A DNA stretch of 64,000 nt from Variovorax sp. J22G73 (lineage in GTDB: Bacteria > Pseudomonadota > Gammaproteobacteria > Burkholderiales > Burkholderiaceae_C). How positions within the stretch are numbered: the stretch's first letter is position 1; each line of letters starts with the position of its first letter. The translations under genes were made by a program, and so were the position numbers. The stretch is from positions 124,001-188,000 of the forward strand of contig NZ_JASZYK010000007.1 in NCBI RefSeq assembly GCF_030317035.1, given 5' to 3'. A model generated the notes under the pieces. That model searched no databases, was not told where the DNA came from, and saw nothing but the letters and a program-made list of their open reading frames with translations. Of the stretch, positions 1 to 64,000 are shown one piece after another.

Positions 1-558
1 ATGCCACGACCGCGCCTGAGCGTGGTGGTCATGGGCGTGTCGGGCACCGGCAAGAGCAGCGTGGCCGCCGGCCTGGCGCAGCTGCTGGGCGTGCCCTGGA
101 TCGACGGCGACGACCTGCACACGCCCGAGGCCGTGGCGCGCATGCGCGCCGGCCAGCCGCTGGCGGATGCGGACCGCTGGCCCTGGCTGGACCGCATCGG
201 CGCCTGCCTGGTCGACGCCACAGCCGCGCCGCATGGTGTGGTGGTGGCCTGCTCGGCGCTGCGGCGCGCCTACCGCGACCGGCTGCGCGCCGCGTCGCCC
301 GACCCGCGGTGCCTGCAGTTCGTGTTTCTCGACGGCCCGCCCGCGCTCATCCGCCAGCGCATGACGCAACGCAGCGGCCACTACATGCCGCCCGCGCTGC
401 TCGAAAGCCAGCTGCAAACCCTGGAAGCACCCGACGCGAGCGAAGCCGACGTGCTGCATGCCCGCATCGACACGCCGGTCGCGCGGATCGTGGCGGAGGT
501 GGGCGCGCAGCTGCTGCAACGCACGGCAAGCGACCCCGCGACCAAAGTTTCGGCATGA
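1..558 (+). CDS. gntK: Gluconokinase (GntK family)
   Basis: Cytoplasmic kinase that phosphorylates D-gluconate to 6-phosphogluconate, feeding the Entner-Doudoroff and pentose phosphate pathways. Residues 12-20 form the P-loop GVSGTGKSS, followed by WIDGDDLH and the family pattern CSALRRAYRDRLR near residue 80, and FLDGP near residue 100. At 185 aa it is close to the usual length for the family. The ATG is the first base of the window, so its promoter and ribosome site lie outside. Its stop overlaps a possible downstream ATG, but the next gene more likely starts further on. It is not part of the flagellar locus. Confidence 0.93.
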   Translation: MPRPRLSVVVMGVSGTGKSSVAAGLAQLLGVPWIDGDDLHTPEAVARMRAGQPLADADRWPWLDRIGACLVDATAAPHGVVVACSALRRAYRDRLRAASPDPRCLQFVFLDGPPALIRQRMTQRSGHYMPPALLESQLQTLEAPDASEADVLHARIDTPVARIVAEVGAQLLQRTASDPATKVSA

Positions 559-602
559 CCGCAGGTTCCCGCATGAAGATTTCCAACACGAAAGACACAC
601 CC

Positions 603-944
603 ATGTTCATCCGCTGCGCGTTCTTCAAGGGCCAGGTCAAGGCCGGCATGCATGAGGCCTTCGAGCGCCATGTGCACGACAAGCTGGTGCCGCTGTGGAC
701 GCGCTTTCCGGGCGCGCTCGAAGTGCGCGTGCTGCGCCAGTTCGAAAGCGACGTGAGCGACCCCGAGCTGGCGATGGTGCTGTCGATTCGCTATGCGAGC
801 CGCGAGGACATTGCCACCGCGCTCGACTCGCCCGTGCGCTACGAGAGCCGCGAGGTGTCGAAGAAGCTCTTCGAGATGTTCGACGGCACCGTCTTCCACA
901 CGGTGTTCAGCGCCGAGGAGTTCGCGCTCGCGGCTCAGGCTTAG
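603..944 (+). CDS. Small ferredoxin-fold (Dabb/ABM-like) protein
   Basis: A 113-aa protein beginning MFIRCAFFKG at the first predicted beta strand, with the pattern of a stress-responsive A/B barrel or antibiotic-monooxygenase-like fold: strand, helix (AFERHVHDKLVPLW), strands with PGALEVRVLRQF and LAMVLSIRYAS, then a helix and FDGTVFHTVF. No catalytic residue assigns an activity. In-frame upstream starts exist at 573 and at 555, where ATG overlaps the gluconokinase stop; 603 is preferred because it starts right at the fold. It follows gntK closely and is probably co-transcribed. Its last 38 bp overlap the convergent GH15 gene. Fold family is inferred from pattern only. Confidence 0.7.
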   Translation: MFIRCAFFKGQVKAGMHEAFERHVHDKLVPLWTRFPGALEVRVLRQFESDVSDPELAMVLSIRYASREDIATALDSPVRYESREVSKKLFEMFDGTVFHTVFSAEEFALAAQA

Positions 945-2979
945 GCATAGGCTTCACCGGCTTCTTTTCGGAGGCCTTGCCATCCAGGTCCGCCAGCTCC
1001 CACACGCCCCCCGCCGCGGACTCCAGCGCGTGCGCGCTGTTCACCAGCCCGATGTGCGAAAACGCCTGCGGAAAATTGCCCAGCTGCCGCTTGCCGACCG
1101 GGTCGTATTCCTCCGCGAACAGCCCCAGGTCGTTGCCCAGCGCCAGCAGCCGCTTGAACAGCGCGCGCGCCTTGCGCAGCTTGCCCATGGCCACGTACAC
1201 GTTCGACAGCCAGAAGCTGCAGGCCAGGAAGGCGCCCTCGCCCCCCTCAAGCCCGTCCACGCCCTTCTCGGTGCGGTAGCGGTACACGAGGCCGTTGAAG
1301 ATCAGCTCCTTCTCGATGCGCGCGATGGTGCCCTGCACGCGCGGGTCGTGAATCGGCAGAAAGCCGATCAGCGGCATCCACAGCAGGGCCGCGTCCACCG
1401 TGTCGGCGCCGTAGTACTGCACGAAGGAATTGCTAGCGGCGTCGTAGCCGCGCGCGCACACCTCGGCGTGGATCTCGTCGCGCACCGCGCGCCACTGGTC
1501 GATGGGGCCTTCCAGCCCGAACTCGGTGGCGCTGGCGATCATGCGGTCGAAGGCCAGCCAGCACATCATCTTGGAGTGCACGAAGTGGCGCGGCTCGCCG
1601 CGCACCTCCCACAGGCTGCAGTCGGGCTCCTTCCACAGCACCATCAATTGCTTGGCGATGGCGCGCTCCAGCGGCCACACCTTGTCCATCTCCGACAGGC
1701 CGGCCTTGCGCCCCGCATGAAAGGCCGCGATGACCGAGCCGTACACGTCGAGCTGGCGCTGCCCGTGCGCGCCGTTGCCGATGCGCACCGGCCGGCTGCC
1801 CTCGTAGCCCGGCAGCCAGCCGAGTTCCAGTTCGGTGAGCGAGCGTTCGCCGTGCAGGCCGTACATCACCTGCAGCTCTTCGGGTGAGCCGCCGACCGCG
1901 CGCATCAGCCACCAGCGCCAGGCGCTGGCCTCTTCCACGTAGCCCGAGGCCAGCAGCGCATAGAGCGTGAGCGCGGCGTCGCGCAGCCAGCAGAAGCGGT
2001 AGTCCCAGTTGCGCTCGCCGCCCGGCAGCTCGGGCAGCGAGGTGCTCGGCGCGGCGACGATGCCGCCGGTGGGCTCGTAGGTGAGCGCCTTGAGCGTGAG
2101 CAGCGAGCGCATCACCGGCTCGCGGAACTCGCCCTGGTAGCCGCTGCGCCCGGTCCACTCGCTCCACTCGGCCACGGTGCGCGCCAGCAGCGCGCTGGCG
2201 TCGCGCGTGACGGGCGGCGTCTGGTGCGAGGGAAACCATTCGAGGCAGAACGCGATCGACTGGCCCGCCGACACGCTGAAGTCGGCAAAGCTCGCGAAGT
2301 TCTCGTTGACCAGCGGCACGCCCGAGTTGATGCGCACCGCGTCCGGCCCGGCCGTGGCGTACACCGCGCCGTCGCGCCGCTCCACCCACGGGCACCACTC
2401 GCCGTAGTTGAAGCGGATGCGCAGCTCGGTGTGCATGGCGACCGTGCCGCGCACGCCCTGCACGATGCGCACCACCTCGTGCGTGCCGCCGGGGCCGGGG
2501 CGCGGCATGAAGTCGGTGACGGTGGCGGTGCCATTGGCGGTGTGGATGGTGGTTTCGAGCACCACCGTGCCCGGCAGGTAGCGCCGCGTGACGCGCGCCC
2601 TCGGGTTCTTCGCGCGCAGGGTCCAGTGGCCGTTGCGCTGGTCGCCCAGCAGGCTGGCGAACATGGCGGCGGAATCGAAGCGCGGCAGGCACAGCCATTC
2701 GATGTCGCCGCCGAGGTGCACGAGCGCGGCGCTGTGGGTGGAGCCGATGAGCGCGTAGTCGCCGATGGGGCGATGCGCGTGCAGCTTGCGCGACCTGGAC
2801 ACCAGCCTGGAAGGCGGTTTGGGAGACGGCTTCGCCGTCGACTTGGACGTCGGCCTGGCAGACACAGGCGCGCTGGCGGCGGACTTGGGGGTGGAGGTGG
2901 CGGTCTTTGGCAAGTGTGAAGGGTCGTGCTTCTTGGTCCTGCCGCGCGACGGAGAGCGGCCCGAAGCCTTGCCGGACAA
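907..2979 (-). CDS. Glycoside hydrolase family 15 protein (glucoamylase/trehalase-like)
   Basis: Up to 690 aa. The GH15 protein proper begins near residue 67 with IGDYALIGSTHSAALV and GGDIEWLCLPRFDS, the trehalase-like N-terminal domain. The (alpha/alpha)6 barrel follows with the family signature GGERNWDYRFCWLRDA near residue 320. These enzymes release glucose from alpha-glucans or split trehalose; the substrate here cannot be told. The first 65 residues are Ser/Pro/Lys/Ala-rich low complexity. The longest frame begins at a TTG codon; a GTG at 2802, just before the conserved domain, is a credible alternative. No signal peptide is visible, so it is probably cytoplasmic. The 3' end overlaps the convergent small gene by 38 bp. 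Confidence 0.88.
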   Translation of the reverse strand: MSGKASGRSPSRGRTKKHDPSHLPKTATSTPKSAASAPVSARPTSKSTAKPSPKPPSRLVSRSRKLHAHRPIGDYALIGSTHSAALVHLGGDIEWLCLPRFDSAAMFASLLGDQRNGHWTLRAKNPRARVTRRYLPGTVVLETTIHTANGTATVTDFMPRPGPGGTHEVVRIVQGVRGTVAMHTELRIRFNYGEWCPWVERRDGAVYATAGPDAVRINSGVPLVNENFASFADFSVSAGQSIAFCLEWFPSHQTPPVTRDASALLARTVAEWSEWTGRSGYQGEFREPVMRSLLTLKALTYEPTGGIVAAPSTSLPELPGGERNWDYRFCWLRDAALTLYALLASGYVEEASAWRWWLMRAVGGSPEELQVMYGLHGERSLTELELGWLPGYEGSRPVRIGNGAHGQRQLDVYGSVIAAFHAGRKAGLSEMDKVWPLERAIAKQLMVLWKEPDCSLWEVRGEPRHFVHSKMMCWLAFDRMIASATEFGLEGPIDQWRAVRDEIHAEVCARGYDAASNSFVQYYGADTVDAALLWMPLIGFLPIHDPRVQGTIARIEKELIFNGLVYRYRTEKGVDGLEGGEGAFLACSFWLSNVYVAMGKLRKARALFKRLLALGNDLGLFAEEYDPVGKRQLGNFPQAFSHIGLVNSAHALESAAGGVWELADLDGKASEKKPVKPMPKPEPRARTPRR

Positions 2980-3126
2980 AGCCTGATCGCAGCGCCCTGC
3001 GGATTTGTTCGCGGTCTGCCGCTGATTTTTCAGGCAGCAAAGACTTGTTCACCATTGTTTGCAGAGCGAGCACCCACCGCCTCGCAGACTGCGCCGACCT
3101 TTTTTCCCCTAAGCCGGAATTCATAG

Positions 3127-5148
3127 ATGGCGCATGCACACCCGACCTCTTCATCAGCGATTTCTCTAGAGACATCCAGCGAGTCCAGCCTCGACCACAT
3201 CGAGGACGCGCTGGCCGTCCTCCAAGCACTGGGCCCCGACGGCATCGCCGGCTTGCGCCGCCCGATGGGTGTGCTGATGTACCGCCTGGGCAAGCTGCTG
3301 TGCGCGGACGCAGCGCCCACGCAGCCGATCGCCGTGCTGCTCGAGCAAGACCTGGAGCGCAGCCTGCTCCTCTACCCGGACCTGAAGTGGCAAGAGGCCG
3401 GCCTGCGCGGCGCGCTCGACGTGCTGGTGCGCGTGCTCGACAGCCTGGGCCGCTACGTGGCCGATGCACCTGATGAACCGGCCACGGGAGACGAAGCCAA
3501 CCCACCGGACACCTTTGGCCGCCCGCTGCCCTTCCTGCCGCTGTTTCACGCGCTGGCGACCCTGGCTCTGGCCTTTCCGGTGCGCGCCGACTCGCGCCGC
3601 TACGAGCCGCAGCCCGGCGAGGAATCGGTGCTGCATGCCGGCGGCGACGACAAGCCCAAGGTGCGCCAGGACGCGCACCGCAGCTTCGCCACGCTGCTGG
3701 ACGCCTGCGACTACCAGGCCGGCTGGTGGAACGCGCCGTTCAAGTCGGAGCTGGCCTTCGCGGCCAGCGGCATGCCCTACATCGGCAGCCCGTCGCCGCG
3801 GCCCGCGCGCAAGGGCGACTGTCACTGGCGCAAGCCCAAGGGCAGCCTGTCGCCGGACTTGGTGGTGCCGACGGTGCCGCCCGCCTCGCACCCCAGCCAT
3901 GCGTCCAGGGTGGCGCATGCGGTGGAGCTCAAGCTCACGGCCGATTCGCTGGGCTTGAACCAGAGCCAGAACCACATCGACCTGTTCGGACGCGACCGCT
4001 TCCACCTGCTGTACGCGCCGGAGTTGCAAGGGCAAGCGCCGTTGTCACCTTTGTCGCCTTTATCGCCCTTGGAACTCGACGCCTGGATCACCGCCCTGCG
4101 CACCGATGCCAACGCGACCGCCACGGTGGCGCCGCAGCACGCGGCCGGGCTGTTCCAGACGCCAGCCACCTGGCGGCTGGCCATGTCCGCCTCGGCCTTC
4201 TTCCATCTTCGCTCGAAGGCCGACGTCGGCCGGCTGGCCACGCTGCTGCCGCAGTTGCACGACGAGTTCCAGCAGCTCACCGGCCACGCGCTCACCCGCT
4301 ACATGGGCTTTCGCAGCGGCGCGGTCGCGCGCAAGGGCCACGCGCAGGAAGACATCGAAGCGCAGTACCTCAAGCACGCCGACGACATCGTCTCGCTGCA
4401 GGGCTTCGACGCGCCGACGAAGGAGAGCTCGTCGCGCTTCGAGTTCCAGGCCGTGGCGCAATTCCGGCGCGCGCGCATGCCGCGGGCCGCCGCGGGGCTG
4501 GACTGCCTGGCGCTTCACTTTCCGCTGGACTTCTGGGCCACGCACCACAACGAGGTGCGTGCGTGGTGGCTGGGCGCGCTGCAGCGGCTGCAGGCCGAGC
4601 AGGCCTACATGGGCCTGGGCATCGGCCGCCCGCCGGTGCTGGAGCGCTACCCGCTGCAGCACACGGCCGAGTTCGCGCTGGCGCGGCGCTTTCTCGGGCT
4701 CGATGTGGACAAGCCCTTCTTCATGCGCTCCAGCCGGCCCGACGGCATGAGCCTGGAATGCGGCATGCGCACGCCGGGTTTCGGCGTGCTGGTGTGCGGT
4801 GATTTCGCCGCGCGGCTGGGCGGCACGGAGGCACTGCAGCGCCGGCTGCAGAAGGTGCCCGGCATGCGACTGCAGCCCTGCATGGACGGCGGCGGCCTGT
4901 GGATCGAGGCGGGCGATGCACCGGCGCTCTACCCGGTGGAAGAAGGCGTGCCCCGCCACCTGCGCGCGCTGGCCGAGGCCTTGATACCCGTGCGGCTCGA
5001 CAGGCTGTGGATGACCAGCTATCCGCCGAACGCCGCGAGCGACGACATCTTCACGCCGGCGTCATCCGCGCTCTGGCTGCAGCGCTTCGACACGGCGAGC
5101 CAATGGCCGCGCGGGCTGGACGCCAGCCGCGCTACAGCACGTCCTTGA
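3127..5148 (+). CDS. Large protein with DUF3396-like (type VI immunity family) C-terminal half
   Basis: 673 aa, soluble, no signal peptide or membrane segment. Residues 1-110 are helical and unrecognised. From about residue 350 the pattern resembles DUF3396 proteins, which neutralise type VI effectors in several proteobacteria: AFFHLRSKADV, LDCLALHFPLDFW, a QAYMGLGIGRPPVLERYP block, GFGVLVCGDFAARLGG, MDGGGLWIEAGDAPALYPV and a final ALWLQRFD. No effector, VgrG or PAAR gene lies beside it, so an immunity role is only a family-based guess. The last 17 bp overlap convergent fliA. An imperfect repeat (LSPLSPLSPLEL) occurs near residue 303. Confidence 0.6.
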   Translation: MAHAHPTSSSAISLETSSESSLDHIEDALAVLQALGPDGIAGLRRPMGVLMYRLGKLLCADAAPTQPIAVLLEQDLERSLLLYPDLKWQEAGLRGALDVLVRVLDSLGRYVADAPDEPATGDEANPPDTFGRPLPFLPLFHALATLALAFPVRADSRRYEPQPGEESVLHAGGDDKPKVRQDAHRSFATLLDACDYQAGWWNAPFKSELAFAASGMPYIGSPSPRPARKGDCHWRKPKGSLSPDLVVPTVPPASHPSHASRVAHAVELKLTADSLGLNQSQNHIDLFGRDRFHLLYAPELQGQAPLSPLSPLSPLELDAWITALRTDANATATVAPQHAAGLFQTPATWRLAMSASAFFHLRSKADVGRLATLLPQLHDEFQQLTGHALTRYMGFRSGAVARKGHAQEDIEAQYLKHADDIVSLQGFDAPTKESSSRFEFQAVAQFRRARMPRAAAGLDCLALHFPLDFWATHHNEVRAWWLGALQRLQAEQAYMGLGIGRPPVLERYPLQHTAEFALARRFLGLDVDKPFFMRSSRPDGMSLECGMRTPGFGVLVCGDFAARLGGTEALQRRLQKVPGMRLQPCMDGGGLWIEAGDAPALYPVEEGVPRHLRALAEALIPVRLDRLWMTSYPPNAASDDIFTPASSALWLQRFDTASQWPRGLDASRATARP

Positions 5149-5866
5149 GCTTGGCGCGCAGCCGGCTGATCGCCTGGCTGTGCAGCTGGCACACGCGCGA
5201 CTGGCTCACCTCGAGCACGGCGCCAATTTCGCGCAGGTTCAGCTCTTCCTCGTAGTACAGGTTCAGCAGCAGCTGGTCGCGCTCTGGCAGCGCCGAGATC
5301 GCATCGACCAGCTGGTGCCTGAAGCCGCTTTCCAGCAGCTGCTCCAGCGGGTCGTTGCCGCTGCGCCGGTCCTTGCGCGACTCCTGCGAATGCGCGTCCA
5401 GGAACGGGTTGTCGGCATCGTCCTTGGTGAAGTCTTCCACGTACAGCAGCTGACAGCCCTGGATCTCCTGGAGCAGCGACTGGTACGCCTCCAGGTCCAT
5501 CTTCAGTTCCTTGGCGATCTCGCCTTCGGTGGGGGCGCGCCCGAGCCGGTGGCCCAGCGCGTGAATGGCCTTCTCGACGCCGCGCGACGACTGGCGCAGG
5601 CCGCGCGAGCCCCAGTCGTTGGCGCGCAGCTCGTCGAGCATGGCGCCGCGGATGCGCTGGCTGACGAAGGTCTCGAACTGCGCGCCGCGGTTGTCCTGGT
5701 AGCGGCTGGAGGCGTCCAGCAGGCCCAGCATGCCGGCCTGGATGAGGTCGTCCAGCTCCACGCTGGCGGGCAGCTTGGCCATCATCTGCAGCGCGATGCG
5801 GCGCACCAGCGGTTGATGCTGCGCCAGCAGGTGCGATTTCTCGATGGTTCCCTGTGCGGTGTACAC
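5132..5866 (-). CDS. fliA: Flagellar sigma factor FliA (sigma-28)
   Basis: 244 aa. Directs RNA polymerase to late flagellar promoters. Region 2 holds LIQAGMLGLLDASSRYQ (41-57) and FVSQRIRGAMLDELRANDW (67-85), hallmarks of the FliA/WhiG group. Region 4 ends with the helix-turn-helix NLREIGAVLEVSQSRVCQLH. The start is a GTG at 5866 with AAAAGGAC five bases upstream; the frame is open further upstream but without family similarity. Last gene of the flhB-flhA-flhF-fleN-fliA run. Matching promoters in this window lie upstream of fliC, flgK and receptor genes. The 3' end overlaps the convergent DUF3396-like gene by 17 bp. Confidence 0.97.
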   Translation of the reverse strand: MYTAQGTIEKSHLLAQHQPLVRRIALQMMAKLPASVELDDLIQAGMLGLLDASSRYQDNRGAQFETFVSQRIRGAMLDELRANDWGSRGLRQSSRGVEKAIHALGHRLGRAPTEGEIAKELKMDLEAYQSLLQEIQGCQLLYVEDFTKDDADNPFLDAHSQESRKDRRSGNDPLEQLLESGFRHQLVDAISALPERDQLLLNLYYEEELNLREIGAVLEVSQSRVCQLHSQAISRLRAKLKDVL

Positions 5867-5897
5867 GGCCGTCCTTTTCCGTTGGGGGGTCGGCGGC

Positions 5898-6692
5898 TCA
5901 GGCGGCCTGGAGCGGCATGGCCGCGCGCCAGGGCCAGCGGCCCATGTCGTCGGCCAGCCGGCGGAAGTCCACGGCCGCCGCGCTCGCGGGAAAGGCCTCG
6001 GCAATGGTCTGCTTCAGCCGCCAGGCGTCGGGGATGCGCGCGTCGAAGCGCACCATGCCGGCCGGCTGCAGCGACAGCGCCAGATAGCGGCTGCCGGCAT
6101 TGGCCAGGTTGTTCATGATCTGCTGCGCGGCCTCGGTGTCGACCACGCCGTTGATCAGGAAGCGCAGCTGCTTCAGCCCGTGCGCGTAGTGCAGGTTCTT
6201 GATGCCCGCGTAGGCCGAGGTGATCGACGCCGGGTGCGGCTTGAGCACCAGCAGCAGGTCGTCCGCGGCGCGCGCCAGCGGCGACAGCCGCCCCTCGCTG
6301 TCGAAGGCCGCGTCCACGATGACCACGCCGTCGGGCCACAGCGCGCGCGGGTCGGTGTCTTCGGGCGCCACGCCGGGCGGCGCGGGCAGCACGTGCACGC
6401 CGCAGTCGGCCCGCACCTCGGCGCCGTCCAGCGTGAGGCGGTGGCTGGCCACGTCGGCCAGGCTGCCCAGCGGGTCGATGGCCCAGACCTCGCAGGCCGA
6501 GCCTTCCTTCGGGCAGTGTTCGTCCAGCAGCAGCACATGCTTGCCCTGCTGCACCAGGGCCACGCCCAGGTTCATGGCGGCGGTGGTGCCGCCGGCGCCC
6601 TGCCCCATGCCCGCCACGGCGACCACGCGCGTGGGCTTCGGCGCCAGCAGGCGCCGCAGTCCGTCGGCCTGGTCGGCAACCAGCTTGCTCAT
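5898..6692 (-). CDS. fleN: FleN/FlhG-like MinD-family ATPase homologue with degenerate P-loop
   Basis: 264 aa, starting with an ATG preceded by AGGAGG. FleN/FlhG is a membrane-cycling ATPase that limits flagellar number, partly by stimulating FlhF GTPase. The layout fits: N-terminal LVADQADGLRRLLAP (the short activator-like segment), the P-loop strand VVAVAG, AAMNLGVALVQQGKHVLLLDEH, VVIVDAAFD, and a C-terminal part with DLLLVLKPHPASITSAYAGIK. The Walker A segment reads GMGQGAGGTT, so both lysines of the usual KGGxGKT are absent and nucleotide hydrolysis is doubtful. It starts 13 bp after flhF and precedes fliA, the usual polar-flagellum context. Confidence 0.88.
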   Translation of the reverse strand: MSKLVADQADGLRRLLAPKPTRVVAVAGMGQGAGGTTAAMNLGVALVQQGKHVLLLDEHCPKEGSACEVWAIDPLGSLADVASHRLTLDGAEVRADCGVHVLPAPPGVAPEDTDPRALWPDGVVIVDAAFDSEGRLSPLARAADDLLLVLKPHPASITSAYAGIKNLHYAHGLKQLRFLINGVVDTEAAQQIMNNLANAGSRYLALSLQPAGMVRFDARIPDAWRLKQTIAEAFPASAAAVDFRRLADDMGRWPWRAAMPLQAA

Positions 6693-6705
6693 TCCGTCCT
6701 CCTCA

Positions 6706-9375
6706 TCAGCCCAGTTGCTCCATGGCGCGCGGCGCCTGCGTGGGCGCGGTCGATTCGGTGCCCAGCGCCTCCAGCAGCAAGAAGAGCTTGCCCACGCCCG
6801 CATACAGCGCGCTGCCGCTCATGAGCCGGCCGTTGCGCACCGGGCGCGCCGTGAGCTGGCCCAGCAGCGCGCGCGTGCGGTCGGCCCACTCGCCCTCGGC
6901 GTGCAGCAGGCGCCACACGGTGGTGGTGACCTGGCCGGCGATCAGCAGGCGCTTCATGTTGTCGGGGTCGCCCAGCTCGCCGATGCCGCCGGCCAGCTGC
7001 ACGCCGTCGCGCAGCAGGCGGAAGCAGGGCTCGGCCTCGTTGGCCCAGCCTTGCCATTGCGTCAGCTGGCGCGCCGGCACGTCGGTGCCCACGTTCGACA
7101 GCGCGAACGACAGCGACAGCACATTGCCGGTGCGCGCATCGAGCGTGCGCACGGCCACGCAGCGCAGCGCGGGCATGGCCTCGCGTGCCACGCCGGCCGC
7201 CGCGGCGGCGGTGTTGAAGCGCAGCACCACGTCCACGTGCGCCTCGCATTGCAGCGCGGCCTTGCCGCGAAAACGCACGGGCCGGGTCTCGCCGAACTCG
7301 AAGTCCATGCGCGCCAGCGTGTCGGGCGCGCCGGTGCGCGTATCGATCACGGCGGTGGAGCCCGGCGCGCGCGCCAGCCAGCGCTGGCCCGTGGCCTGCC
7401 ACTGCACCATCGCCTCGATGCCGGGCAGGCGCGTGAGCACATGCACCACCGGCTTGGCGCCGAAGTCCTGCTGGCGCAGCCAGGGCGCCTGGCGCGCGCC
7501 GGGCTTGCGCGCCGGGTCTTTCATGCCGCGGGTGGCGGCGGTGGCCAGCCACTGGTTGGGCGCCGCGAGCGGCAGGCCCGTGCGGTCCGACAGCAGCAGG
7601 CTGCCATGGCATTCGTAGGCGTCGCCGCCCTCGTTGGAGCGCAGGCCGATCTGGCCCGACAGCGCGAGCACATGCTGCTCGCAGCCCGCGGCCACTTCGC
7701 TGCGCGCATGCACGGCCAGGTCTTGCAGCAGGGTCTTCTGTCCGACCTGCTCGTCACCGGCCTGGCGCCACAGGCCCCGCGCGCGCTCGAAGCCGATCTG
7801 CGCGCCGGCCAGCGCGCTGGCGGCGGTGGCCAGCTCCTGCGCGTCGTGCGCCATGGCGCGGATGAGGTTCTGGTACTTCAGGCGCAGCCGGTCGGTCTCG
7901 CCCTGGGCCTGCACCACCTGCGCGGAGGCCGCGGCGCTGTTGGCGCCGGCGCCCTCTTCCTGCAGGTCGCTCTCGGCCGGCACGAACAGCGGGTTGTGCT
8001 GGCGCGGCTGGAACACGCTGTCCACCAGCTGCGCGCGGTCGGCCTGCATCAGGTTCTCGGGCACCTTCTGGCCGCTCGAGATGTAGTGCACCGGCAGGCG
8101 GTGGCGGATCACGGTGTCGATCAGCGCGCCCGGGTGCGTGGCTTCGTCGACCTTGGTGAAGATGCAGCCGGTCAGCTCGTTGCCGTGGCGGTAGGCGTGC
8201 ACCACCTCGTTGAGCGTGTCGCCGTGGCTGGTGGCGTTCAGCAGCAGCAGGCGCTTCACCGGGCGCGGGCTCTGGCCCAGCATGGCGATCTGCTCGGGCA
8301 CGGCGCGGTCGCGCTGGCTCATGCCCACGGTGTCGATGAGCACCATGTGCTTGTCGCGCAGGTCCTGCAGCACCAGGTGCAGGTCGGCCGCGTCCTTCAC
8401 GGCGTACACCGGCACGTTCAGGATCTGGCCGTAGATGCGCAGTTGCTCGTACGCGCCGATCCGGTAGCTGTCGGTGGTGACCAGCGCGAGCTTGTCGGCG
8501 CCGAAGCGCATCACGCAGCGCGCGGCCAGCTTGGCGGTGGTGGTGGTCTTGCCGACGCCGGTGGGGCCCATCAGCGCGTACACGCCGCCCTGCGCGAACA
8601 GCGCGTCTTCGTCTTCGTGCACGGGCACGGCGCGGATCAGCTCCGAGCGCACGTAGGCCATGCCTTCGGCGTAGGTCTGGCCGGTGGGCAGCTTCTCGAG
8701 CATGGCCTTGGACAGCTTGGCGCTGAAGCCGGCGCCGAGCAGCGTGCGCAGCAGGCGCCCGCGCACGGGGTCGCGGCGCTGCTTGTCGTTCCACACCACG
8801 CTGGCGAGCTGCTCTTCGATCATGCCGCGCATGGAGTGCAGCTCGTTGAGCACGGTGTCGGATGCGGGAGCGAGCGTGGCTGCGGGCGGCGTGTGGGCCA
8901 CGGGTGCGGGCATGGCGGCGGGTGCGGCCTGCACGACCGGTGCGGCGGCGGCGACCGGGGCCATGTGCGCCACATGCGTCACCTGCGCCACAGGGGTTGC
9001 TGGTGCCACGGCAACAGGCGCGACCGCGACGGGCGCGACGGCAATGGGCGTCAACGGCACGGCGCGCATCGCGGCCGGTGCCACCGAGGCCACCGGCGTC
9101 ATCGACGCCACGGGCACGACCGGCGCGGCCACGGACGCCATATAGGCCACCGGCGCCGCCGGCTGGGCCGGCTTCACAGGCGCGGCATCACCCACCACCT
9201 GCTGCATGTCGCCTTCCACCATGGCGACGATCTCGACGCCTTCCGGCGCCACGCGGTGGCTGAGCACGATGGCATCGGCGCCGAGCGCCTCGCGCACCAG
9301 TCTCAGGGCTTCGCGGCTGGTGGCCGCGACGAATTTGCGTGCGGTGGTGCGCACGTCGGTCTGCTGGGAATTCAA
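6706..9375 (-). CDS. flhF: Flagellar SRP-type GTPase FlhF with long transposase-like C-terminal extension
   Basis: 889 aa, about twice the usual FlhF length. Residues 10-55 are the FlhF N-terminal domain (FVAATSREALRLVREALGAD). Residues 65-165 are an Ala/Val/Thr/Pro-rich linker. The helical N domain follows, then the G domain with P-loop GPTGVGKTTTTAKLAARC near 268, TTDSYRIGAYEQL and VLIDTVGM, ending near residue 450. The remaining 430 residues are not FlhF; their pattern follows Tn5/IS4 transposases with catalytic aspartates missing (see findings). The start is a TTG overlapping the flhA stop (TTGA), with GGAGG six bases upstream. FlhF recruits early basal-body parts to the pole. Confidence 0.93.
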   Translation of the reverse strand: MNSQQTDVRTTARKFVAATSREALRLVREALGADAIVLSHRVAPEGVEIVAMVEGDMQQVVGDAAPVKPAQPAAPVAYMASVAAPVVPVASMTPVASVAPAAMRAVPLTPIAVAPVAVAPVAVAPATPVAQVTHVAHMAPVAAAAPVVQAAPAAMPAPVAHTPPAATLAPASDTVLNELHSMRGMIEEQLASVVWNDKQRRDPVRGRLLRTLLGAGFSAKLSKAMLEKLPTGQTYAEGMAYVRSELIRAVPVHEDEDALFAQGGVYALMGPTGVGKTTTTAKLAARCVMRFGADKLALVTTDSYRIGAYEQLRIYGQILNVPVYAVKDAADLHLVLQDLRDKHMVLIDTVGMSQRDRAVPEQIAMLGQSPRPVKRLLLLNATSHGDTLNEVVHAYRHGNELTGCIFTKVDEATHPGALIDTVIRHRLPVHYISSGQKVPENLMQADRAQLVDSVFQPRQHNPLFVPAESDLQEEGAGANSAAASAQVVQAQGETDRLRLKYQNLIRAMAHDAQELATAASALAGAQIGFERARGLWRQAGDEQVGQKTLLQDLAVHARSEVAAGCEQHVLALSGQIGLRSNEGGDAYECHGSLLLSDRTGLPLAAPNQWLATAATRGMKDPARKPGARQAPWLRQQDFGAKPVVHVLTRLPGIEAMVQWQATGQRWLARAPGSTAVIDTRTGAPDTLARMDFEFGETRPVRFRGKAALQCEAHVDVVLRFNTAAAAAGVAREAMPALRCVAVRTLDARTGNVLSLSFALSNVGTDVPARQLTQWQGWANEAEPCFRLLRDGVQLAGGIGELGDPDNMKRLLIAGQVTTTVWRLLHAEGEWADRTRALLGQLTARPVRNGRLMSGSALYAGVGKLFLLLEALGTESTAPTQAPRAMEQLG

Positions 9376-11471
9376 ACGCGTCCTCCAATGGCGGCAGTGA
9401 TCTTGATGGTGCGGGAGTCAGGAATCTCCGCATGCGAAAGCACCTTGAGCTGCGGCAGGCTGCGCCGCAGGAAACGGGACAGCAGCACGCGCAACGCGTG
9501 CTGCACGACCAGCACGGGCGCCAGGCCCAGCTGCTCCTGTCGAACGATGGCGGCCTGCGCCTGGCGCAGCAGGTTGTCGGCAATGCCGGGCTCGATGCCG
9601 CTGCTGCTGGTGAGCGCCTGCTGCAGCACGCTGTCGAGCGAGCCGTCCAGGCCGATGACCTGCATCTCGGTCTCGCCCGGGAACAGCTGTTGCGTGATGG
9701 CGCGGCCCAGGGCCAGGCGGGTGAGCGTGGTGAGCTCGGTCGGGTCCTTGATGGTCGGCGCGTGCTCGGCCATCACGTCCAGGATGGTGCGCATGTCGCG
9801 GATCGGCACCTCTTCGTCGAGCAGGTTCTGCAGCACCTTGTGCAGCGTGCTGAGCGACAGCACCTTGGGCACCAGGTCTTCGGTGAGCTTGGGCGCGGTC
9901 TTGGCGATCTGGTCGAGCAGCTGCTGCACTTCCTGGCGGCCGAGCAGCTCGGCGGCGTGCGTCTGTATGAGGTGGTTCAGGTGCGTGGCCATCACCGTGC
10001 AGGCATCGACCACCGTGTAGCCGTACACCTGCGCCTGCTGGCGCAGGCTGGCGTCGATCCACACCGCCGCCAGGCCGAAGGCCGGGTCGCGCGTGGGCGT
10101 GCCGGGCAGCGAGCCCGTCACCTGGCCGGGGTTGATGGCCATCCACTGGTTCGGGTAGGCCTCGCCGCGGCCGATTTCCACGTCCTTCAGGCTGATGATG
10201 TACGTGTTGGGGTTGATCTCGAGGTTGTCTCGGATGTGCACCACCGGCACCAGGAAGCCCACCTCCTGCGCGATCTTCTTGCGGATGCTCTTGATGCGCC
10301 CCAGCAGCTCGCCCTGCTGCGACTGGTCCACCAGCGGAATGAGGCGGTAGCCCACCTGCATGCCCAGCGGGTCGACCATGGCCACGTCGTCCCAGGTGGC
10401 CTCGGCCATCTCGGCGGCGGGCGACACGCTGGCGGCCTGCGCGGCGGCGGCGGCCTGCTGCGCGGCTTCCTTCGGCTTGCGCAGGATCAGGCGGCGGCCC
10501 AGCCACACCAGGCCGCCCGCGATCAGCAGGAAGGCCAGGTTCGGCATGCCCGGGATCATGCCCAGCAGCCCCACGATGCCGGCCGTGAGGAACAGCACCT
10601 GCGGGTTGGAAAAGAGCTGGCCCGTGAGCTGGCTGCCGACGTCCTCGTCGGTGGTCACGCGCGAGACGATCACGCCGGCCGCGGTGGAGATCACCAGCGC
10701 CGGAATCTGCGCCACCAGGCCGTCGCCGATGGCCAGCAGCGTGTAGGTCTTGCCGGCCGTGGAGAAGTCGAGCCCGTGCTGCAGCATGCCCACCACCAGC
10801 CCGCCGATGATGTTGATGACCATGATCAGCAGGCCCGCGATGGCGTCGCCGCGCACGAACTTGCTGGCACCGTCCATGGAGCCGTAGAAGTCGGCTTCCT
10901 GCGCCACTTCCTGGCGGCGCTTGCGGGCCACTTCCTCGCCGATGAGGCCGGCGTTCAGGTCGGCGTCGATGGCCATCTGCTTGCCGGGCATGGCGTCGAG
11001 CATGAAGCGCGCGCCCACCTCGGCGATGCGGCCCGCGCCCTTGGTGATCACCATGAAGTTGATGAGCACCAGGATGATGAACACCATCACGCCCACGGCG
11101 AAGTTGCCGCCCACCAGGAAGTGGCCGAAGGCCTCGATCACCTTGCCCGCGGCGTCCGGGCCGGTGTGGCCGTGCATGAGCACCACGCGGGTGGAGGCCA
11201 CGTTCAGCGACAGGCGCAGCAGCGTGGAGAACAGCAGCACCGCCGGGAAGGCCGCGAAGTCGAGCGCCTTCATGGTGTACATGCTCACCAGCAGCACCAT
11301 CACGGAGACCGCGATGTTGAAGGTGAACAGCAGGTCGAGCAGGAAGGGCGGCAGCGGCAGCACCATCATGCTCAGGATGAGGATGATGAGCACCGGCCCT
11401 GCCAGCCCCTTGAACTGCGTGCCACCGAACAGGTTCGGCGGCAGGCGCAGGAAATTGGTCATCGCGTTCAT
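9372..11471 (-). CDS. flhA: Flagellar export gate protein FlhA
   Basis: 699 aa, the normal size. Nonameric inner-membrane export gate that uses the proton-motive force and docks substrate-chaperone complexes. The N-terminal half has about eight membrane segments, beginning FKGLAGPVLIILILSMMVLP, and the FHIPEP-family loop MPGKQMAIDADLNAGLIGE near residues 150-170. The C-terminal half is the cytoplasmic docking domain (GYRLIPLVD, VHIRDNLEINPNTYIISLKD). The ATG overlaps the flhB stop as ATGA, and its own TGA overlaps the TTG of flhF, so translation is probably coupled through flhB-flhA-flhF. Confidence 0.97.
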   Translation of the reverse strand: MNAMTNFLRLPPNLFGGTQFKGLAGPVLIILILSMMVLPLPPFLLDLLFTFNIAVSVMVLLVSMYTMKALDFAAFPAVLLFSTLLRLSLNVASTRVVLMHGHTGPDAAGKVIEAFGHFLVGGNFAVGVMVFIILVLINFMVITKGAGRIAEVGARFMLDAMPGKQMAIDADLNAGLIGEEVARKRRQEVAQEADFYGSMDGASKFVRGDAIAGLLIMVINIIGGLVVGMLQHGLDFSTAGKTYTLLAIGDGLVAQIPALVISTAAGVIVSRVTTDEDVGSQLTGQLFSNPQVLFLTAGIVGLLGMIPGMPNLAFLLIAGGLVWLGRRLILRKPKEAAQQAAAAAQAASVSPAAEMAEATWDDVAMVDPLGMQVGYRLIPLVDQSQQGELLGRIKSIRKKIAQEVGFLVPVVHIRDNLEINPNTYIISLKDVEIGRGEAYPNQWMAINPGQVTGSLPGTPTRDPAFGLAAVWIDASLRQQAQVYGYTVVDACTVMATHLNHLIQTHAAELLGRQEVQQLLDQIAKTAPKLTEDLVPKVLSLSTLHKVLQNLLDEEVPIRDMRTILDVMAEHAPTIKDPTELTTLTRLALGRAITQQLFPGETEMQVIGLDGSLDSVLQQALTSSSGIEPGIADNLLRQAQAAIVRQEQLGLAPVLVVQHALRVLLSRFLRRSLPQLKVLSHAEIPDSRTIKITAAIGGRV

Positions 11472-12649
11472 GCGGCTTGGGCTTCCACGGGGTTCGGTGT
11501 GTCAGGGGTATCAGGGGTGTCTGCGTACTGCAGGTCGGCGGGCACCTGCAGGTCGCTCGGCGTGCGCGGCTGGTCACCGCCGTCGCTCTTCCAGCGCTTG
11601 AGCTGGTAGACCCAGGCCAGCACCTCGGCCACGGCCGTGTACAGCCCGGCCGGAATCTCCTGGCCCAGCTTGGTGTGCTTGTAGAGCGAGCGCGCCAGCG
11701 GCGGCGCCTCGAGGATGGGCACGTTGTGCTCCTTGGCCAGCTCGCGGATGCGCGCGGCCACCAGCTCGGTGCCCTTGGCGACCACGCGCGGCGCGCGCAT
11801 GTCGCTGTCCAGGTACTGCAGGGCCACCGCGTAGTGCGTGGGGTTGGTCAGCACGATGTCGGCCTTGGGCACCTCGGCCATCATGCGGCGGCGCGCCATG
11901 GCCTGCTGCTGGCGGCGGATCTGCGCCTTGATGTGCGGATCGCCTTCGCTTTCCTTGTGCTCCTGGCGCAGGTCTTCGCGCGACATGCGCAGCTTGCGGT
12001 AGTAGCTCCAGAGCTGGAAGGGCACGTCGATGAGCGCCACCAGGAACAGCGTGGCGGCAATGAGCGCGCAGTGCTTGGCCACCAGCACCATGGCGTGCGG
12101 CAGCGCGTAGTGCGGCGGCTGGGCCATGAGCGCCATCAGCGCCTCGATGTCGCGCGACACCACCCACCACGCCACCCAGCCGATGAGCGCCGACTTGGCC
12201 AGCGCCTTCACCAGCTCGGCCAGCGACTGCGCCGAGAACATGCGGCCGATGCCGGCCAGCGGGTTGAGCTTGCCGGCGTTGAACGCGATGGCCTTGGTGG
12301 AGAACATCCAGCCGCCCAGCATCAGCGGCGCCACCACGGCGGCCACCACCATCATGCCGAACCAGGGGCCCACGGCCATCAGCGCCTGCATGCCCATGAG
12401 GCCGGTCTGGGCCAGCATGTGCTGCGGGTCGAAGGCGCTGGCGCGGTCGAACTGCAGGGCCCGGCGCAGCGCGCCGTCCATGCTCCTGCTGAGCGAGTCG
12501 CCGGCGAGCCACAGGCCCGCGCTGGCGGTCGCCAGCATCACGAACGTGGTGAGTTCGCGTGAACGGGCAACGTTGCCTTCCTCGCGCGCCTTTTCCAGGC
12601 GCCGCTCGGAGGCGGGTTCCGTTTTTTCGAGATCGCTTTCCTCAGACAT
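11468..12649 (-). CDS. flhB: Flagellar export switch protein FlhB
   Basis: 393 aa. Export-gate protein that switches substrates from rod/hook to filament type. It starts SDLEKTEPASERRLEKAREEG, has four membrane segments, and carries the self-cleavage motif NPTH near residue 267 within ADIVLTNPTHYAVALQY, so autoproteolysis should work. The FlhBC domain ends with AEVLAWVYQLKRW. A tail with a short TPDTPDTPN repeat follows, absent from enteric FlhB. ATG has CCGGAG six bases upstream. A 154-bp gap with a perfect palindrome separates it from cheZ. A truncated FlhB-like protein is encoded at 23348-23638. Confidence 0.97.
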   Translation of the reverse strand: MSEESDLEKTEPASERRLEKAREEGNVARSRELTTFVMLATASAGLWLAGDSLSRSMDGALRRALQFDRASAFDPQHMLAQTGLMGMQALMAVGPWFGMMVVAAVVAPLMLGGWMFSTKAIAFNAGKLNPLAGIGRMFSAQSLAELVKALAKSALIGWVAWWVVSRDIEALMALMAQPPHYALPHAMVLVAKHCALIAATLFLVALIDVPFQLWSYYRKLRMSREDLRQEHKESEGDPHIKAQIRRQQQAMARRRMMAEVPKADIVLTNPTHYAVALQYLDSDMRAPRVVAKGTELVAARIRELAKEHNVPILEAPPLARSLYKHTKLGQEIPAGLYTAVAEVLAWVYQLKRWKSDGGDQPRTPSDLQVPADLQYADTPDTPDTPNPVEAQAA

Positions 12650-12727
12650 TCATGCTCCGGACGGCAGTGGCGGACTACGCCTTGCCTAGAACCAAATTAT
12701 TGAATTCGGTCGTCCGGAACAATCTGT

Positions 12728-12745
12728 CGATCAGGGCCCTGATCG
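12728..12745. promoter_or_regulatory. Perfect 18-bp palindrome between cheZ and flhB
   Basis: The self-complementary sequence CGATCAGGGCCCTGATCG lies in the 154-bp gap upstream of flhB, 79 bp from its start codon. It could be a dimeric repressor or activator site or a hairpin at the end of the che transcript; no T-run follows on the minus strand, so it is not a classical terminator. Function unknown. Confidence 0.4.
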
Positions 12746-12803
12746 CCCTGCTCTTCGCACAATCAGCGCGCCGCGGCCGAGGCAGGCCGGGGCGCGCGGG
12801 GGC

Positions 12804-13445
12804 TCAGAAGCCCAGGCTCTCCAGCAGGTCGTCGACCTGCGCCTGGTCGGTCACCGCGTCGGGGTTGCCAGGCTTGACCTGGGGGCCGTTCTGCAGGCTG
12901 TGGGCGGCCTCGGTGCGCTTCTCGGGCGGGGAGTTGTCGATCAGCACCTGCAGCAGCTGCGTCTCCACGTCGTTGACCACTTCCATCATCTTCTTGATGA
13001 CCTGGCCCGTCAGGTCCTGGAAGTCCTGCGCCATCAGGATTTCCATCAGCTGCGAGTTGATGGCGCTGGCGCGCTGGGGCACCTCGTTGAGGTAGCCGCG
13101 CGTGTCCAGCACCAGCTCGCGCGCATGGTCGAGCTCGATGGGGTTCTCGAACCACTTGTCCCAGCGCTGGCTCAGGCCCTTGGCGTCGGCGGCCAGCGCT
13201 TCCTGCAGCGGCTGGGCCACGTCGATGGCGTTGAGCGCGCGGTGCGCCGCGCGCTCGGTGGTCTCGGCCACGTAGCTCAGGCGGTCGCGCGCGTCGGGAA
13301 TGGCTTGCGCGGCCTTGGCCACTTCCTTGTCCAGGCCCAGTTCGCGCAGGCCCTCGCGCAGCTGGCGCGTGAGCTGGCCGATGCGGCCCAGCAGTTGTTC
13401 GGCGGTGTTGGTGGAGTCCGCGGCCTCCGTGGCGGTCTGGCTCAT
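12804..13445 (-). CDS. cheZ: CheY-P phosphatase CheZ
   Basis: 213 aa, normal length. Dephosphorylates CheY-P to end the signal to the motor. A long helical hairpin is predicted; the motif AQDFQDLTGQVIKKMMEVV (about residues 139-157) contains the catalytic glutamine and the conserved DFQDLTGQ signature. The C-terminus ends DQAQVDDLLESLGF, the CheY-binding helix typical of the family. It begins one base after the cheY stop and is the last chemotaxis gene before flhB. Confidence 0.96.
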   Translation of the reverse strand: MSQTATEAADSTNTAEQLLGRIGQLTRQLREGLRELGLDKEVAKAAQAIPDARDRLSYVAETTERAAHRALNAIDVAQPLQEALAADAKGLSQRWDKWFENPIELDHARELVLDTRGYLNEVPQRASAINSQLMEILMAQDFQDLTGQVIKKMMEVVNDVETQLLQVLIDNSPPEKRTEAAHSLQNGPQVKPGNPDAVTDQAQVDDLLESLGF

Positions 13446-13446
13446 G

Positions 13447-13845
13447 TCAGGCCGCCTCTTTGGCCAGCTTCTCGAAGATCTTGGTGATCTTCTCTTCCAG
13501 CGTGGCGGCGGTGAAGGGCTTCACCACGTAGCCGTTGGCGCCCGCCTGCGCGGCCGCCACGATGTTTTCCTTCTTGGCCTCGGCCGTCACCATCAGCACC
13601 GGCAGCTTCTTCAGCTCGGGGTCGGCGCGAATGGTCTGCAGCATGGTCAGGCCGTCCATGTTCGGCATGTTCCAGTCGGACACCACGAAGCCGAAGTTGC
13701 CCCCGCGCAGCTTCTCGATGCCCGCCGCGCCGTCCTCGGCCTCGTCGACGTTGAGGAACTCCAGCTCCTTCAGCAGGTTGCGCACGATGCGGCGCATGGT
13801 CGGGAAGTCGTCCACAACCAGGATTTTGATGCTCTTGTCGATCAC
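13447..13845 (-). CDS. cheY: Chemotaxis response regulator CheY
   Basis: 132 aa single receiver domain; when phosphorylated by CheA it binds FliM/FliN and changes motor rotation. All key residues are present at the Escherichia coli numbering: D12 and D13 (acid pocket), D57 (phosphorylation), T87 and K109. The start is a GTG giving [19 protein letters not shown] lies about 11 bases upstream, a rather long spacing. Located between cheB and cheZ. Confidence 0.97.
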
Positions 13846-13873
13846 GATATTTCCAACTCCAACAGGTCGTTAT

Positions 13874-14971
13874 TCAAACTCGGTTCGCACGTTCACCGAA
13901 CGTGCGCAGGTGCGCCAGAACCCGGCGGCTCACTTCACTCAATGGGGAAACCTCGTCCACCGCGCCCAGCGCGATGGCCTCGCGCGGCATGCCGAAGACC
14001 ACGCAGCTGGCCTCGTCCTGCGCCAGCGTGTGGGCACCGGCGCGCTTCATGCGCAGCAGGCCCTCGGCGCCGTCCTTGCCCATGCCGGTCAGGATGATGC
14101 CGATGGCGTTCTTGCCGGCATGCTTGGCCGCCGAGTCGAACAGCACGTCGATGGACGGGCGGTGGCGGTTCACCGGCGGCTCCTGGTCGAGGTGGGCCAC
14201 GTAGTTGGCGCCGCTGCGCGCCAGCGACAGGTGAAAGCCGCCGGGCGCGATGTAGGCATGGCCGGGCAGCACGCGCTCGCCGTGCTCGGCCTCCTTCACG
14301 TTGATGCGCGAGAGGCCGTCCAGCCGCTGCGCGAACGAGCGCGTGAAGCCGGCCGGCATGTGCTGCGCGATCATCACCGCGGGCGAATCGGGCGGCAGCG
14401 GCTGCAGCACCTCGCGAATGGCCTCGGTGCCGCCGGTGGAGGCGCCGATGATGATGAGCTTCTCGGTGCTCAGCAGCGGGCTGCGCAGCAGCGACTCCTG
14501 CGGCGCCTCGGCCACGGCGCCCTGCCCTGCGCGGGCGGTGGCGTGGCGGCTGGGCAGCAGGCGCGCGCCGGCGGCCGTGCGGATCTTGCCGGCAATGAGC
14601 TCGGTGTAGTTCAGCAGCCCGTCGCGCACGCCCAGGCGCGGCTTGGTCACGAAGTCGATCGCGCCCAGCTCCAGCGCGCGCAGCGCGATCTCCGAGCCGC
14701 GCTCGGTGAGCGACGACACCATCACCACCGGCATGGGCCGCAGGCGCATGAGCTTCTCGAGAAACTCCAGCCCGTCCATGCGCGGCATTTCCACGTCGAG
14801 CGTGAGCACGTCGGGGTTGGTGACCTTGATGAGGTCGCGCGCCACCAGCGGGTCGGCCGCGGTGCCCACCACCGTCATGTCGGCCTGGCTGTTGATGATC
14901 TCGGTCATCACGCTGCGGATCAGTGCCGAATCGTCGACACACAGCACCTTGATTTTCTTGTTGACGCTCAC
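13874..14971 (-). CDS. cheB: Protein-glutamate methylesterase/glutaminase CheB
   Basis: 365 aa. Removes methyl groups from receptors and deamidates them, for adaptation. Receiver domain at 1-125 with phosphoryl site D59; catalytic domain from about 170 with S178 ([10 protein letters not shown]), H204 (AQHMPAGFT) and D300 (TGMGKDGA), the same spacing as the E. coli triad. The start is a GTG with AAAGGA upstream, and its GTGA overlaps the cheD stop. The frame stays open 188 codons further upstream, but that stretch is only a shadow of cheD. Confidence 0.96.
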
Positions 14972-15681
14972 CGGATTCCTTTGATTGCTGCCACCGGGAC
15001 CTTGCGCGGTACGGAGGTGGCCGGGGTGGCCAGGGTGCCCGAGCCATGGCCCGATCGTTGCGGGTCGCCTTCCGCGCGCAGGCCACCCAGCCTGCGCAGC
15101 AGTTCGCCTTCTTCGTTCTGCACCGCCAGCACCTCGGTCTGCGCGCGCAGCTTGCGCACGATGGCCTTGCCGGTGGACGGCAGGAAGCACACGCGCCGCG
15201 CATGCGGGCCGCGCAGGTCTTGCGCCGCCACCTCGATGCGCTCGTTGCGCAGGTAGCGCAGCACGAAGTCGGCGTTGCGGTCGCCGATGTTCAGCGTGGT
15301 CATGTTGGCCAGCACCGCGCCGCCGCCGAACACCTTGGCCTGCAGCCGCTCGCGCCGCGCGCCCACGCGCACCAGCTCGCGGATGAGCACGTCCATGGCG
15401 TAGGCGCCGTAGCGCATCGACTCGGTGGCGTCGCGCCGGGGCGCGCCCGGGCCGGCCTCGCCGTCGTCGGGCAGCATGAAATGGTTCATGCCCGCCACGC
15501 CCGCTTCGCGGTCGTGCAGGCAGGCGGCCACGCACGAGCCGAGCACGGTGCTCAGCACGGTGTCGCTCGAGGTCACGTAGTACTCCGAGGGCAGCAGCTT
15601 CACGGCCATGAGCCCGACGTCGCGGTCGAAGTAGTGGTGGCTGGCGACCGCCCCCGGCGCGCCCACGTGCGTCGCGGTCAT
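14968..15681 (-). CDS. cheD: Chemoreceptor glutamine deamidase CheD
   Basis: 237 aa. Deamidates receptor glutamines. Catalytic C50 ([11 protein letters not shown]) and H67 (AGMNHFMLP) have the family's 17-residue spacing; [13 protein letters not shown] and [14 protein letters not shown] are further signatures. The last 40 residues ([19 protein letters not shown]) are an extra tail beyond the CheD fold. ATG at 15681 overlaps the cheR stop (ATGA) and the stop overlaps the cheB GTG, so cheR-cheD-cheB are translationally linked. Escherichia coli has no cheD. Confidence 0.95.
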
Positions 15682-16544
15682 GGCAGGCCGGAGGCTTTCG
15701 CGCGCGCCAGCTCGTACACGGTCTGCCCGAGCGGGCGGAACGCCGGGTTCACCAGCGACGCGTTCTCCGAATGCCCGGCGAACAGCAGGCCGCCCGGCTT
15801 GAGCAGCGGCGCGAAGCGGTCGAGCACCTTCTTTTGCGTCGGCTTGTCGAAATAGATCATCACGTTGCGGCAGAAGATGGCGTCCACCGGCTCCTTCACC
15901 GCCCACGAGCTGTCGAGCAGGTTCAGGCGCGAGAACTTCACCAGCGCCGCCACTTCGGGGCGGATGCGCACCTTGCCCGCGTTGGCACCGGTGCCCTTGT
16001 TGAAGAAGCGCCGCAGCCGGTCCGGCGAGAGCCGACGCACCTGCTCGGTGGTGAACACGCCGGTGGCGGCCTTGCCCAGCACCGCGGTGTCGATGTCGGT
16101 GGCGATCACGCGCGCGGACGCCGCCTTGTCGCCCAGCGCCTCCATCAGCGTGATGGCCAGCGAATAAGGCTCTTCCCCGGTCGACGCCGCCGCGCACCAC
16201 ACCGTGACGGGCTGCTGCGCCTTGCGCACATGGTCGGCCAGCGTCGGGAAGTGATGCGCCTCGCGAAAGAACGAGGTGAGGTTGGTGGTGAGCGAGTTGA
16301 TGAACAACTGCCACTCCTCCCCGTCCTGGCGCTGCTCGAGCCAGTCGAGGTAGGTGGAGAACTCCGGCACCTGCAGTTCGCGCAGGCGGCGCGACAGCCG
16401 GCTGTACACCATCTGGCGCTTCTGCTCGCCCAGGGCGATGCCCGCACGGCGATGGATGAGGGTGCGGATTCGGGAGAAATCGCTGTCGGTAAAAAGAAAC
16501 TCGGAGTTCACGGCAGCCTTGGAAATGTGGCTTTCAATGTACAT
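15678..16544 (-). CDS. cheR: Chemotaxis protein methyltransferase CheR
   Basis: 288 aa. Methylates receptor glutamates with S-adenosylmethionine. N-terminal helical domain with [23 protein letters not shown]-binding domain with [18 protein letters not shown] and the CRNVMIYFD motif. The chosen ATG (MYIESHISK) has GGGAG four bases upstream; the frame continues 14 codons further but without a better site. Four receptors encoded in this window end in a DWTEF pentapeptide of the kind that tethers CheR. Confidence 0.95.
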
Positions 16545-16646
16545 AGCACTCCCTGTTTCCAATGAGCCGATAAGACGCGGCAACACCTTGCAGTTCTGCC
16601 TGCAATCCTGATTGAAGTTGCCTGGTGGTCATGCGTCGCGCCATGC

Positions 16647-17963
16647 TCAGGGACCCGACGCGGCGGGGCCTGCGTCCTGCGACCACACCAGCGCGGTGAG
16701 CTGCGCCGCGTTCACCTGCGCCGCGCTCACGAACAGCGCTTCCGACAGGCGCGGCGCCTCGCCGTTGTCCAGCTCGCAGGCCTCGGCCAATGCCACGAAA
16801 GGGCCGTAGAGGCCGCCGCGCGACAGGATGGCCTGCTGCACGGCCTCGGTGAGCTGCACCTTGCGCAGCACACCCTCCATCGACACGCCCAGCAGCTGGT
16901 CGAGCAGCGAGAACATGCCCGCCACGAACAGGTTGTCCGACTCGCTGGCCGGCAGCATGCCCTGGCCCATGAGCTCGACGAAGCGCCCACGCAGGATGGC
17001 CTTCTTCATCATGAAGGGCGACCCCGCCTTGTTGCTGGTGGCCAGCAGCAGCGACAGCCAGCGGTACAGCGGCGAATAGCCCAGCATGGTCACCGCGTGG
17101 CGCAGCGAATGAATTTCCACCGCCACGCCCACCGAGGGCGAGTTGATGTAGCGCAGCAGCCGGTACGTCAGCGCCGCGTCGTGCTTGAGCGCGGCCTCGA
17201 TGGTGCGCACGTCTTCGTTGCGCTGGATCATCTGCATGAGCTGCACGATGAGCAGCGACTCGGGCTGCAGCGCGTCTTCGGCCTCGCGCACCGGCGGGTT
17301 GCCGAAGGCGCCGTCGATGAACACGTTCACGCGGCGCGCCATGCAGGCCTCGTACTCTTTCCAGGTGCGAACCCGCGACGCGATGATCTCCACGCTCGGG
17401 TGCCCCAGCAGCATTTCCTGGCGCAGCAGCGACACGGTGGCCGCGTCGTTCGCCTCCACCTCGAAGTGCGTGACGATGGCGCGCAGCTCGGTGTCCTCGG
17501 GCAGCGCCTTGGCGCCGCACAGCATGAAGCCGAAGCCCTGCTCGCGCATGAACAGCAAGATGGAGCGCATGTCCGCGTCGAGCAGGTCGTCGGGCCCCAT
17601 GCACAGCACCACGTTGTGCGCGGGCAGCGACTGCAGCTCGCCCTGGAACAGCGCGTCGACGGCCACGTCGACGAACAGCACCTGCGAGCCCAGCAGCCAG
17701 CCCGACTTCTCGGGGTTGAGGTGCAGGGCCAGCGTGTCCATCAGCGCCTTGACGCCGGCGGCCGGCGCGGCCGCGCGCGAGCCGGGCTGGTCGCCCGGTG
17801 CGCGCCATGCCATGCGGTAGCCGATGACGCGGCGTTGCGCGTCCAGCAGCATCTCGTAGGCCACGTTGCCATGGGCGCCGGGCTCGTTGGAGACCAGCGC
17901 GGCATTCGCGCCCTTGTCGTTGGCGTCGCCCGAACCGGAGCGGCGGAAGAAATCGAAACGCAT
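16647..17963 (-). CDS. EAL/HDOD domain signalling protein (YuxH/CdgJ type)
   Basis: 438 aa. Residues 35-210 resemble a degenerate EAL domain (AYEMLLDAQRRVIGYRM, LNPEKSGWLLGSQVLFVDV) lacking the full metal- and c-di-GMP-binding set, so phosphodiesterase activity is unlikely. Residues 225-400 form an HDOD domain (LLIVQLMQMIQRNEDVRTIE, LLRYINSPSVGVAVEIHSLRHAV, MLGYSPLYRWLSLLL). Such proteins influence motility in Vibrio and other bacteria. It lies 22 bp after cheA and 102 bp before cheR, where enteric operons have cheW. The first 25 residues are polar and charged. Confidence 0.88.
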   Translation of the reverse strand: MRFDFFRRSGSGDANDKGANAALVSNEPGAHGNVAYEMLLDAQRRVIGYRMAWRAPGDQPGSRAAAPAAGVKALMDTLALHLNPEKSGWLLGSQVLFVDVAVDALFQGELQSLPAHNVVLCMGPDDLLDADMRSILLFMREQGFGFMLCGAKALPEDTELRAIVTHFEVEANDAATVSLLRQEMLLGHPSVEIIASRVRTWKEYEACMARRVNVFIDGAFGNPPVREAEDALQPESLLIVQLMQMIQRNEDVRTIEAALKHDAALTYRLLRYINSPSVGVAVEIHSLRHAVTMLGYSPLYRWLSLLLATSNKAGSPFMMKKAILRGRFVELMGQGMLPASESDNLFVAGMFSLLDQLLGVSMEGVLRKVQLTEAVQQAILSRGGLYGPFVALAEACELDNGEAPRLSEALFVSAAQVNAAQLTALVWSQDAGPAASGP

Positions 17964-17985
17964 GCAGCAGTCTCCGTCTTGGGTG

Positions 17986-20100
17986 TCAGAGAGCGATGGC
18001 GTCGGTCCTCCGGGCGGCGCCCGCCAGGGCGGCGGCGCTCGCGGCCTGCGCGCGCTGGATGCGCGGCATGGCGCCCACGTCGACGATGAAGGCCACGCTG
18101 CCGTCGCCCACGATGGTGGCCGCCGAAATTCCCGGCACCTTGCGGTAGTTGGTCTCCAGGTTCTTCACCACCACCTGGTGCTGGCCGAGCAGCTCGTCCA
18201 CCAGCAGCGCGAAGCGGCTGTCGTCGGCCTGCACGATCACCAGGATGCCTTGCGTGGGCTGCGTCTGCGCGCCGCTCACGTCGAACACGCGGTGCAGCTC
18301 GATGAGCGGCAGGTACTCGCCGCGCACGCGGATCACGTGGCCTTCGGCGGTAATGGAATGCAGGTGCTCCGGCAGCGGCTGCAGCGACTCGATGACGTAG
18401 CTCAGCGGAAGGATGTAGGCCTCGCTGCCCACCTTGACCGACATGCCGTTCAGGATGGCCAGCGTCAGCGGCAGCACGATGCGGGTGGTGGTGCCCTGCC
18501 CGCCGCGCGAGTGGATTTCCACGTGGCCGCCCATTTCCTGGATGTTGCGCTTGACCACGTCCATGCCCACGCCGCGGCCCGAGATGTCGGTGACCTGCTC
18601 GGCGGTGGAGAAGCCTGGCGCGAAGATCAGCTGCCACACCTCTTCGTCGGGCATGCTCTCGCTGACCGCCATGCCCTGCTGCAGGGCCTTGGCCAGGATG
18701 CGCTCGCGGTTGAGGCCGGCGCCGTCGTCGCTCACCTCGATCACGATGTTGCCGCCATGGTGCTGCGCCGAAAGCAGCAGCTGGCCGGTGGCGTCCTTGC
18801 CCTTGGCCAGGCGCACCTCGGGCGTCTCGATGCCGTGGTCCAGGCTGTTGCGCACCAGGTGCGTGAGCGGATCGACGATGCGCTCGATGAGGCCCTTGTC
18901 GAGCTCGGTCTCCTTGCCGTAGGTGTCCAGGCGCACCTGCTTGCCCAGCTTGGCGCTCACGTCGCGGATCACGCGCGGGAAGCGGCTGAACACGTAGTCC
19001 ATCGGCATCATGCGGATGGACATGACCGATTCCTGCAGGTCGCGCGCGTTGCGCTCCAGGTGGCCCAGGCCGCTCAGGAAGCGCTCGTACGCCACGGGGT
19101 CGAGCATGGTGGCGGCCTGCGTGAGCATCGACTGCGTGATGACGAGCTCGCCCACGAGGTTGATGAGCTGGTCGACCTTTTCGACGTCCACGCGGATGGA
19201 GCTGGATTCCTTGGCGCCGGCCGGTGCCGCCGGTGCCGAGGCCGCGGGTGCCGCGGTTTGGCGGGCGGGCGCATCGGCGACCACCACGGGTTCGGGTTCG
19301 GGCTCGGGCGCCACCGCGACGGCGGGTTCCGGCTCGGCGGAGACATCGGCGGCCGCTTCGGCAGGCACGCCGGCGCCTTCGCGGCTGATGTCGATCTGCG
19401 ATTCGTCGATGACGAAGCAGCACACCGCCACGATGTCGTCGGGGTCGCAGGTGGTCTCCAGCAGCACGGTCAGCTGGTCGTTGGTGCGGGTGCGCGAGCG
19501 CACGGTACCCAGGTTGGTGAGCTCGCCGGCGAGCAGCTCGCATTCGCTGTCGGACAGGCGCGCGAAGCGGATGCGCAGCACGCCGTCGCCGGAGGCGGCC
19601 GCTTCGGGCTCGGCGGACGCGGGTGCGGGTGCCGGCACAGGGGCCACGGCAACGGGCTTCGGTGCGGGCTTCGGCGCGGGGGCCGGTGCGGCCGCTGGCG
19701 CGGAGGCCGCGCCAGCGTTTTCCAGCGCGAGCTTTTGCAGCACGCCGCAAATGTGCGCGACCATGTCGGCTTCCGGCTCCTTGCCGGCCTGGTAGGCGGT
19801 GAGTTGTTCTTGCAAGGCGTCCTTCGTTTCCAGAAAGGCATCGATCATCGGAGCGCTGAGAACCAGCTGCCCGTGGCGGGCGCGGTCCAGCAACGATTCG
19901 AGCACGTGCGTGGTGTTGGTCAAGGCGGTGAAACCGAACGTCGCCGCACCACCCTTGATGGAGTGGGCCGCGCGGAAGATGGCGTTGAGCTGTTCGCTGT
20001 CGGGCGCGTCGACGTCGAGCTGCAGCAGCAGCTGCTCCATCTCGGCGAGAAGCTCGATGGCTTCGACGAAGAATGCCTGGGTGAATTGACTGAGGTCCAT
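17986..20100 (-). CDS. cheA: Chemotaxis histidine kinase CheA
   Basis: 704 aa. P1 Hpt domain with phosphorylated H46 in FRAAHSIKGGAATFGF; first Pro/Ala-rich linker; a P2-like domain (VLRIRFARLSD, LTVLLETTCDPDDIVAVCCF); second Pro/Glu/Ala linker; P3 dimerisation from about 310 (VEKVDQLINLVGELVITQSM); P4 kinase with N box HLVRNSLDHGIE, G1 VSDDGAGLN, F/G2 box GFSTAEQVTDISGRGVGMDVV; P5 CheW-like domain. Passes phosphate to CheY and CheB. GGAG lies eight bases before ATG. Downstream of motB; its CheW partners are encoded 33-42 kb away within the receptor cluster. Confidence 0.97.
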   Translation of the reverse strand: MDLSQFTQAFFVEAIELLAEMEQLLLQLDVDAPDSEQLNAIFRAAHSIKGGAATFGFTALTNTTHVLESLLDRARHGQLVLSAPMIDAFLETKDALQEQLTAYQAGKEPEADMVAHICGVLQKLALENAGAASAPAAAPAPAPKPAPKPVAVAPVPAPAPASAEPEAAASGDGVLRIRFARLSDSECELLAGELTNLGTVRSRTRTNDQLTVLLETTCDPDDIVAVCCFVIDESQIDISREGAGVPAEAAADVSAEPEPAVAVAPEPEPEPVVVADAPARQTAAPAASAPAAPAGAKESSSIRVDVEKVDQLINLVGELVITQSMLTQAATMLDPVAYERFLSGLGHLERNARDLQESVMSIRMMPMDYVFSRFPRVIRDVSAKLGKQVRLDTYGKETELDKGLIERIVDPLTHLVRNSLDHGIETPEVRLAKGKDATGQLLLSAQHHGGNIVIEVSDDGAGLNRERILAKALQQGMAVSESMPDEEVWQLIFAPGFSTAEQVTDISGRGVGMDVVKRNIQEMGGHVEIHSRGGQGTTTRIVLPLTLAILNGMSVKVGSEAYILPLSYVIESLQPLPEHLHSITAEGHVIRVRGEYLPLIELHRVFDVSGAQTQPTQGILVIVQADDSRFALLVDELLGQHQVVVKNLETNYRKVPGISAATIVGDGSVAFIVDVGAMPRIQRAQAASAAALAGAARRTDAIAL

Positions 20101-20156
20101 CTCGTGTGCTCCGGGCCGCCGCTCTCGCGCCGGCCCCTGGGTGTTGCTTGTCTTCG

Positions 20157-21053
20157 TTATCGCGACGCGACGGTCGCCTTGGGAGCTGCCGGGGGCACGT
20201 TGCCGATGCGCGTGCCCACGGGTTCGTTCGCGTTCTCGCGCTCGATGCGTTGCTGCGTGCGGTGGTTCAGCAAGATGATGCTGATGCGCCGGTTGATGGG
20301 GTTGCGCGGGTCGGCCTTGTCCAGGTGCATGCTGTCGGCCAGGCCGATCACGCGCAGCACCTTGCCTTCGGCCATGCCGCCGATCATCAGTTCACGGCGC
20401 GAGGCGTTGGCGCGGTCGGCCGACAGCTCCCAGTTGCCGTACGAGCGGTCGTTGGTGTAGACGATGGCGTCGGTGTGGCCCGACAGCGTGATCTTGTTGG
20501 GCAGCACGTTCAGCGCCGGCGCCAGCTCGCGAAGAATGGCGCGCATGTGCGGCACCACGCGGGCGCTCGACAGCTCGAACATCGGCCGGTTCTCGGTGTC
20601 CACGATCTGCAGGCGCAGGCCCTCGGTGGTGATGTCGATCAGGATCTGCGAGCGGAACTGCTGGAACACCGGGCTCTTGGCGATCAGCTCCTCGAGCTGC
20701 TGCTTCATCTCGGCCAGGCGGTTGGCGTCGGCCTCGTCCTCGCTGGTGGCCTCGGTGTTCTTCACCTCGCCCTCGACGTGCATCACGTCGGCGCCGCCGC
20801 CGGGAATCATGCTGCTGCTCAGGCTGCTCTTGTCGCCGCCGTTCATGGCCACGCGCAGCGGCATGCGAAAGTGCTCGGCAATGCCGTCGCGCTGCTTGGG
20901 GCTGGAGATGGACAGCAGCCACATCACCAGGAAGAACGCCATCATCGCCGTCATGAAGTCGGCATAGGCAATCTTCCAGCCACCGCCATGGTGGCCGCCG
21001 CCGTGCGCCTTGTGCACGTGCTTGATGATGATCTTCGGCTTGCCTTCGCTCAT
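20157..21053 (-). CDS. motB: Stator protein MotB
   Basis: 298 aa. Peptidoglycan-anchored stator subunit. Basic N-terminus, then a single membrane helix with proton-carrying D32 in YADFMTAMMAFFLVMWLL. Plug/linker region follows, then an OmpA-like domain (ITLSGHTDAIVY, LSADRANASRRELM, NRRISIILLN). Lies 42 bp downstream of motA. The His/Gly-rich segment KAHGGGHHGGGW just before the membrane helix is a slight oddity; a similar stretch occurs in other betaproteobacterial MotB proteins as I remember them. Confidence 0.97.
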   Translation of the reverse strand: MSEGKPKIIIKHVHKAHGGGHHGGGWKIAYADFMTAMMAFFLVMWLLSISSPKQRDGIAEHFRMPLRVAMNGGDKSSLSSSMIPGGGADVMHVEGEVKNTEATSEDEADANRLAEMKQQLEELIAKSPVFQQFRSQILIDITTEGLRLQIVDTENRPMFELSSARVVPHMRAILRELAPALNVLPNKITLSGHTDAIVYTNDRSYGNWELSADRANASRRELMIGGMAEGKVLRVIGLADSMHLDKADPRNPINRRISIILLNHRTQQRIERENANEPVGTRIGNVPPAAPKATVASR

Positions 21054-21095
21054 GGTCGCTTGCTCGTTCGCTCGGTTCTTCTTGCGGTGCGAGCG

Positions 21096-21956
21096 TCAGC
21101 GCGCCTTGACTTCACGCACGTGGTCGTCCAGCTCGGTGAACGAGGGGCGCTCGGTCGAGAACAGCACCTTGCGGCCGAACTCCACCGCCAGTTGCGGTGC
21201 GTAGCCGTTCAGGTTGGCCAGCAGCGTGACCTTGGCGCACTGGTAGATCTTCATGCCCTCGGACACCTTCTGCTCGATGAGCGAGGCCAGCGGCGAGACG
21301 AAGCCGTACGCCAGCAGCACGCCCAGGAAGGTGCCCACCATGGCGTGCGCAATGAGCGCGCCCATCTCCGAGGGCGGCAGGTTGGCCGAGGCCAGCGCGT
21401 GCACCACGCCCATCACGGCCGCCACGATGCCCAGCGCGGGCAATGCGTCGCCCACGCGGGACAGGCTGTGGCCGGGCACCATGGCCTCGTGCTGGATGGT
21501 CTCGATCTCGTGGTCCATCAGGGCCTCGATCTCGTGGGCGTCGGTGTTGCCGCTGATGACCAGGCGCAGGTAGTCGCACAGGAAGACGGTAATCCCTTCG
21601 TGGCCGAGGATGTTCGGGTAGCGCGAGAAGATCTCGCTCTGCGCCGGGTCCTCCACGTCGGACTCCAGCTTCATCATCCCTTCCTTGCGGGCCTTGGCGA
21701 GCAGCTCATACAGCAGCGCGAGCAGGTCCATGTAGAGCTGGCGGTTGTGCTTGGAGGTGCGCAGCAGCAGCGGCAGCTCCTTGATGGTCGCCTTGATGGT
21801 CTTGCCGTTGTTGCCCGCGATGAACGCGCCCAATGCGGAGCCCCCGATCATGAGCAGTTCGATCGGCTGGAACAGGACGCCGAAGTGCCCGCCCATGAGG
21901 CCGTAGCCACCGAACACGGCACCGATCACCACGATGTATCCAACCAGAACCAGCAC
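21096..21956 (-). CDS. motA: Stator protein MotA
   Basis: 286 aa. Four membrane segments; torque-generating cytoplasmic loop with R90 and E98 at the E. coli positions (LAKARKEGMMKLESD). Conserved VGDALPALGIVAAVMGVVHAL and AMVGTFLGVLLAYGFVSPLA carry the prolines that shape the channel. The start is a GTG (MLVLVGYIVV) with AGGGG six bases upstream. Together with D32 of MotB the motor should be proton driven. The 77-bp gap to flhC shows no convincing sigma-28 promoter, so it is probably read from flhD. Confidence 0.97.
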   Translation of the reverse strand: MLVLVGYIVVIGAVFGGYGLMGGHFGVLFQPIELLMIGGSALGAFIAGNNGKTIKATIKELPLLLRTSKHNRQLYMDLLALLYELLAKARKEGMMKLESDVEDPAQSEIFSRYPNILGHEGITVFLCDYLRLVISGNTDAHEIEALMDHEIETIQHEAMVPGHSLSRVGDALPALGIVAAVMGVVHALASANLPPSEMGALIAHAMVGTFLGVLLAYGFVSPLASLIEQKVSEGMKIYQCAKVTLLANLNGYAPQLAVEFGRKVLFSTERPSFTELDDHVREVKAR

Positions 21957-22033
21957 GGGCTACCCCTCATCGCCCTCGGGCGTCAAACAAACCAAACCCC
22001 GACGTCCACGAACCGGACGCGAGGCACTTTCCC

Positions 22034-22624
22034 CTAGACCGCGCCGCCGAGGTCGAGCGTCGGGCCCACGGCCACCAGTCCGCCCCGGCGCACTTCCACG
22101 GCCTTGGGCTTGCGTGCCTTGCCCGCGCGCGAAGGCGGCCGGCACAAGACACACACATATCCATTCTTGTGATCGTGCGCATGCGCCACGAAGTGGCCAC
22201 CGCACCGGCTGCACGGGCTCAGCTGCAGCATGTCGCTGTCGAAGAAGCGCACCATCGTCTCGGCGCGCGTGAAGTCGAGCACCACTTCGCCGCCCTGCGA
22301 CGAAACCTGTTCCACATAGAGCCTGTAGGCCTTGATGAGCGCGGGCAGTTCGTTCTCGTCGGCTTCATCGAGCATGAAGCGGTAGATGTTGTAGAACATC
22401 GACGAGTGAATGTTGGCCAGCCACGTCATGTACCAGTCGGTAGAAAACGGCAGCAGACCCTTGGGCGGCGAGACGCCCTTGAGCTCCTTGTACAGGCGGA
22501 TCAGCCGCTCGCGGCTCAGCGTGACCGCCGCCTCGAGGAACTGCAGTCTTGCGCCGAGCCCGATCAGCTCGACAGCGAGCTGCACTTCACGGACTTCGCC
22601 AAGGACGCTCTTGCGGGGGGTCAT
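22034..22624 (-). CDS. flhC: Flagellar master regulator subunit FlhC
   Basis: 196 aa. Forms the FlhD4C2 activator of early flagellar promoters. The zinc site is complete, with C138, C141, C158 and C161 (PCSRCGGHF and YVCVLCRPP), matching E. coli spacing. FLEAAVTLSRERLIRLYKE and LPFSTDWYMTW are family blocks. ATG overlaps the flhD stop as ATGA. The last 35 residues are a basic/Val/Gly tail. Confidence 0.97.
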   Translation of the reverse strand: MTPRKSVLGEVREVQLAVELIGLGARLQFLEAAVTLSRERLIRLYKELKGVSPPKGLLPFSTDWYMTWLANIHSSMFYNIYRFMLDEADENELPALIKAYRLYVEQVSSQGGEVVLDFTRAETMVRFFDSDMLQLSPCSRCGGHFVAHAHDHKNGYVCVLCRPPSRAGKARKPKAVEVRRGGLVAVGPTLDLGGAV

Positions 22625-23001
22625 GCAGCCGCCACGCCCAGGTCGCGCATCTGGCCCTGGCCTTGGGCCTGGATCTGTCGCGCCGCCATCAGGATCGACA
22701 TATGAGCCTGTTGCAATGCAGGCTCCTTGCCTTCGCCGACCACCGCGAACATCGGGCGGTCGTCCAGGCGGAAGCTGCACAGCAGGAAGTTGGATGCCGC
22801 GAGCTTCACGATCTGGCTGAGCGACATGTTCGCCAGCAGGTCGGCGAGCTCTCGCCCGACGCCGAGCCTGAACATGGCCTCGGCCCGGTCCTGCTTGACC
22901 AGCTTCTGCGCGAGCAGCATATAGGCCAGGTTGATCTCGCCGATTTCCTTAGAAATCACGCCGCCTGCATTGAAATTGCTATTTTCCACGTCTTTTTCCA
23001 T
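22621..23001 (-). CDS. flhD: Flagellar master regulator subunit FlhD
   Basis: 126 aa. Partner of FlhC. Core pattern ISKEIGEINLAYMLLAQKLVKQDR, then AMFRLGV and LLANMSLSQIVKLAAS, the helix-turn-helix region, and FLLCSFRLDD. The start MEKDVENSNF is chosen because GGAG lies eight bases upstream; the frame stays open 18 codons further, across an inverted repeat. First gene of a long run down to fliA. The 346-bp AT-rich region upstream is presumably where control signals act. Confidence 0.95.
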   Translation of the reverse strand: MEKDVENSNFNAGGVISKEIGEINLAYMLLAQKLVKQDRAEAMFRLGVGRELADLLANMSLSQIVKLAASNFLLCSFRLDDRPMFAVVGEGKEPALQQAHMSILMAARQIQAQGQGQMRDLGVAAA

Positions 23002-23036
23002 TTCCGATCTCCAGTCCACAATGGTTCTAATCAATC

Positions 23037-23055
23037 GTGTATACATTCTATACAC
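23037..23055. promoter_or_regulatory. Inverted repeat upstream of flhD (candidate operator)
   Basis: Two perfect 7-bp arms, GTGTATA and TATACAC, with a 5-bp spacer, centred about 45 bp before the flhD ATG. The symmetry and position suit a dimeric regulator overlapping a promoter or leader. The regulator is unknown. Confidence 0.45.
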
Positions 23056-23147
23056 AAAGTTTTACACTTTGAAGAACTTTGTAAGAGATGGCGACAAAAA
23101 AAGTAGGACAAGTCTGACATCAAGATGACTCACTCCCTCTGTCAGAG

Positions 23148-23161
23148 TGGCAAAGTTGCCA
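23148..23161. promoter_or_regulatory. TGGCAA-AG-TTGCCA dyad upstream of flhD
   Basis: Six-base perfect arms with a two-base centre, about 150 bp upstream of flhD, inside the AT-rich control region. It looks like a site for a dimeric DNA-binding protein. No family can be assigned. Confidence 0.35.
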
Positions 23162-23236
23162 ACGAGGGTGCGAGCGGCGATCTGCAACCAGTGGTTACAA
23201 AGATACACTTTCGGCAGTAATGTATTCATTTCAATT

Positions 23237-23357
23237 GGCGAATTAATAAAGACTATGGGCATTTCGTCCATTCGGGGAATGGCGTTTTATGCAGCTCCAA
23301 ACCGGTCGGATGAATACCCATGACTTTGCATTGATCTACTGCCTTGATTAATTCGCC
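23237..23357. repeat. 11-bp inverted repeat flanking 99 bp, overlapping the fhlB stop
   Basis: GGCGAATTAAT (23237-23247) and its exact complement ATTAATTCGCC (23347-23357) flank 99 bp. The right arm contains the TAA stop of fhlB. No flanking target duplication is visible. Could be a folded mRNA element or an old small insertion. Confidence 0.35.
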
Positions 23358-23638
23358 GCACGGCCTTCGAGACCGTAGAGCCAGGCCATGACCTCGGCCA
23401 CCGCCAGGTACAGCTGGGGCGGGATCTGCTGGTCGAGGTCGACCTGCATCAGCAACTTCACGAGGTCGGCGGACGAGTGGACGTACAGCCCGTGCGCGCG
23501 CGCCTCGCGCATGATCGATTCGGCCGCCACGCCGTAGCCCTTGGCCACGACGACGGGCGCCTTGCTCTTGTCGGCATACGACAGCGCGATCGCGCTCGTA
23601 CGGTCGTCCAGGGCTTCGTTCAGTGCGGCGCCGCTCAT
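23348..23638 (-). CDS. fhlB: FhlB, FlhB C-terminal-domain-like protein
   Basis: 96 aa, soluble, equivalent to only the cytoplasmic domain of FlhB. It retains ALSYADKSKAPVVVAKGYGVAAESIMREA, LVKLLMQVDLDQQIPPQLYLAVAEVMAWLYGL, but the self-cleaving NPTH loop is replaced (residues 19-30 go straight from ALSY to the VVAKG block), resembling the product of FlhB autocleavage. FhlB proteins can partly stand in for FlhB's C-terminal fragment. ATG overlaps the stop of the FliK-like gene, tying it to hook-length control. Last gene before the flhDC control region. Confidence 0.85.
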   Translation of the reverse strand: MSGAALNEALDDRTSAIALSYADKSKAPVVVAKGYGVAAESIMREARAHGLYVHSSADLVKLLMQVDLDQQIPPQLYLAVAEVMAWLYGLEGRAAN

Positions 23639-24945
23639 GCCGCCTCCGCCATGGTTTTTTCAGTCACCTGCAACTGCTGCAGCTCGAGGCCCGCGGCCTC
23701 CAGGCGCTTGGCAAGCTGGCCCACATCGCCGCGCAGCCGCGCCGTGGTGGTGGCTTCGCGCGCCGACAGGTGCGCCTGCACCGACGCGCCCGCCAGGCTC
23801 AGCCGCAACTCGACCTCGCCCAGCCGCGGCAACGCCAGCGACACCGTGGTCGACCAGCGGCGCTCGGCCTCTTCCACCGCGCCGGCGCCTTCGCGGGCGG
23901 CGGGCTTGTCTTGTTCTTCCTCGACGGACCAGGTCATCGGCACGTCGGGCCAGGCCTGGCCGCTCCAGCGGAAGGCGGCGGTGGCGAGCAGGTCGAGCTG
24001 CTGGTGCACCAGCGTGACCGCTTGCGGGTGAATGACTTCGCCACGCGGCGCTGCCACCGATGCGGACGATGCGGACGCCGACGAAGCGGCGCTGCTGTCG
24101 GACAGGCGCGCGATGTCGCCAGTACGGTGCGACGGCGCGTCGCCATCGACCGTGGCGCGACCGCCAGCACCGTCGGCCTGCCCGTAGGCAGCCTGCAGGC
24201 GCGACGCGTCGACCGATGCGCCCGCGTCATGTGTTTGCGCGGCGCCGGGTTGGGCCGCGGCACTCGCCGGGGCCACATGCGGCGCCGCAGTGTGGGGGGT
24301 GCCCGCTTGAGGAGCGGCACGCGCCGCATCGCCCTGCGTCTCGCCGGCAGAAGCCTGCGTCGACGCGGCTGCGGCGGCCGGCAGCAGCGCATCGGCCACC
24401 CCAGGCACCGCGGCAAGCGCTGCCGCCGCCACGGCGGGCTGCGCCACCACCGGACCGGCCCAGCGCACCTGCGGCTCCCGCGTCATCTGCGCGAGCGTGC
24501 GGGTGCCGGTGGCGAACTCCGCCAGGTGCGATTCATAGAAGAGCCCGCTGTCCGACACCGTGCGTGCCAGCGCGCCGGCCAGTGCCGCGGCGCTGGCGGG
24601 CTGCTGGCCCGAGGCCGACAGCGGCACCGTGCCGCGCACCGGGCCCGGCTCGGCCTGCAGGTCGGCCAGCACCGCGCCGATGACGCGTGCCGCCACCGAC
24701 AGCCGCGTGTCCACCGAAGACGGCGCGCCGCCGCCGGCGTGCACCGCGCCACCGAGCAACGCGCCCGGCAGCTGGCGGTCGAGCGCCGCGTTGGACGGCA
24801 GCCGCACGTCGTTGTCGACCTTGCCGATGGGCACGGCCGCACCCGGCGCGCCGATGGTGGTCTCGCCCTTGATGCCCAGCACGTCGAGCCGCGGCGCGAG
24901 CCGTGCGGCCAGCAGTGCGTCGATCAGTCCGGCGAGTCCAGTCAT
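23635..24945 (-). CDS. FliK-like hook-length control family protein
   Basis: 436 aa. The middle, about 150-320, is Ala/Ser/Thr-rich low complexity. The C-terminal 90 residues follow the FliK C-domain pattern: VSLALPRLGEVELRLSLAG, VQAHLSAREATTTARLRGD, then VGQLAKRLEAAGLELQQLQV. It therefore probably measures or signals during export and contacts an FlhB-type partner, here FhlB encoded immediately downstream with a 4-bp overlap. A classical fliK is present at 36059-37513, so this is a second FliK-type protein. No strong ribosome site precedes the ATG. Confidence 0.75.
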   Translation of the reverse strand: MTGLAGLIDALLAARLAPRLDVLGIKGETTIGAPGAAVPIGKVDNDVRLPSNAALDRQLPGALLGGAVHAGGGAPSSVDTRLSVAARVIGAVLADLQAEPGPVRGTVPLSASGQQPASAAALAGALARTVSDSGLFYESHLAEFATGTRTLAQMTREPQVRWAGPVVAQPAVAAAALAAVPGVADALLPAAAAASTQASAGETQGDAARAAPQAGTPHTAAPHVAPASAAAQPGAAQTHDAGASVDASRLQAAYGQADGAGGRATVDGDAPSHRTGDIARLSDSSAASSASASSASVAAPRGEVIHPQAVTLVHQQLDLLATAAFRWSGQAWPDVPMTWSVEEEQDKPAAREGAGAVEEAERRWSTTVSLALPRLGEVELRLSLAGASVQAHLSAREATTTARLRGDVGQLAKRLEAAGLELQQLQVTEKTMAEAA

Positions 24946-25008
24946 GGGGGTGGCGTCAGGTAAGGGAATTCAGGCGGGGGAAGGCAGGTCGGGCGCTCTG
25001 TGCAGTGC

Positions 25009-25365
25009 TCAATGCGTCGAACCGTAGGCGCGTCCCACGCTCTTCTGCTTGTGCAGGTGGCCCATGCGGGTCATCAGGTCGTCCAGCTGCGGCTTGATCA
25101 GGCCCGACACCTCGGCCTGGTCTTCGCGGATGCGGTCCAGCAAGGCGAGCACGCGCTCGATCTGGATCGCATCCAGCGTCTCCAGCGGCTCGATGGCGCG
25201 CAAGCGCTCGACCAGCCCCGAGCAACGCGTCTCGATCTCGGGCAGCTTGCCCCATTCCTTCGAGCGTGCAAGCACCAGCATCAGCGCGACGCTGGCGGCC
25301 AGCTCTTCATAGCAATGAACGACCTCACTCCGGACTGCCATGTTGTTCCCTATCTCTGTTGTCAT
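25009..25365 (-). CDS. fliT: FliT-like export chaperone
   Basis: 118 aa, mostly helical with no membrane segment: VVHCYEELAASVALMLVLARSKEWGKLPEIETRCSGLVERL pattern (two long helices) and LLDRIREDQAEVSGLIKPQ. FliT escorts the cap protein FliD and in enterics also restrains FlhDC. The ATG has GGAGGGAG upstream. Position directly after fliS and the size support the call; sequence similarity among FliT proteins is always low. Confidence 0.85.
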   Translation of the reverse strand: MTTEIGNNMAVRSEVVHCYEELAASVALMLVLARSKEWGKLPEIETRCSGLVERLRAIEPLETLDAIQIERVLALLDRIREDQAEVSGLIKPQLDDLMTRMGHLHKQKSVGRAYGSTH

Positions 25366-25393
25366 TTGTGATCTCCCTCCGCGGCTGCGCTGG

Positions 25394-25813
25394 TCAGCCG
25401 CGGTTGCGCTCGTCGATCTCCCGCCATGCGGAAGCGACGTTTTCGAGCAGCTGCCCGGCCTCGTCCAGGGCCTGCACGTCGTTGTGCAGGTTGGCCTGGA
25501 ACAGGCGCCGCACGACGTAGTCGTACAGCGCGGACAGGTTGCCCACGAGTTCGGCGCCGGCCTCCCCGGCTGCCTTCGCATCGAGGGCGGCCTTCAGGCC
25601 GTTGTCCACGATGCCGATGGCCTTGGAGATCGACTGGCCCTTGGCCTCGACCTCCCCGCTCACCATGTGGTGCCGCGCCATGCCGATGGCGGTCTTGGCG
25701 CCGTCGAACAGCATCACGATGAGCTGGTGCGGCGACGCGCTCATCACGCTGGTTTCCACGCCGACGCGCGCATACGCGCCGGCACCGGTGCGAAGGTTGT
25801 GGGGGGTGTACAT
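25394..25813 (-). CDS. fliS: Flagellin chaperone FliS
   Basis: 139 aa helical-bundle chaperone that keeps FliC unfolded before export. Starts MYTPHNLRTGAGAYARVGVET and has the family blocks SPHQLIVMLFDGAKTAI, KGQSISKAIGIVDNGL, and LSALYDYVVRRLFQANL. GGAG lies six bases upstream. Between fliD and fliT, the standard order. Confidence 0.95.
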   Translation of the reverse strand: MYTPHNLRTGAGAYARVGVETSVMSASPHQLIVMLFDGAKTAIGMARHHMVSGEVEAKGQSISKAIGIVDNGLKAALDAKAAGEAGAELVGNLSALYDYVVRRLFQANLHNDVQALDEAGQLLENVASAWREIDERNRG

Positions 25814-25845
25814 CGGCTGCTGCTCCAGTTTTTCGTTCTGCTGAA

Positions 25846-27285
25846 TTACTTGCTGCTGCTCATCGCTTCGAACTGCTGCGTGAGGTAGGTCTTGGTGTTG
25901 TTCATGCTGTTGATCATCACGTCGAGCTGCGTGAACTGCGCCTTGTAGCGGGCCACGGTCGAGTCCACGCGCAGCTGCATCGCGTCGTACTGCGTGTCGA
26001 GCTGCTTGATGGTGGAGGTCACGCCGTCGCTGGCGATCTTCAGCGCGCCGTTGTTCAGGTCGGTCACCAGCGCGTCGATCTGCTTGCCGTAGCCGCCGGT
26101 GCTGCCGGTGGCGCTGGAGAACAGGTTGGCCACGCCCTTCAGGTTGGTCGCCAGGGCCTTGTCGAGCTTGGTGGCGTCGATGGCGATGGTGCCGTCCTTC
26201 TGGAAGGCCACGCCGATCTCGGTGAGCACCTTCATGTCGTTCGGGCCGCCGGCCTGCGGCGTGGTCAGCGCCTGGCGGATGCGCGTCTGCAGGTTGCGCA
26301 GCGTGCTGTCGCCCACCAGCGCGGCGGCGGTGTTGGTGTCGGCGTCGTAGGTGGTGAGCGACTTGGCGCTGCTTTGCAGGGCGTTGTACGCGTTCACGAA
26401 ATCGGTGATCGCCGACTTCACGCCCGCCGTGTTTTCCTTCATCGACAGGCCGGTCTTGCCGGTGTTCACCAGCGTGAGCGTGGCGCCCTGGATGGCTTCC
26501 TTCACGGTGTTGGTCGAGCTGGTGACGTCGATGCCGTTCACGTTCAGCTGGGCGTTCTGCGCGGCCGAGGTCTGCTTCAGGTTCTGCGTGCCGGCCGGGT
26601 CGTTGTTCAGCAGGTTCTGCAGCGGCGCGTCGCCGGCCACCGAGATGCGCATGCTCGACTTCTCGCCCGTGGTGGACGATGTCAGCACCAGCCGGTTGGG
26701 TGCGCCGCTGCCGTCGTTCACGATGGTGGCCGTCACGCCCACGGCGGCGTTGTTGATGGCGGTGCGGATGCCTTCGAGCGTGTTGTTGGTCGGGTCGATG
26801 GTGATCGACTTCGACGGCTGACTCGCGTCCGCGGTGAAGGTGGCGCCGCTGTACTTGCCGGTGGTGGCATCGAGTGTGCCGCCCGTGACCTGGCCGAAGT
26901 CGATGGTGATCTTGCCGTTGCCGATGGCGGTCTTGGTGTCGACCTGGCCCGCGCTGATGACGGTCTGCGCCTGCGCGAGCTGCTTCACGTCGATGGTGAA
27001 GTTGCCGGCGGCGCTGGAGTCCGTGGCCGTTGCCGACAGGATGCCGCTGACGGTGGGCGTGCCGGTCACGCTCTGGAACAGCGTCGGGTCGCCCAGCTTC
27101 TTGCCGGCCGCCTGCAGCGTGCTGAGCGCGCTCTGGATGGTGCCGTAGGCCGACAGCTTGCTCGTGTAGCTCTTGGCCTTGGCTTGCAATGCCACCAGCG
27201 GCTGGCTTTCTGCCGTGGTGAGCTGCGTGAGCAGGGAGGCGAGGTCGAGGTTGGCGCCAACGCCGAGGCTGCTGATCGTTGCCAT
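25846..27285 (-). CDS. fliD: Filament cap protein FliD
   Basis: 479 aa. Caps the growing filament and inserts flagellin. N-terminal coiled-coil domain ISSLGVGANLDLASLLTQL; central domains with LNVNGIDVTSSTNTVKEAIQGATL; C-terminal domain with LEGIRTAINNAAVGVTATIV-type repeats earlier and the final coiled coil RYKAQFTQLDVMINSMNNTK, ending TYLTQQFEAMSSSK. Normal length. No sigma-28 promoter is visible in the 82-bp gap to flaG, so it is likely read with fliC-flaG. Confidence 0.97.
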   Translation of the reverse strand: MATISSLGVGANLDLASLLTQLTTAESQPLVALQAKAKSYTSKLSAYGTIQSALSTLQAAGKKLGDPTLFQSVTGTPTVSGILSATATDSSAAGNFTIDVKQLAQAQTVISAGQVDTKTAIGNGKITIDFGQVTGGTLDATTGKYSGATFTADASQPSKSITIDPTNNTLEGIRTAINNAAVGVTATIVNDGSGAPNRLVLTSSTTGEKSSMRISVAGDAPLQNLLNNDPAGTQNLKQTSAAQNAQLNVNGIDVTSSTNTVKEAIQGATLTLVNTGKTGLSMKENTAGVKSAITDFVNAYNALQSSAKSLTTYDADTNTAAALVGDSTLRNLQTRIRQALTTPQAGGPNDMKVLTEIGVAFQKDGTIAIDATKLDKALATNLKGVANLFSSATGSTGGYGKQIDALVTDLNNGALKIASDGVTSTIKQLDTQYDAMQLRVDSTVARYKAQFTQLDVMINSMNNTKTYLTQQFEAMSSSK

Positions 27286-27367
27286 GTGTGTGTATTCCTG
27301 ATTACTGCGATTGCAGATGAAAAATCGAATGTGGCGTCAAGGAGGGGTCAGGCGGCTTCAAGCGGCA

Positions 27368-27727
27368 TCAAGCCGCGTGGTCCACCAGGAGCCCCTTGCC
27401 GTCGCTCATGAGCTTGGCGATGCGCACGACTTCCTCGTTGGGAATCTGGCGGATGACCTCGCCGCTGCTGCGGTCCACGACCTTCACGATGAGCTTGTCG
27501 GTGTCCTTGTCGACCTCGAACTGCAGGCCGACCTCGCGCAGCGCGAGCGACTCGTTCACCTGGTGCACGGCCTGCTCGACCTGCACCGGCGAAGCCTCTT
27601 CCTTCGCCTCGCTCTTCGTCGCGGTGGAAAGGCCGCGCACGCCCGCGCTCGCACCCGAGGCGCCGCCGACGAGCATCTGCGTCCACGGGTTGTCCTTCAC
27701 TGGGTTTGCTGGCACGGGGTTCGACAT
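27368..27727 (-). CDS. flaG: FlaG family protein
   Basis: 119 aa. FlaG proteins affect filament length in polar-flagellated bacteria; mechanism unsettled. Disordered first 50 residues, then the conserved domain ALREVGLQFEVDKDTDKLIVKVVDRSSGEVIRQIPNEEVVRI pattern at about 65-110. The ATG of MSNPVPAN is favoured because AGGTGG sits five bases upstream; a GTG three codons earlier is an alternative. Lies downstream of fliC beyond a strongly structured spacer. Confidence 0.92.
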   Translation of the reverse strand: MSNPVPANPVKDNPWTQMLVGGASGASAGVRGLSTATKSEAKEEASPVQVEQAVHQVNESLALREVGLQFEVDKDTDKLIVKVVDRSSGEVIRQIPNEEVVRIAKLMSDGKGLLVDHAA

Positions 27728-27764
27728 TTTTTCCACCTGACTTGTTTGACTGCTCTTTGTTCTT

Positions 27765-27820
27765 CGCTGTCCTCTGCGGCCTCGCTCCCGTTGCCGGGGG
27801 CATGGCCGCAGAGGACAGCG
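27765..27820 (-). terminator. 17-bp perfect hairpin between fliC and flaG
   Basis: CGCTGTCCTCTGCGGCC (27765-27781) pairs perfectly with 27804-27820 around a 22-base loop. No T-run follows on either strand, so it is not a simple intrinsic terminator; it may stabilise the fliC mRNA 3' end or attenuate read-through into flaG-fliD. Confidence 0.5.
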
Positions 27821-27826
27821 CAGGCC

Positions 27827-27882
27827 GGGTCCGGCTTGCTTCCGGGGACCTGCACCGGCCGGACCCCACCCTGTTCGGGTGG
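27827..27882 (-). repeat. Two further inverted repeats downstream of fliC
   Basis: GGGTCCGGC (27827-27835) pairs with GCCGGACCC (27858-27866), and CCACCC (27866-27871) pairs with GGGTGG (27877-27882) around a 5-base loop; the two share base 27866 and so may be alternative folds. They lie between the fliC stop and the larger hairpin, making the spacer a string of stems. Confidence 0.5.
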
Positions 27883-27920
27883 TGCCCGGCCTTGCCTTGC
27901 TTCTAACTAGCCCTTGTCGA

Positions 27921-29579
27921 TCAACGCAGGAGCGACAGCACGCCTTGCGTGGTCTGGTTGGCTTGCGACAGCACCGAGGTGCCGGCTTGTTGCAGGATCT
28001 GCGCGCGGGTCATGTTCGACACTTCCACGGCGTAGTCAGCGTCTTCGATGCGCGAACGCGACGACGACAGGTTGGTCACCGTGGTGCCCAGGTTGGCGAT
28101 CACCGAGTCGAAACGGTTCTGCACCGCACCCAGCGAGGAGCGCAGCTTGTCGACCTTCGACAGGGCGGCGTCCAGGGTCTTCAGGGGGTCGACCGTCGAC
28201 TTGGCGTCGCTCACTGCGTTGGTCGTCAGCTTGCCGGCCTTCGTCGAGTCGGCGTACACGGTGCTGCCTTGCGCGTCGGTCACCACGCCGTTGGCGTTCA
28301 GGTTGATCGATTCGGCGGCGACAGTCGTCAGGCCGCTCACGCCCATGAAGGCGCCGGTCACTGCACCACCAGCTGCTGCCACTGCGTAGGCAGTGGTAGC
28401 GCCAGCGCCGTCGATGTCGATGGAGCCAGCGCCACCGTTGATCTTCGCTGCGACTTGGTCGGCCGAAGCCTTTTCACCGGCAACCGCGAAGGTGCTGGCG
28501 CCGGCAGCTGCCGTCACCACGGTGTACGAAGCGCCGGTCGCGCCGATGGTGATCGAGTCGCCAGCGGCGGCCATGCCGGTGGCTTGTTCGAGCACGGCCG
28601 ACAGGGTTGCAGCGGTCGTCGTGCCACCGCCGGTCTTCGTCAGGTTCTTCGACGAGTCGAGGTACAGGGCCGAGCCGTCGGCAGCGTCGGTCAGGGCGCC
28701 GTTGCTGTCGATCTTGACGTCCATCGAGTGGGTGCCGAGCTTGACCGTGGCGGTCACGCTGGTGCCAGCCGGCGGGGTCAGCGATGCGAGCGTGTTGGCT
28801 TGGCTGCGCGCGGCTTCAGACGCGGTATAGCTCTTGGTGGCTGCGCTGTACGTGTACGTTGCGCCGCCGGTCGAGGTGACCGTGCCGCCGTCTTGCATCT
28901 TGGCCAGCACGTCGTTGGCCGTGGCGCCGTTCTTGGCGGCGGTCAGCGTGCGGGTGTAAGGCGTGACGCCGTTGGTGGTCGTGCCTGCGGCGAAGCCGGC
29001 GACCAGCAGGTCGGAAGACGTGGCAGCCTTGTTCTTCGAACCGGTGTTGTTCACGTTGAAACCGTCCAGACCCAGGGTCTTGGCGCTGATTTCTTGCAGG
29101 TCGATGTCGATGGTTTCGCCGTCGTTCGCGCCGACTTGAACCGTCAGCTTGCCAGCGTCGGCCGAGAGGACCTTCACGCCGTTGAACTGGGTCTGGTCCG
29201 ACACGCGGTTGATTTCGTCCAGGCGCTGGCCGATTTCCGACTGGATCGAGTCCAGGTCGGTCGACGAGTTCGTGCCCGTGGCGGCTTGCACCGACAGTTC
29301 GCGGATGCGTTGCAGGTTGTTGTTGACTTCGGTCAGAGCGCCTTCGGTCGTTTGAGCGATCGAGATGCCGTCGTTGGCGTTGCGCGTTGCTTGCGTCAGG
29401 CCCTTGATGTTGGCCGTGAAACGGTTGGCAATGGCTTGGCCGGCAGCGTCATCCTTGGCGCTGTTGATGCGCATGCCAGAAGACAGGCGCTCGATGGCGC
29501 TGTTCAACGCCGACTGCGACTTGTTGAGGTTGTTCTGCGTGAGCAGCGAAAGGCTGTTGGTGTTGATGACTTGCGTCAT
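27921..29579 (-). CDS. fliC: Flagellin FliC
   Basis: 552 aa, the only flagellin in the window. Conserved D0/D1 N-terminus (MTQVINTNSLSLLTQNNLNK, SGMRINSAKDDAAGQAIANR, ANDGISIAQTTEGAL, LQRIRELSVQAATG) and C-terminus (LGAVQNRFDSVIANL, SRIEDADYAVEVSNM, ILQQAGTSVLSQANQ, GVLSLLR). The middle, 190-450, is a variable Ala/Thr/Gly-rich surface domain. AGGAG lies six bases before ATG. A near-consensus sigma-28 promoter lies about 100 bp upstream. Base use is a little less GC-rich than neighbours, as usual for a highly expressed flagellin. Confidence 0.98.
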   Translation of the reverse strand: MTQVINTNSLSLLTQNNLNKSQSALNSAIERLSSGMRINSAKDDAAGQAIANRFTANIKGLTQATRNANDGISIAQTTEGALTEVNNNLQRIRELSVQAATGTNSSTDLDSIQSEIGQRLDEINRVSDQTQFNGVKVLSADAGKLTVQVGANDGETIDIDLQEISAKTLGLDGFNVNNTGSKNKAATSSDLLVAGFAAGTTTNGVTPYTRTLTAAKNGATANDVLAKMQDGGTVTSTGGATYTYSAATKSYTASEAARSQANTLASLTPPAGTSVTATVKLGTHSMDVKIDSNGALTDAADGSALYLDSSKNLTKTGGGTTTAATLSAVLEQATGMAAAGDSITIGATGASYTVVTAAAGASTFAVAGEKASADQVAAKINGGAGSIDIDGAGATTAYAVAAAGGAVTGAFMGVSGLTTVAAESINLNANGVVTDAQGSTVYADSTKAGKLTTNAVSDAKSTVDPLKTLDAALSKVDKLRSSLGAVQNRFDSVIANLGTTVTNLSSSRSRIEDADYAVEVSNMTRAQILQQAGTSVLSQANQTTQGVLSLLR

Positions 29580-29675
29580 GTTGGACTCCTGATTGACAAA
29601 GGTTGTGTGACTCCGGCCATCGGCCGTAACGCTGGACCCGCTTCCGCTGTGAGACTCAAGCCATCGTTGAATTGG

Positions 29676-29702
29676 TTATCGGCGGGTGCCTTCAAACCTT
29701 TA
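29676..29702 (-). promoter_or_regulatory. Sigma-28 promoter of fliC
   Basis: On the minus strand TAAAGGTT, 11 bases, then GCCGATAA: 15 of 16 positions match the FliA consensus TAAAGTTT-N11-GCCGATAA. Predicted transcription begins near 29669, giving a leader of about 90 bases before fliC. Confidence 0.92.
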
Positions 29703-29755
29703 GGGCGGCGTACAAAAAAGTTGCACAGGCCGCGCCAGTCACCCAACCAGGCCCC

Positions 29756-30079
29756 TCAAGCCTGCAGGTTCATCACTTCCTGGTAAGCCGTCACCAGGCG
29801 GTTTCTGACCTGCAGACCGGTCTGGAACGCCACGTTGGCCTTCTGCAGGTCGACCATGACGTCGTTCAGGGCGACGCCGGGCTTGCCCAGTTCGAAGGAC
29901 TCGGCCTGCGCGTACGCGCTTTGCTGCGCGCCGCTGATGTTGGCGAGCGAGCGCTTCAGCTCGGCGGCAAAGCCGCCGGCCTCGGCGGGGGCGGCGGCGC
30001 CGCTGGCCGGGCCGATGCCGGTGTTGAGCGCGGTGACGCGCATTTGCTGCAAGACGGATTCGATGGCGCTGATCGACAT
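29756..30079 (-). CDS. fliE: Basal-body rod/MS-ring junction protein FliE
   Basis: 107 aa. Early export substrate joining the MS ring to the proximal rod. Pattern MSISAIESVLQQMRVTA, FAAELKRSLANISGAQQSAY, FELGKPGVALNDVMVDLQKANVAFQTGLQVRNRLVTAYQEVM is characteristic. ATG at 30079 is preceded by GGAAGAAGAGA. Transcribed divergently from fliF; its downstream neighbour is fliC, which has its own sigma-28 promoter. Confidence 0.96.
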   Translation of the reverse strand: MSISAIESVLQQMRVTALNTGIGPASGAAAPAEAGGFAAELKRSLANISGAQQSAYAQAESFELGKPGVALNDVMVDLQKANVAFQTGLQVRNRLVTAYQEVMNLQA

Positions 30080-30375
30080 GGGATCTCTTCTTCCTGTGTG
30101 AACACTTCTGCGTGACTTGACAAGGAGAACGCTGGGTCCTCCGGCTGGCGTGCAGCGTATCAAGGGAAGACCCCGATTCAAGCGCGCAACTGAGGGCGAA
30201 AACCCCGGCTGTTCGGCCATTCGAATTCGCATGCTCTGTTGACAATCGTTGCGAAACGAACAGGCCGTGGACGACTTCACCGGCCCTCCGGAATGAACTC
30301 TCAACACCGAAATCCCTCTCTCTCCATGGCTTTGGCCGCTTGCGGCCAACCGGGCGTTCCCCACAAGGTGCGCCC
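30080..30375. promoter_or_regulatory. Divergent fliE/fliF control region
   Basis: The 296-bp gene-free stretch separates fliE (minus) from the fliF-R operon (plus). Both should be FlhDC-activated. Perfect TTGACA hexamers occur on the plus strand at 30117-30122 and 30239-30244, but neither has a good -10 at normal spacing, and I cannot confidently mark an FlhDC box. No sigma-28 or sigma-54 site is seen. Confidence 0.5.
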
Positions 30376-32130
30376 ATGAGCACGGCGGTGCCCACGGGCG
30401 ACATGCCGGCATCCGGCAACGGCCTGCCCCCCATCCTGGAACGCATGCGCGCCCAGCCCAAGCTGCCCCTGATCGTGGGCGGCGCGGCCATCGTGGCGGC
30501 CGCCGCGGCGTTCATGCTGTGGAGCCGCGCGCCCGACTACAAGGTGCTCTACACCAATGTGTCGGACCGCGACGGCGGCGCGATCATCGCGTCGCTGCAG
30601 CAGATGAACGTGCCCTACAAGTTCGCCGAAGGCGGCGGCGCGATCCTGATCGCTGGCGACAAGGTGGCCGAAACCCGCCTGAAGCTCGCCGCGCAGGGCC
30701 TGCCCAAGGCCGGCGGCGTGGGCTTCGAGCTGATGGACAACCAGAAGTTCGGCACCAGCCAGTTCGCCGAGCAGGTGAACTACCAGCGTGGGCTCGAAGG
30801 CGAGCTGGCGCGCTCCATCGAGTCGATCGGCACCATCGAGGCGGCCCGGGTGCACCTGGCGCTGCCCAAGCCGTCGCTGTTCGTGCGCGACCAGAAGAAG
30901 CCCTCGGCCTCGGTGATCCTCACGCTGCTGCGCGGGCGCAGCATCGACGAAGGCCAGGTCAGCGCCATCGTGCACATGGTTTCCAGCAGCGTGCCCGACC
31001 TGGACGCCAAGAGCGTCACCGTGGTCGACCAGCGCGGCAACCTGCTCTCTTCGGCGCGCGGCACCGACCGCGGGCTGGACGTGAGCCAGCTCAAATATGC
31101 GCAGGAGATCGAGGCCGGCTACATCCGCCGCATCGAGGCCATCCTGCAGCCGCTGGTGGGCGCGAGCAATGTACGCGCCCAGGTGGCGGCCGACATCGAC
31201 TTCGCGGTGGTGGAACACACCGACGAGAAGTACACGCCCAACCAGGACCCGAAGCAGGCCGCCGTGCGCAGCCAGCAGAGCAGCGAGTCGGCCCAGAACG
31301 GCGGCGGCGCACCGGGCGGCGTGCCGGGCGCACTGTCGAACCAGCCGCCGGTGAACCCGACGGCGCCCATCGTGGGCCCGCGCGCGCCGAACGCACCAGG
31401 CACGCCGCCACCCGGAACGCCTGGCGCACCGGGCGCGGTCGGCACGGCCGGCGCCGCTGCCGCGACCACGTCGACGGCCAGCACCGGCCCGAGCAGCACC
31501 CGCAAGGACACCACCACCAACTACGAACTCGACCGCACCATCCGCCACGTGCAGCAAGCCGCCGGCGGCGTGAAGCGCCTGTCGGTCGCCGTGGTGGTGA
31601 ACAACCGCGACAGCGTGGACGCCGCGGGCAAGACCACCAGCCGCGCGCTGACGCCGGCCGAAGTGGAGCAGATCCGCAACCTGGCCAAGGAAGCCATGGG
31701 CTTCAGCACGGAGCGCGGCGACTCGCTCAACGTGGTGAACAGCGCCTTCGCGCGCGACGCCGACAGCGGGCCGGGCCCCGAGGTGCCGTTCTGGAAGGAC
31801 CGCGACAACATCGAGATCGGCAAGTCGGTGGGCCAGTACCTGCTGTACGCACTGATCGCGCTGTTCGCCTGGCTCGCCGTGGTGCGTCCGCTGATGCGCC
31901 GCCACGCGCCGCCGCCGCCGGCCCCGCTGCCGGTCGCCAGCACCGATGCCGACGCGGACACCCCGCCCCCCGCCGTCGCGGACGCCAATGCGCCCACGCC
32001 GGAAGAAAGCCTGCGCGAACGCGAGGCCAATCGCAAGAAAGCCGACATGGACTATGCGCACCAGATCGCCGACAAGGACCCCAAGCTGGTCGCGGCCCTG
32101 ATCCAGCACTGGATGAACAGCGATGAGTAA
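30376..32130 (+). CDS. fliF: MS-ring protein FliF
   Basis: 584 aa. Forms the membrane MS ring on which the flagellum is built. First membrane helix LPLIVGGAAIVAAAAAFMLW at about 34-53, then DYKVLYTNVSDRDGGAIIASL and RARVHLALPKPSLFVRDQ-type ring-building motifs; second helix YLLYALIALFAWLAVVRPLM near 490; C-terminal FliG-binding tail ending ALIQHWMNSDE. Residues about 305-385 are an unusually long Pro/Gly/Ala/Thr-rich insertion in the periplasmic part. ATG chosen for AGGTG five bases upstream. First gene of the plus-strand operon. Confidence 0.97.
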   Translation: MSTAVPTGDMPASGNGLPPILERMRAQPKLPLIVGGAAIVAAAAAFMLWSRAPDYKVLYTNVSDRDGGAIIASLQQMNVPYKFAEGGGAILIAGDKVAETRLKLAAQGLPKAGGVGFELMDNQKFGTSQFAEQVNYQRGLEGELARSIESIGTIEAARVHLALPKPSLFVRDQKKPSASVILTLLRGRSIDEGQVSAIVHMVSSSVPDLDAKSVTVVDQRGNLLSSARGTDRGLDVSQLKYAQEIEAGYIRRIEAILQPLVGASNVRAQVAADIDFAVVEHTDEKYTPNQDPKQAAVRSQQSSESAQNGGGAPGGVPGALSNQPPVNPTAPIVGPRAPNAPGTPPPGTPGAPGAVGTAGAAAATTSTASTGPSSTRKDTTTNYELDRTIRHVQQAAGGVKRLSVAVVVNNRDSVDAAGKTTSRALTPAEVEQIRNLAKEAMGFSTERGDSLNVVNSAFARDADSGPGPEVPFWKDRDNIEIGKSVGQYLLYALIALFAWLAVVRPLMRRHAPPPPAPLPVASTDADADTPPPAVADANAPTPEESLREREANRKKADMDYAHQIADKDPKLVAALIQHWMNSDE

Positions 32131-33121
32131 CGAACTGGGAACCCGCAAGAGCGCCATCCTGCTGATGGCGCTGGGCGAAGACCGCGCCGCCGCCGCGCTG
32201 CACCAGCTGCCCACCTCCGAGGTGCAGACGCTGGGGCTGGCCATGTCCAAGCTCACCTCCGTCTCCCGGGAAGAGCTGGCCGAGGTGCTGGCCGAGTTCC
32301 GCCAGGAAACCGAGCAGCTGTCGGCCCTGCACCTGGGCTCGACCAGCTACATCCGCGCGGTGCTGAAGAAGGCGCTGGGCGAAGACCGCGCCAGCAACCT
32401 GCTGGAAGACATCCTGGCGCCCGACGAGCCGCACGGCGGCATCGAGCGGCTCAACGAGCTGGAAGCCGGCGAAGTGGCCGAGCTCATCCGCGACGAGCAT
32501 CCGCAGATCCTGGCCACCCTGCTGGTCCACCTGGACCGCATGAAGGCCTCCGAGGTGCTCGAGAAGCTGCCCGCGCGCCTGCGCCACGACGTGATCATGC
32601 GCGTGGCCACCTTCGGCGGCGTGCAGCCCTCGGCGCTCAACGAGCTGACCGACGTGCTCACCGAGATGCTCGCGGGCCAGGGCCTGCGCCGCAGCCGACT
32701 GGGCGGCGTGCGCACCGCGGCCGAGATCGTCAACCTGATGAGCACCGCGGTGGAAGAAGAAGCCATCGCCCATGTGCGCGAACAGGACGAGGCGCTGGCG
32801 CAGCGCATCGTGGACGAGATGTTCGTCTTCGAGAACCTGCTGGGTCTGGAAGACAGGAGCATCCAGCGCCTGCTGAAGGACATCGAGAGCGACTCGCTCA
32901 TCATCGCGCTCAAGGGCGCGCCGATGGAGCTGCGCGACAAGTTCCTCAACAACATGTCGCAACGCGCCGCAGAGACGCTGCGCGAGGACATGGAGCTGCG
33001 CGGCCCCGTGCGCGTGTCGCAGGTCGAGACCGAACAGAAGACCATCCTGCAGGTGGCCCGCCGCCTGGCGGAATCCGGCGAAATCGTGATTGCGGCGCCT
33101 GGCACCGATGACTTCGTCTGA
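32123..33121 (+). CDS. fliG: Rotor switch protein FliG
   Basis: 332 aa. C-ring protein that meets MotA and generates torque. Contains the middle-domain signature RDEHPQILATLLVHL and the C-terminal torque helix with charged residues (LLKDIESDSLIIALKGAP, ELRDKFLNNMSQRAAETLREDME). Overlaps the fliF stop by 8 bp. Confidence 0.98.
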   Translation: MSNELGTRKSAILLMALGEDRAAAALHQLPTSEVQTLGLAMSKLTSVSREELAEVLAEFRQETEQLSALHLGSTSYIRAVLKKALGEDRASNLLEDILAPDEPHGGIERLNELEAGEVAELIRDEHPQILATLLVHLDRMKASEVLEKLPARLRHDVIMRVATFGGVQPSALNELTDVLTEMLAGQGLRRSRLGGVRTAAEIVNLMSTAVEEEAIAHVREQDEALAQRIVDEMFVFENLLGLEDRSIQRLLKDIESDSLIIALKGAPMELRDKFLNNMSQRAAETLREDMELRGPVRVSQVETEQKTILQVARRLAESGEIVIAAPGTDDFV

Positions 33122-34043
33122 CCGCGGCGCCCAGGGCGCATCCACCTCTCCGCTCGCTCCGTTCAACCCGGGCGCCCCGGCGGCCTCGGTGACGTCGGAA
33201 AGCTTCGGCGGGGCGCGCGAGCGCCTGGCCGCCATCCACGCCGCAGCGCGGCAGGCCGCGGTGCCTCATCTGTCGCACGGATCGCACGCAACACACGCGG
33301 CCGATGCCTCGCGACCCGCGCTCTCCGCATGGGAACGCTGGGAGATGAACACGCTCGACGGCAAGCCCTCGGTGCCCGCGAGCCGCAGGGCCGCCGCGGC
33401 CGCCGAGTTCAACCGCAACGGCGGCCGCAGCCCCGTGGCGGCGCCGGTCGCGCCCGTGGCACCGCCTCCGCCCAAGGTCGACCTGGCCGAGCTCGCCCGC
33501 ATCCGCAAGGAGGCGCGCACCGCCGGCGAGGCCGAGGGCCGCGCGCTGGGGCTGGCCGAAGGCCGCAAGGTCGGCCACACCGAAGGCCTAGCCACCGGCC
33601 TGGCGGCGGCCAGCGTGCATGCCGAACGGCTGCGCGCACTCGCACTTTCGCTGCCCGACGCCCTGCGCCGCGCCGAAGGCGAGCTGACCGACACCGTGCT
33701 GGCGCTCGCGCTCGACGTGGCGCGCCAGGTGGTGCACCGCACGCTGAAGGCCGAGCCCGAATGGGTGCTGCCGCTGGTGCGCGACCTGCTCAACAGCGAA
33801 CCCGCGCTGCGCGGCGAACCGCGCCTGCTGCTGCACCCCGACGACGTGGCGCTGGTGAAGAACAGCCTGGGCCACGAGATCGAGGGCGCCGGCTGGCAGG
33901 TGCGCAGCGACGACACGCTCGCGCGCGGCGGCTGCCGCGTGCAGTCGGCCAACGGCGAGCTCGACGGCACGCTGGAAACGCGCTGGAAGCGCGTGGCTTC
34001 GGTGCTGCGCGAGAACGCCTCCGACGGCGGCGAATTCCTCTAA
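33108..34043 (+). CDS. fliH: Export ATPase regulator FliH
   Basis: 311 aa. Binds and restrains the FliI ATPase and links it to the C ring. Disordered Ala/Pro-rich first 120 residues, then a coiled coil with GxxxG repeats ([25 protein letters not shown]), and a C-terminal domain ([54 protein letters not shown]). ATG at 33108 overlaps fliG by 14 bp. Three more GxxxG steps than a minimal FliH, otherwise ordinary. Confidence 0.95.
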
Positions 34044-34057
34044 ACCCCGGGTCCCCC

Positions 34058-35515
34058 ATGCAAGCCGCCACCGATACAGCCACCGCCACCCCCAACGTCC
34101 ACCTGCGCAACGTGCGCGCCACGCTGGAGAAGGCGCGCGGCAGCGTCGCGCAGTGCACCACCACCACCACCTCGGGTCGGCTCACGCGCGCCGTCGGTCT
34201 GGTGCTGGAGGCCGTGGGCCTGCAGCTGCCCGTGGGCAGCGACTGCCTCATCGAGCTGCCGCCGGGCAACGCCCAGCGCTACGCCGAGGCCGAAGTGGTG
34301 GGCTTCGCGGGCGACCGCCTGTTTTTGATGTCGCAGACCGAGGTGGCCGGCCTGGTGCCCGGCGCGCGCGTGTTCGCGCGGCCCGTGGCCATGGACCCCG
34401 GCGAAGCCGCGGGCTCCGGCCTGGGCGGCAACGCCCACACCAAGCGCCTGCCCGTGGGCGAAGGCATGCTGGGGCGCGTGGTCGACGCGGTCGGCCGCCC
34501 GCTCGACGGGCTGGGCCCGCTGGACATCACGCGCAAGGTGCCGCTGAGCTCGCCGCCGGTCAACCCGCTCACGCGCGCGCCCATCGACTCGGTGCTGGAC
34601 GTGGGCGTGCGCGCCATCAACGCCATGCTCACCGTCGGCCGCGGCCAGCGCATGGGCCTGTTCGCCGGCTCCGGCGTGGGCAAGAGCGTGCTGCTGGGCA
34701 TGATGGCGCGCTACACGAGTGCCGAAGTCATCGTGGTCGGGCTGATCGGCGAACGCGGGCGCGAGGTGAAGGACTTCATCGAGAACACGCTGGGCGAAGA
34801 AGGCCTGGCGCGTGCCGTGGTGGTGGCGGCGCCGGCCGACAACTCACCGCTGCTGCGGCTGCAGGGCGCGGCCTATGCCACCTGCCTGGCGGAACACTTT
34901 CGCGACCTGGGCAAGGACGTGCTGCTCATCATGGACTCGCTCACCCGCTACGCCATGGCGCAGCGCGAGATCGCGCTGGCCGTGGGCGAGCCGCCGGCCA
35001 CCAAGGGCTACCCGCCCTCGGTGTTCGCCAAGCTGCCCGCGCTGGTGGAGCGCGCCGGCAACGGCGCGCGCGACGCGCAGGGCCGCGGCGGCTCCATCAC
35101 CGCCTTCTATACGGTGCTCTCCGAGGGCGACGACCAGCAGGACCCGATCGCCGACTCGGCGCGCGCCATCCTGGACGGCCACGTGGTGCTCTCGCGCACG
35201 CTGGCCGAGGCCGGGCACTACCCGGCCATCGACATCGAGGCGTCCATCAGCCGCGCCATGACCGCGCTGATTCCCTCGACGCAGTTCGACACGGTGCGCC
35301 GCTTCAAGCAGATGCTGTCGCGCTACCAGCGCAACCGCGACCTGATCAGCGTGGGCGCCTATGCGCCCGGCCACGACCTGCAGCTGGACCAGGCCATCGC
35401 GATGTACCCGCGCATCGAGTCCTTCCTGCAGCAGTCGATGCACGAGCGCACCGGCTACGAGGACTCCATCGGGCAGCTCGAAGGGCTGTTCGTGCCCGAG
35501 CAGCGCCGCGCCTGA
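34058..35515 (+). CDS. fliI: Flagellum-specific export ATPase FliI
   Basis: 485 aa, related to F1-ATPase beta. Walker [12 protein letters not shown] near 205-215, catalytic [13 protein letters not shown] near 228, Walker [18 protein letters not shown], and [17 protein letters not shown]. Starts [13 protein letters not shown]; the frame is open upstream but overlaps fliH. Typical length is about 450, with a modest N-terminal extension here. Confidence 0.97.
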
Positions 35516-35586
35516 AGCCGTCGAAGCCGACCGCCATCCGACACACCCCCACACATCTCCACAGACTTCCTGCAAGGACTTCTTCC

Positions 35587-36042
35587 ATGACCCGCAAGCT
35601 CCCCCTCGGCATGCTGATCGACCTGGCCCACACGCAGACCGACGACGCCGCGCGGCGCCTGGGCACGCTGCAGAGCGCGCACCTGAGCGCCAGCCAGAAA
35701 CTCGAGCTGCTGCTGCAGTACCGCCAGGACTACCACGACCAGCTCGACGCGCTGATGCGCGACGGCCTGCCCTCTTCGCAGTGGCGCAACTACCGCAACT
35801 TCCTGGGCACGCTGGACGGCGCCATCGAGCAGCAGCGCGCCATCGCCTCCCAGACCGAGAGCCGGCTGGACAGCGGGCGCATCGACTGGCAGCAGCAAAA
35901 GCGCCGCCTGAGCTCCTTCGACACCCTGGCCGAGCGCGTGCGCGCGCAAGAGCTGATGGCCGCGAACAAGCGCGAGCAGCGCGACAGCGACGAGCGCGCC
36001 GCGCGCAAGTTCTTCGACCGCGCCTCGCACCCGACCCTTTGA
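35587..36042 (+). CDS. fliJ: Export chaperone FliJ
   Basis: 151 aa antiparallel coiled coil that sits in the export ATPase ring like the F1 gamma subunit. Pattern LGMLIDLAHTQTDDAARRLG, SASQKLELLLQYRQDYHDQL, WRNYRNFLGTLDGAIEQQ, and LMAANKREQRDSDERAARKF are typical. AAGGA eight bases before ATG. Confidence 0.95.
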   Translation: MTRKLPLGMLIDLAHTQTDDAARRLGTLQSAHLSASQKLELLLQYRQDYHDQLDALMRDGLPSSQWRNYRNFLGTLDGAIEQQRAIASQTESRLDSGRIDWQQQKRRLSSFDTLAERVRAQELMAANKREQRDSDERAARKFFDRASHPTL

Positions 36043-36058
36043 ATCTCCAGGAACCGAC

Positions 36059-37513
36059 ATGCCATCCATGATCTCGCCCCCCGTCGTGGCCAACAGCGCC
36101 AGCCAGCCGGCCACGCAGGCCGGCTCGCGCAGCCGCGGCGCGGACGACACGCAGGGCCAGGGCTTCGGCGCCGCGCTGGAGCGCTCGCGTGCCAACGGCA
36201 ATTCGCAGCGCACGAAGACCGCTGACGAGGCCGGCACGGCGGGCACCGCCAGCGCCGAACGCAAACCCGCGCGCAAGCCCGGTGCCGACGACGACAGCAA
36301 GGACGCGCTGCCCGCCGACCCGAACCTCGCCTTTCTGCCGCAGCCCAACAGCCCGCTGCATGCGCTGACCCTCGCCGGCCGCGCGGCCGCCAGGGGCGCG
36401 GCAGCCGCCGGCGTGAGCGACATTCCCGTGGACGGTGCCACCGCTGCCGCCGCTGCCGCCACTGCCGCCACTGCCGCGGTGACCGACCCGCTCGCCAAGG
36501 TGCAGGCGACCTTGCCGGACGCCGCCGCCGTGGCCGCGGACGCCAAGGCCGTGCCGGACGCCGATGCCAAGGATTTGAAGGACGCCGCGAAGCCTTCCGC
36601 CACCGCAGCAGCGGCGGACGGCGCGGCCGACGCCGCACCCACCGCCTCCATCCAGGACGTGGTGCGCGCCGCCGTCGCCGCCCAGGCCATGAACGTGGGC
36701 ACCGCCAAGCCCGGCGCCACGAGCGCCAGCAGCGCCAGCCCCGCCGGTGCCGCGGGTGCCGCCGGCCGCGCCGGACCGCGCGGCGCCGTGAGCGCCACCA
36801 CCGCCGAGCAGCTTGCCAGCGCCGCGCAGACCAAGGGCGGCGAGGCCACCCAAGGCAGCGCCGCCGCGGTGGCTGCCATCTCGGCGCCCGTCACGGCCGC
36901 AGGCGCCGACACCCACGCCGAATCCGGCGACGCCTCGTCCGGCACCGCCGCCAACCCGTTCGCGCTGCAACAGGCCTCCGCCACCACGGCATCGGCCGCC
37001 CGCGCCGAAGAGGCCGCGGCCGCCCGCCCTTCGGTGCACACCATCGAACCCGAGGTCGGCACCGACAAATGGGGCCCGGCCCTGGGCCAGCAGCTGGCGC
37101 GCATGAGCACCACCGGCCACCACACGGCCGAGCTCAACCTCAACCCCGCCGGCCTCGGCCCGCTGAAGGTCACGCTGTCGCTGGGCGACAACCAGGCCCA
37201 GGCGATGTTCGTCTCGGCCCATGAAAGCGTGCGCAAGGCCGTGGAAGCCGCGCTGCCGCAGCTGCGCACCTCGCTGTCGGAACAGGGCATCACCCTGGGC
37301 CAGGCCTCCGTCGGCGCCGACACGCGCCAAGCCAGCGGCCAGGACGCCGCCTTCGCGCAGCAGCAGCAACAGCAGCAGAACGCCGCACGCCAGCAGACCG
37401 CCAGCTACCCGGGCGCCAGCCGGCCCGGCGCCAGCGCACCGGTCGCGCCCGTGGCCGCCGCGCGCGCGGCGCCTGCCACCCACGCGAGCGCGGGGGTCGA
37501 CACCTTCGCCTGA
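36059..37513 (+). CDS. fliK: Hook-length control protein FliK
   Basis: 484 aa. Secreted ruler that triggers FlhB to switch substrates when the hook reaches its length. The first two thirds are Ala/Thr/Asp-rich low complexity. The conserved C-domain is at about 340-430: WGPALGQQLARMS, AELNLNPAGLGPLKVTLSLG, QAQAMFVSAHESVRKAVEAALPQLRTSL, and EQGITLGQASV. A poly-Gln stretch (AQQQQQQQNAARQQ) follows, then a Pro/Ala tail. AGGA six bases upstream. Confidence 0.95.
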   Translation: MPSMISPPVVANSASQPATQAGSRSRGADDTQGQGFGAALERSRANGNSQRTKTADEAGTAGTASAERKPARKPGADDDSKDALPADPNLAFLPQPNSPLHALTLAGRAAARGAAAAGVSDIPVDGATAAAAAATAATAAVTDPLAKVQATLPDAAAVAADAKAVPDADAKDLKDAAKPSATAAAADGAADAAPTASIQDVVRAAVAAQAMNVGTAKPGATSASSASPAGAAGAAGRAGPRGAVSATTAEQLASAAQTKGGEATQGSAAAVAAISAPVTAAGADTHAESGDASSGTAANPFALQQASATTASAARAEEAAAARPSVHTIEPEVGTDKWGPALGQQLARMSTTGHHTAELNLNPAGLGPLKVTLSLGDNQAQAMFVSAHESVRKAVEAALPQLRTSLSEQGITLGQASVGADTRQASGQDAAFAQQQQQQQNAARQQTASYPGASRPGASAPVAPVAAARAAPATHASAGVDTFA

Positions 37514-37648
37514 CGCCCGCCCTTCCCCTCGGGGCGCCCGCGCGGCGCCTGCAATGAACGGATATGACACGCCTTTGTGCGCTTGTTCGGCCGTTCGTTC
37601 GCGAGGGACTTCGCAAAGAATAGATCGGACACGAAAACCCGCATCACC

Positions 37649-38158
37649 ATGGCTACCTCCACTCCCGCTGCAACCGCCGTCCCGGCCGCCCAACTGCCCT
37701 CGAAGCGCTCTTCCAAGCTGCTGATCGCCGCGGTCGTCGTCGTCGGCCTCGCCGCTGCCGCCGCAGCCGCTTACACCTTCGTTCCGCACTTCATGAAGCC
37801 CGCTTCCGAAACCGCGGAGCCGGCGAAGGTGGCCGCACCCGAAAAGCCGATCTTCCTGATGCTCGAGCCGCTCACCGTCAACCTGCAGTCCGAAGGCCGC
37901 GCGCGCTTCCTGCAGATCGGCATGGCGCTGCGCGTGCCCGACGAGAAGACCAAGGCGCAGATCGTCGAGTACATGCCCGAGCTGCGCAGCCGCCTGCTGA
38001 TGCTGCTGTCCAACCGCACGCCCGACACGCTGGTCACGCCCGAGGGCAAGGCCAAGCTGGCCGAAGAGATCCGTACCACGCTGAACACGCCTCTGGCCGC
38101 CGGGCAACCGCCGCTGGGCATTTCCAACGTGTCCTTCAACACCTTCGTGGTGCAGTGA
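37649..38158 (+). CDS. fliL: Flagellar basal-body protein FliL
   Basis: 169 aa. Inner-membrane protein that rings and stabilises stators. One membrane helix, LLIAAVVVVGLAAAAAAAYTF, at about 22-42, then a stomatin-like periplasmic domain (FLMLEPLTVNLQSEGRARFLQIGMALRV, LRSRLLMLLSNRTPDTL, ISNVSFNTFVVQ). Starts 135 bp after fliK, the largest gap in the operon; the ribosome site is weak. Confidence 0.95.
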   Translation: MATSTPAATAVPAAQLPSKRSSKLLIAAVVVVGLAAAAAAAYTFVPHFMKPASETAEPAKVAAPEKPIFLMLEPLTVNLQSEGRARFLQIGMALRVPDEKTKAQIVEYMPELRSRLLMLLSNRTPDTLVTPEGKAKLAEEIRTTLNTPLAAGQPPLGISNVSFNTFVVQ

Positions 38159-38182
38159 CCCCCTCCTTCGGACAAGCGATCC

Positions 38183-39181
38183 ATGGCGTATGAACAGGTG
38201 CTCTCCCAGGACGAGGTCGATGCGCTTCTGCAAGGCGTCACCGGCGAAGTCGACCAGGCGGTCGCACCCCCGCCGCCCAAGGACGGCCTGCCGGCCTACG
38301 ACCTCGGCGCGCCCGACCGCGTGGTGCGCAACCGCATGCACACGCTGGAGGTCATCAACGACCGCTTCGCGCGTGGCCTGCGCAGCGCGCTCCTGAACTT
38401 CATGCGCCGCAGCCCCGACATCTCGGTGGGGCCGGTGCAGATCCAGCAGTACGGCGAGTTCGTGCGGCACCTGCCGGTGCCCGCGAACATCAACATGATT
38501 CACCTGAAGCCGCTGCGGGGCACGGCGCTGTTCGTGTTCGACCCGAAGCTGGTGTTCCTGGTGGTGGACAACCTTTTCGGAAGCGACGGCCGCTACCACG
38601 TGCGCGTGGAAGGCCGCGACTTCACGCGCACCGAGCAGCGCATCATCAAGCGCCTGCTCGACCTGTCGCTGCAGTGCTACGGAGACGCCTGGCAGCCGGT
38701 GTTCCCGCTGGACTTCGACTACGTGCGCGCCGAAATGCACGGCAAGCTCGCCAACATCGTGGCGCCCAACGAGGTGGTGATCAACACCACGCTGCAGATC
38801 GAGTTCGGCCCGGTGGGCGGCTTCCTGCACGTGTGCATTCCCTACTCGATGATCGAGCCCATCAAGGACCTGCTGTCCAACCCGATCCAGGACGAGGTCG
38901 AGGTCGACAAGCGCTGGGTCAAGCAGATGTCGCGCCAGATGCAGGCCGCCGACGTCGAGCTCATCGCCGACTTCGTGACCATGCCCTCCACCCTGGGCGA
39001 CGTGATGAAGCTGCAGGTCGGCGACGTGATTCCCATCGAGCTCCCCACCACGGTGGTCGCCAAGGTCGGCGGCGTGCCCGTGATGGAGTGCGGCTACGGC
39101 ACCGCGAACGAACGCTACGCCCTGCGCGTGCAAAACATGATCTCCCACCAAGACACCGACTCGAAGAACGACCATGACTGA
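38183..39181 (+). CDS. fliM: Switch protein FliM
   Basis: 332 aa. Main CheY-P target in the C ring. N-terminal CheY-binding peptide LSQDEVDALLQGV (8-20), middle domain (NRMHTLEVINDRFARGLRSAL, LVFLVVDNLFGSDGR) with the conserved GxxG-like turn, and C-terminal SpoA domain (LQVGDVIPIELP). Overlaps fliN by 8 bp. Confidence 0.98.
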   Translation: MAYEQVLSQDEVDALLQGVTGEVDQAVAPPPPKDGLPAYDLGAPDRVVRNRMHTLEVINDRFARGLRSALLNFMRRSPDISVGPVQIQQYGEFVRHLPVPANINMIHLKPLRGTALFVFDPKLVFLVVDNLFGSDGRYHVRVEGRDFTRTEQRIIKRLLDLSLQCYGDAWQPVFPLDFDYVRAEMHGKLANIVAPNEVVINTTLQIEFGPVGGFLHVCIPYSMIEPIKDLLSNPIQDEVEVDKRWVKQMSRQMQAADVELIADFVTMPSTLGDVMKLQVGDVIPIELPTTVVAKVGGVPVMECGYGTANERYALRVQNMISHQDTDSKNDHD

Positions 39182-39620
39182 CAACACCTCTTCCGCCAGC
39201 AGCGACGCGGACGACTGGGCCAGCGCGCTGGCCGAACAGACGGCAGCCACCGCGCCGGCTTCCCCGGCCGCGCCCGAACCCGCCGTGGCCCCGGCCACCG
39301 CCCAGGTCTTCCAGCAGATCCAGGACGCGCCCGCCGTGCCCGCCAGCACCACCGCGGTGGACATCGCGCGCGTGCTCGACGTGCCGGTGCAGCTCACCGC
39401 CGAAATCGGCCGTACCCGCATCACCATCAAGAGCCTGCTGCAGCTGTCGCAGGGCTCGGTGGTGGAGCTCGACGGCCTGGCCGGCCAGCCGCTGGATGTG
39501 CTCATCAACGGCTACCTCATCGCCCAGGGCGAAGTGGTGGTGGTGAACGAGAAGTACGGCATTCGCCTGACCGACATCGTCACCCCCTCCGAGCGCATGC
39601 AGAAGCTCGCGCGCTCATGA
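39174..39620 (+). CDS. fliN: Switch protein FliN
   Basis: 148 aa. N-terminal 60 residues are Ala/Pro/Thr-rich; the SpoA domain at 65-140 has [65 protein letters not shown] pattern. Completes the C ring with FliM and FliG and helps dock FliH. Its stop overlaps the fliO ATG (ATGA). Confidence 0.97.
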
Positions 39621-40132
39621 ACCTGCGCCGCCACCTTCGCGCGCTGCCGGCGCTGTGCCTGCTTGCGGCGCATGCCGTGCACACCGCGCATGCCGCGCTG
39701 CCCACGGTGCCTACGCCCGTGCACGAAGCCCAGCCGTCCGCGGTCGGCGCCTCGGGCCTGCTGCAGGCCGGCTTCGGCATGGCGGTGGTGGTCGGCCTGA
39801 TCTTCCTGTGCGCCTGGCTGGCGCGCCGCTTCGGGCTGCAGCGCCTGGGCGGCGGCCATCTGGTGAAGGTGGTGTCCAGCGCCTCGGTCGGCCAGCGCGA
39901 ACGCGTGGTCGTGGTCGAGGTGGCCAACCAGTGGCTGGTGCTGGGCGTGACGTCGAGCCAGGTCAACATGCTGCACATGCTGCCGGCGCAGGCGCAGCCC
40001 GCCGCGAATGGCACAGGCGGCAAAAGTGGCACAGGCGGTGCAGGCACGCCGAACGCGCTGAACAACCCCGTCGAACTCTTTGCCCGGAAACTGCGCGAAT
40101 CCCTCTCGGGCAAGACGCACACCGCCCCATGA
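39617..40132 (+). CDS. fliO: Export-gate assembly protein FliO
   Basis: 171 aa. Helps FliP assemble. N-terminal signal-like segment [17 protein letters not shown], then a membrane helix [20 protein letters not shown] near 54-73, and a cytoplasmic domain ([34 protein letters not shown]). The last 50 residues are Gly/Thr/Asn-rich before [11 protein letters not shown]. Stop overlaps fliP (ATGA). Confidence 0.92.
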
Positions 40133-40887
40133 CGCACCCCGCATTGCGCCGCGGCCTGCGAGCCGCGCTGCTGCTTGCCGCCGCCTCGCTGCCCGCCGTG
40201 GCCTGGACCCAGGGCCTGCCCGGCATCACCAGCATGCCCGGCCCCGGCGGCAGCCAGACCTGGTCGCTGAGCGTGCAGACCATGGTGCTGCTGACCTCGC
40301 TCACCTTCCTGCCCGCGATGCTGCTGTCGATGACCAGCTTCACGCGCATCCTGATCGTGATGGGCCTGCTGCGCACCGCCATCGGCACGCAGACCTCGCC
40401 GCCCAACCAGGTGCTGGTGGGGCTGTCGCTGTTCCTCACCTTCTTCGTGATGTCGCCGGTGCTGGACAAGGCCTACACCGACGCCTACGTGCCCTTCTCC
40501 GAGAACAAGATCAGCGCCGACAAGGCGCTGGAGCGCGGCATCGCCCCCTTCAAGACCTTCATGCTCAAGCAGACCCGCGAGAGCGACCTGGCCCTGTTCG
40601 CGCGGCTGGCCAAGGTGCCCGACATGCAGGGCCCCGAGGACGTGCCGCTGCGCATCCTGCTGCCATCGTTCGTCATCAGCGAGCTGAAGACGGCCTTCCA
40701 GATCGGCTTCACCATCTTCATTCCGTTCCTCATCATCGACCTGGTGGTGGCCAGCGTGCTGATGTCGATGGGCATGATGATGGTGCCGCCCGCTTCCATC
40801 GCACTGCCCTTCAAGCTGATGCTGTTCGTGCTGGCCGACGGCTGGCAGCTGCTGATCGGCGCCCTGGCGCAGAGCTTCTACCTTTAG
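40129..40887 (+). CDS. fliP: Export-gate protein FliP
   Basis: 252 aa. Core of the FliP5Q4R1 export pore. Cleavable signal peptide [19 protein letters not shown], then membrane segments with the family signatures [36 protein letters not shown], and [23 protein letters not shown] at 40129 overlaps the fliO stop. Confidence 0.98.
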
Positions 40888-40897
40888 GTACGCAGAG

Positions 40898-41167
40898 ATG
40901 ACACCCGAATCCGTCATGACCATGGGCCACCGGGCCATGGAGATCTCGCTGCTGCTGGGCGCCCCGCTGCTGCTGGTGGCGCTCATCATCGGCCTGATCG
41001 TGAGCATCTTCCAGGCCGCCACGCAGATCAACGAAGCCACGCTGTCGTTCATTCCCAAGCTGCTCGCGGTGTTCGCCACGCTGGTCATCGCCGGCCCGTG
41101 GATGCTCGACCGCATGCTCGACTACATGCGCGCGCTGTTCGCAGGCATTCCGCAGCTGGTGGCGTGA
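40898..41167 (+). CDS. fliQ: Export-gate protein FliQ
   Basis: 89 aa, two membrane helices (ISLLLGAPLLLVALIIGLIV and FIPKLLAVFATLVIAGPWML) with the signature SIFQAATQINEATLSFIPK between. Ten bases after fliP. Stop overlaps the fliR GTG. Confidence 0.98.
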   Translation: MTPESVMTMGHRAMEISLLLGAPLLLVALIIGLIVSIFQAATQINEATLSFIPKLLAVFATLVIAGPWMLDRMLDYMRALFAGIPQLVA

Positions 41168-41961
41168 CGCCGTCGATCATCTCGGTCACCTCGGCCCAGC
41201 TCGAGGCCTGGATGGTGGCCTTCCTGTGGCCCTTCGTTCGCATGCTCGCGCTGGTGAGCACGTCTCCCATCTTCGGCGAGGCCTGGGTGCCGCGGCCGGT
41301 GAAGGTGGCGGTGGCGGTCATGCTCACCTTCGTCATCGCGCCCACCATCGGCGCGCTGCCCGCCGTGCCGGTCGTGTCGGCCGAGGGCGCGTGGATCATC
41401 GTGCAGCAGGTGCTCGTCGGCGCGGCCATGGGCTTCTCGATGAAGCTGGTGTTCACCGCCGTGCTCGCCGCCGGCGAGTACATCGGCCTGCAGATGGGCC
41501 TGTCGTTCGCGTCCTTCTTCGACCCCATGAGCCACGGCAGCACCATGGTGGTGTCGCGCCTCCTGAACATGCTGGCGATGCTGATCTTTTTGGCGCTCGA
41601 CGGCCACCTGCTGATGGTGAACGCGCTGGCCGAGAGCTTCGGCACGCTGCCCATCTCGCAGGGGCAAATGGCCTCGGGCGGCTGGATGTTCCTGGTGCTG
41701 GCCGCGGGCGACATCTTCGCCAGCGGGTTGATGCTGGCGCTGCCGCTCATCACCGCGCTGCTCACGCTGAACCTGGCCATGGGCATCCTGAACCGCGCCT
41801 CGCCGCAGTTCAGCATCTTCGCGGTGGGCTTTCCGCTCACGCTGCTGGCGGGCATCTTCATGCTGCAGCTGCTGATGCCCAGCCTGGCGGCGTTCCTGGA
41901 GCCGCGGTTCGCGGAGTCGATTGCGAACATGCTGCGGTTCACGCAGGGGTTGCGGCCTTGA
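41164..41961 (+). CDS. fliR: Export-gate protein FliR
   Basis: 265 aa, about six membrane segments. Starts with GTG (MTPSIISVTSAQLEAWMVAF) in a GTGA overlap with fliQ; the frame is open further upstream but overlaps fliQ. Conserved blocks: RMLALVSTSPIFGEAWVPR, GAAMGFSMKLVFTAVLAAGEYIGLQMGLSFA, GGWMFLVLAAGDIFASGLMLALPL. Last gene of the plus-strand operon; ends 20 bp before a convergent AraC gene, with no clear terminator between. Confidence 0.97.
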   Translation: MTPSIISVTSAQLEAWMVAFLWPFVRMLALVSTSPIFGEAWVPRPVKVAVAVMLTFVIAPTIGALPAVPVVSAEGAWIIVQQVLVGAAMGFSMKLVFTAVLAAGEYIGLQMGLSFASFFDPMSHGSTMVVSRLLNMLAMLIFLALDGHLLMVNALAESFGTLPISQGQMASGGWMFLVLAAGDIFASGLMLALPLITALLTLNLAMGILNRASPQFSIFAVGFPLTLLAGIFMLQLLMPSLAAFLEPRFAESIANMLRFTQGLRP

Positions 41962-41981
41962 GGCTGGCGGCTCGCCGGAGT

Positions 41982-42914
41982 TCAGCTCGCGGTTCGACTT
42001 GACCGGGTGTTCGCCCGGTAACGGCTCGGTGCTTCTCCGGCGAAGCGCTTGAACGCACTGCTGAACGCGCTTTCCGACGAATAGCCCAGGGCATAGCCGA
42101 TCGCCGAGACGGCGGTGTCCCCTTCGCGCAGCGAGCGCTCCGCGAAACGCATTCGAAGCTGCGTCAGGTACGCGACGGGCGTGATGGCCGCGACCGCCTT
42201 GAAATGGGCGGCGAAGGTCGCGCGCGACATGCTGCACGCGCGAGCGAGCTCCTCCAGGCCCCACGCCCTCGCCGGTTCCCGATGAAGCAAACGCACCGCG
42301 GGTGCCAGGCGCCGATCGCCCAACAGGCGCAGCCATCCCGGGGCCAACGTCGCATCCGCATCCAGGTGGGCACGAAGAATCTGGATGAACATCAGGTGCG
42401 CGAGCTGGGCCGATGCAGCCGCAACGCCAGGCAGCGCATCCGCGCGTTCGCGCACGAGCTGAGAAAGAAGCCACTGGAGCACCGTCGCGTGCACCGACCC
42501 ATGCCGCACGAGCAGGGTCGGCGGCAGCAGGCCGAGGAGCGGCGCGCCCAGCTTCTCGTCGAAATCCACCTTGCCGCCGATGATGAGGAACTCATCACCC
42601 ACGCCGTGGTGGCGGGTGTTCCCGGCACTGGACACGGCCAGTTCCTCGAAGTGGACCGGCTTTACCTGAGGGTCGGTGGTCAGCACCGCGGCCCGGGGTG
42701 AAGCGCGCAAGAGGAAATCGCCGGCTTCGAGCTTCAGGGGAGTGTCTTCACTCTCGGTGATGCACCAGCACTCGCCGCGGGCAATTCCCCAGAAGTTGAT
42801 GCGATCCGAAGCGGGAAAGCGAATCGCCCAGGCACCGCCCGCTGTCAGGCTCCCCGACACGACCGACCTGGCGTTGATCAGTCCGAGCACATCGGAAAAG
42901 GGGTCGTCGTTCAT
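41982..42914 (-). CDS. AraC-family regulator (cupin_6 type)
   Basis: 310 aa. N-terminal AraC-binding-like cupin (INFWGIARGECWCITES, LKLEAGDFLLRASPRA) and C-terminal double helix-turn-helix (WGLEELARACSMSRATFAAHFKAV, DTAVSAIGYALGYSSESAFSSAFKRFAGEAPSRYR). Divergent from an oxidoreductase gene that it probably controls. Placement between fliR and flgL looks like an insertion into the flagellar locus; no motility role is implied. Confidence 0.92.
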   Translation of the reverse strand: MNDDPFSDVLGLINARSVVSGSLTAGGAWAIRFPASDRINFWGIARGECWCITESEDTPLKLEAGDFLLRASPRAAVLTTDPQVKPVHFEELAVSSAGNTRHHGVGDEFLIIGGKVDFDEKLGAPLLGLLPPTLLVRHGSVHATVLQWLLSQLVRERADALPGVAAASAQLAHLMFIQILRAHLDADATLAPGWLRLLGDRRLAPAVRLLHREPARAWGLEELARACSMSRATFAAHFKAVAAITPVAYLTQLRMRFAERSLREGDTAVSAIGYALGYSSESAFSSAFKRFAGEAPSRYRANTRSSRTAS

Positions 42915-43016
42915 TCAACCGATGATCGCCGAAAACCAGTCACTTCTGGACTATGGAGCAAGTATTACAGACTCAACTGAATTCAAAGTCTGAATCGGCC
43001 GGCATATCGTCAAGCC

Positions 43017-43030
43017 GTCCGATTTCGGAC
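43017..43030. promoter_or_regulatory. GTCCGA-TT-TCGGAC dyad in the AraC/SDR divergent promoter region
   Basis: Perfect 6-bp arms with a 2-bp centre, 27 bp before the SDR start codon. A looser CAGACT...AGTCTG pair lies at 42968-42992. Candidate operator for the AraC-type regulator, though AraC proteins usually bind direct repeats. Confidence 0.35.
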
Positions 43031-43056
43031 AGTCACCTTCAACCACGAGCGCCCAC

Positions 43057-43926
43057 ATGACACAAAGAACCTGGTTCATCACCGGCGTCAACAGCGGCTT
43101 CGGCCGCCACATGACGCAGCAACTTCTCTCGCGCGGCGACCGCGTCGCCGGAACGATCCGCAAACCGGGCTCGATGGACGACCTGAAGGCAAGCTACGGC
43201 GACCGCCTGTCGCTGCACCTTCTCGACGTGACCGACAGCGCGGCTGTCGGCCAGGTCGTTCGCGACGCGTTCGCCGCCCTGGGCCGCATCGACGTCATCG
43301 TCAGCAACGCGGGCTATGGCCTGTTCGGCGCCGCGGAATCGTTCACCGACGCCCAGGTCGAGCACCAGCTCGACACCAACCTGCTCGGCTCGATTCAAGT
43401 GGTGCGCGCCGCGTTGCCCTGCCTGCGCGCGCAGGGCGGCGGACGGATCCTGCAGCTGTCGTCCGTTGGCGGACAAGCGGCATTTCCGGGAGGCTCGATG
43501 TATCACGCCACCAAATGGGGCATGGAAGGCTTCATCGACGCCGTGAACCAGGAAGCAGCCAGCTTCGGCATTGCCGCCACGCTCGTCGAACCCGGCGGCG
43601 CGCGAACCGAATTCAGGCATGGCAGTGCAAAGCTGGGGGCCTGGCTCGACGCGTATGCCTCCACGCCGATTGCCCATGTCCACCGCATGATCGAAGACAC
43701 GGCGATGGCGCCAGCGATAGGAGACCCGTCAAAAATGGCCCGCGAGATGATCGCGAGCGTCGACCAGCATCCGGCGCCCAGGCGTCTCGTGCTGGGCAGC
43801 GATTCGTACGCGGCAATGCACAAGGCGCTGACCGCCCGGCTTGCAGAACTCGAATCGCAAAAGGAACTTGCGTTCTCGACCGACTTCGACGTGCGCGAAG
43901 CCCCGGTGCCGATCAGAGGTAGTTGA
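43057..43926 (+). CDS. Short-chain dehydrogenase/reductase
   Basis: 289 aa classical SDR. Cofactor motif TGVNSGFG (10-17), NAG motif VSNAGYG, catalytic serine in LQLSSVGG and YHATK with Tyr and Lys. After RVAGTIRK an Arg/Lys at the strand 2 end suggests NADP(H). Substrate unknown. Its end overlaps the convergent flgL stop region by 14 bp. Divergent from the AraC gene. Confidence 0.93.
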   Translation: MTQRTWFITGVNSGFGRHMTQQLLSRGDRVAGTIRKPGSMDDLKASYGDRLSLHLLDVTDSAAVGQVVRDAFAALGRIDVIVSNAGYGLFGAAESFTDAQVEHQLDTNLLGSIQVVRAALPCLRAQGGGRILQLSSVGGQAAFPGGSMYHATKWGMEGFIDAVNQEAASFGIAATLVEPGGARTEFRHGSAKLGAWLDAYASTPIAHVHRMIEDTAMAPAIGDPSKMAREMIASVDQHPAPRRLVLGSDSYAAMHKALTARLAELESQKELAFSTDFDVREAPVPIRGS

Positions 43927-45124
43927 ACAACGCGATGCTGTTCAGCTTCGCGAACGTCATCTGCGTCGCCTGCAGCGACGACTGACGCTGGTAGAACTCG
44001 GCGATGGCGCTGTACGGGTCCAGGTCTTCGATGCTGGAGCGGTAGCTTTCTTCCTGCAGCTTGCTGGCCGCGCCGGCGGTGTCGAGCGCGTCGATCTCGG
44101 TCTGGCGCGAGCCCACCGACGACAGCACGGTCAGCACGTTGTCGTGCGCGTTGGTGACCTTCACGTTGGCCGTGCTCAGGGCGTTCTGCAGCTTGGCCTG
44201 GGCCGCCGCGCCGCCGCCGGTGAGCGGGGTGCGCAGTGCGCTCACCAGTTCGCTGATGGACGCGAAGATGTCGGTGCCCGCGTTCTTCGCGGTCGACACG
44301 TCGAAGCTGTCGCCATCGGCCGGCGTGCCGGTGAAGGTGGTCTGCACGCCGCCGAAGGAAATCGGCTGGCCCGCGGTGTACAGGCCGCCGGCCACCACCA
44401 CGGGGGGCGTGTCCTTGGTGGACACCGAGTAGTTGCCGCCGGAGAAGCTGATGCTGAAATCTTTGCCGTAGTTCGGGTCGGTGGCGTCCTTCACGCCCAC
44501 CGAGCCGAACACGCCGGTGCCGGTGTTGCCGGCCGCGCCGGCGGTCACGTAGCCCGCGCCGCCCTGCACGGTCTGGAACACGCTGCGGCCGTCGTCCGAG
44601 GTGGACAGCTGGCGCGCCACGTCGACCTGCATCAGCCGCTGGCCCTGGTCGCCCACGTACTGCACGCCGCCGCCGTTGGAAGCCACGAAGGGCGGCGTGC
44701 CGCTCTTGTAGCCGCCGAACAGGTACTGGCCGTTGCCGTCGTCCGAGTTGGCCACGCCCACGAGCTGGTCGAGCGCGCTCTGGATGGTGGTGGCGAGCGA
44801 GCCGCGGTCGGCGTCCGAGATGGTGCCGTTGCCGGCCGCCACGGTCAGCGTCTTGATGTTCTGCAGGATGGAGGTGACCGAGTTCAGCGCGTTTTCTTCC
44901 GTCGACAGCGACAGCGATGCGCGCTGGCGGCTGGTGGCGTACTGCGCGTTTTCCGACAGCGTCTGCGTCACGCCGAGCGCGCGGGCCGCGCCCACCGGAT
45001 CGTCGCCGGCGGTCAGGAACTTGGAGTTGGTGGCCAGCTGCTGCTGCACGCGGAACAGCTTCTGCTGCTGCAGGCCCATGGCGCTGACGTTCTGGTCGTA
45101 GAAGGATTGGGTGCTGATGCGCAT
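43913..45124 (-). CDS. flgL: Hook-filament junction protein FlgL
   Basis: 403 aa. Second junction protein, next to the filament. Flagellin-like N-terminus MRISTQSFYDQNVSAMGLQQ, LATNSKFLTAGDDPVGAARA, and C-terminal VLSSVGSRQTEIDALD and YSAIAEFYQRQSSLQATQMTFAK. AGGA seven bases upstream of ATG. Downstream of flgK by 50 bp and probably on the same transcript. Confidence 0.97.
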   Translation of the reverse strand: MRISTQSFYDQNVSAMGLQQQKLFRVQQQLATNSKFLTAGDDPVGAARALGVTQTLSENAQYATSRQRASLSLSTEENALNSVTSILQNIKTLTVAAGNGTISDADRGSLATTIQSALDQLVGVANSDDGNGQYLFGGYKSGTPPFVASNGGGVQYVGDQGQRLMQVDVARQLSTSDDGRSVFQTVQGGAGYVTAGAAGNTGTGVFGSVGVKDATDPNYGKDFSISFSGGNYSVSTKDTPPVVVAGGLYTAGQPISFGGVQTTFTGTPADGDSFDVSTAKNAGTDIFASISELVSALRTPLTGGGAAAQAKLQNALSTANVKVTNAHDNVLTVLSSVGSRQTEIDALDTAGAASKLQEESYRSSIEDLDPYSAIAEFYQRQSSLQATQMTFAKLNSIALFNYL

Positions 45125-45174
45125 CGCGGTGTCCTGGGTCTGTACGTGTGGGGGGCTCAGAAGGCGGGTGCCGC

Positions 45175-47139
45175 TCAGTTGCTGATGCCGAGGATCGCGT
45201 CGAAGATGGTCGACGCGGTCTGGATCACCTTGGCATTGGCCTGGTACATCTGCTGGAACATCAGCAGGTTGGCGGTTTCCTCGTCCTGGTTCACGCCCGA
45301 GATGGACTGCTGGCTGGCCTTGATCTGCGTGGTCACGCTGTCTTGCGTGGTGGCCGCCACCTTCACCGCCATGGCGCGGTTGCCCACGTCGCTCACCAGC
45401 TGCGAGTAGGCGCCGTTGAAGGTCGCCGTGCCGCCGGACATGGTGGTCTTGCGCTGCAGCGCGCCGAGCGCTAGCGCGTTGGTGTTGTCGGACACGCCCG
45501 AGACGTTCTTGCCGATGGTGAAGGTGTCGCCCTGCGTGGGCGCGCCGGTCATGCTCACGGTGATGCCGTCGAAGCTCATCTTCGCGCCGGCCGTGTAGGG
45601 CACGGCGGTGCCTGCGGCGTAGGTGTTGCTGGTGCCGTCGGCCAGCGTCACGGTCACCGGCGAGGTGGCCGGAAAGCCCGACAGGCTGCCGGTGGCGGCG
45701 TCGTAGCTCAGCGTGACCTTCGCGGCCAGCGGGGTGCCGGGGTAGCTCGCGTCCACGGTGGCCGCGCTCAATGCGCCGCTGCCCTTGTTGCCGGCGGTGT
45801 TGCCGGTCGAGATGGGCGAGGCGGCGGCCACCTTGGCCGGGTCGAGCGTGAGCACGCTGGCGTCGCGCGCGCCGGTGCGCGTGGGCTGCACCAGGAACGA
45901 GTCGCCGGCCGCGGCGGTGCCGCTGGCGGCGCTGAGGCTCACGCCGTCGAAGGTGATCGGGAAGGAAGTGAAAGTGCCCATCGACGTCTTGTCCGAAAGC
46001 CGGGTGACCGAGTAGTTGAGCGTGCCGGCCACGTCGGTGACGCTCACGTTGTAGTCGCTGGTGGTGAGCTTGGAGGCATCCGTCAGCGAAGCGCCGATTT
46101 CGAGGGAGCCGGTGTTCTTGGCGTTGACGATCACGCCGGGGGTGGCTTGCGAGAAAAAGTCGGTGCCCAGCGCGCCGTTCAGGTCCACGCCCAGCTTGTG
46201 CTGCGCGTTCACCGAGTCGGCCACCGACATGGCGAGCCGGCCGATGGCGTTCTGCGTGGGAATGAGCGTGTCGCGGCGAAAGCTCATGAGCCCGCCCAGC
46301 ACGCCGCCGGTGATGGCGGTGTCCGACAGCTCCGACACGTTGCCGGCGAAGCCCTTCAACGCCACGGCCTTGCGCGACGGGTCGGCGGCGGAGTTCACCG
46401 CGGCCATCTGCGAGGCGTAGTCGCCCACCACCAGCGACTGGCCGGTGGCGATGAACACGTTGTACTTGCCGTTGTCCTGCTGCAGCACCTTCACGTCGAC
46501 CACCTGGCTCAGGTCGCTCACGAGCTGGTCGCGCTGGTCGAGCAGGTCGTTGGGCGGCTGGCCGCCGGCCATGGCGCTGATCTGGCTGATCTGCTGGTTC
46601 AGGCTGGCGATCTTGCTGGCGTAGGTGTTGATCTGGTCCACGCTGCCCACGATCTGCTCGTTCACCGAGGAGTTCAGGTCGCTCAGGTACTGGTCGGTCG
46701 AGCGGAACTTGCTGGCCAGCGCCTGCGCCGAGCTGATCATCTGCTGGCGCGCGGCCGGGTCGGCCGGCGTGTTGGCCACGCCCTGCACGCTGGTGAAGAA
46801 GCTCTGCATCAGCGGTGCCAGGCCCGAGGTCTTGTCGGCCAGCAGCGTGTCGATGCGGTTGATCTGCACGCTGTTGGTGGCCAGCGCGGCCGAGGCCGAC
46901 TGCGCGGTGCCCAGCTGCGCCGTCAGGTAGCGGTCGTAGCTGCGCGACACGGTCGTCACGTTGGCGCCCGAGCCGATGAAGCCCGAGCCGCTGGAGATGG
47001 CCCCGCCGGTGGCGATCTCGGCCACCTGCCGGCTGTAGCCGGCGGTGTACACGTTGGCCGTGTTGTGGGCCGTGGTCATGAGCGCCGTGCGGGCGACGCC
47101 GAGGCCGCTCAGGCCTGTGTAGAACAAACTTCCGGACAT
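45175..47139 (-). CDS. flgK: Hook-filament junction protein FlgK
   Basis: 654 aa. First junction protein. N-terminus MSGSLFYTGLSGLGVARTAL, NTANVYTAGYSRQVAEI is the rod/hook-family pattern (the usual SNNIxN region is altered to AHNTAN). C-terminus SGVNQDEETANLLMFQQMYQANAKVIQTA is diagnostic. Longer than enteric FlgK (about 547) through a larger Ala/Thr/Ser-rich middle. A sigma-28 promoter lies about 105 bp upstream. Confidence 0.97.
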   Translation of the reverse strand: MSGSLFYTGLSGLGVARTALMTTAHNTANVYTAGYSRQVAEIATGGAISSGSGFIGSGANVTTVSRSYDRYLTAQLGTAQSASAALATNSVQINRIDTLLADKTSGLAPLMQSFFTSVQGVANTPADPAARQQMISSAQALASKFRSTDQYLSDLNSSVNEQIVGSVDQINTYASKIASLNQQISQISAMAGGQPPNDLLDQRDQLVSDLSQVVDVKVLQQDNGKYNVFIATGQSLVVGDYASQMAAVNSAADPSRKAVALKGFAGNVSELSDTAITGGVLGGLMSFRRDTLIPTQNAIGRLAMSVADSVNAQHKLGVDLNGALGTDFFSQATPGVIVNAKNTGSLEIGASLTDASKLTTSDYNVSVTDVAGTLNYSVTRLSDKTSMGTFTSFPITFDGVSLSAASGTAAAGDSFLVQPTRTGARDASVLTLDPAKVAAASPISTGNTAGNKGSGALSAATVDASYPGTPLAAKVTLSYDAATGSLSGFPATSPVTVTLADGTSNTYAAGTAVPYTAGAKMSFDGITVSMTGAPTQGDTFTIGKNVSGVSDNTNALALGALQRKTTMSGGTATFNGAYSQLVSDVGNRAMAVKVAATTQDSVTTQIKASQQSISGVNQDEETANLLMFQQMYQANAKVIQTASTIFDAILGISN

Positions 47140-47242
47140 CGGGTGTTACCTGTCTCTTTACCAGTCAATGGTGGGTGAATGGTGGGTGTAGGGGTGGCAT
47201 CGGTTCGCTGCGTTGCGCGCGCTGGCCGGTGCCTTGCTCTCT

Positions 47243-47269
47243 ATATCGGCAGCAGCAGCCGAAAGTTGA
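47243..47269 (-). promoter_or_regulatory. Sigma-28 promoter of flgKL
   Basis: Minus strand TCAACTTT, 11 bases, GCCGATAT: 13 of 16 positions match the FliA consensus. Located in the 133-bp gap between a receptor gene and flgK; predicted leader is about 95 bases. Confidence 0.8.
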
Positions 47270-47272
47270 GGG

Positions 47273-49012
47273 TCAGAATTCGGTCCAGTCGCCCTTGGCG
47301 TCGCCCGGCATGGCCAACTGGGGCGCCGCGGCGTTCGCTGCCCTGGGCGCCTTGAGCGCATCGGTGCGCCCCGGCAGCGGTCTGCCGCCCCGACGGGCCG
47401 CCGGCCGCTCGACCTTGGGAATCGGCGTGATGGGCGTGAACGCCGCGCGCGGGGAGGCCACGGCGTTGCGGTCCAGCTTGAAGATGCTCACGGCCTGCAC
47501 GAGGCTGCCGGCCTGCTCCTGCAGCGACTGGGCTGCTGCAGAGGCTTCTTCCACCAGCGCTGCGTTCTGCTGCGTGACCTGGTCCATCTGCGTGATGGCC
47601 TGGTTGATCTGCTCGATGCCCGAGGTCTGCTCCTGGCTCGCCGCGGTGATCTCGCCCATGATGTCCGTCACGCGCTTCACGCTGCCGACGATCTCGTCCA
47701 TGGTGCGCCCGGCTTCTTCGACCTGCTTGCTGCCCTCTTCGACCTTCTCCACCGAGTCGCCGATGAGCGTCTTGATTTCCTTGGCGGCGGCTGCAGAGCG
47801 TTGCGCGAGGCTGCGAACTTCGGATGCCACGACTGCGAAGCCTCGGCCCTGTTCACCCGCGCGAGCCGCTTCCACAGCGGCATTCAGCGCCAGGATGTTG
47901 GTCTGGAACGCGATGCCGTCGATGACGCCGATGATGTCCACGATCTTCTTGGAAGACGCATTGATCGAGCCCATGGTGTTCACCACCTGGGACACGACGC
48001 TGCCGCCCTTGACCGCGACTTCCGACGCCGAGACGGCCAGCTGGTTGGCCTGGCGCGCGTTGTCCGCGTTCTGCTTCACCGTCGAAGTCAGCTCTTCCAT
48101 CGAAGCGGCTGTTTCCTCCAGCGAGCTCGCCTGCTCCTCGGTGCGCGAAGACAGGTCCTGGTTGCCCGAGGCGATCTGCCCCGATGCGGTCGCGATGGTC
48201 TCGGTGCCCGTGCGCACTTCGCCCACCACCTTCGCCAGGCTGGCGTTCATCTCGCGCAGGGCCTGCATCAGCTGGCCCGCTTCGTCGCGGCTTTCCACGC
48301 GAATGTCGGAGCTCAGGTCGCCGGCGGCCACGGTTTCGGCCACGGTCACGGCATGGCCCAGCGGGCGCACGATGCCCAGCGTGAGGCGCCAGGCAAAGAG
48401 CGCGCCCAGCACCAGCGCAATGGCCGACAGCGCCAGCAGCATCATCTGGCCGCCCGCGTGGTCGGCCGCGATGCCCTTGGACAGCAGGTCGATCTTCTCG
48501 CGCTGGTGCGCGGCCAGCTTGGCCACGGCTTCTTCGTAGACCACCAGGCCGGCGGCGAACTGGTTGTCCGCCATGGCGGTGGCCTGGTCGCTCTGGCCGG
48601 CGGCCTTGAGCTTGTTGATCTTCTCGATGATCTCCAGCACCACCGCGCGCGCATCGGCCACGCCGGCGTACAGCTTCTTTTCTTCCGGCGAGGTCAGCAT
48701 TTCCTCGAGCTTCTTCTGCACCGGGTTGATGAGCGCCGAGCTGTCGGCGCGCGCCTTGGCAAAGTAGGCCACCACCGTGGGGTCGGTGGCCTTCACCATG
48801 GCGAAGGAACGCACGATGGTCGGGCCCAGCAGGTTGGACCACTGGTTGGCCAGGCGCTCCTTCACGAGCGCGTGCTCGATCATCTCGTCCGTGGCCTTGC
48901 CCACGTTGGCAAGGCGCAGCAGGCCGGTGCCTGCAATCACCGCCATCAACAGCAGCATGGCCGCAAAGCCAAGGCCCAGGCGGGCGCCGATTTTCATGTT
49001 CTTCAAACTCAT
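47273..49012 (-). CDS. Methyl-accepting chemotaxis protein (receptor 1)
   Basis: 579 aa. TM1 at 8-30, periplasmic helical sensor at 31-188, TM2 191-212, HAMP, then the signalling domain with tip [21 protein letters not shown] 65-residue flexible linker ends in the pentapeptide DWTEF, a CheR/CheB tether. The sensor is a paralogue of receptor 6 (56643-58256): both have LVKERLA, TDPxxxAYFAK and HQREKID at the same places and almost identical TM2-HAMP. Ligand unknown. A weak sigma-28 site lies 65 bp upstream. Confidence 0.96.
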
Positions 49013-49076
49013 TTTGTTTTCTTCTCTTTCAGAACGGGTGCGAATCCCACCGCGACATGCGGCGTTGTCGATTCGT

Positions 49077-49103
49077 TTATCGGCACGGGCCCGCCGGTAT
49101 TGA
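49077..49103 (-). promoter_or_regulatory. Possible sigma-28 promoter of receptor 1
   Basis: Perfect -10 GCCGATAA (49077-49084) with TCAATACC at the -35 position, 11 bases away. The -35 matches the consensus only at its first, third and fourth bases, but the TCAA start is shared with the flgK and receptor 6 promoters. Confidence 0.55.
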
Positions 49104-49120
49104 GCCTGTCTCTCGTTGCC

Positions 49121-50890
49121 TTAGAACTCGGTCCAGTCGCCCTTCGCGTCGGCGCTCGCGGCGAGCTGGGGCGAACCGCCCGCGCCGGGTTCGCGGCGCG
49201 TGGGCAGGGCCTTGGCGGCGCGTTGGGGCGAGAGCTTGGCGGTCGGCTTGCCGGGCATGCCGGACAGGCCAGGCTTGCCCGACTTGGCGGAATTCGCGAT
49301 CGGCGTGATGCGCGTGAACGCCGGGCGCGCCACCAGCGCGTTGTGGTCCAGCTTGAAGATGCTCACGGCCTGCACGAGGCTGCCGGCTTGTTCCTGCAGC
49401 GACTGGGCCGCTGCAGAGGCTTCTTCCACCAGCGCCGCGTTCTGCTGCGTGACCTGGTCCATCTGCGTGATGGCCTGGTTGATCTGCTCGATGCCGGACG
49501 TTTGTTCCTGGCTCGCGGCGGTGATCTCGCCCATGATGTCCGTCACGCGCTTCACGCTGCCGACGATCTCGTCCATGGTGCGCCCGGCCTCTTCGACCTG
49601 CTTGCTGCCCTCTTCGACCTTTTCGACCGAGTCGCCGATCAGTGTCTTGATTTCCTTGGCCGCTGCTGCAGAGCGTTGGGCCAGGCTGCGAACTTCGGAT
49701 GCCACCACCGCGAAGCCACGGCCTTGTTCACCTGCGCGAGCCGCTTCCACAGCGGCGTTCAGCGCGAGGATGTTGGTCTGGAATGCGATGCCGTCGATGA
49801 CACCGATGATGTCGACGATCTTCTTCGACGACGCGTTGATCGAGCCCATCGTGTCGACCACTTGCGAGACCACGCTGCCGCCCTTGACGGCAACTTCGGA
49901 TGCCGACACGGCCAGCTGGTTGGCCTGGCGCGCGTTGTCCGCGTTCTGCTTCACCGTCGAGGTCAGCTCTTCCATCGAAGCGGCTGTTTCCTCCAGCGAG
50001 CTGGCCTGCTCTTCGGTGCGCGAAGACAGGTCCTGATTGCCCGAGGCAATCTGGCTCGACGCCGTGGCGATGGTGTCCGTGCCCGTGCGCACTTCGCCCA
50101 CGATGTTCACCAGGCTCTGGTTCATGCCGCGCAGGGCTTCGAGCAGCAGGCCGGTCTCGTCGGTCGTCTGCGACTCGATGTGGCTGGTCAGGTCGCCGGC
50201 GGCCACCGATTGCGCCACCTTCACGGCCTCGGCCAGCGGACGCGCGACGATGCGCGCGATCCACAGCGCCAGCCCCAGGCCGAGCACGATGCAGCCCAGC
50301 AGCAGGCCCAGCACCCACAGGCGCGCTTCCGCGTACACCGTGTCGGCGGTCTGGCCCGCGCGCACGGCGCCGGCCACGTTCACCTCGGTCAGCTTGTCGA
50401 GCGCGGTGTTCATCTCGCGGTTGAGCTGCAGCGACTTGCCGCGGCTGAGCGTGGTGGCCTGCTCGGTGTCCTGCGTGTGCGAGATGGCGATGACCTTGTT
50501 GTGCTCCAGCGCGTACTCGTTCATGAGCTTCTCGAACACGGGGTACACCTCGCGCTCTTCAGGCTCGGAGATCAGCGCCTGGTACTCGGCGCGGTTCTTC
50601 TGCAGCGCGGCCCAGGTGACGTCCATCGACTTCTCGTAGGTGGCCATCTCGTCGTACGAGCCCGACAGGATGTGCTGCAGCTCCTGCGTGCGGTAGCGCG
50701 ACACCAGGTTCTTCATCTCCAGCAGGGAGCGGGTCGCCGGCATCCAGTTGGTCGCCAGGTCGGTGGACATGTCGTGCACCTTGGACAGCTGCAGCAACGC
50801 CACGGCGCCGACGCAAGCCGTCAGCACAAGGACGGCGATGAACGACACAAGCAGCTTGGTCGCGATTTTGAGGTTGTAGAAGGCTTTGAT
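49121..50890 (-). CDS. Methyl-accepting chemotaxis protein (receptor 2), apparent ATC start
   Basis: About 589 aa. The receptor begins [21 protein letters not shown], but the codon where ATG is expected is ATC (50888-50890), six bases after AGGA; there is no ATG, GTG or TTG in good position. The first internal GTG (50848) would remove the basic N-terminus. The frame stays open upstream into sequence that only shadows receptor 3. TM1 about 12-32, sensor with [16 protein letters not shown] (Tar-like four-helix), TM2 187-207, HAMP, signalling domain, and a tail ending DWTEF. Could use ATC, or be poorly translated. Confidence 0.9.
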
Positions 50891-50954
50891 GATTTTTCCT
50901 TTGGGGGCCGCGGGCCCCGAATGACCTGTTGTGTGTTGTTGTTCCGCGGCAGGC

Positions 50955-52715
50955 TCAGAATTCGGTCCAGTCGCCGCTGCCAGCCGCGGCCAGTTGCGGC
51001 GCGGCGGGCAACGACGGCTTGGGGCGCGCGGTGGGCAGCGCCTTGGCCTTGGTCTTCGCAGGGATCTGCGCGGAACGATCGTGGGTAGCTGAACGCATGT
51101 CGGAACGCGCACCGGAACGCGCACCGAACTGCGCGTATGCCGCCGGGCGCGCCAGCGCGGGTTCGCCCGCGCCCAGCTTGAAGATGCTCACGGCCTGCAC
51201 GAGGCTGCCGGCTTGCTCCTGCAGCGACTGGGCGGCGGCCGAAGCCTCTTCCACCAGCGCTGCGTTTTGTTGGGTGACCTGGTCCATCTGCGAGATGGCC
51301 TGGTTGATCTGCTCGATGCCCGAGGTCTGCTCCTGGCTGGCCGCGGTGATCTCGCCCATGATGTCCGTCACGCGGCGCACGCTGCCCACGATCTCGTCCA
51401 TGGTGCGGCCCGCTTCGGCCACTTGCTTGCTGCCCTCTTCGACCTTCTCGACCGAGTCGCCGATGAGGGTCTTGATTTCCTTGGCGGCTGCTGCAGAGCG
51501 TTGCGCGAGGCTGCGAACTTCGGAGGCGACGACTGCGAAGCCGCGGCCTTGTTCACCTGCGCGAGCGGCTTCCACTGCGGCGTTCAGCGCCAGGATGTTG
51601 GTCTGGAAGGCAATGCCGTCGATGACACCGATGATGTCCACGATCTTCTTGGAAGACGCGTTGATCGAGCCCATCGTGTCCACGACTTGGGACACGACGC
51701 TGCCACCCTTGACGGCCACTTCCGAAGCCGACACGGCAAGCTGATTCGCCTGACGCGCGTTGTCCGCGTTCTGCTTCACCGTCGAAGTCAGCTCTTCCAT
51801 CGAAGCCGCCGTCTGCTCCAGCGAGCTCGCCTGCTCTTCGGTGCGCGAAGACAGGTCCTGGTTGCCCGCCGCGATCTGCCCTGAAGCGGTCGCGATGGTC
51901 TCCGTGCCCGTGCGCACCTCGCCCACCACCTTCGCCAGGTTGGCGTTCATGTTCTTCAGCGCCTGCATCAGCTGGCCCGACTCGTCGCGGCTGTCCACGC
52001 GAATGTCGGCGCTCAGGTCGCCGGCGGCCACGGTCTCGGCCACCTCGACGGCACGCGCCAGAGGCCGCACGATGCTGCGCGAGATGAAGAACGCGAAGAT
52101 CGCGCCGCTCACCACCGTCAGCACGGTCAGCAGCAGCTGCAGGTTGAAGCTGCGGGTGTTCGCCGCGTCGATGTCCTGGCTCATGCGGTCGATGTCGCGG
52201 CGCTCGATGGAGAGCAGCTCGAGCACGCCGTTCTCGTAGGCCTTGGCCGCCGGCTGGAACACTTCCTTGAACGCGCGCGCGGTGTCCACCGCGTTGCCGC
52301 TCGCCTTGGCCTTGCTCACCTCGTCCTTGCCGGCCTGGTACTTCGCGCGCAGGTTGATGATGGACTTGTAGGTCGCCTTCTCTTCGTCGGTGAACAGCAG
52401 CGGCTCCACCTTGGCGATGGTCTCGCTGCCCTTCTTCACGCTCTCGGCGATCACGTCGGCGAAGGTGACGGGCAGGGTCTCGTCCGTGGTGCGCGCGATC
52501 ATCGAGGTGCGCGCGATGGCCGAGTACGTGAGCACGTACCAGTCGGAGATGAGCCGCTCCTTGGCGAGCGGGCTTTGCATCATCACGCGCGTGGCTTCCG
52601 CGTTGTTGCGCGCGGAAACCAGCGCGATGGCGGTCGAGATCACGGTAAGGCCCAGCACCACGGCGAAAGCCAGGGTCAGGCGGGAGCCGATGCGGAGGTT
52701 GGCGAGGAAGTTCAT
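50955..52715 (-). CDS. Methyl-accepting chemotaxis protein (receptor 3)
   Basis: 586 aa. Clean start [21 protein letters not shown]. Four-helix periplasmic sensor containing [20 protein letters not shown] and [18 protein letters not shown]2 188-208; [24 protein letters not shown]. Tail ends GDWTEF, so CheR can be tethered. First gene after cheW copy 1, 51 bp away. Confidence 0.96.
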
Positions 52716-52766
52716 GAGCGTGCTTCTGGCAATGGAGCGTGCAGGCGTCGTTAGTTGGTCAGCGCG

Positions 52767-53288
52767 TCAGGCCGTGGCGGCCGCCTCGACCAGGCCCATT
52801 TCGTCGCTGGACATCAGGCGGTCGATGTCCACCAGGATCAGCATCCGCTCGTCCAGCGTGCCCAGCCCGATCAGGTAGTCCGCGTCCAGCACAGAGCCCA
52901 TCTCCGGCGCCGGCTTGATCTGCTCGGCCGTCAGCGTGATCACGTCCGACACGCTGTCCACCACCATGCCCACCACGCGGCCACCGATGTTCAGCACGAT
53001 CACCACCGTGAACTGGTCGTACGTCGGGTCGCCCAGCTTGAACTTGATGCGCATGTCGATGATCGGGACGATGATCCCGCGCAGGTTCACCACCCCCTTG
53101 ATGTAGTCCGGCGCGTTCGCGATGCGCGTCACCGCGTCGTAGCCGCGCAGCTCCTGCACCTTCTGGATGTCGATGCCGTATTCCTCTTCGCCCAGCTTGA
53201 AGGTCACGACCTCCAGGCGGGCGGTGCCCGCGGTGGCGGACGATGCCGAGGCGGCTTGTTTCAGTGGGTCTTTGGCCTTGTTGAGCAT
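52767..53288 (-). CDS. cheW: Chemotaxis coupling protein CheW (copy 1)
   Basis: 173 aa. Bridges receptors and CheA. CheW fold with [52 protein letters not shown] and [20 protein letters not shown]. From residue 22 to 167 it is all but identical to copy 2 at 61978-62499 and differs mainly in the first 20 and last 7 residues. Lies between receptors 4 and 3. Confidence 0.97.
52801..53233 (-). repeat. cheW duplication, unit 1
   Basis: This 433-bp segment aligns without gaps to 62010-62442. The few differences I can see are mostly silent (for example CAGCACAGAG versus CAAGACCGAG in plus-strand reading). Confidence 0.9.
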
Positions 53289-53373
53289 GATGATCTTCTC
53301 CGGGTTGAATCTGTTGTGTGTGTGTCTGTGTGGGTTCGGGTGGCGCTGAGGCGGTCTGGGGCGGTCTGGGGCT

Positions 53374-54996
53374 TCAGGCCACTTCGGCCACTTCGGCTAC
53401 CTGGCCCGCATCGGCGCGGAACACCCGCACCGCCTTCACCAGGCCGTCGGCCTGTTCCTGCAGCAGTTGGGCCGTGGCCGAGGCCTCTTCCACCAGCGCC
53501 GCGTTCTGTTGCGTGACCTGGTCCATCTGCGAGATGGCCTGGTTGATCTGTTCGATGCCGGACGTTTGTTCCTGGCTCGCGGTGGTGATCTCGCCCATGA
53601 TGTCGGTCACGCGGCGCACGCTGCCCACGATCTCTTCCATGGTGCGGCCCGCTTCGGCCACCTGCTTGCTGCCGGCCTCGACCTTCTGCACCGAGTCGCC
53701 GATGAGCGTCTTGATTTCCTTGGCCGCCGAGGCCGAGCGCTGCGCGAGGTTGCGCACTTCCGATGCCACCACCGCAAAGCCCTTGCCCTGCTCGCCGGCG
53801 CGCGCGGCTTCGACCGCCGCGTTCAGCGCGAGGATGTTGGTCTGGAACGCGATGCCGTCGATGACACCGATGATGTCGACGATCTTTTTCGACGACGCGT
53901 TGATCGAGCCCATGGTATCGACCACCTGGGACACCACGCTGCCGCCCTTCACCGCCACTTCCGAGGCGGACACGGCCAGCTGGTTGGCCTGGCGCGCGTT
54001 GTCGGCGTTCTGCTTCACCGTCGAGGTCAGTTCTTCCATCGACGCCGCGGTCTGCTCCAGCGAGCTGGCTTGCTGCTCGGTGCGCGAAGACAGGTCTTCG
54101 TTGCCCGAGGCGATCTGGGTCGATGCCGACATCACGCCGGCCACGTTCTCGCCCACGTCCGAGACGATGGCGAACAGGTTGGCGCTCATCTGGTTCAGCG
54201 CGCGCAGCAGCCCGGTGATCTCGTCGCCGCGCCGGATCTCGAAGCGCGCCAGGTCACCTCCGGCGATGGAACGCGCCACGTGCACGGCTTCGTCGAGCGG
54301 GCGGAACACGGTGCGGGCCAGGAACTGGCCCAGCCCCAGCCATGCGAGCGCGAAGCCCGTGCCGCCCGCGGCGAGCGCGCCAGGCAGCCAGCTGTGCGCG
54401 CCGGCCGCGGCCACCATGCGCGAGGCTTCGTTCCAGCCCGCGGCGCCCAGGCCCAGCGACAGCACGGCCGCCACGGTGGTCGCGCCGAACACGCGCTGGC
54501 GCACCGGAATGCGGCGCAGCCGCGCCATCGGGTTGCGCCAGCCGCGCGGCACCACCTCGCCCTGCACGATCTCGATGTTCTTGCCGCCGCCTTCGCGCAG
54601 GCGGGCGTACAGCGCATCGGCCTCGGCCACTTCGTTGCGGCCCGGCTTGCTGCGCACCGACATGTAGCCCTGCACGCGGCCGTTGCGCCGAATGGGCGTG
54701 ACGTTGGCCAGCACCCAGTAGAAGTCGCCGTTCTGCCGCCGGTTCTTCACCAGGCCGGTCCACGGCAGGCCCTGGCCCAGCGAGAGCCACATGTCGGCGA
54801 AGGCCTCGGGCGGCATGTCGGGGTGGCGCACGATGTTGTGCGCCTTGCCCATGAGGTCGCCCACCGCGAAGCCGCTGGCTTCGACGAACGCGGGGTTGAC
54901 GTAGGTGATGCGGCCCTTCAGGTCGGTGCGGGACACCAGGGCTGCGCCTGGCGGGAGTTCGTATTCGACGCCGGTGATGGGCAGGTTGACACGCAT
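53374..54996 (-). CDS. Aer-like PAS-domain chemotaxis receptor (receptor 4)
   Basis: 540 aa. Energy/redox receptor: cytoplasmic PAS domain at 15-118 ([52 protein letters not shown]), which in Aer binds FAD; two membrane segments near 170-225 with a short loop; HAMP-like region; signalling domain. No tether pentapeptide; it ends [10 protein letters not shown]. Its signalling domain shares the [12 protein letters not shown] and SASAAKEIK variants with receptor 8. Confidence 0.95.
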
Positions 54997-55030
54997 GATG
55001 CTGCTTGCTTTTCTCTCAGGTCAGGGCGGT

Positions 55031-56626
55031 TCAGGTCAGGGCAGGTTGCGTGGTGCCGAGGCGGAACACGCCCACGACTTCAGACAGGCTGCCGGCCTGC
55101 TCCTGCAGCGACTGGGCGGCGGCCGAAGCCTCTTCCACCAATGCCGCGTTCTGCTGCGTGACCTGGTCCATCTGCGTGATGGCCTGGTTGATCTGCTCGA
55201 TGCCCGAGGTCTGTTCCTGGCTCGCTGCGGTGATCTCGCCCATGATGTCCGTCACGCGGCGCACGCTGCCCACGATCTCGTCCATGGTGCGGCCCGCTTC
55301 GGCCACTTGCTTGCTGCCCTCTTCGACCTTCTCCACCGAGTCGCCGATGAGGGTCTTGATTTCCTTGGCGGCTGCGGCGGAACGCTGCGCGAGGCTGCGA
55401 ACTTCCGATGCCACGACTGCGAAGCCTCGGCCTTGCTCACCTGCACGTGCGGCTTCCACAGCGGCATTCAGCGCGAGGATGTTGGTCTGGAAGGCGATGC
55501 CGTCGATGACGCCGATGATGTCGACGATCTTCTTGGAAGACGCATTGATCGAGCCCATGGTGTCGACCACTTGCGAGACCACGCTGCCGCCCTTCACAGC
55601 CACTTCCGAAGCCGACACCGCCAGCTGGTTGGCCTGACGCGCGTTGTCCGCGTTCTGCTTCACCGTCGAGGTCAGCTCTTCCATCGAAGCCGCCGTCTGC
55701 TCCAGCGAGCTCGCCTGCTCTTCGGTGCGCGAAGACAGGTCCTGGTTGCCCGCCGCGATCTGGCCCGAGGCCGTGGCGATGGTGTCGCTCGAATCCTTGA
55801 TCTTCCCGACGATCGAGGTCAGCTGCGCCTGCATCTGCTTGATGGAGTGCAGCAGGCTGCCGTCGTGCGCGGTGTCGGCCTCGACCGCCAGCGACAGGTC
55901 GCCGTTGGCGATGCGGCCCACCACGTCGGCCGCGTACTGCGGCTCGCCGCCCAGTTGCCGGCCCATCAGGCGCGCGACCACCAGGCCCAGCCCCACGCTG
56001 ATCGCGATGCCCGCCAGCGCCAGCACCAGCATCATCAGCCGCGAAGTCTTGTAGATGTCGTCGGCGTGCTCGGCGCGCACGCGCGCGAGCTCCTTGCTGT
56101 ACGCGACCATGCCCTTGAGCACGTCTTCCAGACCGCGCGATTCCTTCAGGAGGCGCGTGCTGTCCTCGCTCACCTGGTTGTCGAACTGCGAGCTGTCCAG
56201 CGGCTGCTTGTTGACCAGCGCCACGAAGTCGCTCATGCGCTTTTCCAGCGGGCCGGCCAGGCTTTCATACTGGCCCCAGAGCTTGATGCCCTCTTCGCTC
56301 TCCTGGAAGAAAGACCTGACTTCCGACGCGCGCGAAGACAGGCTTTCCAGCGAGGCCTTGAGTTCGTTCGCGCCCGCGTTGCGCTCGCCGCGCGTGCCGG
56401 CCGACAGCAGCGTCATCTGCGCGCGGCTGGCGTACAGCAGGTGGATGTTGGCTTCCTGCACGGCCTGCAGCGCGTGCAGTTCGTTCGCGTAGAGCTGTTC
56501 GGTGGAGGCGCTGATGCGCCCCATGTGATAGATGCCGAGCGCGCTGACCGCCGCGCCTATCGCCGCCACCACGAGAAAGCTGAGGATCAACCGAACGGTG
56601 ACGCGAAGATTCTGGAACCACTGCAT
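55031..56626 (-). CDS. Methyl-accepting chemotaxis protein (receptor 5)
   Basis: 531 aa. [17 protein letters not shown] start with GGGAGA upstream. TM1 10-35, Tar/Tsr-like four-helix sensor ([39 protein letters not shown]), TM2 195-220, HAMP, signalling domain. Ends [11 protein letters not shown] with no tether. The first helix pattern resembles amino-acid receptors, but ligand residues cannot be assigned. Confidence 0.95.
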
Positions 56627-56642
56627 TGTCTGTTCTCCCTTT

Positions 56643-58256
56643 TTATAGTGCTGGTGCTGAAATTTGCGACAGCGATTGCGATGAATGGCGCGACTGCGCG
56701 GCAACGGCGTTGCCGTCCAGGCGGAACACGCCGACCACCTGCGACAGGCTGCCCGCCTGCTCCTGCATGGACTGCGCGGCGGCCGAGGCCTCTTCCACCA
56801 GCGCCGCGTTCTGTTGCGTCGCCTGGTCCATCTGCGTGATGGCCTGGTTGATCTGCTCGATGCCCGAGGTCTGCTCCTGGCTGGCGGCGGTGATCTCGCC
56901 CATGATGTCGGTCACGCGGCGCACGCTGCTCACGATTTCTTCCATCGTGCGGCCCGCTTCGGCCACTTGCTTGCTGCCCTCCTCGACCTTCTCGACCGAG
57001 TCGCCGATGAGCGTCTTGATTTCCTTGGCGGCCGCGGCCGAGCGTTGGGCCAGGCTGCGAACTTCGGAGGCGACGACCGCGAAACCGCGGCCTTGCTCGC
57101 CCGCGCGAGCGGCTTCCACAGCGGCATTCAGCGCGAGGATGTTGGTCTGGAACGCGATGCCGTCGATGACGCCGATGATGTCGACGATCTTTTTCGACGA
57201 CGCGTTGATCGAGCCCATGGTGTCCACGACCTGGGACACGACGTTGCCGCCCTTCACTGCAACTTCAGAAGCCGACACGGCCAGCTGGTTGGCCTGACGC
57301 GCGTTGTCGGCGTTCTGCTTCACCGTCGAGGTCAGCTCTTCCATCGACGCCGCCGTCTGCTCCAGCGAACTGGCCTGCTGCTCGGTGCGCGCGGACAGGT
57401 CCTGGTTGCCGGAGGCGATCTGGCTGGAGGCGGTGGCGATGGTGTCGGTGCCCATGCGCACCTCGCCCACCACCTTCGCCAGGCTGGCGTTCATTTCGCG
57501 CAGCGCGTGCATCAGCTGGCCGGCTTCGTCGCGGCTCTCGACCACGATGCGGGCGCTCAGGTCGCCGGCAGCCACCGTTTCGGCCACCGTCACGGCATGG
57601 CCCAGCGGGCGCACGATGCCCAGCGTGAGGCGCCAGGCGAACAGCGCGCCCAGCACCAGCGCAATGGCGGCCAGCACCAGCAGCGTGGTGCGCCCGGTCA
57701 GGAAATCGGCGTCGATGCCCTTGGCGGTGGCGTCGATCTTCTCGCGCTGGTGCTTGGCCAGCGCCTCGACCGCGCCGCTGTACACGGCCAGCGCGTCGGT
57801 GAACTTGGTGTCGACCAGCGTGTTGGCCTCGGCCTGCTGGCCGCCGGCCTTGAGCTTGTTGAGCACGCCCACGGTCTCGAGCACCACCGCGCGCGACGCC
57901 GCCACCTTGGCGTACAGCGCCTTCTCCTCGGGCGTGTCGAGCATCGACTCCAGCTTCTTCTGCGCCGGGCTGATGCGGGCCGAGCCTTCGGCCTGGGTCT
58001 TGGCGAAGTAGGCGGCAATCTGCGGATCGGTGGTCTTCACCATCGCGAAGTTGGCCACCGTGTTGGAGCGCAGGTTGGCCAGCCACTCGGTGGCCAGCCG
58101 CTCTTTCACCAGCGACTGCGACACCATGTCGTCCGTGGCCTTGCCCACGTTGGTGAGCCGCACCACGCCGGTGCCCGCAATGAGTGCCATCAGCAGCAGC
58201 ATCACCGTGAAGCCGAGGCCCAGGCGGGTGCCGATTTTCAGATCCTTCAAACTCAT
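56643..58256 (-). CDS. Methyl-accepting chemotaxis protein (receptor 6)
   Basis: 537 aa. Paralogue of receptor 1 over its full length, including the sensor. TM1 9-30, TM2 189-212 ([18 protein letters not shown]). Tail of 25 Ser/Gln/Ala residues without a tether. A good sigma-28 promoter is 40 bp upstream, so it may head its own transcript. Confidence 0.96.
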
Positions 58257-58297
58257 TGCGCGCTTCCTTCAATAACGGGGGATGGGTCCACCCTCTG

Positions 58298-58324
58298 TTA
58301 TCGGCATCAGGTCGCCAGACTTGA
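58298..58324 (-). promoter_or_regulatory. Sigma-28 promoter of receptor 6
   Basis: Minus strand TCAAGTCT, 11 bases, GCCGATAA: 14 of 16 positions match the FliA consensus. Sits in the 79-bp gap between receptors 7 and 6, giving a leader of about 35 bases. Confidence 0.85.
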
Positions 58325-58335
58325 GACCTTTTTTC

Positions 58336-60072
58336 TCAAAACTCCGTCCAGTCGCCCTTGGCGTCGCCCGCCATGGCCAATTGCGGGGCCGTGGAGGCCC
58401 GGCGCTGGGCCGGCAGCGCCTTGGACGCGGCCTGCGCCACGGGCCTGCCATGCTTCGTGACCGGTGCGATGGGCTTGATGGGGGTGATGCGCGTGAAGCC
58501 GGGGCGCGCGGGCGCCGCGGGCTGGTCGCCCAGCTTGAACACGCTCACGGCCTTCACCAGGCTGCCGGCCTGTTCCTGCAGCGACTGGGCCGCTGCGGAG
58601 GCTTCTTCCACCAAAGCGGCGTTCTGCTGCGTGACCTGGTCCATCTGCGAGATGGCGAGGTTGATCTGCTCGATGCCCGAGGTCTGTTCCTGGCTCGCTG
58701 CGGTGATCTCGCCCATGATGTCCGTCACGCGGCGCACGCTGCCGACAATTTCGTCCATCGTGCGGCCAGCTTCTTCGACCTGCTTGCTGCCGGCCTCGAC
58801 CTTCTCGACCGAGTCGCCGATGAGCGTCTTGATTTCCTTTGCGGCTGCGGCCGAGCGTTGCGCGAGGCTGCGCACTTCGGATGCGACCACTGCGAAGCCG
58901 CGGCCTTGTTCACCGGCACGCGCCGCTTCCACCGCGGCGTTCAGCGCGAGGATGTTGGTCTGGAACGCGATGCCGTCGATGACACCGATGATGTCCACGA
59001 TCTTCTTGGAAGACGCGTCGATGGAGCCCATCGTGTCCACGACCTGCGACACCACGCTGCCGCCCTTCATCGCGACTTCCGAGGCGGACACGGCCAGCTG
59101 GTTGGCCTGGCGTGCGTTGTCGGCGTTCTGCTTCACGGTGCTCGTGAGTTCTTCCATCGAGGCGGCGGTTTCTTCCAGCGAGCTGGCCTGCTCCTCAGTG
59201 CGCGACGACAGGTCCTGGTTGCCCGAGGCGATCTGGCTGGAGGCCGTGGCGATGGTGTCGGTGCCCGTGCGCACTTCGCGCACGATGCGCACCAGGCTTT
59301 CGTTCATGGCCTTCAGCGCGGCCATGAGGCGGCCGGTTTCGTCCTTCGAATGCACGTCGATGCGCGAGCTGATGTCGCCCGCGGCCACCTTCTCGGCCAC
59401 TTCCACGGCCTGGCCGATGGGGCCGGTGATGGTGCGCGTGATGAACCACGCAATGGCCGCGCCCAGCAGCACTGCCAGCGCGCCCAGCGAGAGCATCAGC
59501 GTGCGTGCCCAGGCATAACCGTCGCGGGCCTGCACGCTGGCGGCCTCGGAAAGCCGTTCTTCGTGCGCCGCCAGGTTGTTCAGCTCCACGATCACGGCCT
59601 TCACGGCCGGCTGGAACTTGGTGATGAAGAGCATCGTCGCTTCGTCGTTCTTGTTCTGCAGCGCGAACTCCGACAGCGCCGTGTTCAGCGGCACCAGCAC
59701 GGCCACCTTCTCGTCGATGGCGGCCACCAGCGCCTTGCCCGCGGGCGTGACCATCAGCTTGGCCAGTTGGGCGCGCGCGTCGGTGTAACGGTCGCGCGCC
59801 GAGGCGATCTTCTTGCTCTCTTCGCGCAGGGCCGCGTCGTCGCTCAGCAGGATGAGGTTGCTGTCGAAGATGGCGATGTCGCGTATCGCGTCCATCATGC
59901 GGTTGACCGCGGCCACCTTCACGTTGTTGCTGTCGACGATGCCTTCCAGGCGCGACTGCATGCCGCCCATCGCGTTGATGCCCAGGCCGACCAGCCCGGC
60001 CAGCAACAGGAGCACCGCGGCAAAGCCGATGCCGAGACGGGTGCCGATCTTGAGATTGAGGAGTGATTTCAT
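58336..60072 (-). CDS. Methyl-accepting chemotaxis protein (receptor 7)
   Basis: 578 aa. TM1 10-32; sensor with [21 protein letters not shown] and [24 protein letters not shown], a different subtype from receptors 1 and 6; TM2 191-211; [24 protein letters not shown]. Tail of about 70 residues ends [10 protein letters not shown], as in receptor 1. No clear ribosome site, so coupling with the preceding small gene (8 bp away) is possible. Confidence 0.96.
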
Positions 60073-60080
60073 GAAAAGGG

Positions 60081-60395
60081 TCAGGAGTCGCTAGCTTTGA
60101 AATTCTTGAAGACGCGGTCCAGCCGCTGGGCCACCAGCTCGGCGTCGCGCACCGAGCGCGCCAGGGAGCGCGTGATGCGCCAGGCCACGAGCACGCCCGT
60201 GAGCAGCGCGATCACCGCCAGCGCGAACACCGCGTGGCGGGCCCACTCGTAGCCGGCGCCGGCCTTGAAGCCGAGGCTGAGCGCGCCGGCCAGCATGAAC
60301 AGGAGAATGGAAAAGCCGACACCTGTACGCAGGGCGCGCTTGGGACTGAGACGATTGCGCACGAAGTCTTCAGGCCGCCTGGGCATCGGTTTCAT
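60081..60395 (-). CDS. Small receptor-like membrane protein without signalling domain
   Basis: 104 aa. Looks like the membrane part of a chemoreceptor alone: [19 protein letters not shown] (first helix, about 26-44), a very short external loop, [21 protein letters not shown] (second helix, 54-74), then [22 protein letters not shown], like the first HAMP helix, and it stops. No sensor or kinase-control domain. Its first 26 bp overlap the end of receptor 8, and receptor 7 begins 8 bp after it. Could be a receptor remnant or a small partner protein. Confidence 0.65.
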
Positions 60396-61935
60396 CGGCG
60401 TCGAGCTTGAACGTGCTCACGGCCCTCACCAGGTTGTCGGCCTGCTCCTGCAGGGACTGTGCGGCGGCGGAGGCCTGCTCCACCAGCGCGGCGTTCTGTT
60501 GCGTGACCTGGTCCATCTGCGAGATGGCCTGGTTGATCTGCTCGATGCCCGAGGTCTGCTCCTGGCTCGCCGAGGTGATCTCGCCCATGATGTCCGTCAC
60601 GCGGCGCACGCTGCCCACGATCTCGTCCATGGTGCGGCCCGCTTCGGCCACCTGCTTGCTGCCCTCTTCGACCTTCTCGACCGAGTCGCCGATGAGCGTC
60701 TTGATTTCCTTGGCCGCCGAGGCCGAGCGCTGCGCCAGGCTGCGCACTTCCGACGCGACCACCGCGAAGCCCTTGCCTTGCTCGCCGGCACGCGCGGCTT
60801 CCACGGCGGCATTCAGCGCGAGGATGTTGGTCTGGAACGCGATGCCGTCGATGACGCCGATGATGTCCACGATCTTTTTCGACGACGCATTGATCGAGCC
60901 CATGGTGCCCACGACTTGCGACACCACGCTGCCGCCCTTCACGGCCACTTCCGAGGCGGACACGGCCAGCTGGTTGGCTTGCCGTGCGTTGTCCGCGTTC
61001 TGCTTCACGGTGCTCGTGAGTTCTTCCATCGACGCCGCGGTCTGCTCCAGCGAACTGGCCTGCTGCTCGGTGCGCGAAGACAGGTCTTCGTTGCCGGCCG
61101 CGATCTGGCGCGAGGCCACCGCGATCGAATCGGTGGAGGCCTTGATGCGCGTCACCAGCTCGGTGAGCGTGTCTTCCATGTCGCCCATGCCGCGCAGCAG
61201 GCGGCCGAAGTCGCCGCCGCGCTCGGTCTCGAAGTCCTTGCTCAGGTCGCCGGAGGCCACGGTCTCGGCAATCAGCAGCGCCTCGCCGATGGGCGCGACG
61301 ATGCTGCGCGTGAGCGCCCACGCAATCACCCCACCCGCCACCAGCGAGAACATGGTGAGCGTGATGACGTAGACGCGGCCCGAGCGGTACTGCGTGTCGA
61401 TGTCGGCCGCGGTGCGGTCGATGTCCTGCTGCTGCTGCGCCACCATGGCGCGAATGCTCGCGTCGTAGGCGTCCAGCGCCGACAGCAGCTGGGTGTCGGT
61501 GAGCTGGGCTGCCTCTTCGCCCTTGCCGTCGGCCTTGAGCTTGAGGATGCGGTTGCGCAGCTCGACGTAGTCGCCGCGCTTCTTCTTGATGTCGGCGCTC
61601 AGCGCCAGCTCGGCGGGCGTGTCGAGCATGTCCTCGAGCTTCTTCTGCGTCTCGCTGATGGCGGCGCTGGTGGCCGTGATGTTCTTCTGCAGGTAGGCCT
61701 GCACGGCGGGGTCGTTGCTCTTGAGCAGCGAGAAGGTGCGCACGCTGTTGGTGCTGGTGCCCAGCTGCCAGGCCGCGGCCAGCCGCTCCTTGACCAGCGA
61801 GCGCTTGGCCATCTCGTCGGTGGCCTCGCCCACGTGCTGCAGCCGCAGCACGGCGATGCCCGAGGTGATGAGCACCAGGGCCAGCACCAGCGCAAAGCCG
61901 GCGCCCAGGCGCCGGCCGACGTTCCAATTCTTCAT
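60370..61935 (-). CDS. Methyl-accepting chemotaxis protein (receptor 8)
   Basis: 521 aa. [21 protein letters not shown] start; TM1 10-30; sensor [35 protein letters not shown]2 187-207; HAMP; signalling domain of the receptor 4 subtype (GEQGKGF). Short tail ending ETDAQAA, no tether. First receptor after cheW copy 2, 42 bp away. Confidence 0.96.
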
Positions 61936-61977
61936 GTGTCTCTTTCCTCGCGGACCCTGTGTCTTTGTTGTTCTGTC

Positions 61978-62499
61978 TCAGGCCGCGATCTTCGCGATCA
62001 CGCCCATGTCGTCGCTGGACATCAGGCGGTCGATGTCCACCAGGATCAGCATCCGCTCGTCCAGCGTGCCCAGCCCGATCAGGTAGTCCGCGTCCAAGAC
62101 CGAGCCCATCTCCGGCGCCGGCTTGATCTGCTCGGCCGTGAGCGTGATCACGTCCGACACGCTGTCCACCACCATGCCCACCACGCGGCCGCCGATGTTC
62201 AGCACGATCACCACCGTGAACTGGTCGTACGTCGGGTCGCCCAGCTTGAACTTGATGCGCATGTCGATGATCGGAACGATGATCCCGCGCAGGTTCACCA
62301 CCCCCTTGATGTAGTCCGGCGCATTGGCAATGCGCGTCACCGCGTCGTAGCCGCGCAGCTCCTGCACCTTCTGGATGTCGATGCCGTATTCCTCTTCGCC
62401 CAGCTTGAAGGTCACGACCTCCAGGCGGGCGGTGCCCGCGGCGGCATGGATCTGTGTCTGCTGCAGCTGCTTGTGGGCGGTGCCCGCGATGTCTGTCAT
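61978..62499 (-). CDS. cheW: Chemotaxis coupling protein CheW (copy 2)
   Basis: 173 aa. Same core as copy 1 with a different N-terminus ([19 protein letters not shown]) and C-terminus ([11 protein letters not shown]). ATG chosen for AAGGA six bases upstream; the frame is open 12 codons further. Lies 32 bp after flgJ and heads the receptor block. Confidence 0.97.
62010..62442 (-). repeat. cheW duplication, unit 2
   Basis: Partner of 52801-53233, same orientation, 9.2 kb apart; the repeat ends fall inside the coding regions, so flanks and protein ends differ. Confidence 0.9.
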
Positions 62500-62531
62500 G
62501 GAATTTCCTTCGAGGGTGGGCCGCACGCGGC

Positions 62532-63536
62532 TCAACCGAACTTCTGCATGATGCGAACCAGCTTCTCGCCGTACTTCGGATCGGTGGCGTAGCCCGCGCG
62601 CTGCAGGCCGTGCGCCGCCGCGGCCGGGTCGTCGGTGGCCAGCACGTTGGCGTAGCGCGGGTTGCGCGTGATGAACTGCGCGTAGTCGGTGAAGGCCTCT
62701 TCGTACGAGCCGTAGGCGCGGAACTTGGCGCGCACCTTCTGCGGCTCGCCGTCGACGTACTCGGTGGTGGTCGTTTCCACCGTGGCGCCCTTCCAGCTCT
62801 TGTCGGCCTTGATGCCGAACAGGTTGAAGCTCTGCGTGCCGTCGTCGGCGCGAATCTCTCGCTTGCCCCAGCCCGACTCCAGCGCGGCCTGCGCCAGGAT
62901 GAGCGGCGCGGGCACGCCGCTGGCGGTGCTGGCCGCCTGCGCGGAGGCGCCCATGCGGCCCACGAAGTCGTCGACCTTGCCCTGCAGCGAGGCGTCGCCA
63001 CCCGCAGCGCTTCGGCGGTCGCTGTTGAACTGGTACACGCTCAGGTCGGCCTGCGTGCCCGTGCGGCCGGGGGGCGCGGAGCCCAGCGGAATGCCCGCGT
63101 TGGGCGCGTAGGGGAAGCCGCCGCGCGGCTCCAGCGACATCGGCTTGGTGCCGATGGCCGCGTCGGCCTCGAAGTCGGTCGGGCCCGAAGGGAGCTGGCG
63201 GCGCAGCTGCGCGAGCATGGACTCGGCCAAACCCACGCCCCGCCCCGAGAGGTTCTGCGTGAGCTGCTGGTCGAACATCGACATGTAGACCTTCTGGTCC
63301 TGGCTGTCGAGCAGGCCGCTGGAGGGCGTGGCCTCGCGCATGCTCTTGAGCACCATGTTCATGAACAGGGCCTCGAACTGGCGCGAGACCTGCTGCAGGC
63401 CTTCTTCGGGCGTGGTGCGCACGGTGCGGCGCAAGGCGTCCACGCCCTGCACGTCGAGGGCGAAGCGCTGGTCGAGCGCGCCGGTGCGGCTGGCCGCGTC
63501 GGCGCCGTTCCAGGCGCCGGTGGCAGAAACGGTCAT
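62532..63536 (-). CDS. flgJ: Flagellar rod-capping peptidoglycan hydrolase FlgJ
   Basis: 334 aa. N-terminal rod-scaffold domain ([40 protein letters not shown] at about 49-105), linker, then a GH73 glucosaminidase domain from 185 ([22 protein letters not shown] with the catalytic Glu, [46 protein letters not shown]). Cuts peptidoglycan so the rod can pass. Fourteen bases after flgI. Confidence 0.97.
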
Positions 63537-63549
63537 GGAGTGGTCGTCC

Positions 63550-64000
63550 TCAGATGATTTCCAGCTCGGCGCTCAGGGCGCCGGCCGACTTCATGGCCTG
63601 CAGGATCGACACCAGGTCCTGCGGGTTCGCGCCCAGGGCGTTCAGGCCCTTGACCACGTCCGACAGCGAGGCACCGCCGCGCACCATCTGGAGCGCGCCG
63701 CCACCCTGGTTCACCGAGATCTGCGAGGTCTGCGCCACCACCGTGCTGCCGCCCGAGAGCGCGCCCGGCTGGCTGACCACCGGCTCGGTGTTGATCACCA
63801 CCGACAGGTTGCCGTGCGCGATGGCGCAGTCCTTCACGCGCACGGCCTGGTTCATGACCACCGAGCCGGTGCGTGCGTTGACCACCACGCGGGCACTGGC
63901 CTGCGTGGGCGTCACCTCGAGGTCTTCCAGCCGCGCGAGGAAGCCCACGCGCTGCTGCGGCTCGGGCGCGCGCACGCGGATGGCGCGCGCGTCGATGGCC
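63550..64000 (-). CDS. flgI: Flagellar P-ring protein FlgI (C-terminal part, cut by window end)
   Basis: The last 149 codons of FlgI, reading in frame to the window edge; the start lies outside. Typical C-terminal blocks: VGFLARLEDLEVTPTQASARVVVNARTGSVVM, VRVKDCAIAHGNLSVVI, GASLSDVVKGLNALGANPQDLVSILQAMKSAGAL. The complete protein forms the periplasmic P ring; upstream genes are presumably flgB-H. Confidence 0.96.
   Translation of the reverse strand, partial: AIDARAIRVRAPEPQQRVGFLARLEDLEVTPTQASARVVVNARTGSVVMNQAVRVKDCAIAHGNLSVVINTEPVVSQPGALSGGSTVVAQTSQISVNQGGGALQMVRGGASLSDVVKGLNALGANPQDLVSILQAMKSAGALSAELEII

Follow-up and report, generated by a model that had tools for sequence, protein, structure and literature searches.

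A flagellar GTPase FlhF with a C-terminal extension related to IS4/Tn5-type transposases in Variovorax and other Burkholderiales

The flagellar GTPase FlhF of Variovorax sp. J22G73 continues for several hundred residues beyond its GTPase domain, which raises the question of what this additional part is, where it came from and what it may do in the protein. An earlier note, made from the DNA sequence alone, had read about 430 in-frame residues after a complete GTPase domain as resembling a catalytically dead Tn5/IS4 transposase, an architecture that would be undescribed if conserved in relatives. The stretch analysed here (the window, 64,000 nucleotides of an 8.39-Mb genome) contains the following features:

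5132..6004, minus strand: fliA-like sigma factor (Pfam sigma70 r2/r3/r4), presumably fliA
5898..6692, minus strand: flhG, directly downstream of flhF (DQAxGLR motif)
6706..9375, minus strand: flhF fused to the transposase-derived domain (single open frame, 889 aa, TTG start)
6709..8010, minus strand: extension derived from an IS4/Tn5-type transposase (residues 456-889, starting with a linker of ~40 residues)
6760..6885, minus strand: C-terminal helices (residues 831-872), which rank first in conservation among ten segments
7009..7056, minus strand: W774-R789, matching the transposase W-Y-x-W-R-W-x-I-E...F-K-L-L-K helix (gapless in alignment A4)
7030..7032, minus strand: Glu782, catalytic Glu position retained (alignment with transposases, translation)
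7432..7434, minus strand: Thr648 at the second catalytic Asp position (same basis)
7654..7656, minus strand: Gly574 at the first catalytic Asp position (same basis)
7696..7890, minus strand: residues 496-560, helices corresponding to the end of the N-terminal domain in transposases (alignment A4 and profile alignment)
8011..8583, minus strand: SRP54-type GTPase domain of FlhF, residues 265-455 (Pfam PF00448, E 6.4e-37; PDB FlhF 8r9r, E 1.8e-48)
9372..11471, minus strand: open reading frame directly upstream of flhF, which we take to be flhA

The long FlhF and its relatives

The Pfam SRP54 match ends at residue 455, so that residues 456-889 continue in frame after the GTPase; the extension comprises 434 residues of one open frame, as the note had read it, and its coordinates agree with the translation of the minus strand. 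The protein matches TIGR03499 at 259 bits (cut-off 174), showing that the FlhF N domain and the SRP-type GTPase are present, and it is adjoined by a flhG with the DQAxxLR motif. The complete NG GTPase and the flhA-flhF-flhG order are shared with short FlhF (TIGR03499, B-linker-NG), which, however, end ~41-85 residues past the G-domain anchor (49 examined), whereas the long FlhF carries the 434-residue extra stretch. Residues ~60-165 (8881-9198, minus strand) form a low-complexity linker rich in Pro, Val and Ala, the length of which is highly variable among relatives. The window FlhG keeps DQAxGLR and has lost the Walker A lysines (GMGQGAGGTT). A connection of this degeneracy with the fusion was rejected, since several other FlhG of the order, including those next to short FlhF in several genomes, are degenerate at Walker A as well.

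Above the Pfam cut-offs, the window FlhF matched the SRP54 GTPase alone, the remaining matches being weak P-loop ones. The best NCBIfam match is NF011312/PRK14723, a model of 768 positions that covers residues 12-872; the window FlhF (895.2 bits) and three others, P0118 (858.1), P0115 (899.5) and P0181 (740.4), all score below its curated cut-off of 951. Long FlhF are thus known to databases as FlhF with no domain named after the GTPase: the model describes these long proteins but is named FlhF only, and the transposase part is absent from its name. The architecture that the note had called undescribed if conserved is in part known, as a modelled long protein the C-terminal domain of which has no name. 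Models of this kind should be used with caution, as they combine FlhF with transposase sequence. Six free transposases reach 76-112 bits on NF011312, well below its cut-off, because the model includes the extension.

A protein search with residues 455-889 returned 129 proteins at E<=1e-3, and the best 120 of them have identities of 43-99% and carry PF00448 without exception (120/120); a search from a Glaciimonas member gave 102 proteins. Both searches scored the 8000 candidates sharing most words, among proteins of similar total length only. The extension is 99% identical to its counterpart in Variovorax sp. RCC_210, and relatives of it occur in at least 180 other protein clusters, with PF00448 (the FlhF-type GTPase domain) in all of those listed; together with the profile scores given below, this shows that the extension is no chance observation. 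A scan in which each species was represented by one genome detected 100 relatives, and the best 80 of these 100, kept as loci, belong to Variovorax, Ramlibacter, Polaromonas, Rhodoferax, Collimonas, Herminiimonas, Cupriavidus and a few MAGs. The FlhF P-loop and GDTLNEV motif are followed by the extension in one frame in 80/80 of these loci, a count biased towards FlhF, since the GTPase contains one of the two patterns used for scanning. An FlhA motif lies upstream of the fused flhF in 77/80 (the other three have less than 1.5 kb of upstream sequence), and DQAxxLR follows its stop in 77/80. Four Cupriavidus plasmid matches lie in frames of 828-848 aa with the same P-loop and GDTLNEV motif, and a fused frame is present in Cupriavidus metallidurans CH34. 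The fusion thus belongs to a group of bacteria from soil and water and is present in three named families, Comamonadaceae, Oxalobacteraceae and Burkholderiaceae.

From the window and 33 of the 80 loci a profile of 34 chosen rows (A3) was built, L032 being left out because of a stop in its slice. A protein search with A3, covering lengths up to ~1.75 times the query, gave nine proteins, six of them named FlhF or carrying PF00448. The 325-aa predicted protein P0183, on a 21.7-kb contig, consists of the extension only, with no GTPase, and could be part of a flhF that was split or else a free-standing copy; P0189 (326 aa) starts inside the GTPase and looks frame-shifted; P0188, from a eukaryote collection, contains a piece 91% identical to the extension over 24% of it and is probably bacterial contamination. 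Two long FlhF candidate frames were also inspected: L203 contained no FlhF by motif, and L202 (943 aa, from the window's family) was rejected as a carrier of this domain, being a different FlhF fusion in which the NG domain is preceded by a chemotaxis receptor (the front part is presumably a methyl-accepting chemotaxis protein).

Relationship of the extension to IS4-family transposases

The Tn5-type motifs quoted in the note are present in the translation. In profile-profile comparison (hhalign), A3 scored 70.2 against nine IS4 transposases (E 5.6e-13, 395 columns), the reference set being the 9/31 loci that passed a filter on length and DTT/DRE motifs; the controls scored 2.3 (reversed columns), a mean of 2.5 with a maximum of 9.7 (100 shuffles) and 3.0 (FlhF GTPase domain). 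Clade profiles gave 70.4 for Oxalobacteraceae, 32.3 for Variovorax and Ramlibacter and 20.7 for Polaromonas/Rhodoferax, and the Cupriavidus-only profile gave 7.8, within the shuffle range. The window extension alone had no match to an IS4 model in Pfam or NCBIfam, and no PDB sequence matched A3 at E<=1. The IS4 model NF033590 was matched by P0115 (1.2e-6) and by 5/34 A3 rows (best 5.9e-8), and P0118 matched NF033590, NF033591 and NF033592 weakly (7e-4 to 1.7e-3).

A tblastn search of 72,556 plasmid records with the window extension gave 17 records at E<=1: four Cupriavidus, nine annotated transposases, several of which are copies of one gene, and four Arsenophonus hypothetical proteins; the best transposase was that of Methylotuvimicrobium (E 1e-15). 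A Herminiimonas extension found the same 17 records at E<=1e-5 (best transposase 4e-26), and a Cupriavidus extension found eight, the four Cupriavidus and four transposases at 9e-8. Free transposases were found on plasmids and in genomes, and six of them (L132, L158, L160-L163) all match NF011312 (best 3.2e-32, in its extension part), NF033590 and Pfam DDE_Tnp_1. Their profile (A5) aligned with A3 at a probability of 100 and E 1.5e-41 over 356 columns, and a genome search with A5 recovered a FlhF at 5.1e-34. The homology to IS4-family transposases is beyond chance. The closest kin found is this IS4-like subgroup without a name and not Tn5 itself, which refines the IS4/Tn5 type proposed earlier. 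In L083 (1-2900), a Tn5-like transposase with intact D-D-E ends a 793-aa frame, the first 300 residues of which resemble DruA/DUF4338.

The predicted model of the extension is Tn5-like over the RNase H-like core and the C-terminal helices. Foldseek gave a TM of ~0.5 and an rmsd of 6 to 9 against Tn5, so that parts of the extension are shifted relative to it; the Cupriavidus-only predicted model was poor (pLDDT 51.9). Endonuclease V and Argonaute chains are weak structure matches too, and together with the missing transposase HMM match of the window alone this might indicate that the resemblance stems from a common RNase H-like fold, or from motifs that arose by chance, and not from transposase descent. 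In view of the profiles, the tblastn and BLASTP searches, the bridging free transposases, the predicted fold and the phylogeny, such an explanation has become so improbable that it is refuted for practical purposes, and the extension is almost certainly a dead IS4-like transposase by identity.

Residues were counted in 268 rows less P0166, P0170 and P0173, which were left out because they had no anchor; 240 of the remaining 265 rows are unique, and these were aligned with 14 transposases, 12 of which are D-D-E (of the other two, one lacks the first region and the other carries Asn). In the window the triad reads G-T-E (G574, T648, E782), exactly as the note had said of both aspartates and the glutamate. 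The first catalytic position holds Asp in 0/240 extensions and Gly in 206; the second holds Asp in 21/240 and otherwise many different residues; the third holds Glu in 186/240 and Asp in 47/240. W774 is found in 240/240 and W777 in 237/240. The IS4 signature Y-x2-R-x3-E-x6-K reads Q-A-E-R in the window; the set is kept in 8/240 rows, allowing K/R and D/E exchanges. Without the DDE triad the extension is a descendant of the IS4 family and not a working member of it; it is apparently catalytically dead, and transposition has probably been lost.

The extension shares with IS4-family transposases (NF033590; Tn5, PDB 1muh/4dm0) and with the six free ones a near full-length collinear sequence, the Glu helix, the C-terminal helices and a Tn5-like predicted fold. 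It differs from them in being fused to FlhF between flhA and flhG, in missing ~13 residues after the first Asp position and in being without the first Asp in 240/240 and without the second in 219/240. The Tn5 transposase inhibitor (PDB 1b7e), in contrast, is produced from the transposase gene by use of an alternative start, with its catalytic residues intact. A parallel in flagellar biology is TldR, transposon-derived, nuclease-dead TnpB regulators linked to flagellin genes, which likewise are dead mobile-element enzymes, but which belong to an unrelated family, act on transcription by an RNA-guided mechanism and are not fused to FlhF.

Origin of the fusion

In a tree of 36 extensions, the six bridging transposases and eight other IS4 transposases, the FlhF extensions form one clade (99/99) with the bridging transposases as its sister (joint clade 100/100); the two long branches of the f4 genomes and Cupriavidus may be misplaced within FlhF. 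In the GTPase-domain tree, the 19 long FlhF included make up a single clade (100/98), and the 25 short FlhF fall outside it; 15 of the short ones come from the window's own family and two have long branches. The fusion is thus acquired once as far as the two trees show, probably in a Burkholderiales ancestor.

Among 399 genomes of the order, TIGR03499 was detected in 281 at E<=1e-20 (251 above its cut-off) and the extension in 11 at E<=1e-3, eight times in FlhF frames; the remaining three genomes hold the free transposase L132 and two short pieces (G605, 3.0e-9; G464, 1.3e-4). In the window's family, 110/150 genomes have FlhF at E<=1e-30, and the extension occurs in 3/150: the window's genome, one congener and one weak match (1.2e-4). 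The fusion is thus rare despite its apparent single origin, and a single event, with later transfer of flagellar genes or with many losses, fits this distribution.

Selection and possible function of the extension

Pairwise dN/dS (NG86 medians) was calculated for a Variovorax group (42 rows, including one Herminiimonas and two MAG loci), Cupriavidus and Polaromonas/Rhodoferax. The extension gave 0.438 (826/861 pairs usable), 0.316 (136/136) and 0.298 (84/91), and the GTPase 0.144, 0.131 and 0.100, respectively. The extension might be a hitchhiker, an old harmless fusion in slow decay, under selection only against unfolding or against loss of the stop and of flhG coupling: its rate of evolution exceeds that of the GTPase in each of the three groups, its branches are long in Cupriavidus and in the f4 genomes, and the second Asp position is occupied by a wide variety of residues. 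However, the highest usable pairs reach 0.87, 0.66 and 0.60 in the three groups, so that the tail is kept, less tightly than the GTPase; W774, W666, C565, D597 and G600 are invariant among 36 diverse rows, and the extension persists in three named families. A tolerated passenger is improbable. Of the domesticated DNA- or RNA-handling fold proposed in the note, the domestication is supported and the handling of nucleic acid is a putative role.

Another explanation could be that the tail binds DNA without cutting it, as a tether between FlhF and the nucleoid (excluding FlhF from particular sites or retaining it there) or as a regulator at flagellar promoters. Near full-length homology to a DNA-binding protein, a median pI of 9.0 (180 extensions), compatible with nucleic-acid binding, and K/R at the signature K position in 206/240, beside the eight rows with the conservatively kept Y-R-E-K set, are in line with this. 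The signature Tyr is, however, Y in 8/240 only and the Arg position R in 55 and K in 13, and the first 120 residues have net charges of -3, -4 and -10 in the three FlhF extensions checked, against +3 and +1 in two transposases (an unaligned comparison). This main rival seems unlikely, somewhat less so than a mere passenger.

In Tn5, the C-terminal helices serve dimerisation. The corresponding helices 831-872 have a mean pairwise identity of 0.52 in 36 diverse FlhF vs 0.28 in transposases, and the catalytic Glu helix 0.39 vs 0.45; the shift in conservation is modest, since 25/375 circular shifts are as extreme for the C-terminal excess and 7/375 for the Glu helix. FlhF itself is described as a B domain, linker and NG, acting as a GTP-dependent NG homodimer, in a December 2025 review (PMC12826062), in which the word 'transposase' was not found; a P. 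aeruginosa FlhF domain study likewise gives B, N and G domains and no 'transposase'. A fusion of FlhF with a transposase was absent from the listed titles and abstract openings of open-access papers on FlhF, domesticated transposases, FlhG and the relevant genera, most subscription papers and bioRxiv being outside this scope; experiments on the tail were not found there either. The conservation of the C-terminal helices, the charge of the first 120 residues, the role of these helices in Tn5 and the FlhF dimer together favour a protein scaffold or a dimer/docking module.

In this favoured reading, a single in-frame fusion joined an IS4-like transposase gene to flhF at its 3' end. The transposase lost the first catalytic Asp and, presumably with it, transposition, and under purifying selection it has persisted behind B, N and G as the fourth FlhF domain. 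The tail would most likely be a rigid protein module, the C-terminal transposase helices of which may allow FlhF to associate with itself or to bind a partner. In this way they would stabilise or position the GTP-dependent FlhF dimer, which recruits the base of the flagellum. We give this reading as a whole a probability of about 0.5, and the odds for the scaffold role itself are close to even. More tentatively, and with the balance somewhat against it, FlhF of this clade might combine two dimerising machines, the NG dimer driven by GTP and a dimer of the transposase synaptic type whose active site is dead. The tail would make FlhF bivalent or tie it to the chromosome and so alter the readout of flagellar position, e.g. 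away from one pole. If that were true, a transposase would have come to take part in controlling the position of an organelle. Among spatial regulators FlhF is well studied, and a dead transposase retained as its further domain in three named families represents the domestication of a bacterial transposase by fusion, outside DNA metabolism.
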